Below are positions 1 through 64,000 of a stretch of DNA of 64,000 nucleotides, piece after piece. This DNA comes from Dichomitus squalens LYAD-421 SS1. Lineage: Eukaryota > Basidiomycota > Agaricomycetes > Polyporales > Polyporaceae. The translations under genes and the position numbers were made by a program. The stretch covers positions 939,327-1,003,326 of the forward strand of contig NW_006766890.1 in assembly GCF_000275845.1 (NCBI RefSeq), given 5' to 3'. Position 1 is the first letter of the stretch; each line of letters opens with the position of its first letter. Under the pieces are notes generated by a model that had not been told where the DNA came from, searched no databases, and saw only the letters and a program-made list of their open reading frames with translations.

Positions 1-730
1 GATTCGGACCACTGCCTTGTACGTTCACCCCTTGTTCTCTATTCGGCGTGGTTTCCCCTTGCTTGCACACGGACAACAGCTCCCCTTGTTTCTCTCTTCG
101 CTATTGTCCTACGGCCTTGTACTCGGTGCCCATGGCAACGCCATTGTCCCCTTAGCGCCCATTGTTCGTTCCTCGTATATAGCTGGATCCCTTGCTACCT
201 GGAGACTCTAGTTTCGACCTCTTGTCTCCAGGTAAGCCATCGTGTATTTCGCTCTGTAGATACTTCGCTCAATACACATCTTGTCTCCAGTCCTGCCTGT
301 TGAGCTCCGCTCCAGTCTCACTGCGATCAGAGCTCGTCGGCGCTCCTGCCTGCCTCGCTCGTCTCCACTTACTCGCTCGACAGTCAGTCGTAACAATTTC
401 AAGCCAAGCTCAAGATTGTGCCCTTTTGACATGACTTATTTAGCAGCTGGCAGCAGCTGGCCTGTTTCTGACGTCATACAACAGACAAGCAGTAACATTT
501 TCTAACAGGACTACAGCAGTACACCAATTGCAGTTTCATCGTCAAGACTCAATAATGAACCAACTGTGGTCAAAAATGTTTGAAATCCTGTATAGAGAAG
601 AGCAAGCACTACAATGTGCTAATGTATGACTCCATGTCCTTATGCACTACCAAGTTGATGACTAAGACAGCTGAAGATTAAATAACATGCATTGCAGACT
701 CAGAGTGTATATAAGCTCTTCATAACATAC
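1..730. other. Left-edge stretch without a recognisable gene
   Basis: All open stretches here are short, overlap in several frames and lack recognisable motifs. A TATA-like TATATAG lies near 176-182 on the plus strand, but no convincing ORF follows it. The right end holds the presumed 3' UTR of the glucosidase II beta gene. Confidence 0.4.
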
Positions 731-2906
731 TCATAACTCTTCCCTCTTGATGTCCGAGGCGGAAAGGGGCAAGCACAATGCAGGAGTGGTCACCTTGAAC
801 TCATACTCGCATTTCTCAAGCTCCGCGACTGAAAGCACAGCATTCTCCAGACCGCAGCTCATGTCGAGCTGGAGAGATACATCTGAGTGAGGTTCCGAGG
901 GAAGAGATCATGATGCTCACCGTCACGGAACGCTGAGGACCATTCCAACACTTGGCACCTCGAGTGTAGTGTTGTTTGCTATAATATGCGGGTGAACCCT
1001 TCTCGATGCCCTCGGCATTATTCCACTCGGCAAATTTGCTATCGACAAATTTCAGTATACAGGCCGACACAACCATGTATAGCTTACCCCAAGCTGAAGG
1101 TCTGACCACCCTTGAGCGGCTTCTGACGGGCCTCGTCGAATAAGCAGACTTCGTAGACGTAGCTACTCACAATACGCGATGAGCTTCACGATACGCCAGG
1201 ACGAGTGTGGGATGATACTTACTCTCCAAATTCCTTTTCGATACAGGTGCCGGCAAGCTTCTTCCACTCGCCGTCCGGACCGTACCACTCAGGGTCAAAG
1301 AGGCGCGAGAGTTCTCTCTCTTTGTCCTCCTTCTCCCTCCGCGCCAGATTGAGACTGTGCTCAGCGTCGCTAAGTGTCTTCTGTGCCTTAGACGTATCTT
1401 CGCATCCAATTCAGTATCACATAAAACACGCTGGCATAGAATCTAGCTACCTGCAGCAGCGTCGGTCTTGCTCTGAGCAAGGCCGAGCAACTCAAGCCAG
1501 GAGACAAGCTGGTCGCGAAGGGCCTCATACTGAGGGACAACGGCATCGGGGAGGTATGCCGACAAGTTGAACACTGTAGGGGCAACAGAGGAGTCGAAGT
1601 ATGTCCTGGAGTACTCACTAATAGGACTTACGAATCGAGGTCGGCGAGGCAGGGGCGCCGACGTGCTTGTCGTGTTCAATAAGCAAGCCCTCGTAGTCAG
1701 TGGCGAGGAGGTCGTCCAGCTGGTGCTCGAGCTGCTCGGTGCTCCAAATGCCTTCCTCAAGCTGCTCTTCCTCACTAGCAGCCTCGGACTCGTCAGAGCC
1801 GAGCTCGTCTGGGTTTTCGTCCTCCTTTCCAACGTCGTTGATATGAGGAAGGCCAGCGAGCTGCTCCCATCCACGGACAGCCTCCAGGACAGCCATGTCT
1901 TGGTAGTTGGGGTTGTAGCCGGTGCGAAGCTGGTCGAGAATCTCGCCGAGCGCCTTCTCGCGCTCTAGGTGCTTCTTGTGTTCGCGCTGGAGCGACTTAA
2001 GGGCCGCGTGATGGGTTATAAGAGACTGGTATAGAGCTAGCGTACGTGATGAACCAAGCTGTGAGACGCAGGTCGCTGTATAGGGACTTACGAGAAGACT
2101 TCTTCTCCTCGAGGGCCGCTGCAGACAAAGACTCGGTCCTCTCGACGAGATCTAAACCTGTGTGAGAAGAGGCAACACAAAGGGGGCCACTGAACGACGT
2201 GCCTCTGAGACGTGCAACCTCCTTCTCGCGAGCAGAGATCCCCTGCGCCGACGAAGCAATCTCTTCCTCCAGACGTTTCTTCTCCTTCTGTGCGAATGCG
2301 AGGTAGGTCGAACGGATCTTGGAGCCCTACAACAAGTCTGAGCAGATGAGAAGCTCCCCAGCGGCCAACAGACGTACGGTCTTGCGAAGCTTGTTCTCGG
2401 CCTTCACACGTTCGCGGTATTCCTCGCCAACTTGCTTGCAGACATTGGGACAGACTCCTTCAGGCTCGTCCGATCCGTCGCAACACTCCAGTTCTTTGCA
2501 GGAATATGAGTGAAGACGGCGCAGTATACGCAAGCTGGACATACCACAAAGGCCATCTCTAACTCTGGTACTGGGTATATACGATCCAATGTGGCCAGCG
2601 TTCACGCAGTAGAAGCGGGAGTCGGGGCACGCGCTGGTTCCTGCGTAGCATATCGGTCAGACAGAGCTCACTAACAGCTGGCAGTTACTACCAACCTGGT
2701 TCGTCACTTCCATCCGCACAGTCGCAGTAGTCATCGTTAACCGAGGACCAGTCAATTGTCTTCGAGCCATCCAGACACTGCCATGTCTCCGCTGAGCCCT
2801 TCTTGGTGGGTACGTAGCGGGCAACCAGATCAGGTGAGACACCAAGGAGCCGGTCTTTGCTAGCAAGGACGTGCAAGGGCAGGAGCAGAAGCAGCCAGGG
2901 GTGCAT
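731..2906 (-). CDS. GTB1: Glucosidase II beta subunit (PRKCSH-like), ER glycoprotein quality control
   Basis: This is the non-catalytic beta subunit of ER glucosidase II, which with the alpha subunit trims the inner glucoses from N-glycans during calnexin-cycle folding. The ATG at 2906 opens a hydrophobic signal peptide (MHPWLLLLLPLHVLAS). Cysteine-rich LDLa-like modules follow, with DDYCDCADGSDEPG and CCDGSDEPEGVC. Next comes a long charged, Glu/Lys-rich, probably coiled-coil and acidic middle. The C-terminal MRH (mannose-6-phosphate receptor homology) domain contains AEWNN, YYSKQHYTRGAKCWNG and a final CEYEF segment. The reading frame ends KREEL-stop at 731-733, so an ER-retrieval tetrapeptide of the HDEL/KDEL type may be present as the variant REEL. 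Several short introns interrupt the gene. It is divergent from the uL2 gene across about 600 bp. Family assignment is firm; inner splice sites are approximate. Confidence 0.92.
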
Positions 2907-3507
2907 CGAGAGCCAGTCGTGAATTCGGTACTTCTGAAGCTACGTGGAACTGCGTTCAGTTCAAGGCAGCGTCGAGGTCACGTGTCTGACGTATGTCAAG
3001 CGCGAGAGCTCCTCGCGCCCTCACCTGTCATGACGGACTCCCCTTCCCCTATGCCGATGCCTGGCGCAGGATCATCGTATACAACCAACAAGACCATGGT
3101 TTGATATTCATAGTGGTACACCACCTGACTGAGAGACAACATGCATCTTGTTATATATTACTAGACCGAAATGTGAGACGCCCATTACATTGAGCGCTTT
3201 GAGATTCAGGTGCCGCCCGGCGATTTGCGCCAGCCACTTGTGGATCCCTCGCCTGCCCGCCAACGCCATCGACAACACCGCCGACCAGCAAGACTGTGAG
3301 TATGCCCCTCTGTGCCATCATGGACGTCATGGAAGGTGTCTCCAGATGTTGTCGAACTGCATTTCCTCGAAACAACGGATGAAATCGACTTGGAAACGGC
3401 TGGATGCACTCGTCGACATCTGGATGAACCTATCTTGACCTCCTGCTCCTGCTCTTGTCCTCCTGCTTCAGTACTCTTGCTTACGCTGTTCTCCCTGCAG
3501 AATCAAC
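2907..3507. promoter_or_regulatory. Divergent promoter region, glucosidase II beta / ribosomal protein uL2
   Basis: About 600 bp separate the two divergent start codons. The part next to uL2 (about 3430-3500) is very pyrimidine-rich, as is common upstream of fungal ribosomal protein genes. It may also hold a 5' UTR intron ending in CTGCAG near 3500. I saw no ORF with family features. Confidence 0.45.
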
Positions 3508-4501
3508 ATGGGTAGGGTAATTCGGGCGCAAAGGCGGTCACACGCTATAGTACGTTTCGCCCCTTCGTGCATACGACATCTTCGAATAACATCAGCTCTC
3601 GCAATAGTTCAAATCCCACACCCACCACAACAAGGCGCCTGCGCAGTTCCGCCCTCTCGATTTTGCGGAACGCAATGGCTACGTCAAGGGTATTGTGAAA
3701 GAGATCATCCACGACTCTGGCCGGTGCGTATCTACTAGGCCTCGCTCTCTGGTATGTGTAGGGAAATTGAGCGCCTGAACAGTGGTGCTCCTCTTGCCCG
3801 TGTCGTTTTCCGCGACCCCTACCGTTACAAGCTCCGCAAGGAGACTTTCATCGCGACTGAGGGTCTTCACACTGGTGCCTTCGTTTACGCCGGCAAGAAG
3901 GCGCAGCTCGCTGTGGGCAACGTCCTGCCCGTTGGCCAGTGCCCTGAGGGTACCATTGTCTCTAACGTTGAAGAGAAGGTCGGTGACCGTGGCGCGCTCG
4001 CTCGCACTTCCGGCAACTACGCGACCGTCATCGGTCACTCGCCCGATGAGAACAAGACGCGCATCCGTCTACCCTCTGGCGCGAAGAAGACCGTATCCAG
4101 CTCTTGCCGTGCAACTGTCGGTATCGTCGCCGGCGGTGGCCGTATCGACAAGCCTTTGCTTAAGGCCGGCCGTGCGTACTATAAGTTCAAGGCCAAGCGC
4201 TACAAGTGCGTCACGTTCACGTCATTGTGTAGTGGACTGTTGTTGACAATCTCTCTAGCTGGCCTCGTACTCGTGGTGTGGCCATGAACCCCGTTGATCA
4301 CCCTCACGGTGGTGGTAACCACCAGCACATCGGTAAAGCATCGACGATCGCCCGCTCTGCCGTACCCGGTCAGAAAGTCGGTCTCATTGCCGCCCGTCGG
4401 GTACGTTGCGCTTCTACTGTCTGCAGCGAAACATGCTCTGATCCGCCTGTGGTCTTCAGACTGGTCTGCTGCGCGGTACCGTCAAGGTCAAGGAGGTTTA
4501 A
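3508..4501 (+). CDS. RPL2: 60S ribosomal protein uL2 (Rpl2/RPL8), cytosolic
   Basis: This is a core component of the large cytosolic ribosomal subunit near the peptidyl transferase centre. The start is [12 protein letters not shown] at 3508. A first intron begins with GTACGT soon after and resumes at a segment reading [19 protein letters not shown]. Further exons carry [31 protein letters not shown], then [16 protein letters not shown]. After another intron comes the hallmark [17 protein letters not shown], with the universally conserved HPHGGG motif. The last small exon encodes [17 protein letters not shown]. At least four short introns are present. Length and order match the eukaryotic family throughout with no missing part. 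Confidence 0.97.
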
Positions 4502-4950
4502 GTTGCTTGACATCGGGTATCTGCGTGTCGTTTGTTGTATGCTGCTTTGCCTCACTTGCACGATGTTACAAAAGCTTTGTATGCAACTTATTGCATATGC
4601 GTCATGACCACATGCCTTTTTGATGCACGGCTCTATGCTTTGACTCTTTTGAGTGAGATTGAGTGAGATTGAATGACTCTTGAAATAAGTGCTAGCGACA
4701 CGCAAACAAGGCGAGGTGCTGCAAGTGCATGGACACGACAATCGCTCGTTCAAAGCCTGGGAAACAGGCTCCAGCTTCTGAGATGTGTACTATGTAGCAG
4801 ATTATCGGGGAGTGCCGAGGAATAAGTTTTAAGTAGAACATGACGTCTTGGCGGAGTCGGCCCGGAAGATACATCAGCTCTGTACCAGACGAGGTCAGTC
4901 CACTCTACCGTATGAATTAGAGTCCACGGCTTTGAGAACTGACCACCATC
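4502..4950. other. Intergenic, uL2 3' side to FGGY kinase promoter
   Basis: No gene is apparent. A short direct repeat, GAGTGAGATT twice in tandem, occurs near 4650-4669. The right half is the likely promoter and 5' UTR of the kinase. Confidence 0.4.
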
Positions 4951-7250
4951 ATGTCCCAGTCTGCATACTACATCGGCGTCGACGTCGGAACGGGTTCTGT
5001 CCGTGCAGGCCTCGTTAAGACCGATGGCACCATCGTCGCGTCTTTCACGGAGGACACCACCACCTGGAGAGATCAGGAGGATCACCGTATCTTCGAACAA
5101 TCAACCAACGAGATATGGGCGGGGATGTGCAAGGCCATCAAGGCCTGCTTGAAGGAGGCCAAGGTCCAACCATCCGAGGTCAAGGGCATCGGTTTCGATG
5201 CGACTTGCTCGCTCGCGGTCGCAGACCAGAACGGCGAACCCGTCGTCGTCACCAAGGGCGATCAGCTCGGACAGAACGGCGATCGCAACATCATCCTGTG
5301 GGCAGACCACCGGGCAGAACAGGAGGCGGAGCTCATCAACAGTACGGGATCCGCGGTGCTGGACTACGTCGGTGGTACGATGAGTGTACGTCTTGCGATC
5401 TCACGCTTTCTTCGCTCTCGGAACGCGCGCTCAGTGCCTACAATGAATCGCGTCTGATATATGACTAGTTGGAGATGGAGATTCCGAAGACGCTCTGGCT
5501 CAAGCGTAACATGAAGCCAGAGCTCTTTAAGCGCTCCCAGTTCTTCGACCTGCCCGACTTCCTCACCTACCGCGCGACCGGCTACAACCGCCGCTCATGC
5601 TGCTCCGTCACGTGCAAGTGCTCGTACGTCCCCACCAAGGGCGGATGGCAGCCCGACTTCTTCAAGAAGATCGGGCTAGAGGAGTTCGTCGAGAACGAGT
5701 TCTCACAGCTCGGCAAGGAGGAGGTCCTAACTGCCGGCATGCCTGTCGGAAACGGCCTGTCCAAGAAGGCTGCGGAGGAGACGGGTTTGTTGGAGGGCAC
5801 GCCTGTTGGGAGTGGTGTCATTGACGCGTACGTGACCTTTGTTGCATCGCGTATCGCCAGTCCCTGACGCCCTCCAGGTATGCGGGCTGGCTGGGAACGG
5901 TCGCGGCGAGGTACAATGTCCAGGGCAAGCTTTCTGACGTCATCCCCTCCCTCGATGAATCGAGACATAGGCTCGCTGCCGTGGCCGGAACGAGCACTTG
6001 CCACATTGTACAGGCGAGTACTTCACTTCGCTTGAGAATTGAGGAGGGTGTCTAAGCGATTGTTCGTGCAGAGCCCCGAGGGTGTGTTTGTCAACGGCGT
6101 GTGGGGTCCCTATAAGGATGTGGTGTTTCCCGGCTGGTGGATGAACGAAGGCGGCCAGTCATCGACCGGTCAGGTGAGCCTATTTGATGGCTATCCTGTG
6201 ACCCGGGGCTAATCCTCCTGTAGCTCATTGACTTCATGATCACGACCCACCCTGCCTACCCCAGACTGAAGGAACTTGCACAGCAACGGAACACCAACAT
6301 CCACGAAGGTGATGCTCAATTAATTTCCGGTCCGGATGACATGTCTAACATCATTTGCTTTGGTTATGATATGTAGTTCTTCATGATGAGCTTGAGAGAT
6401 TGCGCGTGGAGAAGAAGGCCGAGAACCTCACGGAACTCACCAAAGATCTCCATTTCTATCCTGATTTGCACGGTACGTGAGATGAAGACATCCACGACCT
6501 CATCGCGCTCACACTACATTTTTCCAGGCAACCGTTCACCTCTCGCAGACCCTCGGATGACCGGATCAATTGTGGGTTTGCAACTTGTACGTCAACTCTT
6601 CCGCCATTGGCCTTGTATCCGTTCTAATCACCGCGATGAAAATGATGCACGCAGGACTCCGGTCTCAACGACCTCGCACGCAAGTTCAACGTGACCCTGG
6701 AGGCAATCGCGCTGCAGACGCGACACATCGTCGACCAGATGAACGCCAAGGGGCACTCGATCCGCTCGATCTACATGTCCGGCGGCCAGGCCAAGAACAT
6801 CATGCTCATGCAGCTGTTTGCTGATACGTGCAACATGCCCGTCGTGCTTCCGCAGAGCTCGGGTGCGGCCGTTGTGCTCGGAGCGGCGATGCTGGGGCGA
6901 TTCGCGGCGGAGGCGCAGGGCAACGAGGCCAAGCTCGCGAAGGAGAAGCGCGGACAGGCGCTTTGGGAGATCATGGTGAGTGCGGTGCTATGCTCTGCTG
7001 ATGTCTTCCCGTCGCGCCATTCGGGTGGCCGAGTGGCTGTAACGACGAGTCGGCCTGAGGAATGGATGTGGAATGAAGACTGATACTGTTCTGCGTCGAT
7101 TAGGTCGAGATGACCCCTCCAGGGACGATGGTCGAGCCGGCTGCAAGCCTGAAGGAGAAGAAACTTCTCGAGGCAAAGTACAAGATCTTCCTCGAGGCGA
7201 TCAATATCCAGAGAAGATGGCGCAAGGAAATGGAGGAGGCCGCCCGGTAG
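4951..7250 (+). CDS. FGGY-family carbohydrate kinase (D-ribulokinase/YDR109C type)
   Basis: A predicted cytosolic sugar kinase that would phosphorylate a pentulose or related polyol. The start MSQSAYYIGVDVGTGSVRAG gives the ATPase phosphate-1 loop (DVGTGS) of the FGGY/hexokinase-actin fold. The first lobe contains ILWADHRAEQEA, typical of the ribulokinase-like subgroup, and then LEMEIPKTLWLKRNM. Later exons encode GWLGTVAARY, VAGTSTCHIV, a WWMNEGGQSSTGQ segment and HGNRSPLADPRM. The second lobe has SIYMSGGQAKN (the adenosine-binding glycine pair) and SSGAAVVLGAAMLG. The C-terminus is RRWRKEMEEAAR. Roughly eight short introns are seen. The exact substrate cannot be read from sequence; fungal relatives include the uncharacterised yeast Ydr109c. 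Confidence 0.92.
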
Positions 7251-7882
7251 ATGCGTCGTGCGGGAGCCTAAAACAATTGTTCGGAACGGACGAGGTCATG
7301 ATAGACATCCAGAAGGAGGTTGTAAGAACATTTATGAGCTTGCTTTCCCCTGAAGCCGTTCTCCGCCGTTGACTAGCCGGAAGTCGGAATGTTGGATGCT
7401 GGTCGCAGTGTCCAGAATCATGATAGATGTGAAGATGATGCCATCCGATGCTCTCGAGTCTCGGAGACGAGCGTTACATTTAGGAGCCAGCCAGAACCCG
7501 GGACATCACGAGAAACAACACAGACGACTACAATTATAGTTACAACCCGTACGCGGGAAATGCGATCGCGACGATACTGGAATGCAGAGCAACCAGGCCG
7601 GACGTCCCAAGCCTGACCGACGGACCGACGTAGGTGTCCGAGGAGTCATGAAACAGCACCACGATCAGAGCGGAAAGAGGAAACTAGCGTGATCCGGGTG
7701 GCGAAGGGTACATGCTCGATGCCACGCTTGGGGCATCGAATCCCGCGACCCACACCGGATGTCAGATGTCTATATGCGGAGCGTCCGTATCGCGAGGCGC
7801 CATTGCAAGAGTGGTTTGGTGACTGCGGTCCAGGGCGCGTCTCAAGGTGACGTTTGCCCTGCGACGAGATGCGACGGGCTGC
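7251..7882. other. Convergent 3' intergenic region
   Basis: It lies between the FGGY kinase stop and the cyclin stop and holds both 3' UTRs. A stretch near 7730-7745 faintly recalls a tRNA T-arm, but no cloverleaf can be drawn around it. No gene is supported. Confidence 0.4.
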
Positions 7883-9315
7883 TCACTGCCTGAACAGCCC
7901 GAAGGTGCCCCACTTGTCGTTCGCCGACACCCCAGGCATGGTCGACTTCCAATTCTGGTAGCGCCGCCAGGGGTGCTCCTCGCCACGCCTGTGAGCCGCG
8001 TGCGGGCGGTCCTCGGGCCAGTAGCTCTTCCACGTTGTGCTGGGGGGAGGAGACGTGGGCGCAGGGTCGTACCGGTCGCGCCGGTTCCACGGCTGCGAGG
8101 GCGAGTACGGGACGTAGCGCGGCGAGCCGGACTCGCGGAGGACGGTGCCGTGGTCCGCGGCGTAGTATCGCACCTTGGCCTCTATGAGGCTCGCGTCCCG
8201 CCTCACACGATAGTGGTCGTTCCGTTCGCACACCGGGCTGCCGTGGTCTTTGGAGGATGTGCGGCGCGAGGGACGGGGATAGGGGTAGGGCGAGGACCGG
8301 TTCTTCCGAGAGGGCGTCGCACCGACGCGGCCGGTGTGGGTGTGCCCAGAAGCGTATGCGGAGGGCCCGGCCGACGGAGGGGTGATGATTTCCGAGGAGT
8401 CGTCAGAGTCAGAGGAGTACCCGTCGGACGAGTAATCGGGGTACATCAGGTCCGGGATCGCCGCCGCCGCGTTGGTGGCGGGGGCGGGCTCGGGAACTGG
8501 GTAGCTGCGTTCGGCGCGCTCGGTGCGCGCGGGCACTGCCGCGGTCTTGGGGACGGCGGACGGCTCGCGGTCGCGGCGCGCGTATCGCATGAAGACGTCG
8601 TAGTGCGCGAGGATGGCGGTGTTCGTTGGCATGACCTTCCAGTCGAGCGCAGACAGCACCTCGCGCTCGATCCGGGTGAGGTCCTTGATCGTGAATTGCT
8701 GTCCGAATACCATCCGCACGAGCTGGAGCCATTGTTCCGACCGGTAGGAGGGTTCGTTGATGCTCTGCAACCGTAGCACGTTAGTTCTCTCTCCGAGCCG
8801 AGGATATCGGGCGGTGGACGACGCGACATACCTTATGCGCTAGCATGAGCGCTCCGATCGCGAGGCGTTCGCAAACGCGGTCGCCCATGTCGTACGCGCT
8901 CAGTCGGATTTCCGAGAGATAGACGATGGCCGTCAGGATGGTGCGCGTGTCCAGTGCCCCGCAGGTGATGAATGTGCAGACATGCTGCATGACGAGCAGC
9001 GTCTTCATCTCCATCGCCGCCTTGTACCGCGACGCGATCACCGCGCGCGCCACCGTGTTTACGAGCATGTCGATGAAGTAGTCTGGTGGAAGTTGGGGCT
9101 GAGCGTGAGGTGCGATACATGCATGAAGTGACTGTGCGCCACATACCGATGACACCGAAGTTGACTTGGGTGCTGACCATCTCTACGACCTTCTCATCGA
9201 GGTGAGCCAAGGGTACCAGACTCGTCGGTTCGTTCATGTTCAGGGGACTCGCCCCAGAGGAAGTGGAAGAGAAAGCCGCGGCAGGGGTAGTAGTAAGGGT
9301 GAAGACGAAACTCAT
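7883..9315 (-). CDS. Cyclin N-terminal domain protein
   Basis: A cyclin-box protein, presumably an activating partner of a CDK. The ATG at 9315 opens an Ala/Ser/Thr-rich leader, then a first helix region ending VNFGVI. A short intron follows, and the next exon carries the cyclin box: YFIDMLVNTVARAVIASRY, then TRTILTAIVYLSEIRLS and RLAIGALMLAHK. The last exon continues with SINEPSYRSEQWLQLV and DLTRIEREVLSALDW, the conserved end of a cyclin fold where Leu/Glu-Arg-Glu precede the LDW motif. The remaining roughly 200 residues are low-complexity, rich in Ser, Pro, Arg and Tyr, with an acidic Ser/Asp run, and are probably disordered. Two introns are seen. It is closer to PCL/fungal G1-type cyclins than to mitotic B cyclins, but the partner kinase is not determinable. 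Confidence 0.8.
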
Positions 9316-10140
9316 CGTGAAAGCGGCAGAGATACGGTGGCGGAGCCCGGGTCTTTATGAGGGCAGAGGCACTGGATATATCCGCGAGAAAACTGCAGGC
9401 AGACGCTGCGGCGCTGCGACACGGAGGCAGGTGAGGCGGTGGTTCTGAGGTATGCTGCGGCGAACACGGCAAGCATACTTTTATATATGATTCCTCGGAG
9501 GGCCAAAGCGGCCTTGCCGCGACTCCGCACGGAAGTAGAGATACATTCTCCCTGCCAAAGCGGTCGTAAGGGCCCACAACAGTCTAAATCGCGCGTGTTG
9601 TGTGTCCAAGCGGTGATGGCCAGTGGCAAGAAGATGCTGTGAACAACGGGCGCGCATGCCCCATCAGCACGGAACAAAGCGCTCGGAGCGGCCATGCCAC
9701 GCTTTGAGAACAACACGTTCCGCTTTGCCCCAAAGGAAAGTTCCCCTGGATATCGACCCTGGATAAGCGGTGGATAAGCCTTGGCTTTGGTGTTCTGAAA
9801 AACGGCCTTTGTCAAGTGGCACTGGCCTTGATCCAGTAACCTGACGATGAGCGCGGGCTAGAAGCAACGTGTCGCCGGGAATGGTCCTTGCACCTCCTAC
9901 CTGTTTCAGGCAGGCGGAAGGTCAGCTTGACAAACAATTAGTGCGGCATACTCAAGGACAATATGACTCGCGTGCGGGCGACATCAATCGGGATATCCGT
10001 CTCAGAGATTGCGTGTAACGCGTTCACACGGGGACATGATGGTACAATAGGCGGTGCATGTCATGGCATGTTTTGTGGTGTTGTAATACATATGCGTGCA
10101 TGCGATAGTGGAAAGCGAAAGCGAACGGAGACAGGGACGT
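9316..10140. other. Intergenic, cyclin promoter and eS25 3' side
   Basis: About 825 bp with no supported gene. The left part should be the promoter of the minus-strand cyclin. A TATATA-type motif occurs near 9377-9383. A near-repeat GGATAAGCGGTGGATAAGCC lies at about 9761-9780. Confidence 0.4.
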
Positions 10141-10696
10141 TTACTCGGCACCTCCGCCGCCAGTTGCCCTCGCTGGAGCCGGGGTCAGTTTTCATCTCAC
10201 TCGAGACGCCATGAATTGCATACGCACTGTAGACGAGCTGGCTGCTGTGGTGGACGATCCGCTTGATCTGACCCTCCTTCTCCAAGTGCCTGATCGCTAC
10301 CCGCGCAAGGGAGCCGTTGATTTTCAGCCGCTCGATGAGGATGGATTGGCTGATGAAGCGGAAGGTTGGGACCTCCTTCAGGATGCGGTCGTAGGTGGCC
10401 TTGTCGAGGACGACGGCGTGCTGCGCCTTATCCTTGACCTTGCCCTTGGACCACTTCTTCTTCTTTGCGGCCTTGCCGCCGCTGGAGGATGTGGGCGCTG
10501 CCTTAGCCTTGGCCTGCGAGACGAGGAGGGAAGGTCATTGTTAGCGTACGTCCTCTCCACAAGGGTCATCCAAATGCGACAGCCGCCATCCATGCATAAC
10601 GGACGTTCCAACAGCACAAAAGCCATGTGAAACACCTCTATGACATGCCTGGGGACCTGTCTGGACGATATCTGCACTGGCAGCAGCACTCACCAT
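10141..10696 (-). CDS. RPS25: 40S ribosomal protein eS25
   Basis: A small-subunit protein of the cytosolic ribosome. The first coding exon is just the ATG codon (10694-10696). A GTGAGT intron of about 180 nt (10514-10693) follows. Exon 2 starts [21 protein letters not shown], continues [18 protein letters not shown], then [22 protein letters not shown] and [14 protein letters not shown], an unbroken match to the winged-helix eS25 family. A second short intron (10173-10227) ends CAG, and the last exon encodes [13 protein letters not shown]. The complete protein is about 110 residues, normal for the family. An ATG-only first exon is a recurring arrangement in fungal ribosomal protein genes. Confidence 0.95.
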
Positions 10697-12603
10697 TGTC
10701 TTGACGGCCGGTCGTTAGATGCTGGGAGGCCTATCCGGTGCGCTCTGCTCTGCAAAGGCGCACGGCCGAACCCGGTCGGCATTTCAAAATAGACGCCTAA
10801 GCGCCATTTAGTATCTCTAGCGCTCTTACGGGTCCTTCCTGCGCATGCTTTCGCTCCTCTGAATTTGAGTACGTAGAACAACCCTTTGGTAGCGCATTCA
10901 CCGCATATATGGAGCAACAGGTCACTTCCTCCTGGTATCCGGACGAGACATTTGACCCAGACCATGAGTCTAGCGCAGGATATCCACGACGGACGATCGG
11001 ATATCTGCCCCGGTATGATCGTGAAAGCGGCACACCGTTCATTACGGTGATATGTACACACATGATACTGCAATGCCCATGAGCCGACTCATGGTCCCTA
11101 TAGTCCCTCAAGCAAACCTGGTCCCTTGCACTTGCGTGTGTGGAGACTGTACACGCTTCTCGCCATCCAGCCGCTCGACAAGCGTGATGAGAGCTTCCGT
11201 GCTTGTAAGTTCCGCGCGGACAGCATTTTTTGATGAGTCCTGCAGTGTTGGCGCATCGCTGCGATGTTGTTGCGAGGCAGAGCTGTCATTCGCGACAACT
11301 GTCAGAAGCTGTCGGCGGACGATCAAGGAGGACTTTCGATCAAAGTACTGATGCCCCCCTCGGCTCTCGCTGGGCTGGTCGAGCCGGAGTTGGAGCACAC
11401 CTGCCTCGGCGATGGAAGAGGACAGTATAAAGAGGCGGGCCGTCAGGCGGAGAGACGTCGGCCACTCCGCTCTGAATGTGTACTTCTGCGCATCCTTCGT
11501 CTCGGTAAGTTCGCAGTCGACATTCTATCGAGGTAACTCACAGGAGGTAGTGTATGGCGTCCGAGAGATAACGAGACGTAGGTATGCTACATGCATAGCT
11601 CAGCTGCCACACCTGCGAACCTATCAGGTTGTCCACGCCACGCGCGGAGGTTGACAGGCACGAGGGCAAGAGTTTCATATCGGAGCTGCCCACGAACAGT
11701 CAGGAGGTCAGAGGGTTGTATACAGTCTGACAGAGGTCCGAGGCCTGTTGGCGACTGACGTTCCGTTCTTGTGGGTGGTGTGCGGCGTGGATGGTTCTCA
11801 ATGAAAGAAGGCCCATCTCGTGGGATGTATCGGCCTTGTGGCTGTCTGTCACCACGCAGGCGTTGATGACGTTGTGGGACGGACAGTTGCAGCGGCAATA
11901 TGCGCACGCATGTGTCTATCGGGAGCTGAGTGGGCGGGTCTGAAAGTTGAACAGGGAGCGTCAGGGGTTGAACTGTTTAGGATGGTGGAGACAGGTAGAC
12001 GTGCCTGTGGGACATGTTGGATGGCGAGAGGGCGATATTGGGATGCTCATCTCGGATCCGAGGGGAGATAGGTTGCGTGATCTGAGGGGACGATGGAATC
12101 GATCACGCTGCGTAAAATGCTCGCTGGGTGCCAAGATCTGTGTGTATCTGGAGCCCGGAACGGCAGGGTTCTGTGGCAGAAACCGGGCGTATAAGAGGAC
12201 GGGTTCCTGGGGACGTTTGCCCGCTGCTCGCCTGTGATCCTCCATGGACTCTGGCCAAGACGGACCCCTGGACGGTGGACGTGGAGAGGGCGGGAAAGTG
12301 GGTGGTGGATGGCCGAAAGAGGTAGGAAAGTCGCACGGTGGTATGGGCTTCTGGGTGGTAGAGCACACCTGGCCTCGCTGCTCGTACTCACTGTGCGGTC
12401 TGCAGTGTTCGATTTAGGGATTCTACTCGCCGGTCGCTGTCTGGGGCTCTCTCAGCTGTCTCGCGCTGCGCCTCCCGCCTGATCTCGCCGTTCGTCGGCT
12501 GCGACTTCTCGGAACCCTCCCTGGCCTCCTTCTCCTGCCGTCGTTTCGCAGCTAGTACTACTCGCCTCCCTCGCCCGCCTAATCCCGGCGTGTGCAGATT
12601 GCC
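10697..12603. other. Long gene-poor interval upstream of the SS18-like gene
   Basis: 1.9 kb without a convincing gene. Many short frames are open on both strands, but none shows a recognisable domain or an ATG start with sensible splicing. TATA-type motifs occur on the plus strand at about 11426-11431 (GTATAAAGAG) and about 12189-12195 (CGTATAAGAG). The second is a plausible core promoter for the downstream gene. The 12400-12600 part is pyrimidine-rich and probably 5' UTR. The left end is the eS25 promoter. Confidence 0.4.
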
Positions 12604-15600
12604 ATGATTCATCTCGATCATAACCACTCCTCCTCCATCCCTGGCCCCGCTAATCCCCAGAACCTCATCCTCGCAAACTCCCCACGCCCCGATCAGCATC
12701 GCGTCCTCCCCTGGCCCGCCTCGCCCCCTGCCCGCGATGGCAGGTCCTTCTACCCGGATTCCCAGGAACAGGTCCTGACAGACCCTCCTCCTGCCCAGTC
12801 TGACAAGCCTTCCAACGACCCCTCAGCTTCCTCTTCCACGCTCTCTGCCGCCCACGGCCCTGTCACAGCCCCGGACGCTGGGAACCCCTCTCTCCCAGAG
12901 CCGACGTCCAACAGCCCAACCGACGCGAGGTCTCCGCCGCCCGACACCTCCTCCTCGCTTAGCCCTCCCCCGGATGCTACCACCCCCAGCCACGCGATGG
13001 CCGTGCCAGACGATCCCCCAGGACACCCCGCGCCCAATGGCCGTGCCCGAGACGTGGAGAAGCCCGGTGAGCAGCACGCCACGGCAAGCGAAATGGAGGG
13101 GGCATCCCGTCAGTCTACTCCTCTCAGCGAATTGTCCTCAGCTCCAGAAACTGCTCCAGACGACGAGGTCCCCAACAGCGACGGCCTTGCGCGCACTCTC
13201 GACGGCGACGCGACCAGCGCCAAGCCCGGTGGTGGTGGAGGTGGTGGTGAGGACGCAAAGCCACCCTCGGACGGGGGCAATGTGAGCTCATCTGCTGGTG
13301 CTGTAGCGTCCGCGGCCACAAAAGACGGCAACTCTGCCTCGCAACAGCAAACTTTCTCGTCCCCGGCCTCCCAGGCGCCTTCAAATACCAATGCGGACGG
13401 CTCGACGGCCGCAGGCGGCGACCAGAGCGCGGATGGTACTATGATCCCCAAAATGGCGTTAGGCCAGCACTTCGGTCAGTTGTCGCTACCGGACCGCACC
13501 CCTTCCAGTCAAGCGTTGTCCAGGGCATCCTCGCATGATCCTAAAGTGGTCAGCATATTGGAACTCAATTCGCTATTACTTAGGTTGGTAGACGTCATAT
13601 GCAAGCTCTCCTATGTCGCTGACCGAACTCCAGAGTCTCTATGGAGTACCAAGCACGAGGTGTGCCGATGACCGAACCAGGTTTTCACCAGTGCGTCGTA
13701 GCGTTCCATCCGATCATATCAGGCATTTACGACCCGAAATCTCCAGATATTCATTAAGACTGCAGTCAAATCTCACATGGCTTGCAGCCGCGGCGGACGA
13801 TAGCCATAAAGTCGTATGTACTCCCTGTTCCTTCAGATTGTAGCTTCAGTCGTCTCACACAAAACAGAGCCCAAACCTTGTTGCGCTCCCCATCATGCAG
13901 CCTCCTCCTATCGTCGAGTTCTCTGAGATGGAGCGTATAGTCCAGATTTACCGCGAGCTTCCCACCGTCTTTGCAAAGGAGATCGCCCGTCGACAGCAGC
14001 AGGGCATGAACGGGAATGCTAAGCGGGAACGGACCGAGGAACCTGGCCCGGACAACCTCCACAAGCGTCGAGATACAGGCGAGACCAAGGCTCCGACCAC
14101 GCCCTTCATCACCCCAGGTCCGTCAACACCACATCCGCCGTCACAGCCCATGCAGCCGGTGATGAACCCCATGGCGAACCTGTCTGCCGGACCGGTCCCG
14201 CGCATGGGCAGCCCGGCTATGCCGCCCCCGCCGGTGCCTCCAGGTGCGATGGGCGCGAACGAGGCCCAGCTGGCCGCGATGCGTGCGCGGCAGCAGATGC
14301 GCATGGCGGCGATGCAGCAGCAACCGGACGGTCGCCAGATGTCTCCCCCTTCGGGCATGATGGGGATGGGGATGGGGAGCATGCAGAACGTCGCGGGGCC
14401 GTCGTCGATGGCGAACGTGCCCCAGCAGCTCACGCCCCAGCAGATGGCGGCGCTGCAGGCGATGGGCCCGCAGGCGGTGCAGAACTTCCAGGCGTTGCAG
14501 ACCCCGGGGCACCCGTTCGTGCAGTATCTGACGCAGCAGATGCCCGGGTTCCCGCAGCTGCCGCTCCAGGAGAAGCTGCAGAAGATGCAGATGGCGCAGG
14601 TGAGTCGGACGGGTCTCGCGTCGGTGGGGGCTCGAGCGTTGATCGTGCGCTCCAGCAAATGTTGCAGGCCCGCCAACAGCAGCGGAACGCCCAGGCGCAG
14701 GGGGGTGGTGCGATGGGCGCCTTCCCCCAAGGGGGCATGCAGGGCGGTCTGACGCCTCAGCATACTGGCGACGGCAGCCCGTCGAGGATGTCGCCGGTGT
14801 CGCAGTCGCCTATGCAGCCGTCGTTCCCCCAGAACGCACCTGGCGACCCACGGTCCATGATGACGCCGCAGCAGCAACAGGTCCTCGCGAGCATGAATCC
14901 CCAGCAGCGGCAGCTGTACCTCATGCAGCAGCAGATGCTGCGCGGCGGGCAGCAGGTGGGCGGCGGGATGAACCCGCAGATGATGAACCCCCAGCAGGTC
15001 ATGCAGGAGCGCATGCGGATAGAGCAGCAGCGGCTAGCCCAGGCGCAGGCACAGGCCGCCGCCTCGGGACACGTCTCCCCGCCGAACGCCATGGGCTCCC
15101 CGATGGTCGACGGCCCCCAGTTCCCTGCGCTGCGCTCAAACCCGGGCATGCCGGGGATCGCGCGGAGCACGCGGACGCCGTCGGACTCGAACCCCTCGCC
15201 GGTGTCGGGCCAGCGCATGTCGATGTCCGGCCAGAGCCCCGAGGACCAGCAGCGCGCGATGATGATGCAGCAGGCGCAGGTGCAGCAGCGGGGGATGGCC
15301 CCACAGCAGCAGCAGATGCAGGCCGGCTTCGGGAACGGGAACCCGATGGCGAACCAGGCGTACGCCGCGCACATGCAGCAGATGGGCATGGGTGCGCAGA
15401 ACCCGAACCCGTACGGGATGGGCTCGCCGCCGGGCTCCGCGGGGGGCGCGCCGTCGCCTGCGGCAGGCGGGCAGATGTACGGGGGCATGGGGGGACAGGG
15501 ATTCCCGGGGGCGGGTGGAGGCGGGGGCGGGCCGTTCATGGCGCCGTCGCCGTCGGCGAGCCAGCACGACGGGATGACGCCGGGGCGGCAGACGAGCGCG

Positions 15601-15693
15601 ACGCCTGCGCCTCATCCGCAGATGGGCGGCGCGAACCCGGGGGGCGACCAGGCGGGGCTGAGCGAGCTCGACTTCTTCAACTGGGGCCAGTGA
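12604..15693 (+). CDS. Gln/Met/Pro-rich protein with SSXT (SS18-like) domain, probable SWI/SNF-associated coactivator
   Basis: The ATG at 12604 (MIHLDHNH) opens a long disordered, Ser/Pro-rich N-terminus of about 320 residues. An SSXT-like helical domain follows, assembled from small exons: ILELNSLLLR, VSMEYQARGVPMTEPGFHQ, YSLRLQSNLTWLAAAAD and SPNLVALPIMQPPP. This matches the SS18/GIF/Snf11 pattern of a Leu-Asn-rich helix, a short linker, then LxxNLxxLAxxAD and a LPAPP-like end. After it come EMERIVQIYRELP and a very long low-complexity tail full of Gln, Met, Gly and Pro (repeated QQQM, NPQQ, GMG units), ending LDFFNWGQ. In animals and plants this family sits on the SWI/SNF ATPase and recruits coactivators through its Gln-rich tail; a nuclear role here is inferred. 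Four introns lie around the domain and one in the tail. Domain identity rests on pattern, not on a search. Confidence 0.7.
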
Positions 15694-16792
15694 TCCCGAG
15701 TCTGCGTCGGTCGGTCGTGGTTTGCCTTTCGATCTGTTCTTCCGCCCTGTGCGTAGTTGTGTCTGTTGCTCGCCGGATCTCCCGCGCCCGCTCCTCTGCT
15801 GTTCGTCGTTTATGCCGTCGTGCTGGGACTTCTCTGTCTTCTATGCTTACGTCGTTCGCTATCCGCTAAGTACTACTACTATTATCTTAACAGGCACCCT
15901 ACGCACCTCCCACGCCCCGCCTATGCGCTGCGGTCCGTCTATCCCCATCTCCATCCCCGTCGCCATCCCCGCTATCAGTCCTCGCGTCGTCTTGTATACT
16001 TTGGCTCTGCCCGTCGTCCTCCCTTCCCGCTATCCTCCTTACTCTGGGCCGACCGCCCTGCCTTCGGTCTGTCTGTATCGTACTTAGGGGCCGATCTGTC
16101 GTAGTATTTCTCTCGAAGCTATGGATACATCCCTGTTGTAAACTGTCGCTGACTCTGTGGGGTTGGGGATGGCTGGCAGAGTCGTTGCGATTCATCTGCT
16201 GTCGATGAAGGGCCATGGCTTTCGTAGGACCGTTGAGTTGCTTATCACCGGCCGCGGGATCATGTGTGGTGCGGTGGGCGTGCGACATGTCGATTCCTCC
16301 GATCCTCAACGGACTTCGCGAAGCCCAGGTGTCTTGCGGGTTGGGTGAGAGCAGTGCTCGAGGCACATATCATGACTCGACTCGATCAATATGATTGTCA
16401 TCGTCATGATCATCCGAATATTGGCAATCGTGGACATGGGTGGCGGGACGATCTCAGAAGAGCACACACCAGTGGCTCTTCGATGTCTTCCGTAGGACTC
16501 GGCACCGCGCACGAAAGATTCTCTATTACGGCACAGCCGCTCGCGTACTGTAGACAACTGTAATTGGCGGGATCATGATGAGGCACGGGCTGTGTACCGT
16601 TGACCACGATCAGCCACGGCCTCTCGCACGCTCTCGCGCGGCGGCGAGTCGAGATCAGAGAACGCGATCCCAGCTGCATTGCCCTCCTGCCTATATGTAT
16701 GGCCTGAATTCGAATATCGGCGCGTACACTCCCTTGCTCACGGACCACGAACGACCCTGTTAGAGGGGCTGACGACACGATACTAGGACAGG
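15694..16792. other. Intergenic between SS18-like and SH3 genes
   Basis: 1.1 kb. The left part is a pyrimidine-rich probable 3' UTR with the reiterated string CCCCATCTCCATCCCCGTC near 15940-15965. The right part, with a TATATG motif near 16691, is the likely promoter of the SH3 gene. No gene is supported. Confidence 0.4.
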
Positions 16793-18068
16793 ATGGTCTT
16801 CGCGCGACTCACGCCACAGGACAAGGACGCGTTCTTCTCGCTGCTGGACGAGTAAGTACATCGGTGTCCTCTGTACTGCCATCGCTAGGGTTTTGAACCT
16901 ATCGCTCACGCCTCGGGTCGCTTGGAACTGACGACACCCTATTCGTGCTCCTCCGCTACGTCTAGGTACTTCGCATCTCGTCCGGAGCTGTTTGGAAATG
17001 GAGGGAGTGGGATGACGAACGGGCAGAGAGCGGCAGCAGCGTCCGCGGTGCACCAGGCGTTTTCTGCGGCCCCCGCACTGGCAGTGGCTGCCCCGGCAGT
17101 GAACGGGTGGAGGAGGCCGCAGCAATCTGCAACAACCGATTCGGTGCGTCTCTCCCTCCTGTAGGCGTGCAGAGGAGCGATCCTGATGCGTGTCGTGTTG
17201 TGTCGTGTGCGATGTGGCTTGTATGTATAGCCCGCAGAGGAGAGTACGCCTGTGGCCGGACGGGTGGCGGCTGCGGCGGCCGCGTTGAGGGCAGCGAACG
17301 GCGGTCCGGCTGCGGCGACTCCCAACCAGAACGGATTCCCAAGGCCGCCGCCGCGGAGGGCTCCGAGCAGCTCTGAGGAGTCTGCCACGCTGGGGTCGGA
17401 AGCAAATAAGCTTGTAGCAAGCAGGGTAAGCCGCTTGTCACTTGGCCTCTGTCCCGGTATTGAGCATCCCCATTGCTCGGACTACACTTCCGGGCTCTTT
17501 CATTCGTTCCGGATTTTCTCATTGCAACACGCATCCCCCAGAAATTCGGCGATGTGGACTTGAGCTCGGGCAAGAATATGTTCTCGTCTATCCGAGGCTC
17601 GACCGCCGCCAAGCACGCAGGCCCTGCGCAAGTCGCGCCTCCCACACCGCCCGCCTTCAAGCGTAACACGGAGTTCGCGCCGCCTCCCAGGCGCGTGCCT
17701 TCTACCGGGTCGTCTGTTACCGCTGCGTCCCCCACTCCGCCTCCGGCACTACCGAGAAGACAGCCTACACAAGAGGAGAGCGGAGAATGGGCGGAGGCAT
17801 TGTATCCATATGAGAGCGATGTACGTCTTCGTTCTCCCGTCGGAATACCTGGGCGGGCAGAAGGCTGATTGACGGCTGTAGGATCCGGGCGACTTGCCCT
17901 TGGAGGAAGGTGTCCGTGTGCTCGTGGTTGAAAAGACCTCCGATGACTGGTGCGTCCCTTGAGATTCCCGGCTCGTTGACGGTTCTGATGCGAGAGATCA
18001 CAAGGTGGACTGGAGAGATTGACGGGCGCCGGGGTCTCATCCCTGCTGCATATGTCAAGGTACTGTAG
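16793..18068 (+). CDS. Small SH3-domain protein (function not assigned)
   Basis: Start MVFARLTPQDKDAFFSLLDE at 16793. After an intron comes YFASRPELFG, which together look like a short helical N-terminal module. The middle is Ala/Pro-rich and disordered, with polyproline stretches such as FPRPPPRRAP and TPPPALPRR that could themselves bind SH3 domains. A single SH3 domain ends the protein: WAEALYPYESD, DPGDLPLEEGVRVLVVEKTSDDW, WTGEIDGRRGLIPAAYVKVL. The ALYPYE, the acidic RT-loop, the double-W region and the final ALYDY/PxxYV signature positions are all present. Six or so introns split it, two inside the SH3. Such proteins often act in actin patch and endocytic assembly in fungi (for example yeast Lsb1/Pin3), but this link is inference. 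Confidence 0.8.
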
Positions 18069-19012
18069 GAGTTCTGGGTTCGGATGGTATTTGGCGTGAT
18101 CGGACTATCTCCTTGCTTGAATGATTTTGCATATCTCAGGCGTCTAGTTGGATAGTGGCGTCTGTATGTATGATTACCTGGACGTTCTCCGTACGAATCT
18201 ACTTGTGCGATACAGCTTGCAATGGTGTCCTTCTGCGAATAGTGAGCGCCTAGATCAAGCTGCTCGATACGCGACTCGATCGGGAAGACGAGCTGATCTG
18301 CGGTGGCTTCGTGGCGTCATTCTCTACTGAACAACCATCATGCTCGAATGCAGTCTTCGGTGAGTGCAGCAACGCTTGGTAAATGGCATACAAGGACGCA
18401 AGCCTACGACTCAGAACATGGAATCTTTTACCTGGAAACGGAGGCCATCTCGATCGCGAGGAACCGGCGATGGCCTCTGTCAGACTCGGTCTTCTTCGGT
18501 AGCAGCCTCAGCCGCCAGCTTTGCCAGCCTCCCTCTGAGCCGTATATCATGCCCAGTGCATGCTGTTGCGGCCCTTGCGCTTGCTCGTCTATGTGCTAGC
18601 GACCTACACGCATCTCTCAGCTATCGTACTGCTATCGTATTGCTTTCGCTGCTCTGACCGCCGTCTTCTCTACGGTGACCCTCGCTGCTCCTTCACCTCC
18701 TTCACCCCAACCATTCGCTCTTCCCGCTCCCGACTCTTTTCGGGTCGATCGATAGCGACTCGGCGGTGTGTGCTTATTTGTTCGTTCGAGTCTCCCGCCA
18801 CCTTAAAAGCCCGCCCGCCCGCGCCCTGTTGCTCCCTCCCGCTCCCTTTTTAATTCGTCTTCTCTTCTTATTGCTTTCGCCCTCGACGGGCACCACATTC
18901 CCGCTACATCCCCCACGGTCCCTCCCCCTCCCCCTCCCTTCGCCCATTGGCACTTCCCTTATACCATACATCTAAACCCCGCACACGGTCTCCTTCATCT
19001 CACCTCGCCGTC
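18069..19012. other. Promoter region of the Pcl-type cyclin gene
   Basis: About 940 bp. The right 350 bp is strikingly pyrimidine-rich on the plus strand, a common feature of basidiomycete promoters and 5' leaders. No gene is supported. Confidence 0.4.
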
Positions 19013-20705
19013 ATGTCCGCATCCGACCCCCGCCATCCCGCCTCCCTCCTCCCGCGGTCGCTGCACAACCGCGAGCTGCTCACGCTCATGCACCAGCCCG
19101 TGTCCTATGACATGATCAACCACATCGCGATGCAGACGATGAGCGTCATCAAGCTCGCGGAAGACTCCCAGCCCGACGCGGAGGGTGGCGAACCCGCTGC
19201 TGAGGTGCTCCCGACCCCACCTACGACACCGCAGAAGACGTCCCCCGAGCAGGGCCAGGGACCGAACCAGGCGCAGCAGCAGCAGCAGCGGCAGGCTCAG
19301 CTCCCGAGCCTTCAGGACTTCATCATCTTCATATGCCAGAGCTCGCACGTGCAGGTACCGACGCTTCTGACGACGCTCATCTACCTCGAGCGGCTGCGGA
19401 CGAAGCTCCCGAAGATGGCGAAAGGTGCGTTCCTGTGCTTGGAATCCGCATATATGCTTCCTGCCGGATAATGGATTTTGCGCTTACATTTGTGAGACGA
19501 CAGGGATGCCGTGCACGCGCCACCGCGTGTTCCTCGCAACGCTCATCGTGGCGGCCAAGTACCTCAACGACTCGTCTCCGAAGAACAAGAACTGGGTCAA
19601 CTATGCCCGGCTGTTCGAGCTCGCCGAGGTTAACTTGATGGAGAAGCAGCTGCTCTACCTCCTTGACTACGACCTGCGCTTCAACGAGGAGGAGGCGCTG
19701 CAATACTTTGCGCCCTTCCTTCCGCGGTCTAGTCCAAAGCCCGAGGCAGATGCTGTCCCTTGCGCCGAGGCAGCGGCAAAGGAGACTCGCGCGGCGGCTG
19801 TCACCCGTGCAAAGGCCCGCGTCCAGGCGACCATCAACGTTCCGGCGAGCAACCAAGGTGCTCCTGCACCTCTTCCTTCTCCCGCGGCGAGCGTCTCGAG
19901 CGTACAGAGCTTCGTCAAGCGCCTCTCGACACAGTATCTCAGTGTGCCTACTGGGGAGAAGCAGGACACGAAGCCACGAGCCACCTTGTCGAGGGTTTCG
20001 TCGAGCAGCACGCTCTTCAGCGCACGGAGCCACAGCGAGGAGTCAGAGGCGAGCCTCACGTGCGACAGCGGGTCTTCGTCACCGTCGTCCCTTGCGTCGT
20101 CCGACGGTCCCGCGTCCGATGTCGAGTACGAGGTCGAGATACAGAATGCATCCGCCACCGCTTGCGACGAACGTCAGGCCAAGGCCCTCGCCGCTGCGTA
20201 CATGTACGGGCACAGGCAAGGCAGGAAGGTCTCGGCGGCATCGACGTGCACGATCAAGAGCGATGCGACCGTCACGGGAGGTCCCCACGAGATCAAGCGG
20301 TTGGCGATGCGCATGACGAACTCGGATCGGTCGAACTCGAGCTCGTCCTCGGATTCGTCTTCGCCTTCGACCTCGCCGTCGCAGGCCGTCCATCAGCCGT
20401 TGCTCCATGGCCGTGGGCGGGGCATGCCTATCCGCTCGACGTCGCACTCGGCGGGCCATGGTAGCGAGGGAGGACCGGGGATGGTAGTGTCGTCGTCGAC
20501 GATGCCCTCGCTCGCGCGTACCGCGACCTCTGGCAGCTTCCTGAGCCGCATGTGGGCGGCGACGAAGGGCCAGGCTGGGGCCGCTGAGAAGGAGGGCGTG
20601 CTCGCGGCGGCGGAGGAGGGCGGCCCGAGCAGTGCCTTTCGGAGACTGGCGCATTCCAAGTCTACGGCTGCGCTGTTTCGGGGCCAGCAGCAGATCGACG
20701 TATGA
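19013..20705 (+). CDS. Pcl1/Pcl2-type cyclin (Pho85-like CDK partner)
   Basis: Start MSASDPRHPASLLPRSLHNRE at 19013. The N-terminus carries a helix (YDMINHIAMQTMSVIKLAED), then a Gln-rich linker. The cyclin box follows: LQDFIIFICQSSHVQVPTLL, TLIYLERLRTKLPKMAKG, then after a single intron MPCTRHRVFLATLIVAAKY, SSPKNKNWVNYARL and EVNLMEKQLLYLLDYDLRF. The CTRHR, AAKYLNDSSPKNKNW and LLDYDLRF blocks are typical of the yeast Pcl1/Pcl2/Pcl9 and Clg1-like group that works with Pho85/Cdk5-type kinases at G1/S and in polarity. The last 260 residues are Ser-rich with potential CDK sites and presumably disordered. Only one intron (about 19425-19503) is found. This is the second cyclin gene in the window. 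Confidence 0.88.
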
Positions 20706-21417
20706 TCTGTGGGCGTATGCGCCCCTGATGCTGTATGGGTTCGCGGCGGGACAAGATGGTGACGACGACGACGACGACGATGGTGAAGATGTGAACGTAC
20801 ACGACCCTGATGCGGACAAAACGCGCACACCTTTTGACCTGTGTTTTCCCTCTTGTGCGGACTAGGATGTTGGACCTTGTCTCTGTTCCGATTTTGTTGT
20901 ACGATTTGGCCGGTTTCATCCTTCACCCTTCAGCTTCTCGCATGCTGGACAGCCTACCCCTTTGTTGCTTCTACATTACTAGACTACTTTACGTTCACTC
21001 CGCAGCACGCTTTCGTTTTGTTGGTCTTTCGTGCGGCTGCGGTCCGTGGCGTACCTTGTCCATACTAGTTTGATCCGCGCACATCACTATCCTAGACGCC
21101 CACTTCTCCCGTTGAGCGCATGGACCGTTTCCTGTTTGTAAGGAAGCCGTGTATGGGACGTACTGTAGCCTTAGTCAGTCCTGGCCGACTCCGTGTTAAT
21201 TCGGAGGCGTACCCTTGGTATGGTAGACGGTGATATTGGAGGGAGATAAGACCACGTTGGAATACAGGCGATGGCCAACAGACGCGTGACGTAACGCGAC
21301 GGGTGCGGTGGCTGCAACGTGTCGTGGAGAAGGCTACAGCGAGCGAGCGAGCGAGGAGGATGCATGTCCTGCCACCGTCCTCGTCTCCGTCCGCCGTCTG
21401 CTCTCTCTGGGCGAGCG
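20706..21417. other. Intergenic, Pcl cyclin 3' side to transporter promoter
   Basis: About 700 bp. A short GAC microsatellite (about 20761-20779) lies just past the cyclin stop, probably in its 3' UTR. No gene is supported. Confidence 0.4.
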
Positions 21418-22996
21418 ATGAGCGATATCACCACATACGAAGCCATACGCGGCCTCACCCTCGCCCCCATCGCAGACTGGGCCAGCATCCTCACTCTCAT
21501 ATTCGGGGGCTGCTGCAGGTACGCCACCTTCCCTCCCGCGCGGTCACCGAACGCACAGATGCACGCACAGATGCACGCACAGATGCTCACACCGGTGCCC
21601 TTCATGCAGCAACGCGCTCACGCTCGAGCAGCTCACCCGCGCACACCCCCACTCGGGCTCCCTCATCACCTTCGCCCAGTTCCTCTCCATCTCCGCCCAC
21701 GGCCTCCCCAACTTCCTCACCCTCCCGCCCCCGCACCAGCGCCCCGTCCGCTGGCTCCCCGTCCCCCGCCTCCGCAAGCGGCGCGTCCCGCTCCTCCCCT
21801 ACCTCGTCCAGGTCGCCCTCTTCTATGCCGTCTCCCTCCTCAACAACAGGGCGTTTGCGTACCGCATCCCCATGCCCGTCCACATCATCTTCCGCAGCGG
21901 CGGGCTCGTCGTTAGTATGCTCATGGGTTGGCTGTTTGCCGGCAAGAGGTGCGTCCTGTGTCTTGCGAACGCCGCGCGCGTCCTGCCGCTCGCGTTTGCA
22001 CCGTACGCAGCATCGCTCACTCACCGCGCACCGCGCCCTCGCAGGTATAGCCTGACGCAGGTCGCGTCCGTGCTCCTCGTCACCACCGGCGTCGTCCTCA
22101 CCACGCTCTCCGCGTCCAAGCCCACGACGAACGCTCAGCCGTCGTCGTCGTTCTCTGCCGAGTCGCAGTCTGCCACGGGGCCATCTCCGACCGTTCAGTA
22201 CGCCACCGGCATCGCGATCCTCGCCCTCGCCCTTGTCTTCTCGGGCGCGCTCGGCCTCGCGCAGGACTGGACGCACAATCGCTACACGCGCGCCCCGCCC
22301 GCGCCCGCGAACGGCCACGCGAAGACGAAGGCGAAGACGAACGGGACGCCCCCCGCGGCGAGCCCGAGCCCGCCCATCGGGAAGCGCACAGACGACGACC
22401 ACGTCCAGCCGTGGCAGGAGAGCATGTTCTACCTCCACTTCCTCTCCCTCCCCATGTTCTGGTTCGTCCGCGCCGACCTCGCCGCGCAGGTCTCCGCGCT
22501 CAGCGCGAGCCCGCCCGTCCTCCTCGCCCTGCCCCCGTCCCTCGCCGCGTCCCTCGCGGGCGGGGACTGGTCGGGCGCGTTCACGCCCGGGAAGCCCGCG
22601 CCCCCCTGGGCGCGTCTCCTTCCCCTGCCCCTCGCGAACGCGCTCGCGGGGCTCGCGCGGGCGCTGCTGGGGATCCCGAGCGCGTACGTGCCGCTCGCGC
22701 TGACGACGCTGACGAGCATGGTGTGCGTCGCGGGCGTGAACCGGCTCTCGGCGCGCGTCGCGAGCCTGACGGTCACGCTCGTGCTCGTCGTGCGCAAGGC
22801 GGTGTCGATGGCCGTCAGCGTCGCGCTCTTTGGTCCGAAAGCGGGCGCGGGCGCGGCGGAGGTCGACGGGCGGATGATGGCCGCGGGCGCGGCGGGTGTG
22901 TTTTTGGGCACGCTGGGGTACGCGCTCGGGTCGCGGAAGGGGGGCGCGGAGGGGGAGGGGAGGCGCAAGGGAAGGGAGAAGGAGAAGAGGGACTGA
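21418..22996 (+). CDS. Nucleotide-sugar transporter, UAA family (YEA4/SLC35B4-like)
   Basis: A polytopic membrane protein predicted to exchange a UDP-sugar (UDP-GlcNAc or UDP-xylose in relatives) across the ER or Golgi membrane. Start MSDITTYEAIRGLTLAPIAD, first membrane span WASILTLIFGGCC. An intron follows, then TFAQFLSISAHGLPNFL and a basic loop. Next is the family-defining VALFYAVSLLNNRAFAYRIPMPVHIIFRSGGL, described here in pieces: SLLNNRAFAY, IPMPVHIIFRSGG, and MLMGWLFAGKR. Later spans read TQVASVLLVTTGVVLTTLS, ATGIAILALALVFSGALGL and FYLHFLSLPMFWF. The C-terminal part has the repeat-two signature VNRLSARVASLTVTLVLVVRK. A cytosolic Lys/Arg-rich tail ends EKEKRD, which could act as a di-lysine-like retrieval signal. 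Two introns, high GC. The substrate is not certain. Confidence 0.88.
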
Positions 22997-24042
22997 TTTG
23001 GTGTGCTGTTCGTTGTGTTTGATGGTTCGCTTAGCTAGCGGTCTCTGGAGCCTTGGATCGGATACGGACTCTGTTGTTGTTGTACGTGCCTCATGCTCGG
23101 TATATTGTACGGCTTGCGATGTACATCCACTATAGATACCAAACTTACACGATGCAGAACGGCTCGGAACGGTAGAAGAGCGTCGGAAGTGCTGGTATTC
23201 AGTAGTCTGCAACAGACGCAAAAAGGACAACTTCTGCATGATCGACGGCCCAAAGCATGTGGAGCTCAGGAGTAAGGATAGCAGTCGGACGAACGAAACG
23301 CGAGCTCGGCAAAGCAGGAGATGGCAAGAGACGCTCGACGGACACGCGACGTATCGTTCTGCCTGGTTGCAGACGTTCGCGGAGAGATGTGGGTGCGAAC
23401 AGCGCACGGAAGGAAGCACGCGCGAAAGTCGTAGATGGCCTCTGGGGGGCCTCCTCCAGGCACACAGGCGAGGAGCCCCTGGCGGCCAGGCCGTCGCGTC
23501 GCAGTCGTGAAGCCGGATCCGGATCCATCGTCCAGACGTCGGCCGGGTCGTGAAAGGTGATAGTCCCCAAAGCGTGGAGAAGGGCAACGTAGGCGTTGCA
23601 GAGGAGGTCCAATGTGCGATGCGCCGGTGGAAGGATGAGGCGGACGACGCCCGGATTGAGGGTGACCTGCCTGCATCCGGTCGTCCGACAGAGACGCACC
23701 GGGGAGGCATTCGAATAAGGCCGGCTTTGACATTGGAGACGCAGAACTGCTGGCTACGACCACGTACGTATGACTTCCACCTGGAGTCGATGCCCATTCG
23801 CGTCAACGTTCGAGTACCCCACCATAATTTCTTGGCAGTAGAGTCGAGCCGAACAGGTCCGGTTCCCGTAGCATCCACCTTGTGCATCGAACAAATGACC
23901 ATTATCGGACTGAGCTCGGGCGCAGACAGTAGAACAGGATGCAAAACAAAACGAGAGCGGGAGCACGATAGGTGGGTAAGTACAGTAGGGAGGAGCGAGT
24001 TCGCAGGATTCAAATACTACGCTACGATTACAGAACGGGAAC
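22997..24042. other. Convergent 3' intergenic region
   Basis: About 1 kb between the transporter stop and the Cbc1 stop. Open frames exist on the minus strand at about 23199-23763, but they lack motifs and coherent exon structure and are best read as chance frames in GC-rich DNA. Confidence 0.4.
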
Positions 24043-27000
24043 TCACGCATCCTCGGGGTCGTCCCAGACAGGCTCCTGGCCGACGGCGATATTCCAGACA
24101 GCTTGGAACAGCCTGGTTCCCCCGTGTGTCGGATGTGCAGAATACATTGACTGGGCAAGGTCCTCCAGCATCTGTTGGTTGTCCCCAACCGTGAAGTAGG
24201 GTGCAAACTAGCAAGCGGGAGCCACAAAGAGACAACAGCAGCAAGGAGATGAACATGAACCAGAGGAGCGGAGCCGAAGTTATCTCGGGTCAGCCTATGT
24301 TCTTCATCAAGGATAACAAATTTGACTCACCGTCCTGACCCAATTGCGGAACCAGCCCCAGGTTTCCCAGATGGCCCACTTATCGTCCTCCCAATTCGCA
24401 CGGTTATGCCACGCCTTTTCGGTGAGCACCTCCGTCTTATCCTCTGCGCCTGCTTCCGAAACAGCGAGGTGGTCGAGGAAACCTTCCATGGTGCGCCGGA
24501 GAACGGCCTTCTGCTCGCGATGTAGAACCTCGATCGCATTCCTTGCCGCTGTCAGCTGGGGGGTCTCTCCAGCGGGTGCAGCATCTGATCGTGGAGTCAG
24601 CGAACGGAGTCCTGGTGAGGACGGAACTAAGGTGAGGATCCTACGTACCCAACTGGGCGTCTCCATCAACCTCCATGCTCGCGTTTTCGTTAGCCAACAC
24701 TCGTGCAGCTCTCTCGTCCGCCTCTCTGCTGAGCGCAGCGACCTTCCTCTTCTGGATAGTCACACGTCCGTTTGCCTTGTCCAATGCAGACTTGAGCAGA
24801 TCCCACTGGAACGCGTTGAAAGTCTTTTTCGCTTGGCCGTCGACGACCAGCGTGTAGTCTGTGAACGTCCACGCGACGACGTCTGCAGGGTCGACGATCT
24901 GGTACTGCATCAGCTTGTCGAAGACAATGAGGATCATGTGCCGGCTCCGACGCCAGACCCGCGCAACGGCGCTCATGATGTCCCTGCGCGCGTCGGCACT
25001 GGGCGAGCCAGAAGCCGTGATTTGCCCAGCCGCGAGGTTGCGAAGGAGAGGCAAGTAGCGCTCGATCGCGTTGAGGAAGTGCGAGAACGAGCGCGAACCG
25101 ATCGACAAGAGAGACTGGACGGTGATCGAGCGGAGGAGGGTGTCGACACTCATGTCTCCCTCGATGGTCTCTGACAGCTGGTTGCGGATGGATTCCAGCT
25201 GCTGCATCACGTCGTCTGGTTTAGCGCGGCCACGGAGCAGGTTGAGAATGCCCTGAGCAGGTTCATGGTATGGGCTTTCTGTGGGGGCACGATGTAAATA
25301 CGCTGAAAAGCAACGCTATGCCAGTGGACATACCAGGCTCTTCGTACTCGAATTCGGGGCCTGGAGCCGACTCAGGCATGACCTGAACACTCGGTTCAGC
25401 CATAGCTTCAGGCAGCGTGCGCAAGACTCTGTCGTAGTAAGACAGCCTGATCTCGTACTCAACCGCCCGGCGCATGAAGCTACGTCTAGGATGTTGAGAT
25501 ACCAGCGTCAGGTCGGGAATCCTGGGTACCGGCGGAGAGCTTGTCAGTCACACAAATGATTGAGTAACTCCGGACTGCGACTCACCATTCCTTCCACACC
25601 CAAATGAAGTTGAAGTTGCTCATGTGAACGGCGAACCATTCCGCAAAGCGATGCGCAGCCTCGACATCAAGACCATCCGCGAGCAACGCGTACAGCTTTC
25701 GGATGGACTTGCCAACGGCGGGACCAACGGACTGAGGCTGGGCCTTGCAAAGCTCGGTGATTAGCGCAATGTAGTAGATTGACTTATGCGCTGACTCGGG
25801 CAGCAAGAGCATCGCGTCAAGGATGGTCTTATGGATACGTTAGATGCTGGCTCAACACAGAGAGTAAACATCAAAACAGACCTCGATGAGGGTGTTCTCT
25901 AGATCCCACCCCTTGCCTTCCACAGGAGACTGCGGTGGGGCTCCGGCTTTTGGTTTGAATGTGCCAGGCAACGTCCATTTCGGGTACTCCAAGAGCAAGC
26001 GTGCGCACTCCTTGCGGTTCACCTCGAAGATGTCAATCATATCAAAGAGATTAGAGCGCAGGATATATCCGACAGGGGTCGTGGGATCCGGAGTTACCTG
26101 CAGGTGTGGTCAGCTTCGTGAATGTCACGAATTCCGATGGGAAGCCTTACGTCGTCGTCAAAAAGGCGAACGTAACACTGTGGCCACTCCCCCTTTCTGC
26201 TACTCTCTACGCCCTCCTCTTCGACTTCTGGGGGAACAAGAATTGCCTCGAGGTCGAATAATTCTCCCGTCAAAGGAGGTGAGTCCAGGTAGGGTTGAGG
26301 GACGCTGTCGGCAGTGTGCGCGAAATCGTTGGCCGCCAAGGTTCGCAGTACAGAGAGGGCGCAGCTTAGCCACTGGACAAGAGAAATCAGGCAAGCGGTC
26401 TATGGGATGGGCTGAAGTATGCTTACCTCGCCTGCGTGCTCAAGTACATCTTTTGTGTCTCCAAGCTGGATCACATTCTTCGTGGCGTGCAGCCGAACAA
26501 CCGGCTGAACAAGCAGCTTGGTGGGAATCTTCTGGTCCATTTCAATGAAACTTTGGATCGTCTCAATGAGGTTGAAGATATCCAAGGATGGGTCCTCCTT
26601 GAGAACGGCACCTGCCTGCACGGTATATGCTCAGCATACCATCATGAGGACGACGTCGTCCGACTTACAATGAAAAGACCCTCTGCAACACACAGCGCAG
26701 CCTTCGTGGAACGGTTGTGAGTGGAATCGATGGAAACTATGACCTCCTTGAAGGTGTCCAGGAGGTCATACATCGACCTCGCTGAAATAACTCGCGCGAC
26801 GGTCAAGTGAGCAAAGAAATGGACCTATGGACACATGAGCTCGGATTTGACGAGGAATGCGCCGAAGTGAGCGTACACATAGCCGCATTTCCCTCCATGC
26901 ATGCTTCTCGATGAACTCGCGGAATGCTTTCCAGAAGTCGTCCAACACCAACCTTCCCAACGGCTCAGTCGCTTCTTCGGAAGCAGCGCGGTCATAAAGC

Positions 27001-27724
27001 AGCCTCAGCAATGCTGCATAGTACGGAATCTTGAAGGGCTGTTCCGTTACGCTGTCAAGGTATGAGCAAACATTCTGTAGATGTTCAGAAACAAGTCGCA
27101 ATGATAAAATACGCTAAGGTTGGGGTAGAACTGCATCACACGCGACACCGTCAAGAGCCGCGTCACAGGAGGACAAAGGAGTCTGCGGGCTGGGACTGAC
27201 GGTTGTGGTTAACCGAGTCCAGGTAGCATGAGGAGGCAAGACATCGCCATGTAGCTGCACCTCCGCGAGATCCGTTGTGAATTCCAAAGCAGTGATAGCC
27301 GAGCGACGACGCGGCCAAAAGGCGCACCACGGAAAGGGGTGAAGTCGCGTTCCCAAACGGCTTCGCTTCTGGGGGGTAAGCACTCGAAATGAACAGACGT
27401 ACCCTATCCGGAAACCCTCTGTAACGGCAGGTACGTTGGTGGGCGTGTGCTCAAAGATCTGGGTAGCAAGGCGAGGGAGCTCTTGGAGGGGATCCTACGG
27501 GCAGAATTGCGGTTAAACGCGGGTCAGGAGCAATGGAGGTTGGTACACACCACCTCGCCGTAGTGTATGATGTTTTTCCTCAGCTTCTGCTCCGGTGTCT
27601 CATAGTAGTCACGCTGTTCATGGTGATCTGCTTGGGTGTGGTTAAGCTATCGGCAATACACTAGAGAAGTACGCTCAGACTTACCTGCATGGTGCCCTCG
27701 TTTACCGTGACGGCGGTAACTCAT
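24043..27724 (-). CDS. CBC1: Nuclear cap-binding complex large subunit (Cbc1/CBP80/NCBP1)
   Basis: The large scaffold subunit of the nuclear cap-binding complex, which with Cbc2/CBP20 binds the m7G cap and promotes splicing, export and 3' processing. Start MSYRRHGKRGHHA at 27724. The next exons read DHHEQRDYYETPEQKLRKNI, DPLQELPRLATQIFEHTP, then VTEQPFKIPYYAALLRLLYD, the opening MIF4G domain. Downstream lie FIEMDQKIPTKLLVQP, the mid-MIF4G block RKECARLLLEYPKWTLPGTF, and a second MIF4G region with IALITELCKAQPQSVG and HMSNFNFIWVWKEW. A third contains SITVQSLLSIGSRSFSHFLN and VARVWRRSRHMILIVFDKLM. The C-terminus reads FRNWVRT, FAPYFTVGDNQQML, VWDDPEDA-stop. About 14 introns; one near the 5' end (27052-27402) is 351 nt, much longer than the rest. 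Full family length of roughly 850 residues. Confidence 0.9.
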
Positions 27725-28182
27725 GTTTAAACTCCTGGAAATGTGTTGTCGATTGTCCTGGTCGGCTGAGGCTTCGTCTGAAGGCCCACCGCAAATGAAT
27801 CACAGCCAGTAACTGGTATTAGGAACACCCGGAAGGGAAACAGCTAGAGTGTCACGATGGTACAGGCTCAAGGCCAAGTTGAGAGCGCCCGCTGCAGTTC
27901 GATGCCTCCGGAGATTTCGCCGCGGGGTGCAGATTTATTTTCGCAATTTCTGACGATAAGTCCCTGCGGCCATCCGGGCTGGGCGTCATCGACGGCGAGC
28001 TCGTCCCTACTCGTCCCCCTTTCGCCTCGCTCTGCGTAGCCAACACTTGTTCACTTCTAGAGGGTGTTCTTGTCTGGAACGGCTCCTTGTAGCGGAGCCA
28101 GCAGGCTGCTCTAGTGAGTGACCTTTTCCCTGCCTCGCGAGAGTCGTCCTTTCAACCTTGGCGTGCTCAGTATGCAAGACAC
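27725..28182. promoter_or_regulatory. Divergent promoter region, Cbc1 / PPR-like gene
   Basis: About 460 bp separate two divergent start codons. No ORF with family features is present. Both genes act in RNA metabolism, so co-regulation is possible but not shown by any motif I can name. Confidence 0.4.
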
Positions 28183-31131
28183 ATGCCATGTAATTGGTCG
28201 ACGACGACCAGTTTTCTGTCTCGACGAGCATGCTCGACATGGACAAGCTTCAACGCGGTCAAGCGGCAGGGGATGTCTCGTGCTATCTCGCAAGGCGGGT
28301 CTTTTTGGCACGCTCCGGTAACCCGCGCCCAGCTGCACCCAGTAGCGTGTATCGATTCACGCAACAGCACGCTGTCCACATCTCCAATGCACGGCTGTGG
28401 GCGAGCGTATAGTGCAGCCGTTGCCCTCTCATCCCCACCTCACGCCAATAATGCTCCACAGTCTTCCTTGTCCTCCGCGCTCGCCTCTACAACGGCTCAG
28501 TTGAGTGCTGCACAAGTCTCCCGCGCTGCTGCCCAAGCTGTCCGTCTCTGCATCAAGGAAGGTGGCTTTGGGGACGCACTGTATGTTGTCAACTCTGCCT
28601 GCCATTCTGTTCTACGCGACCCTCTGCAGCCTCAAGAGGATAATGCACGCAACTCTCGATTGCAGCCCATTTCCTTCGGTCGCCCTGTCTCTCCTCGCCT
28701 CGCCGCCCACGCGTTTCTACATGGTCTTATCCGCGGAGGCTATACGCGTAAGGCCAACGTCTATGCCAAGCTCATGATTGAAGCCGGCATTACCATCCGT
28801 ACTAGGACCCTCGAGTCTGTTATCACTACCGCCCTATCCCGACCCTCTACTCTGCTCAAACCTGGGCCTTTCGCTCGTATGATACCCAAGAAGCAGGTTG
28901 ATGCGACTTCGGCGGCATTCAAACTCCAGACCGGTATGGTCACTGAGGTTTGCGCACGCGCAGCTCTTGAATTGCTCCAAACAGCGCGTACCTTCGGCCA
29001 ACAACGTACGGAGCGCATGTACCGAGTCTTGGTGGAGACCTTGCTCATGCAAGGAGAGATCATCGTTGCGTCTCTACTCTTTGTGCTACTTCTCCAGGAC
29101 TGGGAGCTCCGCAAGATACAGGAAGGTGCTACGCAGGAGGCAACAAAGGACCGCATCACCTACGACCACCTCGGCGTTGACCCTCCGCACCCTGCCAAGA
29201 TTCTCCATGCCCCGTATCCTGACCTGCAGATCATGGGCAGAATTTTGGAGGTCGCTAGGAAGTCGCTCGCTGGAATCAGCGACAATGAGAAGGACTTGAC
29301 TCGTATTACTTCCTTGCAGAGCCTAGCCTTGTTCGCGATGCTCCTGGATACGGGTCAGCTGCACACTCATCGCGTTGCAGTCGTTATCCATGCGCTGTAC
29401 AACTGCCCCAAGACGAATACTCGCGTCTGGATCCTGCGAGATGGAGAGCTGGTTCAAGTAGGGGCGTACCGATACTTCCACGATATTCTCAATCGACTCG
29501 TCCGCTCACTGTCCACCGACAATCCACCGCGACCTCTGCCCACGATGTCTAGGCGAAGTTACAATGCGCTCCTCATGTACTCATTGCGACATCGATTATC
29601 GCCGGCGATGGGCTCCATCGTCCTACAGCATATGTGCGTCGAGCGAAAGCCTCCGTTGCGCCCCGACATCGTTACCTTCAATATCCTATTGCGGTCGGGT
29701 ACTTTAATGCGGAAGTTGAGCCTCAGCGAAGGCGTCTTGGCGGCTCTACGTCTTGGGAATCAGGAATTGAAGCTCGAGAGTTCTTCCTTCAACAAAGTAG
29801 CTCCCGATTCCGACGCTGGGCCCTCTCCTGTCAATGCCACAGACAAGTCTTCCGACCCTAGCTCCGCATCTGACCTGCCTCCCTCCGACTTCACTGCCGC
29901 AGTCGCTCAACTCAGCAAGGAGGATGTAGTTGCACCCGAGGACATCATCAACCCTATCGTAACCCTAGAGCCCAATAACCACACCTTAACGAGTTTCATT
30001 ACTCATCTCACGTCAACCGGCCGACCTGACGCTATAGCCACTGTGCTCTTTGACATCCTTCCTGAGCTCAACGTCATCGACCATCCCGCCACAAATGACT
30101 CCGCCAACGTACACACAACCCTGAGCTACACGCGCGCCCTGAAGCAGGCCGTCGTTCGTGGTCCGTACCTCTATGCGGCCCTGATCAACGCCCTGGTCAA
30201 AGCGGGGGAGATCGGGCTTGCGGAACGCGTATTCATTCTCGCGCAGCAGGCAGCGATTGCCAGCAGCCTCAGGAACTTCGTCAAGGAGGTCAAGCCCTGG
30301 CGGCTCTCCGTCCATGCCTTCACGTCCCTACTACAGGGCTATGTTCGCCTCGCGCTTGGGCACCTCCCGAAGTACAAGCGCGACCAGTACTACGTCGGGA
30401 CAAAGCTCCTCTCTAGGGACATCCTCGGCTGGGAGCCTAAGGCGCGGCATTACGACGCTGGCTACGCGCAGTTCGTGTACGAGATGCGGGAGGAGAACCT
30501 TGCAGCGCTGAGGAAGCCCTCCTCGAAGCGCGAGACGAGTCGCCGCCACGCGATGCTGCTGTACCGATCGATGATGCTTGGGGCGCGGTCGCTCCTGACG
30601 GGGCTCATCTCGCGCAAGGCGACGTGGCCGACGCACTACGACAGCTCGCGGGTCACGCAGGCTCGCGTGGGCAGGGCGTGGTGGTGGAAGACGAAGCCCG
30701 ACGCGCGGTTCTTCAACGTTGCGCTCAAGCTCTTCAGTGCGGCGTCGCGAGCGGAGCGTAGCAAGCTCCTTCCCTCGCGGATTTGGCACAAGCGGCTGCG
30801 GAATGCGAAGCGGAGGTACGGGGAGACGGGCGAGATGGCGGACGGCTGGACGCCGATGCTGCACCACGTTGCGCGGGCCATGGTCGCTCATGGGTTCGAT
30901 GTCCCGGTGGCGTATAGGCACCTGCTTGTTGGAAAGTGGAAGGGGTCAATGAAGGCGAGGCGTAAGAGGCCAATGGTGTTCCACCGGCCGTATGCCTTCC
31001 CGCCTGCCAGGGTCGAGAGGAGGGAGTGGCCGCATTCGTTGCCCACAGTGAAGACAAGAGGGTTGCCGGTGCGGAGGCGATGGAGAAAACGGACCACGGT
31101 TGATTGTGAGAGCAAGCCTGTATCACAGTGA
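28183..31131 (+). CDS. Intronless PPR-like protein, probably mitochondrial
   Basis: One uninterrupted frame of about 980 residues. The first in-frame ATG is at 28183 (MPCNWSTTTSFLSRRACS); the N-terminus is Ser/Arg-rich and almost free of acidic residues, as in a mitochondrial presequence. Helical-repeat units are scattered through it, for example AHAFLHGLIRGGYTRKANVY, RPDIVTFNILLRSG and YLYAALINALVKAGEIGLAE followed by RVFILAQQA, which fits the pentatricopeptide pattern (Y-x-x-LI-x-x-x-x-KAG-x-x-x-x-A-x-x-VF). The C-terminus is strongly basic. Fungal PPR proteins mostly stabilise or activate translation of individual mitochondrial mRNAs. The target cannot be told. The lack of introns contrasts with nearly all other long genes in the window. 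An alternative upstream ATG at 28172 is in another frame. Confidence 0.75.
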   Translation: MPCNWSTTTSFLSRRACSTWTSFNAVKRQGMSRAISQGGSFWHAPVTRAQLHPVACIDSRNSTLSTSPMHGCGRAYSAAVALSSPPHANNAPQSSLSSALASTTAQLSAAQVSRAAAQAVRLCIKEGGFGDALYVVNSACHSVLRDPLQPQEDNARNSRLQPISFGRPVSPRLAAHAFLHGLIRGGYTRKANVYAKLMIEAGITIRTRTLESVITTALSRPSTLLKPGPFARMIPKKQVDATSAAFKLQTGMVTEVCARAALELLQTARTFGQQRTERMYRVLVETLLMQGEIIVASLLFVLLLQDWELRKIQEGATQEATKDRITYDHLGVDPPHPAKILHAPYPDLQIMGRILEVARKSLAGISDNEKDLTRITSLQSLALFAMLLDTGQLHTHRVAVVIHALYNCPKTNTRVWILRDGELVQVGAYRYFHDILNRLVRSLSTDNPPRPLPTMSRRSYNALLMYSLRHRLSPAMGSIVLQHMCVERKPPLRPDIVTFNILLRSGTLMRKLSLSEGVLAALRLGNQELKLESSSFNKVAPDSDAGPSPVNATDKSSDPSSASDLPPSDFTAAVAQLSKEDVVAPEDIINPIVTLEPNNHTLTSFITHLTSTGRPDAIATVLFDILPELNVIDHPATNDSANVHTTLSYTRALKQAVVRGPYLYAALINALVKAGEIGLAERVFILAQQAAIASSLRNFVKEVKPWRLSVHAFTSLLQGYVRLALGHLPKYKRDQYYVGTKLLSRDILGWEPKARHYDAGYAQFVYEMREENLAALRKPSSKRETSRRHAMLLYRSMMLGARSLLTGLISRKATWPTHYDSSRVTQARVGRAWWWKTKPDARFFNVALKLFSAASRAERSKLLPSRIWHKRLRNAKRRYGETGEMADGWTPMLHHVARAMVAHGFDVPVAYRHLLVGKWKGSMKARRKRPMVFHRPYAFPPARVERREWPHSLPTVKTRGLPVRRRWRKRTTVDCESKPVSQ

Positions 31132-31280
31132 CAGTGTAGTGTCAAGGCGCAAAAGTAATCCTATAAGTGCTTGCATTGTCGGTCGGGAACGTTTCAGCCA
31201 CCATCGCGCTGCATGGGGATAGTAGGATACGAGCATTACTGAGTGTGCTAAGTAGATAGAGCAAGGTAGATGATTTGTCG

Positions 31281-32390
31281 TCATGTCGTCCGAATGCCTT
31301 CTAGATATACGATAACAGCAGTCTTGCGAGTATCCCTCGGCTTCCACTCGTTGCCCAACTTCGTCAATCCAGCCAAAGTTTCCTCCAATCGCCTATTGAC
31401 CTCGGCGGGCTCTACCGCCTTGATATCAACTGGCACATCCTGCGCGTCCTTGGCCTTCTTGGGCGGCGGGGGTGTATGGAACGTAACCTCGACACGCGCA
31501 CCTTTTGACAGAGCCGTCTCGACCGCCTTCAACCCCTCCCATGGCTCGCCCCCAGTGTACGCCCAATCTAGCTCATGGGTCTGTTTCCGCGGCCGCAAGC
31601 TCTCCAGAAACAACGCAGTCATATGCTTCTGGACCGCCCTCTCCTTCCGCTCCCTGCCCACATCCTCCAGCAGTCGAACGGCCTCCTCGATCATCGCCTG
31701 CTGTTCCGGTGGACTAGGGACTTTCTGCCCCTTCTTGATTGCGAAGATGAGCGTGACACGGTTCCCGTCCAAGAGGTCTTCCCGAGCCTTCCTGAGCTTG
31801 AATTGCAGATCGCCCATCCCGACACCCCACGTGAGCTGCAGCTCCTTCTCCTCGGGAGGACGGTTCTGCTGCTGCCGTTCCTTCTTTGCCTTGCCCCGCG
31901 CGTAGAGCATTTTGGTGTTGATGATCTTCACAATCGGCTCCGGGTTTTCATTGACGAGCTCGAGATACTGGGTCTTGCGGTCGAGCGTAGGGAGAATATT
32001 TCGGAGGAGCGTGGGTGGTTCGAGTGCGCCTGTCTCGGGGTTGACAAGGCGAACGTACCGGTAACGGATGGCTTCATTGCGGGGATTCTGCAGCGGCTTT
32101 TTCTTCTTCTCGCCTTCTTCCTCGCTTGGTAGCGGGTTGCTGCTGCGGGGTGCATCGGACGCTGGTAGTTGGTCGGGTCGCGAAGTGCTAGGCTGTGACG
32201 CGCCTTGAAGATGTGGAGGGGTTTCTCTAGACGTAGTCGAGTTTAGACGAATCCCAAGTCGCGCCGTCGGGGCGATGAGACTTGAACGGCACCGCGCGCT
32301 GCAGTCACCGACACGTCAGAAACGGCGACGCATCTGTAGTGATGCAACTCACTTTGTGCACAGCGCACTCGCACATCGTCTCATGTTCAT
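31281..32390 (-). CDS. Mitochondrial translation initiation factor IF-3
   Basis: The start MNMRRCASALCT at 32390 is followed by a short intron (GTGAGT...CTGCAG). The second exon begins with an Arg/Ser-rich segment (ARCRSSLIAPTARLGIRLNS), so the first 40 residues form a classical mitochondrial presequence. The IF-3 N-domain reads NPRNEAIRYRYVRLVNPETG and DRKTQYLELVNENPEPIVKI. The linker is KIINTKMLYARGKAKKER. The C-domain follows: KELQLTWGVGMGDLQFKLRK, LLDGNRVTLIFAIKKG, then the tail TRKTAVIVYLEGIRTT-stop. The KELxL, DLxxKLxxAxxxLxxGxxV pattern is that of bacterial-type IF-3 C-domains that bind the small ribosomal subunit and prevent premature subunit joining. A fungus-specific insertion (PPPPKKAKDAQD region) extends the C-domain. 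Role: initiation on mitoribosomes. Confidence 0.88.
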
Positions 32391-32711
32391 TTGGGCCACC
32401 CTTACCAGCTCGAGAGGACTAGCAGAGACGGTAGGCGGGAAGGAATGACATGCAACCGAACCGCCAAGCTCATGAATGTAGCGCGCGAGGTCCACTCCCA
32501 GCCGCGGCCCGCCGATGTGTACGCAAGTTTTGGTTACTCAAGGAGGCAAATCGCTTGCCTGTCAAGAACTGCTAAAGTATGTACTCAACGCTACTCGCAT
32601 TCCGCCACACCGCTTGCAAGAACTCATAATATAGACTACGTCTTAGGCTCCTGCGCAGCTGCGTTTCATGTTCTTTGTATCCCGTATCTTGATAACTACC
32701 TGAATCGATTC
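32391..32711. other. Short intergenic gap, IF-3 promoter and monooxygenase 3' side
   Basis: About 320 bp between two minus-strand genes. It must hold the promoter of the IF-3 gene. No ORF with family features. Confidence 0.4.
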
Positions 32712-34535
32712 TCAAAGGGGTTGAAAAGCTCCCTCGAGCTTCCTCTGGGCGGCTACACTCTCCTCCAGAACCGAAGGTCCGAACTGCCAATCTCGACATC
32801 GCTCCATCATCTCGCTGATCTCCCCCAATTGCTCTTGACTCAACGCATCCCCTTTGGCACTTCTTTCAGCTGTCAGCCATGCAAGCTCGGGAGAGTCCAG
32901 GTGGTGCAGTTTCCCCCTCCTACGAGCGAGCGCAGCAACGTGCTGTGTGAACGGCCGTCTGACCTCATCATAGATGCCTAGAACGACCGGTATGTTTCCC
33001 TTGGTTACACCAGGATGGCTGATGAGTTTGGCCAGAAGGAATGCGTCCTGTGCAGAGGCTCAGGCGTAAGACTCTCAGTAGGGATCTTCAATGACGAGAA
33101 GCATACCTCAAAGCTTTGTCCAGCACCTGCGCCGAGGTGGTGACCCATTGCATGTGCCTGAAGATAGCAACCGTTCATCCACAAGTGTGTTTCGTCGTCT
33201 TGTTGAGCACCTACCGCGTCTCCAACAAGGGCGACTCGTCCATGCACGTATGTTGGCAACTTGGTGACCACATTAATAACCCATTTCAGTCCCCCATTCA
33301 CGTACTGTAAAAGTAAAGGGAGGGTAACATGTTCATTCACAACCGTCAAGACCTGTTATATGCTTACCTGGACGAGCTCCTGGACGTCTGCTTCCCAGCC
33401 GACAAACTCCTTGGTGATCTCCTCCCTGCCGGCCGCGGAAGTCCATGAGCCTTCGTAAATAGTTCCCTCTTGCTCGGGATAGCTCACTCCGGCACCGACA
33501 TTCAGGACTCGACCCTGCGAGACGGGATATGTTACTATGTGCTGAGGCGGATCATCAATGGCTAGCTCAAAGCGGCAAATGTACATGCTGTTTACCCTGT
33601 TCTTGCCGCAATACTACCATACCTGGTCAGTCTCCGCACGATAGTCGACGTCACCAGTAGCCTAGACTCACTATGATCAAGTCAGACGCGTTGAACGCAG
33701 GATGTTCGCTGACCCCTTCAGGCAACGTATCCTTCCGGATGAGGCACCTGTATACGATCTCACCGGAGAAGACGGGCGTAATATGGGACCGCAGCCTCGA
33801 GGCCTCGTCGTGTCTCCCTTCAGCCTGTGCTTGGTCTGCAAGCTGGGAGTACATATTCGCACGGATCCTAGAGCGTATGCCGTCGCACCCCAAGAGGACG
33901 TCGCACTGCGCCGTACTGCCGTCTTCGAAGAGCAGCTCCACAATCGCGGACCCGTCCGAACGCTGGACGTAGGATACGAGCCGCTTATTAAGGCGGACTT
34001 TGTTCTTTGGGAAGAGGTGCTCCAACAGCACCCGTTGCAGCTCGGCTCTGAAGAAGGAGTAGTTCATCTCTGCGAACGTATGTCAGCTCGAGGAGACTGC
34101 ATGTCAGCACGCCAGAAAGACCTCTTACCGTCTCTGACAGTCCGGTCTATGATAACACCCTCGACCTGGTCTGACTTGCGGTGCATGTGAGGAATACCTA
34201 CGCCGAGTGTCTGTTATCCCTTCATCTCATTCACAATACGGACAAGGGGACTAACATGGCTGCCCTCCATCCCCTGCGACCTTCAACAAGGCTTCTTCTA
34301 GCCCGATGGCTTGTATGATGGCCCAGGCTCGAGGAGCAAGTCCAATGCCAGCTCCAATTTCAGAAAGCTCCGACACCGCATCGTAGATGGCGAACTCGAC
34401 ATCAGGTGCGAACTTCTGCAAGGAGAGTGCAGAAATGAGACCGCTCAGACCGGCTCCTCTGTGGTATTGATCAGAATGACAGCACGAAGTTAAGGGCAGG
34501 AGGACTGACACGATAGCAATGGAGAACTTGGACAT
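32712..34535 (-). CDS. FAD-dependent monooxygenase, salicylate hydroxylase-like
   Basis: A class A flavin hydroxylase that would use NAD(P)H and O2 to hydroxylate an aromatic or related ring. Start MSKFSIAI at 34535. Joining over the first intron restores IVGAGLSGLISALSL, the GxGxxG dinucleotide-binding motif. IGAGIGLAPRAWAII follows. The DG motif is intact (DVLLGCDGIRSRIRANM), and so is the GD motif (YVHGRVALVGDA) that binds the FAD ribityl chain, followed after an intron by AHAMGHHLGAGAGQSFED. The C-terminus reads DWQFGPSVLEES and ends GAFQPL-stop. About eight short introns. A TATA element lies 65 bp upstream. These enzymes are numerous in wood- and litter-decay fungi; the substrate is unknown and no pathway cluster is obvious around it. 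Confidence 0.85.
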
Positions 34536-35660
34536 GGCACACAATATGTGTGGGGCGCGAGCCAGTGGGAAATTCTCAACATAAGAGTGTCCGGAGCTCT
34601 TATATCCTCGACTGGTGGGTTGGGGTCTTATAATACTGAGCTGATCTGCCATACACAAAGGGATAAACATTCAGGCACACTTTAGGTTCGCGGCTGCCGA
34701 CCTATATCATGCGAGTCAATGCCTCGATGAGTACTATGCAACCTATTATTGTGAGCTTGAACAGTGACTCAGCCATGTGGGAGTGCGAAGATTGCATTGT
34801 CGGATGAGTCCAGACAACGCAAGCACAGGATAATAGTCGGACACTCCGGTTCGACGATGCGGTACTCAGGTTTACTCTACTTCGTTATCTCGACCTACAT
34901 CATGAATCAGTAGCACTCTTCAGCTTCGGGACATATGCTTTGCTTGAGGGGAACTTGTCGCGCACTGCCGCTCGGGTTCTTTATATTTATCCTGTCAAAT
35001 AGTTATGAGCATGCTTTCCCAAGGCCAATTCCTACCGAAGTCCCAGCTAAGTGGGGTCGCAACTCCCCAAAGGTCATCTGCGCATTGAGCTTGGTAGAGC
35101 CGTGGAACCACGGTGAGATGCTCCCATCGAACCTGAGTACTCTATGTCAGGTGAGAAAGACAATGCGCTTCTTCCCTTCTTCTGCGCGAAGAAGTCAGTA
35201 ATTGTCCGAGCAAGCCATAGCTGACGAGGGCCCGGCTAGCCGACGCTCTTGTGTGCTCAGCAAGACATATCTGGGTTTTAGGCGCATGGTAAGTCGTAGC
35301 GCCATCAATGAATCAACGGAGACAATTCGCATGTCGCTGCACAATTCAAGGATCCATCCCATGGTGCACCTCTTTGCTCACGAGACTCGCGACTACTGGA
35401 TACACGCTGATCAGCAATAGGGTCATACAAAACCACGATACTCACGCACCACACAAGGCGTCAGTGACTCGTCCACATCGAGCTTGCAAACACAAAATCT
35501 CGGTGGGTGCCAAGAAGGTTGCGGGTATAGTAACATTGCAAAGGCTATATCACAGCAAGCTATTCGATGACGCGCGCGAGGCGATCTCTATCGCATGAGC
35601 CGAAACATGACGACAATCAGTACCCCAGAAGTCCGTTAAGAGTGCAAAGAGAGCAAGCAT
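34536..35660. other. Intergenic, monooxygenase promoter to prolyl oligopeptidase 3' side
   Basis: 1.1 kb. No gene is supported. On the minus strand around 34985-35150 two frames stay open with protein-like composition (one reads PWFHGSTKLNAQMTFGELRP), which may be a decayed gene fragment, but I cannot place it in a family. Confidence 0.35.
34600..34605 (-). promoter_or_regulatory. TATA element of the FAD monooxygenase gene
   Basis: TATAAG read on the minus strand (in GGATATAAGAGC), 65 bp before the start codon, a suitable distance for a short 5' UTR. Confidence 0.4.
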
Positions 35661-38600
35661 TTAACCACCTCGCGCTGGGAGTCCCAGGGATTGTGCGATG
35701 AACCCGTACTTGTCCGCCCACTCTTGGATCCTGTGTTTATCATCAGTTAACGAGATTAATGTGGAAGAGGTGGAAAGTTGGAAGAGAGGAAGAGGCGAAA
35801 CGCGCACCTTTGCTGCGTCGACTTGCCCGCGCCATGTCCGGCCTTCTTGTCGATGCGGATCAAGAGAGGATGTGGGTTATCCGCCTTGAGGTATTGCAGC
35901 GTCGCGGCGTGCTTGAACGAGTGCAGCGGCACAACGCGATCGTCATCTTTGGGTTCGGTGAGGCATCGTCAGCGACGTGGGTGAATCAGTGGGAGGCCAC
36001 TCAGGAAAGAGACATACGGTCCGCGGTGACAAGCATGGTTGGTGGCAGAATCTTGTCCGTCGGGATGTTGTGCAAGGGCGAAATGGGGTAGATGAAATCA
36101 AAGTCGTGCGGGTTGTGCGGATCGCCATAGTCAGATGTCCAGGCGCGGCCTAGTGAGGGTGAATGACCGATAAGCCCGAAGTCACGACTGATTTGGTAGG
36201 TGGAGGAACCAACCCACCAATTGTGAAGTCCGCGAACTGGATGGTACGCCGGACAAAGGGGGGAAGCGGTGCAGCCATCGAGGTCAGAGGGATCCAGAGC
36301 TGTGGAGACAAGGAACTATGTAATCACCTTCAGGAGGTCGAGTACGCCCACATCGGCAACTGCTGCTCCCAGAAGGCCCTCTGGCGCGCGATTGACACAC
36401 GCGGCGACGAGAAGACCTGATCGTGAGCCCAGTGTATTTTAGCGTGAAGAGCATGGGATCGTGTAGCGAAGAACGATAACAAGCATACAGCGTCGAGCGA
36501 TCAACACTTCGTCGGAGACAACAAGCTAGGAAATCGCACCTCCATTCGAGCCTCCATTAATGGCGACCTTACCGGGCGCCGCGTACTTGTTGTCGACAAG
36601 GTATTGCCTAAACGGACCTAGGATAAGCGGACTCTCACGGGGAAAGGCGCAACGATAGCGAGCGCGACGCACGTTGCCGCGATGAAGTCGTCGAAGCAAT
36701 TGACCTGCATTTTGCGTGCCACGCGTCAATCAACAAGATTCCGAGGCGCTGAGGTTCGAGTTTCGGAGCCAAGAAAGACTGCCCACCTTGCGCTCCCGCG
36801 TCCCAGCCAGATGCCATTCCTCGCCGAATTCTCCGCCTCCGCGGATGTTCGCGACAGCGAGAATGGCGCCATACTTTTGCATCCATGTCAGGATGGCCGG
36901 ACTGAAAAAGGGGTCGATCGAGATGGTGAAGCCTCCGTACCCTGGGGATATATAAGCGCGCGGGATGGTTATCGATACGCCGAACCTGACAGGTGGGTAA
37001 GGACGTAAGATACGCACCATACTGCAAGGCGGGAGCCGTGCCGTCGAATTTGGTGTCCTTGTGCCGTACGATGAACATGGGCACGCGGGTACCGTCCTTG
37101 CTGCTGTACCAAACCTGGCTCATAGTTACTATATGCGCGTCGACGGGTTTGAGAGGACACCTGAAGCACCTACCTGCTCGACAGAGAAGTCCTCAGGGTT
37201 TAAGCCACTGACAAGGGTAGTTCGATAGATACTCCATCGCTTGTCTTCCTCCTTGACGTTGAAGTCGTACTTGGCGACAATACCTGGGTTGGTGAAGCCG
37301 CCGAGGGTGGCAAAGAACCAGGAGTGCTCGCGGCGACCACTGATGGACGCGGCTCCGACGAACTCCGGAGCGACACGCTGGAGCTGCTTGCCGGTGGAGA
37401 GCTGGTAGAGGTAAATCTCGTCTTTGACCTATATAGTTGTGCCCGGGTTAGTTTCCACATACACGTACAAGGGTTTGGCTGTCTTCTCACATTCCGCTTG
37501 TACACGACCGCCGCGAAGTCGCCGTTGACTGGGCGTACGTCCTGTAAATGCGCGTTCTCGTCGTGCGCGATGAGATCCTTGAACACACGCTTCCCCGGCG
37601 CATCGGCGAGGTCGACCGTAACGACCTTGTACTGGGGCGCGTCTTTATTTGTCAGCAGGTAAAACTTTGTGCCGTCATTCGCGATGCTGTGTACGAACTC
37701 GTGTCAGCGGGGTATCTGGGAGGCTGACGAGGCGCTCCCCAGTAGACGTCGGGAATAGAACCCAGGACCTGCCGAGGGCTGCCGGAAGCGATAATGTCGT
37801 GTAATAGGCTGCGCTACTCACTATTCGTAGTTCGCCTCAAACTCATCGATGAGCTTGTCCCACACCAGGTTCGCACCGATGCTATCCTTCTGGAGGTCCG
37901 CTATCCATAACAGGTTTTTCTGTGGACGTAGTGCGTGAGAATCAAGGGACCCACGCGGAGTGCTCGAGTTTTCACGCACTCGCGACGTGTCTCGGCGGAT
38001 AGACAGGAGGAGATAGCGGCCGTCAACTTCGGTTACCTCAGAACCCCACATCCACTCAGGGTTCGACGCATCCTTGTAGACCAATACATCCTCAGCTGTC
38101 GCCCCGAAGTCGTGGGCATCGGCGTGCACGTCAGGTAGGTCGATGGAAGTGAGGTGGGAAAGGAATTCATGACGTACACTGCTGCGTGCCCAATCTGTGA
38201 TAGTACAGCATGGCATTCTTGTCGCTATCAGTCTCTGCCTTGTCTTCATAGGCTGGGCCATGGGACTCCCGGCCAGGATAACGCTACAAGTGCCGCGACA
38301 AGTTGACACGGCATGATGATGAGAATTCACCAGCTTGGGTGAAATGCATGATCGGGACACGACACTGACCTGGTAGAAGAATCCCTGCGAATCGTGCGTC
38401 CACGAGATTGAGGAGAATTTCACGAAGCGGATCTCCTCGGGAAGCCGCCCCTCATCAGGAGACACTCGCTTTCCGTCAACAGGAGCGAGGGGTGCAGATG
38501 TGGGTCGGACATAGATTGTGCAGAAGTCACTACCCTAAAAGCGGGCGTGGGGCTGTGAATGACATGTCGGAGTTGAACAGTAGCACGAGGTCTCACTGAG

Positions 38601-39286
38601 CGGGAGACACCGTATGCATAGTGGGATCCAGAGTGCGAGAAGGCGCTGACTTGGATAGACGAGGTGCCGTCAGAGGAAAGGAGGTTCGGCTATTGTGGAC
38701 AAGAAATGTCGGCATCGCATCACGTGACCGCAATGGTGAAACGCACGTCGAAGAAGACTTCCCCCCCAGCGTCCTTGAGGCCGGAAAAGTCTGGAAGGGT
38801 GCTGTCCTTGGACCGATAGAGGACTGGTGCGGTGCGTGACACGAGTCCCGACCCGGGTCAGAACCCAATGAGCTGCGCGCTGCTGTGAAACTTACCGGAC
38901 TGGGCCTGGAGGCCGGTGTTATGGTACCAGTACCAACGCCCGTCATTTTTGAGCGACGGCGCAGAGAACTGTGCGGAGAATGGCACGGCACAGGTAAGGA
39001 CGCGTCCAAACATGAGCTCGACGCGTCGTACCTTGGCATAGTCCATGTTGTTCCGGATCTGGTCCTCTAGGTCTTTCCTCTCGGGATTTTGGTCCAGGTA
39101 TTCGCGCGTGAACTTTTCTTGCGCGGTGGTCCATTGCTCAGTCTCGTCGGTGTTCTGCTCGAGCCAGTGGTAGGGGTCGTGCACGCGAACTTCTCTGTGC
39201 TTCTCGCTCTTGTACACGTCGACGTGGTCGGAGCGACGTGCAGGAGGGTACCGGTTGGGCACCCAAGGTGTGGGGTTGGCAGGCAT
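35661..39286 (-). CDS. Prolyl oligopeptidase (serine peptidase family S9A)
   Basis: A cytosolic endopeptidase cutting short peptides after proline. The chosen start [20 protein letters not shown] (39286) is the usual family N-terminus, followed by [16 protein letters not shown]. Beta-propeller exons include [31 protein letters not shown] and [13 protein letters not shown]. The hydrolase domain shows [15 protein letters not shown] and [14 protein letters not shown]. The nucleophile motif is GGSNGG (serine codon near 36540). The Asp loop is [14 protein letters not shown] and the histidine is in [10 protein letters not shown]. The catalytic triad is thus complete. The C-terminus reads [20 protein letters not shown]. 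At least 15 introns. An in-frame ATG at 39421 would add about 45 residues rich in Arg/Ser, resembling a mitochondrial presequence. Mushrooms often have a housekeeping copy (POPA) and sometimes a cyclic-peptide-maturing copy; nothing nearby suggests the latter. Confidence 0.92.
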
Positions 39287-39985
39287 GGCAAGTGGGTGGA
39301 AGGTCGAGACGAGGCGGCGTGTCGAGAACGTCTGGCGGACGGCGCGTCTTATGTGGGATTGCGCGACCGCGGTGGGTGGAGCTCGGAGAGATATTGCCAC
39401 AAATGAGAAGAGGGTGAGCATGTGCTTTATAGGATCAAGAGAGAATCTGAATCCGAGGTTGTATCGATTTTGATCGCTCGCCGAACAAAGGGGCGAGATC
39501 TTTGAGCGAGAAACATGTCAGCGCACATTTTCAAATGAAATGCGCCCTTGGGTCGGGTTTGGCAATCATAATTACATCTTAATGTGAGCACGGAAGGTAG
39601 CGAGCGCAATACGCCATCGATGGACGCCGTGGCTGGGCGAGGCTGTGAACTGGGCGTAGGGCAGCTGGGGATTGGGGCACGAGACGGCTTCCACTGGGAA
39701 AAAGGCGTCAACGTCGTGCGTGGCAGCGTCGAGAGATGCGAGCCCAGCGGCGGTAGCGGCCCAGACAGTGTCACATTCCCCGGGTCAGCCTAAGCTGCGC
39801 CGGCACCGACGCACCGCCCGACCGTCATGTACAAGCGTCTATCTAATCTCACGGGCAGACGCCCAGCATCGGCGCATATGCGTCACAATTTCTTGCCAGT
39901 GTCCGACCCCGCCATCGTCTACAACGTTCTCCCACCTTGCGACTCTCGTCAGCCCACCCAAACCAGCTGCTAGCGGCTTCTCTGC
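39287..39985. promoter_or_regulatory. Divergent promoter region, prolyl oligopeptidase / mitochondrial carrier
   Basis: About 700 bp between divergent starts. The left 135 bp may be coding if the longer oligopeptidase start (39421) is used. No other gene is supported. Confidence 0.4.
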
Positions 39986-41489
39986 ATGTCTACCACGCAG
40001 CAGCCCCAGCCAAGCTTCTTCCCTACGTCCGCCATCGTACGTGTTCCCCTCTCCACCATCCCGTAACGCATGCTCCTGCTGACCCCATCCCTCCTGTCAG
40101 GATCATGCCTTTGCAGGGCTCGGTGCAGGCGTTGTCGCGGTACTATGCATGCACCCGCTTGACCTTCTCAAAGTCAAGTTCCAGGTAGCGACCGAGAAGC
40201 CGCAGGGTGGGATCGGCCGTGCTATATGGTCCTCTCTCAAGGGCATTCATGCTCAGGACGGGCTGAGGGGTCTCTACCGAGGTGTCGGATCTAACATTGC
40301 CGGCAACGCGTCGAGCTGGGGCTTTTACTTCCTCTTGTGAGTTATCGTCCACCGGGATGCTACGGATTCGCACACGCGTTTTCAATTTGTCGCTAACGCG
40401 TCCACGGCATTCCATACGACGTGCGTCATCGTTCGTAACGCTTTCACGGCACGTAACACGCGGTCGACGGGGCACAGCTACCACATGCTCAAGCAACGGG
40501 CCTCTGGCGGCGAGCCGAACTACAAGCTATCGCCCGGGGCGTACCTGCTGTGTTCTGCGCAAGCGAGTTCGCATGTCCCCCGTCCTTTTCCCTGCGCACC
40601 AGCTAATACATCACGCTCTCCTTGTACCCCACGCCTGCAGGTGCGGTGACGGCTATCATGACAAATCCGATATGGGTCGTCAAGGTCCGCATGTTTACTA
40701 CAAAACCGAGCGACCCAACGGCGTATCGCAGCCTATGGCGTGAGTGCGGAGCGTGCTACTTCCGGTTCGGACATGGAGAAGACTTACATTCGTCATGTGT
40801 GCACCTGTATAGACGGCCTTTCCAGCGTATGGCGAAATGAAGGTGTTGCCGGGCTGTACCGCGGTACGACCTTGGCGCTAGTTGGTGTCAGTAATGGCGC
40901 AATTCAATTTATGGCATATGAGGAGATGAAGAGGTGGGGTTTTGAGCGAAAAAGGCTACAATTTACGAAAGCGGGGAAAGAGTACACGGCCGCTGACGAC
41001 AAGCTAGTATGTCAACCGGGCCTTCCGAGTTCTCTTGAGAAGCCTCTCCTGACGCAGGCGATCGCCCCACAGTCAAATACCGCCTATACGCTAATGTCCG
41101 GAGCGAGCAAGTTATTCGCTCTGACCTCAACTTATCCATACCAAGTAGTGCGCTCACGAATACAGGTGGGCCCACACTTCTTCGATATACTCGCCGGTGC
41201 CGTTACAGCATCGTTCCCCAAACGACACCATTCACTGACACACGTACCCTGAAATGCCTAGAATAATCTCACTTCCCACCTATATCCGACTATCCCCACA
41301 TGTATCAAGAAAACTTGGGCGGAGGAAGGTTTGCGCGGCTTCTACAGAGGTCTGGGCACGAATCTTGTTCGGGTCCTCCCTGGGACTTGCGTCACCTTCG
41401 TCGTATACGAGAACTTGGCGTGGTTGCTGAGGACAAGCGCCGTGAAGAGGGAACGACGGAAACAGCTCGCCACGGCGGAGGCAACATGA
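39986..41489 (+). CDS. FLX1: Mitochondrial carrier, FAD/folate transporter type (Flx1/SLC25A32-like)
   Basis: An inner-membrane solute carrier with three repeats. Start MSTTQQPQPSFFPTSAI, then an intron, then DHAFAGLGAGVVAVLCMHPL continuing into the first signature PLDLLKVKFQV. The first repeat closes with LRGLYRGVGSNIAGNASSWG. The second repeat has GAVTAIMTNPIWVVKVRMFT, with the PIW form of the signature typical of the Flx1/SLC25A32 and pyrimidine-carrier groups, then LSSVWRNEGVAGLYRGTTLA. The third has STYPYQVVRSRIQ, WAEEGLRGFYRGLGTNLVR and VLPGTCVTFVVYENLAW. The Trp after Pro-Ile and the overall order fit FAD transport into mitochondria, though a folate or nucleotide substrate cannot be excluded. 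About seven introns. The C-terminus is KQLATAEAT-stop. Confidence 0.85.
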
Positions 41490-42481
41490 GACAACGCTTA
41501 CCCAGCGTGTTCCTCCACAGACTGACTCCTTCGGGAGGATGATCTACGCTTCTGATCGCCTAGCACAGGCATTGAAGCTATTGGCTATCTTCCATGGAGG
41601 CCTTGGAGCTCGAGGCAGTCTTGCTGACTCAAGGCCCATGCGTGCAGGCTGGGAGATTGTGATTGGATGTCTAATTACGATGCGGCTTCTGCCATAGACC
41701 CATACTACTCACTTCTACTTAAAGTCCATCACCGACTAGTACTCCTATGTTCTGCCACATGCTATCGCGTAGCTTAGCTTGTGTATAATACTACACGCAT
41801 CCTGGAGGTTCTACACCACTGCTTAAGGCAAGCATGTGCAAAGCACGAGGTGGGATGTGGGCGTATGTGTGAGCCCTGTGGCGACATGCTCCGCGACAAG
41901 ACAGGCCCACTGCTTGGCGTAGCGTGTATGTGCGTGGCTTCCGGTATCGTTCCATGCCATTTGCGCATGGCTCGACACGCGTGGCGGCAACATGTGGCTA
42001 GCATGTCAACGTAGGTGTGTCTTGATATCGCGCACCTCTCTTCGGATGGCTATCCAAATTCGCTTCCGTATATCCCGGAGGGGTTCCGCGCGTCCATGCC
42101 GGCAGTATTGCAATCGATCCACACAAGACAGCTTCTACCGTAACGGACAGGCTACTGATAGACTCAGACAGCACAGGGTGATACCACACGTGCTGCCGAA
42201 GCGGAGAGCTAAACCAAACGTTACAGTCATGCGCCCATCGATGTGTCCGGCAATGAGGCCACGATGCGGTCGAGAGCGGTAAATATCCCGTCGGAGACGC
42301 AGAAATTCACCGATCATTCGCGGAGCACCAACTTCTCGGGTTGCCGGGCTTGTCGCAGTGGATGGCCCTCGACTCGGAAAAGCCCAGACTGTGGGAGCTA
42401 CGGCGATTTGAATGGTCGTCGTAGTGGGACGACTGAGTCAGGATTGCGGTCTCGGCGAGGAGCGAGACGGGATCTCGGTTT
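41490..42481. other. Convergent 3' intergenic region
   Basis: About 1 kb between the carrier and Tad2 stop codons. Several short frames are open, none with motifs. I see no RNA gene. Confidence 0.4.
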
Positions 42482-43641
<1,160 letters not shown>

Positions 43642-45684
43642 ATGGCAGGGAAGACATTCACAGCGGAGGAAGTTGCTCAGGTACGCCGTAGCTTCCCGAG
43701 ACGTGAGACAACGAGTGACGAGCACTACTGCCTCTCTATTCCAGCACAACAAGGCAGGGGACTTGGTCAGTCCCACATATCCCCTTTCCTGAGTGTTTCA
43801 CTCAGTTATGGTGTAGTGGATCATCATTGACTCCAAGGTCTATGATCTCTCCAAATTTGCCAACCTGCACCCAGGCGGCGTAGGCGTCCTACTCACGAAG
43901 AATGTTGGTGCGTATATACCCCGCTGCGTCGCCCTCGCTCTTCCCCTCATCCTATGGATCAGCCGGAAAGGATGCGACAGAAGCGTTCTTCGGGTTGCAC
44001 CGGCATGAAGTCCTTCTCCGGCCACAGTACGCAAGGTTGCAGATTGGCACCATTGCTGGTCAGAAGGAGTTCGTCCAGGCTACCGTTCCCGGAGACATCT
44101 CTAGCGTCCCCTATGCCGAGCCCGCATGGCTCTCGCCTGGTTTCCACAGCCCGTACTACAACGACAATCACAGGCGGTTCCAGAAGGTTGTGCGCAAGTT
44201 TTTCGAGGAGGTCGTGCTCCCGGATGCCGTCAAGTGCGAGGAGTACGGGAAGCGCATCTCTCAGGAGGTCGTGGAAAAGCTCTGGTACGTGCCTGTCTAC
44301 CTGTTCCTGTCGTGGCTCTTATACTGGCTACATAGCGAGAACAACATCCCAGCGATGCGTATAGGCCCTGGCAAGCATTTGAAGGGTCGCAAGCTTATGG
44401 GCGGCATCGTTACCCCAGAGGAATTTGACCACTTCCATGAGGTTCGTCACTCGTTATGAAGTCTGACGCCACGTTGACTTACACTCCAATAGCTCATAGT
44501 CAACTACGAGATTGGTCGTCTCGGAACACGAGGCTATGTCGACGGCCTCCTCGCAGGAGAGGTCATCGGCCTTCCTCCCGTCCTGAACTTCGGCTCGCCT
44601 GAGCTCCAGGCCAAGGTGGTCCCCGAGGTGCTGGATGGCAAGAAGTTTATCTGCCTGGCCATCAGCGAGGCCTTCGCGGGTAGCGACGTCGGCGGCCTGC
44701 AGACGTACGCGGAGCTCGACGGTGACGAGTGGGTCATCACGGGGACAAAGAAGTGGATCACGAACGGCACTTTTGCGGACTACTTCACCGTCGCCGCGCG
44801 GACTGATGTGAGTACTCTGTTTGCTCATGCTAGGAAGCGTATGGCTCACGTGCTTGTCGAACGTACAGAAAGGTTATGTCGTGATCCTCGTCCCACGCCA
44901 GGACGCGGTTTCGACCAAGGCAATCAAGACCGCCTACTCCTCCACGGCAGGCACGTCTTACGTCACGTTTGACGGCGCGCGGGCCCCAGTGGCGAACACC
45001 CTCGGCAAGGTCGGCCAGGGCATGCAGGTCGTCCTGAGCAACTTCAACCACGAGCGGTGGATGATCGTCTGTACATCCATCGCTGCGCAGCGCAAGATTG
45101 TGGAGGAGTGCTTGAAGTGGACGAACCAGCGCATCGCATTCGGGAAGCCGCTGAACACGCAGGCGGTCGTGCGGGCACGGTTGGCGGCCATGATCGCGAG
45201 GGTTGAGAGTGGACAAAACTGGCTGGAGTTCGTGACCCATCAGATGAACAATGTGAGTGGCACAGCGTAGGGTAGGTAGGGAGAGCTATACTGACAAATT
45301 GTGCCACAGATGTCGTATGATGAACAGTCGGACAAGATCGCTGGCACTATTGGTCTTCTGAAGCAGTTAGTCTTGTACGATGGACAAGCAAGTACAGCAT
45401 ACTGATACGTTGCCTTTCTCAGGTATATCACCCGCACTGGTCGCGAAACCGCAGAAGACGCGACGTTGCTTTTCGGCGGTCGTGGTATCACTCAGACCGG
45501 TATGGGCAAGCTTGTTGAGAATGTGAGTCTTCCTTTTTGCTCGTTCCAACACCTCTTCATCGTGCACTTGCAGTACCACCGGACATCACCGTACGACGCC
45601 ATCTTGGGCGGATCCGAGGATGTCCTTGGGGACCTGGGTGTGCGCCAAGCCATCAAGAAGCTCCCCAAGAATGCCCGCCTATGA
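43642..45684 (+). CDS. Cytochrome b5 - acyl-CoA dehydrogenase fusion protein
   Basis: Start MAGKTFTAEEVAQ at 43642. Two tiny exons then give HNKAGDL and WIIIDSKVYDLSKFANLHPG. The heme-binding histidines of the cytochrome b5 fold are seen in LHPGG and in FGLHRHE. The acyl-CoA dehydrogenase part starts near residue 120: FHSPYYNDNHRRFQKVVRKF, then PPVLNFGSPELQAKVVPEVL, ICLAISEAFAGSDVGGL (FAD and substrate-binding signature), WVITGTKKWITNGTFADYF. It closes with VVLSNFNHERWMIV, RIAFGKPLNTQAVV, ETAEDATLLFGGRGITQTGM and YDAILGGSEDVLGDLG. This b5-fused form is common in filamentous fungi; the heme domain may pass electrons from or to the flavin. Peroxisomal or mitochondrial location is not clear; the last residues NARL could act as a weak PTS1-like tail. 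About nine introns. Confidence 0.9.
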
Positions 45685-46112
45685 TTTTAGGAAGAGAATG
45701 GGTGATACCATTGGAACTCCTGCTTTGACAATCTACCTCCAACCTCCTGTAACATTACCAAGTTATATAGTCTTGTTCTCCACCGCGCTGACGCCCTGCA
45801 TGAGCGCACATTGACGCACGGACAACAGTACAGGCTGCCACATGACTGAATGTATCAGCAACATAAAGAGGTAATGGAGCGAAATGGGAGCAATCGAAAG
45901 CAGCTCCCAGGACGGGCGACAAACGCAAATAAGCATTTCTACACCGACGCGAGGATGGAACCCCAAACATAGTCAATTCACCATAAGAAGCCATAAGCAT
46001 AACGAAGACATTAGTCTGCAGTCAATGATTGTACAGTAGAAGAACAAACAGGAAAGAGATCTCAGGTATATGGCAGCGCTACCGGAGGCGCGGCAGGTAG
46101 AAGCTCAGGTTA
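45685..46112. other. Convergent 3' intergenic region
   Basis: About 430 bp holding the 3' UTRs of the dehydrogenase and Rad16 genes. Nothing else is seen. Confidence 0.4.
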
Positions 46113-49100
46113 TTACAACCTGAACAGGAAGCCAAGCTAGAGGAGAATGGTTCAGCAAAGGGGAACAACACTAGGCAAGGGAACAACTGACATCCTCGGG
46201 GGTAAGACGACCCATTGCCTGGCGGAACGACAAATCAACAAGGGAATGCAATGTTGCGACGCGACGAACTTACCGTATCATCAGTAGAGAGAGTGGCGTC
46301 GACCATGGCGGCCTTCTTTTCCTGCAGCTGGATGATACGACTCTCGATGCTGTCTTCGATGACGAGCTTGATAGCCTGCACGGGACGGTGCTGACCGAGA
46401 CGATGAATACGGTCCATGGCCTCTATAGCGGAGATGAGTACTGGGGACATGAACTAGGAGCGGAAAGATACGGACGGTACTCGACGGCAGGATTCCACCA
46501 GCTGTCCATGAGATAGACGCGCGACGCTTCTGTCAGGTTCAGCGCGACACCGCCCGCCTTCAAGCTAACGAGGAAAACCGTAACGTGAACGTTGTTCACT
46601 ACGTAGACGTGTCAGGAGTGCGAAGGAGGGGCAACAACAGCAAGACATACTGAAATACTTGATCGTGGCATCGCGAGCCTGCGGGCTCATCGTACCCTCC
46701 AAACGACAGACCTGAAGACGATGTCACTGTCGTGCTTCCTATGCAGACCAACTCGCTACGTACTGTGAAACCAGCCTTCTGTAGCCGGAAAGCGATCAGA
46801 TCCAAGAAGTTGACGAACTGGCTGAACACGATGCTCTTCGTCGTTGCGTCCTGCTTGCGGAGGTTGTGCAGTTCCTCAACGAGCGCCTCGATCTTGGAGG
46901 ACGACCGCCACTTGTCGAGGTCGAGCCGCCCAAGGATACCCTGACGCTTGGTGGCGGCCTCGTCGAACTCGAGAGCAGGAGCCTCGAGGTCGATGGTGAG
47001 CGCAACATGGCAAACGGGACAAGCGGGCTAAATAGACATGTGAGCACCGTAGCCTTGGGATGTGTCGAGTAAGAAAACACACCATAGGCTCGAGGGACGC
47101 CTCAAGATACTGCTTGATGCACTCGCGGTCGAAGACATGGCGACACTTCGCCTGCAAGGCATCCTCGGCGAACTCGTTGCACAGCCGGCAGACAGTGCCT
47201 TCCCCAGTCTCGTCCTGAAGAAACACACCGACATTGTTTTTGCTGCGTAGGACAAGGTCTGGATGACAAGCCATCTGACGCATACGCGTGAGCCTACAAA
47301 AGGGAAGATTAGCTATGTATGCGCATTGAGGTTAGCCATGGCGAAGCTTACAAGCTGAAAATGTTTGAGTAGTTGTTCAGGACGGTCCCGGAGTCGACGT
47401 AGGTGTTGAACTGCCGCTTAGCATCGGAAAACAGCGACAGGTACAGCTCCTTTTCTTCCGGACTGAAGTAATCGCGCTTGATGATGACAGTGCGAGGAGG
47501 CAGCCCAAGGTCATCCGCACGTTGGATCTGCGCGGGATGTCAGTGCATGTTAGTCGCTTCGGGTAGCCGCCAGTGGCCTACCTTAGTACGACGCAGCATC
47601 ATCCTGTCCAAGAGAATCTTCAATTTCTTGAACGCGATCGCACCTGGGCCGACCATTCCATTCTTCTGGATAGGCGTCAAGATCTCGTTGTTCCAGAAGC
47701 AGGTCTGCGGATTGCCGATGAGCGGAAGACGACGAGGATTGCAACAGGTCACTTACATGCTTCATGGGACTATGCCCACAGTCTATCCGGATGGCGTCAG
47801 GAGTAGATTGACCATGCCAGAATGGGTTACGTACCGTCGCAGGAACGTTTGTCCTTGAAGCTCCAGTGCAGGGACTTGCAGTCGCAGGACTTGCCTGTGG
47901 ACGAGTAAGCGTCGCATATAGGCCAAGGTGGCGACCAGGGAGACTCACAGAAGTAGTACGAGAATGGATCACCACCCAAGAAGCGGACAAGACTGTAAAG
48001 CTCTCCTACACGATTCTGGAGCGGGGTACCAGACAGGCACCAGCGGTACCTTGCTTGCAGTTCGAACGCCGCCTTCGCGGTGTTCGTAGACCGCTCTTTG
48101 ATATTGTGCGCCTCGTCAAGCTGTAGAGAATGTGAGGTCGGGCAAAGGCGCGTCGTACTGAGACCTTGAGCTCACGATGACCCGGTTCCACTCAATGGCA
48201 TGAAGCGGCGACCTTTCCTTGATGATTTTGCCCTTGCGCTTGAATCCGCTGTGCTCCTTGCGGAAGCAGCTCTCCAAGACCGCGTAAGATGTCAAGACCT
48301 GTCGGCAGGATCGAATTCATCATAGCCTCGTACAGAAAAAAGTTCAGCACGTACAACATCGTACTTCTTCAGCTCTTTGATGCTGGACTCCCTAGATGCA
48401 CCATGCCAGACGAGCGTCTTCAGCATATCCTCAGTGTGCAACTCAATCTCGTTACGCCATTGCATGATAGCGACAGTGGGCCTATGACGAGACTGGTAAA
48501 TAGGGGTCGAGTAAAATTTCATCAGGACAAATCTTTGCACGTACGCAACGACCAAGTTCGGTTTCGCACCGTAGTCGGAAACCAAGAGCGAGATCATCTG
48601 GATAGTTTTCCCCATACTGTGTGATGCGAGCAATGAGCACATCTGTCAGCGGACGCATATGGGCAGCGGAGACATACCCCATCTCATCCTGGTGAAACAC
48701 CACAAAGTTAGACGGAGTTCCTTTCCGTAGGGGATGAAACCATGACATACCGCAAGCATACCACCACTCCAGATGCCCTTCTCCTGCTCTCTAAGCCAGG
48801 AGAGACTCTCCAGCTGGAAGGGAAGGAGTTGGACCTTCAAGTTCGGCGGCTGCTCAGCCTTCTTGGGTACGACGATCTCGATACCTCGCTCTAAATCACC
48901 CCATACATCCCGAAGCTCAGGATGATGTCGCTGAAGTGCAATAGTCGCCTTCTCAGCCTGTACGGTGGTGAGGATGGTGGGGCTTCAAGAGAGAGAGACA
49001 ACGACATACGCGGGTCAACTTGCGTCCCAACTTGACACGCATCTCGGCCTCTTCCTTGGCGATGCCTCTTCGCCGAAGAAGGTACATCTTGCGTTCCTCC

Positions 49101-50014
49101 TTGGTCAGCTTTCTCAGCTGCTGTTTAGTCAAGTGCTTGAACTCCTCGGATTCTTTGCCCTTGCCCTTGCCCTTTTCCTTTGCCGCTTGCTTGGCTTTGC
49201 CGTTGGCGAGTGGCTCCTCTTCCGACTCATCCGATTCAAGAGCGGACAGATCTTCGTACTCGAGCTCGCTCAACGAGTCAAGCTCGATGTCTGCGTCTTC
49301 CTTCGCTGAACGACGACGTCCAGAGCCACCATTCTTTGATGCTGCAGCCTTTGCTCGTGGCTTGGATGAACCCGCACCTGAGCTAACCAGACCTGCGGCC
49401 CGCTCCCGATCCTCACGGGCGGTCTGCAGGGACTGCTTGACGACGGTGTCGACCAGAGCTTCCTCGTCAGACTCATCAAGATCGTCTGCAAAGTCTGAAC
49501 CCGCTTCGCCTTCAGAGGGGTCAAATTCAGAACCGCTGTCATCAGATTCGTCGACAATATCTGAGTCTTCGACGACAGCGACGGCTGCGGCGGAAGCTCT
49601 ACTTGAACGCCTGGTCCTTGACAGCGTAGCCTCAGATGCAGAGGTCTGCACAAATGGTCTGAGATGTGCGCTCGGATGCGACAGGGCAGCGATATTGACC
49701 TTGGCTACTTTCATGGTGGCTATCTCCACGTATGCGGTTTGCTGAACCACTCTGCGCTTAGCCCCTCTCTTGGTCGACGACGTCTGGGCCTCTTCCTCAG
49801 AGGCATCTTCGAGCGCACGCTTTTTGCTGGCTATGGTAGTCTTGGTGGTCTTGACAATATCTTGCTTGAGGATTGTGTCATCTTCGTCCATGACGGAGGT
49901 ATCAGGAGTCGAGCATATGGAGGCTCCGGCGCTGAATCCGGGCGAGACGGTGGTGGTTGGCGTCGCAGACGCTGAGTGAGCAGCCTTTGCTGCACGTCCA
50001 CGCGTGACGGGCAT
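46113..50014 (-). CDS. RAD16: Rad16-type SNF2 helicase with RING finger (global-genome nucleotide excision repair)
   Basis: A nuclear DNA-dependent ATPase and E3 ligase that with Rad7 works on non-transcribed damaged DNA. The start [19 protein letters not shown] (50014) leads a long Ser/Asp/Glu-rich N-terminus with acidic runs ([19 protein letters not shown]). Helicase motifs in order: [18 protein letters not shown], the Walker A region split by an intron (DEMG then [16 protein letters not shown]), [13 protein letters not shown] (DEAH box), [20 protein letters not shown] and MLRRTK. An interposed C3HC4 RING reads [31 protein letters not shown], then [10 protein letters not shown]. The second RecA lobe has [26 protein letters not shown] and [17 protein letters not shown]. 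The last exons give MGRLTPED and LGFLFRL-stop, the usual Rad16 C-terminus. About 14 introns. Confidence 0.92.
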
Positions 50015-50303
50015 GAGGGGCAGACTTGCACGAGGTGGGCGGGAGATGGAAGAAGGTGGACAAGGACAACTTTTGCGTGGCTACCGAGACGCGTCCCCGA
50101 CAAGACGCGCCGCAACCTTATTTATTGTCGCGTTTAGCCGAAAGGCGCCTAAAACGCGCTTCCGTTTTCCCACTGACTCAAGCTCTTCGGCGATAGATCT
50201 GGCAACACCTACTCCATTCGGACAATCTACATACTTCACTCTAAATCTCAGCAGGCATTCCAAAGCGCTGCTAGGCCGACAGCAGCTACAAGCCAAGAAA
50301 TGT

Positions 50304-53300
50304 TTACAAGAAGCGGACCAAGAAGGAATACACGGCTACAGTCAACACGGCTCTGGTCTGGTTGTTCCACATCTCCTCTCGCCTCGGAGCCTCACCCATC
50401 ACTCCACAAAACCAGTCGAACCGCATGAACAACAGGCTATACTCGCCACGCTCCAGCAGCCCAATAACCCTGCCCCATTCCGAGAAGACGCGAATGACCG
50501 CGCCCTCGATAACGGCCGCGACCCACCTCCAGCCGCTCACGGTTGTCCTCATGTTGCTCACCCGCTCGGGGTGAAGCACGAGGTGACGGAGGAGGTCATG
50601 CGCGACATTCGCTACCATCATCGAGACACCGAAGAGTGTTCCGGTCATGATGATGGACTGACCGAGGGCGACGTCGAAGAGCGCGACGAAGACTCCCAGA
50701 ACGAGGAACAGGACGCTGCCGAGCATACACTCCGCCGCGTTCGGCGAGAAGTCGCGGTAGGAGTGCTCGGGGTAGAGTTTCACGAGCCTGCCGTCACCCT
50801 TCGACCACATGTAGAACCTCCAGTACGTCCTCTTCCCTCCATACCACCACGGGTGCGTGACCTTCACGGCCGGCGCCGCGAAGAACCCCTCTCCGCCATG
50901 GAGCAGGGAGTAGTCGCGCATTTTCCGGCAGTAGTCGATGTCCTCCCCACCGCCTGTCTTCGGGAACTGCAGGTCAAACGCCAGACCATCCGCAAGGTTC
51001 CGGCGCGCGATGAGGTTCGCCGTGACGCCCCAGGGCACGTCCTGTGCAATCTTCTCGGCGATGTCCCAGAAGTACGTGACGCCCGCGAGGTGCACGGCCG
51101 CCTCGAAGATGGTGACAGCAAGGGGGAAATGAGCGTTGCCGACGAACCCTGCCGCGCTAGGGTGTGCACGGATCGCCTTCTCGGCCTCGATAAGGATGTT
51201 TGCGTCCGGGTTGACGTCGTCGTCGAGGAAGTGCACCCATTCCGCTGCGGATTCTAGGAGGCCCCGGTTTCGGGAGTAGGACGCCCCGAGATTCTGCGCG
51301 TTTACTCTGATGCGGACGTCAGGACGATCTCCGTACTTCTGCATGAGCTGATGGATGCGGGGAGAGTCAGGGTCGTCGACGACGACGATGAACATGACGG
51401 TGCAGGTGGGGCTCGCCCGCAGAGCGAGGAAGGCATCAAGGTGTTTCATGAGAACCCGATAGCACGGGATCACGACGTCGAGAGTGAGCTTCTGCTGCAC
51501 AGCAGGAGCCCGCTGCCTAAGCCAGGCTTCTACTGCAGAAGTAGCATTGTCCAGGGTCTGGAAAGTCCACCCGGCCGCATGAACCTTGTCGTAGCGCGCG
51601 TTGCCGTCCCCACCAAGCTTGTTGCAAAGCCTCGAGGCAATCATGGCGGAACAGCCCCAGCGCCGGTACAGTTGATACAGGAACGGATCGCCATCCTGGT
51701 TCGTGAAGCCATCCGGGATGACGTCGCCCCCAAATATCTCGAGATGAGTGCGGTGGACCACTGGGAATGTCGGGAAGCCGGGGAAAGACGTATCGGTGAA
51801 CGCCACGCAGCCAACACCGTGTGGCACGCTTTCCGCAGCAGCGAGCTCGGAAAACTTGCGATGGATGACTGACATCCAGTTGGCGTCTTGCAGGACGACG
51901 TCATCGCCCATGAGGACATAGTAGTCGCACTTGTCGTCGAACGCCCTCCGCGCGCAGTCACGCCATAGAGCGCAGACGTGTCCTCTCGGACGACGGCTTG
52001 GCGGCAGTGTGGTGATGTGATGGACCCCATGCTCGCGAAGAAGTACTTCGGCAGCGTTACCCTCTCCAGTTCGCCAGAGGAAGGCGTCGTCTTCGTCTAT
52101 GGCCAGGTAGATGTGGAACTGGTACCTCTCCCCAAGACGCGCGACGTCGTCTGCAGTGGTCCTCAGTAGCGAGTCGGCAAAACGCCCTAGATTAGTGAGG
52201 CACTCCTCGGGAGAGCTCAGACCGCGAGAAGTTATTGGAAGGAGGACTGCAAAGGTGATGGCATCGGCTGCGAGGTCGACCATGTCGCTACTCTGGAGGA
52301 GGCGGAGGAGGCTAGACCGCTCAGCCGCAGTCTTCGAATGAAGCAACTGTTCAAGCTGTTCGCGGATCCACTCTCCTGTCCTGCGCATGCCCTCCTCCAA
52401 GGACACCTGCGGCTCCCAGCCGAGCGTCTCCTTCACGAAAGTATTGTCGGAGTTGCGGGAGCCTACGCCTTGAGGTCTGTCTAGTTTGTGGTCAAACTTG
52501 ACGGATTCCGGATCGATGGACGCAGCACGGAGCGCGATATCCGCGAGCTGGCGTACGGACACGGCTTGGTCCGAGCCAATATTCACCGGCTCCGAGCAAT
52601 CCGACTCCAAGAGACGGAGGATCGCTTCGACAGCGTCGTCGATGAAGCAGAAGCTCCGCCTCTGGGAGCCGTCCCCCCATATCTCAAAGTGCACTTCCGG
52701 ATCCTGAGACAGCTTCGCAGCAAGTGCTTTGCGAAGGAAGGCCGCTGGGACCTTCTCGCGTCCTCCATACCAAGACCCCATGGGGCCATAGATATTGTGA
52801 AAACGCGCAACTCTTACCTGGAGGGTAGACGCATGCTGATGCAGTCCAAGCTCACTCACGAGCTTCTCCAGGCCATAGAGGCCTTGTGGATGCGGCGGAG
52901 GGTGCTTCCACACGTCGCCCTCGGCAAGTGATACGTCGACACCGGAGCCCTGGAGGGACTCTGGGTAGACGCAGGCCGACGACGCGTAGAAGAACCCTCG
53001 CACTCCGGCGGCTTTGCAAGCAGAGAGGAGGTTAGTTGTCATCGTATGATTCTCTTGATATATGATGAAGTCGTTGGCAGCGTGAATGGTGCCCATCCCC
53101 CCCATGGTGGCCGCGAAGTGGAGCACGACATCGACGCCTTGGACGACGCGACAGCAGAACGAAGGATCACAGAGGTTCCCAAGGACGACCTCTTTGACCA
53201 AGGTCGCAGCAAATGGGGGACGGCCCACTAGGTCGGTGACGCGGACGTCATAGCCGAGGGAGACGAGCTTTCGAGCAACATGGCCCCCCTACCGCGTCGA

Positions 53301-53393
53301 GTCAGTGACACTATCGTCGACTTAAACGCCGGTAAGACTCACGATAAAACCGTGTCCACCGGTAATGAGTATGAGTTTCGATTTGTCGAGCAT
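50304..53393 (-). CDS. GDP-mannose 3,5-epimerase-like domain fused to two glycosyltransferase domains, membrane-anchored
   Basis: A three-part protein of about 1011 residues. The start MLDKSK (53393) lies 57 bp after a TATA box. One 54-nt intron (53289-53342) joins ILITGGHGFI to GGHVARKLVS, giving the NAD-binding GxxGxxG. Residues 1-335 form a short-chain epimerase with MGGMGTIHAAND, SSAC (119-123), YGLEK (155-159), RFHNIYGPMGSWYGGREKVP and WGDGSQRRSFCFIDD, the pattern of plant and bacterial GDP-mannose 3,5-epimerase. Residues about 355-605 form a GT-A-like domain with YYVLMGDDVVLQDANWM (acidic metal site 478-480) and GFTNQDGDPFLYQLYRRWG. Residues about 615-845 are a GT2 domain: DVVIPCYRVL, AQNLGASYSRNRGL, FLDDDVNPDAN (705-708), GGGEDIDYCRKM. 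Two or three hydrophobic spans follow (about 871-915) plus a last one at the end. The product could be GDP-L-galactose or GDP-L-gulose used by the attached transferases; this is inference. One intron only. Confidence 0.85.
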
Positions 53394-53449
53394 GCTAAAG
53401 TACGCAGAAGGCTTCTGAGGATGGACTCTCGAGGTCATCCTGCTCGGGA

Positions 53450-53456
53450 TTATATA
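53450..53456 (-). promoter_or_regulatory. TATA box of the epimerase-glycosyltransferase gene
   Basis: TATATAA read on the minus strand, 57 bp upstream of the ATG at 53393. An in-frame ATG at 53438 would lie only 12 bp downstream of it, so transcription should start after that codon. This favours 53393 as the start. Confidence 0.5.
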
Positions 53457-54373
53457 CGTTACTGCCCTAGCCTTGATGCCGGAACCAGCGTAGCGCAGCC
53501 CCCACCTCGTTATCTGGATAGAGAACCTCGCAGCACGGTTTCTGTAATCTCCGATGTCGCAGGATGCTAATTCGTAATCGCACTGCGCTAGATATTGCGA
53601 TATTAGTGAAACGGGAAATGAGCGACAGTACCCCATAGACGCGTCGTGAGGTTCGATTAGACTCTCCAAACAAGGCAACGTTGCGAACGAGGCCCCGAGG
53701 TGTTCGGAGTGATACGCCTGTGGTTAGCGTCTGCGCACACAATGACGACATCCATACTTGAATAAAACATCCGATTCTACGTATACAGAGCACACGACTA
53801 GCTGGCAGTCATGCACGTGGAGGGTAGCCATCTGATTCGGAGTTAATACCAGCCCACGTCCGCGTGGCGCAGGAAAGGATGTGCAACATGAAACAAATCA
53901 GTGTGGACCATGATCATAGGCACCGGACAAGAGACATGGACCGTAGGTGGGCAAGAGTGTGTGCCTGTGTGTTGGGCCGCATGCTCCTCAGGCAACCATC
54001 TGTTCATAGGTATGGAGAATCCGACGTGTTGGCGCAATGATAGAGCTCTAGAGGAAACCGATTGTCATGCGACCAACGCGGATGAGATATGTGACACATG
54101 ATCTTCCGGCGGGGACCATCCAGGACTCCGTGGTGGCCTCCTGGATAACCTCAAGTGGCCGCTGTGTAAAGACAGACGCCCGTGGAGAATGCTGCTCCAG
54201 GCTCAATTCCCTCCGTTCTCTGTTGGATTTGACGTAAGCATGACCAATAAAGCCTTGCAGAACCACACAACTGTGTTTCATCTGAACCGTGCCTACTGCC
54301 GCAATCTGTCATGCAAGTCGTCAACATGTGAGCCAAACGCGGTAAAGCAGGGATGAAGACCACACCAGGCCAG

Positions 54374-54379
54374 TATATA
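54374..54379 (+). promoter_or_regulatory. TATA box of the methyltransferase-GT8 gene
   Basis: TATATA inside CCAGTATATAGCC, about 130 bp before the ATG at 54509. Confidence 0.45.
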
Positions 54380-54508
54380 GCCTCACTTGAAGATGAGACT
54401 GCAGAGCAGGAAACACCTCGGAACATCCCACAACAAGTGAGTTTCGCTCTACCTCACTGCCCCCGCACTGTTTGACCGAAATGGACTGGCAGTTCGCAGA
54501 CGAACGAG

Positions 54509-56122
54509 ATGCAAGAGCCACAGTACCGCTTCACCGAGTCCCAGGACTGGTTCAGTCCCCACAAGGACGCATGGAGAGCCGTCTTCGGCCGCGTCACCGC
54601 CTCCAGTCCGCGAGTCTTGGAAATCGGTTCCTGGGAGGGCAGATCTGCCGTATTCCTCTTGACGGAGCTCTGCCGCAATGACGGGGAGCTCGTCTGCGTC
54701 GACCACTTCGACCTTCTGCAGACCGAGGCGGGACGCGGCCGTTACGCCGCCCTCCAGCATAACCTCTCCCTCACCGGCAAGCCGCATCGCATCATCGGCG
54801 ACTTCAGTGTCCCGGGTCTGATGACGCTCCTACGCGAGGAGATGTCTGCCGCACGCCCTGGCTTCGACTGGGTCTACATCGACGGCTCGCACGAAGCAGA
54901 CGACACCTTCCTCGACGGCGAGCTTGCATGGCGCTTGGCCCGCAAGGGTGCAATCTTTGTCTTCGACGACTACCACTGGAACTTGGAACCTGAAGACAGC
55001 ATTCGCCACCCGAAGCGTGGCATCGACGGGTTCCTCGCACTGCATGCCGGACAGTACACGCGTCTGTCCTCGGACGACCAGTACCAGATGATCCTTCAGA
55101 AGACCACCGACATGCGCATCGGTTTTCTCATGAAGAACAACTTTGCCACGACGGCCGCGTCTCAGGGCCTGCAGAAGTCTGGCATCAACGTCGCCCTCGC
55201 CATCGACGACGGGTACGCAATTGCTGCCGCAGTCGCTATCCGCAGCACGGTGATCCACACCAGAGGCCCGGTCACGTTCTACGTATTTAGCAGCGACCTG
55301 TCTGATGTTTCGAAGGCGAAGCTGGAGCAGTGCGTCGCCGATGCAATAGACAAGACTATACGGTTCCTGGACCTACCTGCGGCCCCTCCCTCCCCACTCG
55401 CCGACGTTCCTTTCCCTGCTGGGCCCTCGTGGGGCAAGATCGCTCTGATTCCGATCTTGCCGGAGGAGGTGGAGAAGGTGCTCTACTTCGACGCCGACGT
55501 GTTAGTCCGAGGAGATCTGAACGAGATTTGGGACACGGACCTCAGGGGCAAGACGTTGGGTGCGGTTCCTGACGTCGGTTACCCGATGGGCCACGAGGAC
55601 GTCGGCCGCATGAAGTACTTCAACGCGGGAGTCCTACTCATGGACGTAGTGCGCTTGCGAAAGGACTTCGGTTCTCTACATGCACAGTGCGCGAAGATGG
55701 CGAACTCGAAGTTCAAAGATCAGGACGCGCTGAACATGCACTGCCGAGATGACTGGCTTTGCCTCGAGATGAAGTGGAACGCGCAGGGCCTCGGCACGTA
55801 CGCCGAGGATGTCACCCCGGAGCGCGCTGCGTTGGGGCTGGAGTCGATGGTTGAGCCATGCATCATCCACTTCACTGGTGTGATGCACCCGTCCATGGCG
55901 GAGGCGCTCGAACCGTTCGTGAAGCTGAGCGGGAAACCCTGGGGGTACTTGGGGGCTCCGCACAACCCGTATTGCGAAGAGTGGTGGCATGTGTGCGAGA
56001 AGACGGCGTGGAAGGGGTGGCGGACCTCGGCGGAGCGCCAGCTGGAACGCCTGCTAGAGATGGAGGAAGCGATTCAGGTCGGTGTCAAGGCGTTCAGGAA
56101 GAAAATCACTGACTTGCACTAG
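54509..56122 (+). CDS. SAM-dependent methyltransferase fused to GT8 glycosyltransferase
   Basis: A single intronless frame of 537 residues starting MQEPQYRFTESQDWFSPHKD. Residues about 10-200 form a class I methyltransferase of the Methyltransf_24 type: RVLEIGSWEGRSAVFLL (SAM motif I, 36-52), GELVCVDHFD (acidic end of strand 2), RIIGDFS, FDWVYIDGSHEADDTFLDGE and GAIFVFDDYHW. A short linker leads to a GT8 domain (about 225-500): INVALAIDDGYAIAAAVAIR, TFYVFSSDLSD, KIALIPILPEEVEKVLYFDA with the metal-binding DAD at 328-330, ADVLVRGDLNEIWDTDL, YFNAGVLLMDVVRLR, KFKDQDALNMHC and CIIHFTGVMHPS. It is thus a retaining transferase of the UDP-sugar type with an attached O-methyltransferase. There is no signal peptide or membrane span, so a cytosolic or cytosol-facing role is likely. 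It is divergent from the epimerase-transferase fusion, with which it may share a glycan product. Confidence 0.88.
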   Translation: MQEPQYRFTESQDWFSPHKDAWRAVFGRVTASSPRVLEIGSWEGRSAVFLLTELCRNDGELVCVDHFDLLQTEAGRGRYAALQHNLSLTGKPHRIIGDFSVPGLMTLLREEMSAARPGFDWVYIDGSHEADDTFLDGELAWRLARKGAIFVFDDYHWNLEPEDSIRHPKRGIDGFLALHAGQYTRLSSDDQYQMILQKTTDMRIGFLMKNNFATTAASQGLQKSGINVALAIDDGYAIAAAVAIRSTVIHTRGPVTFYVFSSDLSDVSKAKLEQCVADAIDKTIRFLDLPAAPPSPLADVPFPAGPSWGKIALIPILPEEVEKVLYFDADVLVRGDLNEIWDTDLRGKTLGAVPDVGYPMGHEDVGRMKYFNAGVLLMDVVRLRKDFGSLHAQCAKMANSKFKDQDALNMHCRDDWLCLEMKWNAQGLGTYAEDVTPERAALGLESMVEPCIIHFTGVMHPSMAEALEPFVKLSGKPWGYLGAPHNPYCEEWWHVCEKTAWKGWRTSAERQLERLLEMEEAIQVGVKAFRKKITDLH

Positions 56123-56585
56123 GGTAACGTAATGGCTTTCGTTTGCAGATTACGGTTTGTAATTGAACAGTTTAGAGTTTCAGACGAAGCGTTCTGCTGC
56201 AATATTGAAATTAGGATGACGTACATACCGTGAAACAATCTACATAACCTTGGTAGCGTCCACGGGAATACCGGACCACCAGAGTACAGATTGCGAAGGA
56301 AGGCCGCGTGAATGAAGCCGTCAAGATACATTTGCCGAGCCCGCGGAGTCCTGGCATCATAGACGCCCATGCGAATCCTAACGTCGATATCCATGCACTT
56401 CGAAGGCTTCCACAGATTTCGTCCCCTAACCGAGCAGGGAGCGACATATAATACAGCCAGACGCACTGAAGTGATTCCACGAGGCAAGGACAATGCAAAC
56501 GGTCAAAGCGCTAATATACACCGCAGAAAGCCACTGGTATAGATCTGAACGCGGAGTGGGAGCAGACTCGCTCGAGACGAGAGGA
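56123..56585. other. Convergent 3' intergenic region
   Basis: About 460 bp between the stop codons of the GT8 fusion and the WW protein. No gene is supported. Confidence 0.4.
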
Positions 56586-57776
56586 TCACCAGTCTCCGCC
56601 ACCGTCGAACCCTCCCTGATCTTCACCGTTTTCGAAGCCCTGATCGTAGCCTTCGAGACGAGGTGAGTAAACGTCGTGGCTAGCGTCACGGCGCACGTAC
56701 CCTGATCGTAAGCCTCCTCACGCTCGTGATCCTCGTGATCCTCAAACGCATCCATGAGCAAGGCGCCGCCTACCAGGCCAGCACCACCCGCAAGCAACGC
56801 CGTTCCCATACCCGGACCGGACTTCTTCGGGGGAGCGGCGTACACGGGTTGCTGTGGCTGAGGGGAGCTCGAGCCGAACCAGCCTGTCGATACGTCAAGG
56901 CGATCAGTCAGCGTATGCTCCCTGTCAAACCACTACCGCTAGTCGTCATCACGTACCACGACTTTCCTGGGGAGGAGGTCCTCCATATTGTGCAGGATAA
57001 CCGCCCTGAGGCGGTGGGGTCCCGTAGTACCCGCCGGGGGGCGGTGGCGACTGGCCCCATTGTGGCGGAGGAGGACTTGGGTTGTAACCCGGGTTGTAGC
57101 CACCCGGAGGCGGGTACTGGCTACTGTATTGATTGGGCGGAGGAGGCCCCGGGGGCGGACCATAGCTTGCAGGGGGTGGCGGACCGAGTGGATGCACCCA
57201 CGAGGAACGCGGAGGGTTCTCCCTAGTGTTCACATAGAACCTGACCCATGTCAACCGATTTGTCAGCTAGACCAATGGAGGCCTTGGATGCGGACGAAGC
57301 TCACCATGTCTGGTACCTGAGTGACCGAATATGGATCAGCATGCGTGTTATGCGGGGGTAGGAATAAGGTCATATCATGAGGCCTATCCCCGTAGTCCAG
57401 CACACAGCTTGATACCCATCGCCTGCATTCGAGTAGCTTTCGCAACATGACGAAGTCAGGGAATAGATAGGTCGGAACTCCAGAGACCTCCGCAGTCACG
57501 GAGGGGGGGGGGGTTGCGTGTGATGTCAACGAAGCCGCGACATACTGACCACGGACTGTCCCCTCTCAACCCATACACTCCATATCGAGGATATCTAAGC
57601 ACAACTGGTGGTGGCGAGGCTTGCGTGCGGGGTGGTTCCCGCTTCCACCACACTAGCCGAGACCAACGCTGACATGACAGGGATGCTCACCTCTCGTCGT
57701 ACTTCTCTATCCACCCCTCAGGCAAAGGGCGTCTGTCGGGATTCGTGGGAGGACCGTAGGGAGGGGGCTGGGACAT
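56586..57776 (-). CDS. WW-domain, proline-rich protein with Gly-rich segment (micro-exon gene)
   Basis: Start MSQPPPYGPPTNPD at 57776. Exon 1 (57691-57776) encodes LPEGWIEKYDE plus two bases. A 12-nt micro-exon (57305-57316) supplies RYQTW, and exon 3 from 57240 continues FYVNTRENPPRSSWVHP, giving a complete WW domain with its two tryptophans and terminal proline. A long PPxY/PPP-rich region with Gly/Tyr units (PPPGGYNPGYN, PPPQGGYPAQYGG) follows. Then come SSPQPQQPVYAAPPKKSGPG, a Gly/Ala/Leu hydrophobic run (MGTALLAGGAGLVGGALLM) and a charged end, FEDHEDHEREEAYDQG, finishing GGFDGGGDW-stop. The Gly/Ala run resembles a weak membrane-associating helix seen in related fungal WW proteins. Partners are probably PPxY-containing proteins. 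Function is otherwise unknown. Five exons; intron 1 is 374 nt and holds an 11-G run. Confidence 0.82.
57305..57316 (-). other. 12-nt micro-exon of the WW-domain gene
   Basis: GTACCAGACATG on the minus strand, preceded by CAG and followed by GTGAGC. Inclusion joins GAG-AG to G-TAC-CAG-ACA-TG and then G-TTC-TAT, restoring the WW residues ERYQTWFYVNT. Without it the WW domain lacks its core. Confidence 0.75.
57503..57513 (+). repeat. 11-nt poly-G tract in intron 1 of the WW gene
   Basis: A run of eleven G on the plus strand (C on the coding strand). It lies within the 374-nt intron. Confidence 0.8.
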
Positions 57777-58576
57777 CGATGGTGTGTTGCGATAGTGAAT
57801 GTAATGGACAGGAAGCAGCCAGGATAGTCGCTTGCACCTTTATATACCACTCGGCACTCAGATGGCCGTTGCCCGATAGACATCCGGGCCAGGAATAGGG
57901 TAAGCAATAGCCATATTCCACCGCTTTCCAGACACGCGCTGCGCAATTGTGGGCTGCACTGCTTATGTCGTCGTTACTTCGGGTTTGTTCTCAAGGACGA
58001 CAGTGCTCGACTGACTCGCGGCACTGCGGCTGGGGCATCGCAGTACCACGCACACACCGCCTCGCGCAGAGGCCGGCAGGGTCACAATAAAGGGTGTGCG
58101 TAAGCAACGGATGTGACGGCGTAAAGGGCGGCAGGAACCGGAGGTAGACAAGCTGAGCAGAGAAGCAGCTCGCCATCGGCAATTGTTTCGGTACTCTCGG
58201 GATGACCGGGATGCGAATATCAATGTACATGCAACGCTTTTGGCAGGGTCCGAACAGCCTTGTCACCATCCTAGCGCGCGAGCGCCATTGCGCATTCTCC
58301 GACGCTCATCTGCAGACTTCGCACACCTTTCCTAACGCACCCACCATCGCGACTCGACCAACTCTTTCATGACGCACAGAAGTGGAACCCTCGCGCATGG
58401 GGCGGCGAGCTCGGCGGTGGAGGCAAGAGATGTCATGATTCGGCGTCATGGCATATTACAGATGATCAATACTACTACCCTACTTCGAAGAGCGAAAACG
58501 ACCACCGTGACCCCCAAGAGCACGAGCACCGAGACACATTGCACATGAGAAATATAAGCATCAGCCATTGAAGCTT
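57777..58576. other. Intergenic, WW gene promoter and HMG gene 3' side
   Basis: About 800 bp between two minus-strand genes. No gene or RNA is supported. Confidence 0.4.
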
Positions 58577-59557
58577 TCAAGCCTTCGATTTCTTGTGCTT
58601 TCTTTCTTTCTTCGATGCTGAAGCATCGTCCTTGATGACGGAAACGGCAGGCCCCTTCTTCGACTTCTTCGGTGGAGGTGTAACTACCTCTTCTTCTTCT
58701 TCTTCGTCGTCGTCGTCATCCTCGTCGTCGCTAGAATCGGAACTTGTCGGGTCGGCCCCAAATTCCTCGGCAATAATTTGGGGTTCCTCGACAGCGACGG
58801 GCACGACTTTCGCCGGCGGAGGTACGACAGCAGGAGCAGGAGCAGGAGCAGCGACAGGAACCTAAGGTATATGCGTCAAGTGATGCAGGTTTCGCAACGA
58901 ACTGATAGGACTCACAGGTACAGCAGACCCATCAGTCTTGCCAGACTCGTATGCCGCCTTCTCCTCCCGCCATCGATCCTTAAGGACCTTGTTACGGTTC
59001 TCATACGCCTGCAGGCAGGGCGGTCAAGCGAGGATCCATAGTGACGGCATAAGTTTACTCACATCTTTCTGATCCTGGGGCATTTCCGACCACAACTTGG
59101 CGATCGCGCTCAGAAGCTCGTTGTTGCGCATCCCGGGGTTCTTTGCTTTGAGCTCATTGCGAACGTCGTTTTGGAACAGGAGATACGACGACGCGGGACG
59201 TTTCGGTGCTTGCGGGTCCTTTGGCTTCTTCGCCCTCCTCTTGACCTCGGCATCGTCAGCGCGCGACTTGCGCTTCTTCCCTCCCTCGTCCTGACCCATC
59301 GGGGCCATCATGGGTATTCCGTACTGGCCGTTCGCGAGAGGAGGGAACCCAGTTGCCTGACCCATATAGGGGACTCCAGCAATGAGGTGCGCGAACTGGT
59401 CGGCGACAGCCGCGCATTCCCGCATACTGTTGGCGACAGTTGTGAGAGTGCCCATAAGCTATAGGGACCGTGGTGAGATCGAGGCAAAGAGCTACGGCGA
59501 CGAGGGCCGAACCTGCATCTTATGATACTCAAACTGCGCCTGATTTTCGGGACTCAT
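58577..59557 (-). CDS. HMG-box DNA-binding protein with acidic tail
   Basis: Start MSPENQAQFEYHKMQ at 59557, then an intron. The next exon starts LMGTLTTVANSMRECAAVAD, continues with a Gly/Met-rich stretch and a basic cluster GGKKRKSRADDAEVKRRAKK. The HMG box is DPQAPKRPASSYLLFQNDVR, ELKAKNPGMRNNELLSAIAK, LWSEMPQDQKD and, after an intron, AYENRNKVLKDRWREEKAAY. The order PKRPxSxYxxF, then LxxxWxxMxxxxKxxY, fits the NHP6/HMGB type that bends DNA without sequence preference. The tail has a Pro/Ala linker and an acidic Asp/Glu run encoded by a GTC/TTC-type microsatellite on the plus strand (about 58690-58732), then a basic end KKERKHKKSKA-stop. Such acidic-plus-basic tails modulate DNA affinity in HMGB proteins. 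Three introns. Probable chromatin role. Confidence 0.88.
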
Positions 59558-60305
59558 GGTGAGCTTAGGTGGAGAAGAGCAGGCGATAGGGGGTTGGACG
59601 GAGGCGCGACGCGACGAGACGCGTCTCGTATACTGCGAGAGTAAGAAGAGGTTGAAAGGGGGTAAAGGGGGGTTGAAAACTGTGTTGATGGCGGTATTAG
59701 TGACGGGCCTAGGCGTTGTGCTTGTTTGGCTGAATTGACTGTTTGTACGGTTACAAATGGCATTAGAAGCGGGTTAAATCAGGTTAAATCGTGCTCGGCG
59801 TCGCTTCAATCATGCGCTTATTGTTTTCCCATGCAGCTGGCTCTTGGCCATTATGAGCCCTTTTTGGAGCGCACCTATTCAGCTGACCACCTGCCATTGC
59901 GCTCACCAGTACACGTTGAAGCCGATGTGGGAGGGTGGCCTCCGGTGATAAGAAAGAAGTGTAAGGGAGGTTGTCTGTCCGCGGCTGTGGCACGGCATAT
60001 CGGGTCGGGAATAATGGAGACGATTTATATTGACAGGCGCGGGCGCAGAGCGTGGGAAAGAAGGCCGTGTTCGGGCCAGAGAGGGCTTGAAAGCGGAGAC
60101 CGAAAGGCAGTTTCTCAGCCTGACCTCTGACCATCATCACGAACGGCGAGCGCAGCCTTGAAGTCCTGGCAAGGTGATATCGACGGTTGGCAACCGACTG
60201 CAGCTCTTCTGTCCTCCATTTCGTCTTGCTGTTGCCAGAAATAAGCCCGTAGATTTCGCAGTAATCGCTTGAGAGCGCCCTGTGCAAAAAGAGTCGCGGT
60301 TGCAG
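59558..60305. promoter_or_regulatory. Divergent promoter region, HMG-box / PNUTS-like gene
   Basis: About 750 bp between divergent starts. A short direct repeat GTTAAATCAG / GTTAAATCGT occurs near 59774-59793. No ORF with family features. Confidence 0.4.
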
Positions 60306-63300
60306 ATGGAATATACGAATGCAGCCTGGCTGCAGACCCAAATCGCGGACTTGCAGACGGTCCATGACGAAAGGACGTCTGCGACGCCGGATGACTGGAA
60401 GGAGCAGGCTGCCAGCGTGCAGGGTGGTATCAACGACCTGCTCGGAGACATCCAGGGTGAGCACAATACTCCTTGAACAGGCGCCCGCACCCAGCAACGC
60501 GTCGTCCGCCTGCCACTGTCCCCGAGTCCCTGCTCATCGTCCTTCCTGCTCTCCAGTATCGAATACTTCCACCGCATCCACACACTCCCCGGGTCCTACT
60601 TTCTTTCTCCCTTATCCCCTCCAGCTCCTCAGCACAACCTCTCCCTTCAACTCTGCCCCGTTCGGCGCCAGCCAATGGCAAGCTTCCTCGTCGCAGCAGG
60701 TGCCCGTCTCGAGCTATTCTTCTTTGAATGGCGCAACAGCAGCCTCGTCGCATCTGCAGTCGCAGGGACATTCTGTTGGAGCTATGGTCATTGAGTGCGT
60801 GGTGACTTCCCGAATTTGATCCATCCCTGACCCCGTCCACAGCCCCGCGCTGACGACCATGAATGGGTCCTCCGGCAGTCCTCCCCAGCAATTCCAGCAG
60901 CCATCCTTCATGTCCTCACAACCTCAGTCTCGCATGCAGTTCTCTTATCAACAACAAGCGCATTCCTCTCCATTATCCATTAATCCCTCATACGTCCACG
61001 CGAATGCCTCACATTACCAGCAACCCCAACAGCAGCATTCCATTTCGCTTTCTCGCAATCACTCGCATTCCCCCTCGCAACAACAGCAACAACAACAGCA
61101 ACAAGGAACCCTCTCGCCATTTGTCCTACACTCCCCGACGAGCGGTTTCTACGCCGGTATCCCTCCTTCGTCCTTTTACGGCCAATCCCTGCAGCCTCAA
61201 GCAGGTCCCTCATCCACACCACAACCTCCTCCGCAACCCTCCCAGCCCGCCCAACCTCCTCCCTCATCTGCATCACCCCCCGCGCCCAATAAGCCCTCGC
61301 CTGAACAGCGAAGAGCCAAACTGGCACAGGACGTGAAGCCATTTATTCAGCCGACCTCATTTACAGGAGCAGGCGCGGTCAATCAGCTAGTCAACATTCT
61401 TGACGATTACGGCATTCCAGAGGTTGAAGCTTCGTTACGTCTCGAGATACTGACCAAGATCAGGGACAACGCTGGCAACCATTACTTCCGCGCTTGGGTC
61501 GACAACACAGTCGCCCTCGACATCATCCGCGAATGGCTTAAGCTGGCGTTTCAGGGAAGGAACGAGCCCCAATTGCTCGAGACGATCATGCCTATACTGC
61601 ACGTGAGTTGCACTATGATCTCTTCCCTTCTATTCCCCCGCTACCGATCCCCATCCTCCTTCGCCGCCCACAAGCAGTGAAGGTGCGCGCCCAAAGGCGC
61701 CGACGTTGTTATGGTCCCGTAGGTTGATTAAGCCGTCAAGCGTAGCACAACCCGTCAGTATGCGACCGCTGCTAGCGACGGCGGGCGTGTATTCTTGGGT
61801 TCTACCCTCGCTGAGGGTTTATAAATGCCCCCTACCGGGCGTGTGAGCTATGATAAGTCTCCGTAGCGGCTACCTAGTGCAGTCAGCCGTTATCACTCCG
61901 AGTCGTTTTAACTTCCTCGGGAAACTAGCGAACTAACGAGCACTGGCTGCTGCTTGCCATTGTCTAGATCATTGATCGCCTACCATTGACCGTCGACAAG
62001 CTCAAGACAGCCAAGCTTGGGAAGTTGATCATGCGACTCGTCAAAGAGCCTCCCACTCCGGGTGAGTTGAGCCTTTCGTGTGTGCACAAACCCAGAACAT
62101 TGCGTTGTGGGCCAAGTGAATGCCGCGTAGAGGACAGATCAGAGACCTGCGTGACGCATATATCTATTGAATCTGTAGAGAAGCTTTTGATTCGCCTGGT
62201 ACTCGTCGATAAATTACATGTATCTAACTACTGTTTTTTCATGTGCGCCGAACGAAACCCATCAGCGATCAAGGACATGGCAGCGAACCTGGAAAAGAAA
62301 TGGCGAAAATTGCTCGCACAAGAGGTGTCCGACAAGATGGACACGGAAAACCCAGAGGGTAAGTCATGTCAGTCCATATCGCCACGTATCGATAACTTAA
62401 ACGAGTACTGTCCAAATCAGACAAGAACAAGAAACGGCGAGCAGAGGGCATACCAGCGAAGGGTGCGCCCCCTGTGAAGAAGGCCGCCGTCCCTGGCGCG
62501 ACTGCCTCGACGCCTAAGGCCATCCCTGTCAAGAAGGAGGCGAAACCGGTAGTCAAGGACGCGAAGTCCGACTCGTCGTTCTTCTCCAAGCCAAAGGTAA
62601 CCAAGAAGGAGCTGCCCAGTTTCAAGAAGAACGCGCCTGCAGCTCCTGCCCCTGTCAAGAAGGAGTCCGACCAGAACATTGCACAACCGTCGTCATTCAA
62701 CCCCTTCGAAGAAGTGCTCAAGTCGTATGGATCGGCAGGGGCATCCGCGACGCCGCCTCCTTCGGTACCGTCGCCCGCTCCGGGGCCTTCAACCACAGTC
62801 GCCTCTGTCACGGCTCCGTCGGGATTGACCAGAAAGGGCAAACTCAAGAGATCGGTTACTTGGGCTCCCGATGGGCAGCTCGAGCAGATCAGGCTTATTG
62901 AGCGCGCGGTGTACGACGATGACCCTGCCACTGTCAGCCTTCTTTGCTCGTATCAGCGTATGTACTGTATATTAATTAGAGGCCCAACGCGGCACTACGC
63001 ACACAGGGCTCGCATCCGGCACATAACATTCGCGATCTTGACCGTGACGAGGGCGCCGCGCTTCATGCGGTACTATTCGACGAACAGATCGAATGGGCGG
63101 AGCCACAACGTGAGCACGCCATGTGTCGTGTCCTGTGATCCCGTGACTAATAAAGGACGCTGCAGCACTTGAGCTCCCTCCGGAAATCCAAATTCCTCCA
63201 CGAGGCAACGACAGCCAAGAGCGTGCTGCGCAAGAAGAACGAGAGCAGAACGCGCTGCTTGTACTGTACCCCTCGCCGACACAGATTCCCGACAGCCCCG

Positions 63301-64000
63301 CGGAGCCGTTGACCCAGATCGCGGAAGATCATGTTGACGAGGGGATGGTCCTCATGTTGACCGGTCCGGAAGTAGATGCTGTGCTTTGGAATGCCTCTCC
63401 CCCGCCTTCGACGCCATCGGCCGTTGCGGACCTCGTAGCGCAGCTCGCGTCGGGTTCAGGCGGCGACGTCTTGATGGGTGATAGCGGACAGGCTGCTGCA
63501 GCCGTGTCGAACATGTATACAAACGGGGACGGGTTCGACGCAGAGAAGCTAAAGCATCTCATGGCACAGCTCCAGCAATCCAATCCGCTCGCTACGCTCT
63601 CTGCAGGCGGTCTTGCGCCGTCGCAGCCTCAGCAGGGCGACTCGGCGCAGGGCTGGAACCCTGGGAATCAATACTCAGATTACGATCGGGGCTACCACGA
63701 AAACGGCGCCGGACGCGGCGGCGGAGATCCGAGCCGGCGATGGAACGATGACGGTCCTTGGGGATCGGCGCCGGGAGGCCCGGGCCCTGCGGCCAGCGAG
63801 CGCGGCTTCCGGGGTCGCGGCCGGGGAGGGCCGCGAGGAATGGGCCGGGGCCGGGGAGACGGACATAGAAATACGAAACGAAAACCATGCAGTTTCTTTT
63901 TGGCAGGAAGGCGAGCACCCGAGTCTGTAGTGAACGAACGACCGAGGAAACTGATCACGCCCCCTTCGCTTCTCCCGTCCACAGATGCCGATATGGGGAT
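60306..64000 (+). CDS. PNUTS-like protein phosphatase 1 regulator with TFIIS N-domain, RGG region and CCCH finger (3' end cut by window)
   Basis: Start MEYTNAAWLQTQIADLQTVH at 60306. A Gln/Pro/Ser-rich region follows over the next exons, including a CAA/CAG-coded polyQ run near 61077-61103. The TFIIS N-terminal (LW) domain reads NQLVNILDDYGIPEVEASLR, RLEILTKIRDNAGNHYFRAW, WLKLAFQGRNEPQLLETIMP and, after a 365-nt intron, IIDRLPLTVDKLKTAKLGKL. A Lys/Pro/Ala-rich linker leads to LKRSVTWAPDGQLEQIRLIE, a PP1-docking RVxF-type motif in the VTW form of metazoan PNUTS. Later come a proline-rich part, RGG/GRG repeats (RGFRGRGRGGPRGMGRGRGD) and KRKPCSFFLAG, the opening of a CCCH zinc finger continued by RCRYGD after a GC-AG intron. 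PNUTS holds PP1 on RNA polymerase II termination machinery. The last residues lie outside the window. Confidence 0.85.
61603..61967 (+). other. 365-nt intron of the PNUTS-like gene
   Basis: Begins GTGAGT after CTGCAC and ends TGTCTAG before ATCATTGATCGCC. Unlike the usual 50-70 nt introns, it holds about 300 nt of extra sequence with short self-complementary pieces such as ACCCTCGCTGAGGGT near 61786. No snoRNA, tRNA or transposon ends can be firmly named. Confidence 0.6.
63911..63984 (+). other. Probable GC-AG intron within the CCCH finger
   Basis: Donor AAG|GCGAGC, acceptor CCACAG|ATGCC. Splicing joins GGA-AG to A-TGC and restores AGRCRYGD, so the zinc finger continues with its second cysteine. 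Confidence 0.65.

Follow-up and report, generated by a model that had tools for sequence, protein, structure and literature searches.

A fungal protein joining a GDP-mannose 3,5-epimerase-like domain to two predicted glycosyltransferase domains

One gene and its relatives in mushroom-forming fungi

We analysed a 64,000-nucleotide window of the Dichomitus squalens LYAD-421 SS1 genome, which lies in the interior of a 1.15-Mb contig (C8) of the 40.3-Mb assembly and for which a first-pass annotation, made from the letters alone, had proposed a single protein that joins an epimerase resembling GDP-mannose 3,5-epimerase (GME, also GM35E) to two glycosyltransferase domains. This proposal held: one gene encodes, from the N- to the C-terminus, an NAD epimerase, a glycosyltransferase-like middle domain, a GT2 domain and a group of hydrophobic helices, arranged in the window as follows.

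50304..53393, minus strand: whole gene for a 1011-aa three-domain protein, with two exons and one 54-bp intron; a near-identical database protein exists
53343..53393, minus strand: exon 1, 17 aa, start of the NAD-binding fold (ITGGHGFI)
53289..53342, minus strand: intron, 54 bp, GTGAGT...GGTAG; the joined exons read GGHGFIG
50304..53288, minus strand: exon 2, remaining residues
52341..53393, minus strand (intron within the range): GDP-mannose 3,5-epimerase-like domain, residues 1-333, from profiles, residues, model and trees
51504..52271, minus strand: middle domain, residues 357-612, predicted GT-A fold with GDD, FPGxPTFP and NQDGDP; no Pfam family
50742..51488, minus strand: GT2 domain, about residues 618-866, with FLDDD, PWGVTAN and GGGED, from a Pfam match and conserved motifs
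50310..50738, minus strand: C-terminal part, residues 868-1010, with four long predicted helices, a probable membrane anchor, from hydrophobicity and a model

The spliced product has the length of the D. squalens database protein (P0001, 1011 aa) and differs from it at 2 of 1011 residues. In the DNA itself a 974-codon open frame (50304–53228, minus strand) spans all three domains without interruption, and on this one frame Pfam recognised both Epimerase (E 1.5e-31) and Glycos_transf_2 (E 1.2e-10). The gene is single-copy, the sole further match in the genome (C8:806434–806778, 31% identity) being a remote one within a different enzyme from the same superfamily. The divergent neighbour (54509–56122, plus strand), arranged head to head with the fusion gene, is a 537-aa frame with a Methyltransf_24 methyltransferase and a GT8 part that has a single match in the genome and possibly acts in a shared pathway with the fusion. 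Elsewhere in the window, a frame at 21872-22996 (plus strand) matches the UAA nucleotide-sugar transporter family.

The first-pass annotation had remarked that fungi do not normally use such an epimerase and had suggested looking for the fusion in other fungal genomes. A search with the protein returned 371 matches, and in 120/120 of the best 120 the GME, middle and GT2 domains stand in the same order, a count made with profiles built in part from those very proteins. The constancy of this order argues that the fusion is neither a one-off nor an error of gene modelling. Genera among the matches listed include Ganoderma, Trametes, Laetiporus, Auriscalpium, Suillus, Mycena, Tulasnella, Rickenella, Lactarius and Ramaria, all of which we take to be Agaricomycetes, our assumption of class and order covering all of the named relatives except Dichomitus, Tulasnella and Rickenella. 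As Tulasnella belongs to the Cantharellales and Rickenella to the Hymenochaetales, the fusion, far from being confined to one species, is likely to be old within the class. Because at most 8000 candidates were scored per search, and the best 120 of the 371 fusion matches and of 7998 epimerase matches were taken, such fusions could have gone unseen outside Agaricomycetes. In databases the fusion carries the labels ‘NAD-dependent epimerase/dehydratase’ or ‘glycosyltransferase family 2 protein’, while a short Lentinula protein (P0128) is named GDP-mannose-3'',5''-epimerase. The literature that we searched, which excluded most subscription journals, yielded no account of a fungal GME fusion; a search on GDP-L-galactose and fungi returned no fungal GME among the titles listed, and the main texts of PMC8787198 and PMC6678494, as searched, contain no word starting with ‘fung’.

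Family and catalytic residues of the epimerase domain

Sequence, catalytic residues, predicted structure and phylogeny all provide good support for a GME-like first domain. The motifs that had led to this assignment (SSAC, YGLEK, RFHNIYGP, GGREK and WGDGSQRRSF) are each present in the translation, and the domain scored 254–355 bits against GME profiles compared to 37–101 bits against those of UDP-glucose 4-epimerase (GalE) and dTDP-glucose dehydratase (RmlB). Structural alignment gave 44% identity to the Arabidopsis GME structures 2c54 and 2c59. Akin to the enzymes from Arabidopsis and Methylacidiphilum, the fungal epimerase has the GME fold (as predicted), the NAD motif, the Ser-Tyr-Lys triad, the Cys-Lys couple, the acidifying Arg and the diphosphate Arg; unlike them, it belongs to a sister clade with several fixed substitutions and has two glycosyltransferase domains fused to it, together with a probable membrane anchor.

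In trees, the fungal sequences grouped with GMEs (support 99/98 in the second tree and 99.7 in a quick tree, the latter with a warning of long branches meeting at GalE), and the fungal clade was sister to the sampled plant and bacterial GMEs rather than nested among them. The GME rows came from 19 of 80 prokaryote loci, 7 of 80 viral loci and 16 database proteins, and 5 of 6 loci each passed the motif filter for RmlB and GalE; two metagenome proteins (P0134 and P0137) were relabelled from GME to fungal since the first tree had placed both in the fungal clade. A tree that put the epimerase with ordinary GalE or RmlB enzymes had been named beforehand as an outcome that would refute the GME reading, and neither identity survived: profiles and trees rule them out, and a grouping with GalE was rejected by the tree test (p 0.0012). 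GDP-L-fucose synthase (GMER, Fcl) shares the SDR fold, the Cys acid and a GDP-sugar substrate with GME according to PMC8787198. A grouping of the fungal clade with this enzyme was not rejected (p 0.149 in the second tree, p 0.67 in the first), with few synthase rows in either: one, on a branch of 4.2, in the first tree, and 3 more in the second, for which 11 further loci were tried and 8 failed the motif filter. It is on residues, profiles and identity (about 26% to the fungal epimerase), and not on the tree test, that GDP-fucose synthase is rejected in favour of GME. In D. squalens, genes for GDP-mannose 4,6-dehydratase and GDP-fucose synthase lie side by side (G000:C12:734399-738143), and the exons of each that were compared scored 295 and 124 bits, respectively, against the solved enzymes; GDP-L-fucose thus has a separate route in this fungus. 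The GDP-fucose synthase model also matches one further stretch, C20:382104-382948.

We compared catalytic positions, with residue numbers transferred via the alignment, between the 98 of 120 fungal proteins whose epimerase piece exceeds 300 aa and 123 GME rows, from which a few fungal-looking rows had been excluded by id. Within the triad (S143, Y174, K178), Ser is kept in 97/98 fungal rows and Tyr and Lys in 98/98, and each residue of the Cys-Lys acid/base couple (C145, K217), a feature of GM35E according to PMC8787198, is kept in all 98, as are the Cys-acidifying R306, the diphosphate R243 and N203. The same source gives Lys as the base and Arg as the Cys acidifier in GM35E, as opposed to His and Lys in GDP-fucose synthase; 98/98 fungal rows show the GM35E state at both positions. 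The residues for C4 oxidation and for both proton transfers are therefore present. The first Gly of the GxxGxxG cofactor motif, which reads GGHGFIG in the D. squalens protein, is present in 79/98 aligned fungal rows and falls in a gap in 17; TGGxxF[IL]G occurs within the first 120 residues of 66/120 listed relatives and is missing from the others probably because many gene models start late.

The fungal rows nonetheless depart from GMEs at positions that are nearly fixed in the latter, among them the Asp after LAA, the Ala in PAxPQ, the Thr in QTRSF and the Arg–Gly before RNSDN, and such fungal-specific substitutions could shift the product mix. Given the sister position and these fixed differences, candidate products are GDP-L-galactose, GDP-L-gulose or another epimer. 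The earlier view that the domain follows GME closely is thus borne out for motifs, residues and profiles and has to be softened for its place beside, not among, the sampled GMEs. The remark that this epimerase is best known from plant pathways needs widening, since bacteria and viral contigs commonly carry GME-like genes as well. In viral contigs we recorded 466 such stretches (the best 80 being L106-L185).

Two transferase domains and a probable anchor

A confident model of the middle domain (pLDDT 90.8), with GT-A enzymes as its best structural matches, supports the suggestion of a GT-A-like domain with GDD. These matches (the fucosyltransferase WrtF, PcManGT, RmlT and TarS) share 10–13% identity with it. 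A Pfam scan of the domain in 10 members gave nothing better than E 0.053 and a PDB sequence search no useful match, so that we describe it as glycosyltransferase-like but without a Pfam family. Profile comparison with the GT2 domain of the same protein revealed no detectable likeness (probability 0.3%), which rules out a duplication of one transferase domain. No relative emerged from a pattern scan of the genome collection for a prokaryotic source of the middle domain (32 stretches matched, 0 relatives) or from one with alignment A5 for giant-virus tandem transferases (52 stretches, 0 relatives), and both readings were set aside, the latter on a blunt test that also missed the phage-like contigs L019–L025. 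Tandem transferases on these contigs have DD-like and FPTFPIIHR motifs with a second transferase-like part behind, and are 29–30% identical to the middle domain over residues 95–206 of the domain piece; unlike the fungal fusion, the 471-aa frame of L023 is without an epimerase. Close to this frame (L023:4818-6233) lie another transferase-like frame and one for a collagen-like protein. A 144-aa middle-domain piece (P0254, 59% identity over half the domain) was found on a 10.7-Mb contig of the liverwort Calypogeia fissa, as either contamination, a transfer or an old gene. A sulfotransferase-like N-terminus considered for P0297 went unrecognised by Pfam and was discarded.

The GT2 domain scored 42 bits against Pfam PF00535 (cut-off 23.3), and its FLDDD, PWGVTAN and GGGED motifs are conserved in relatives; a PDB sequence search with it gave only two weak matches (E 3e-4 and 0.01). 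It has in common with GT2 glycosyltransferases the Glycos_transf_2 match and the DDD and ED motifs, which we take to have their customary functional roles. The hydrophobic spans that had been noted behind it are real features of the family: peaks near residues 880, 904 and 1006 are retained in the family mean of 120 proteins, while weaker peaks at 362 and 645 correspond to predicted strands of the two transferase folds. In a model (pLDDT 90.2, pTM 0.81) long helices lie at the hydrophobic peaks of the tail, the first two and the last of the four helices coinciding with them, and the C-terminal part is accordingly read as a probable membrane anchor. Since GDP-mannose is synthesized in the cytosol, the simplest reading would be a hairpin in the membrane that leaves the three catalytic domains facing the cytosol.

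Proposed role and alternative readings

These features suggest, with a probability that we put at roughly 0.6, that a membrane-tethered enzyme converts cytosolic GDP-mannose and hands the resulting L-sugar to a membrane-bound acceptor. The fusion protein of mushroom-forming fungi would face the cytosol, where its GME-type first domain, with NAD bound, would convert GDP-D-mannose to GDP-L-galactose, GDP-L-gulose being the second or even the main product; of the two glycosyltransferase domains, whichever uses this L-sugar would transfer it to a membrane-bound acceptor, perhaps lipid-linked or a membrane glycan, and the other would add a neighbouring sugar. Donor making would thereby be coupled to chain building in one polypeptide, possibly with channelling. 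An L-sugar product of the epimerase, and a glycan that contains it, are a reasonable inference from the sequences. The wider proposal, which we hold tentatively and at slightly less than even odds, is that Agaricomycetes make an undescribed L-hexose glycan (with L-galactose, L-gulose or an epimer) by means of a trifunctional membrane enzyme that produces its own donor from GDP-mannose, and that the middle domain represents a new family of glycosyltransferases.

Other readings differ mainly in what the epimerase makes and for whom. It may be a GME relative with an altered reaction, for instance one that epimerises GDP-mannose at C3 or C5 only or that yields another GDP-sugar, and would then feed the same two transferases. 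The sister position to every sampled GME and the clade-specific substitutions in or next to conserved stretches speak for such a change, but the complete residue set named for double epimerisation is retained, and we consider this reading rather unlikely. It is improbable, in turn, that epimerase and transferases serve separate reactions, with the fusion providing joint expression or a scaffold and the transferases drawing on GDP-mannose, GDP-L-fucose or UDP-sugars. Such independence would fit the GDP-L-fucose route encoded on C12 and relatives with middle and GT2 domains whose listed sequence begins at the middle domain (P0253, P0256, P0276 and P0282), although the latter may be gene fragments and the fusion is retained in all 120 listed fungal proteins.

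A plant-like role, in which the epimerase feeds an ascorbate-type pathway, takes its appeal from the place of GME in the plant pathway (PMC6678494); the fusion to two transferases argues against it, as does the report in PMC4396506 that VTC2, the next plant step, comes from green plants only, and we regard it as very improbable. Still harder to credit is a gene model in which annotation fused adjacent genes. Some database entries do hold the parts separately, such as P0128 and P0242 of Lentinula aciculospora, and 9/120 listed entries, from a search that admitted only short proteins, have epimerase and middle domain without GT2; yet the frame is open throughout in the DNA and the layout is identical across many species. 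The length of that frame, the near-identical database protein and the listed relatives together rule out a chance frame or an annotation artefact. The two L. aciculospora proteins, P0128 with the epimerase and P0242 with the transferase part, lie on contigs of equal size (1370632); either the gene itself is split or its model is.

Taken together our results make the fusion less exotic than first thought, as it is common among mushrooms. If the membrane-tethered enzyme works as proposed, the fusion would be a compact enzyme with which L-sugar donors and products could be made. To our knowledge, mushroom glycans are not expected to contain L-galactose or L-gulose. GC-MS and HPAEC-PAD, according to PMC6269047, do not tell D from L sugars. 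The fusion hints at an overlooked L-sugar-containing glycan in mushrooms and, if this is true, the polysaccharides or glycolipids of these fungi may have part of their ‘galactose’ in the L form.
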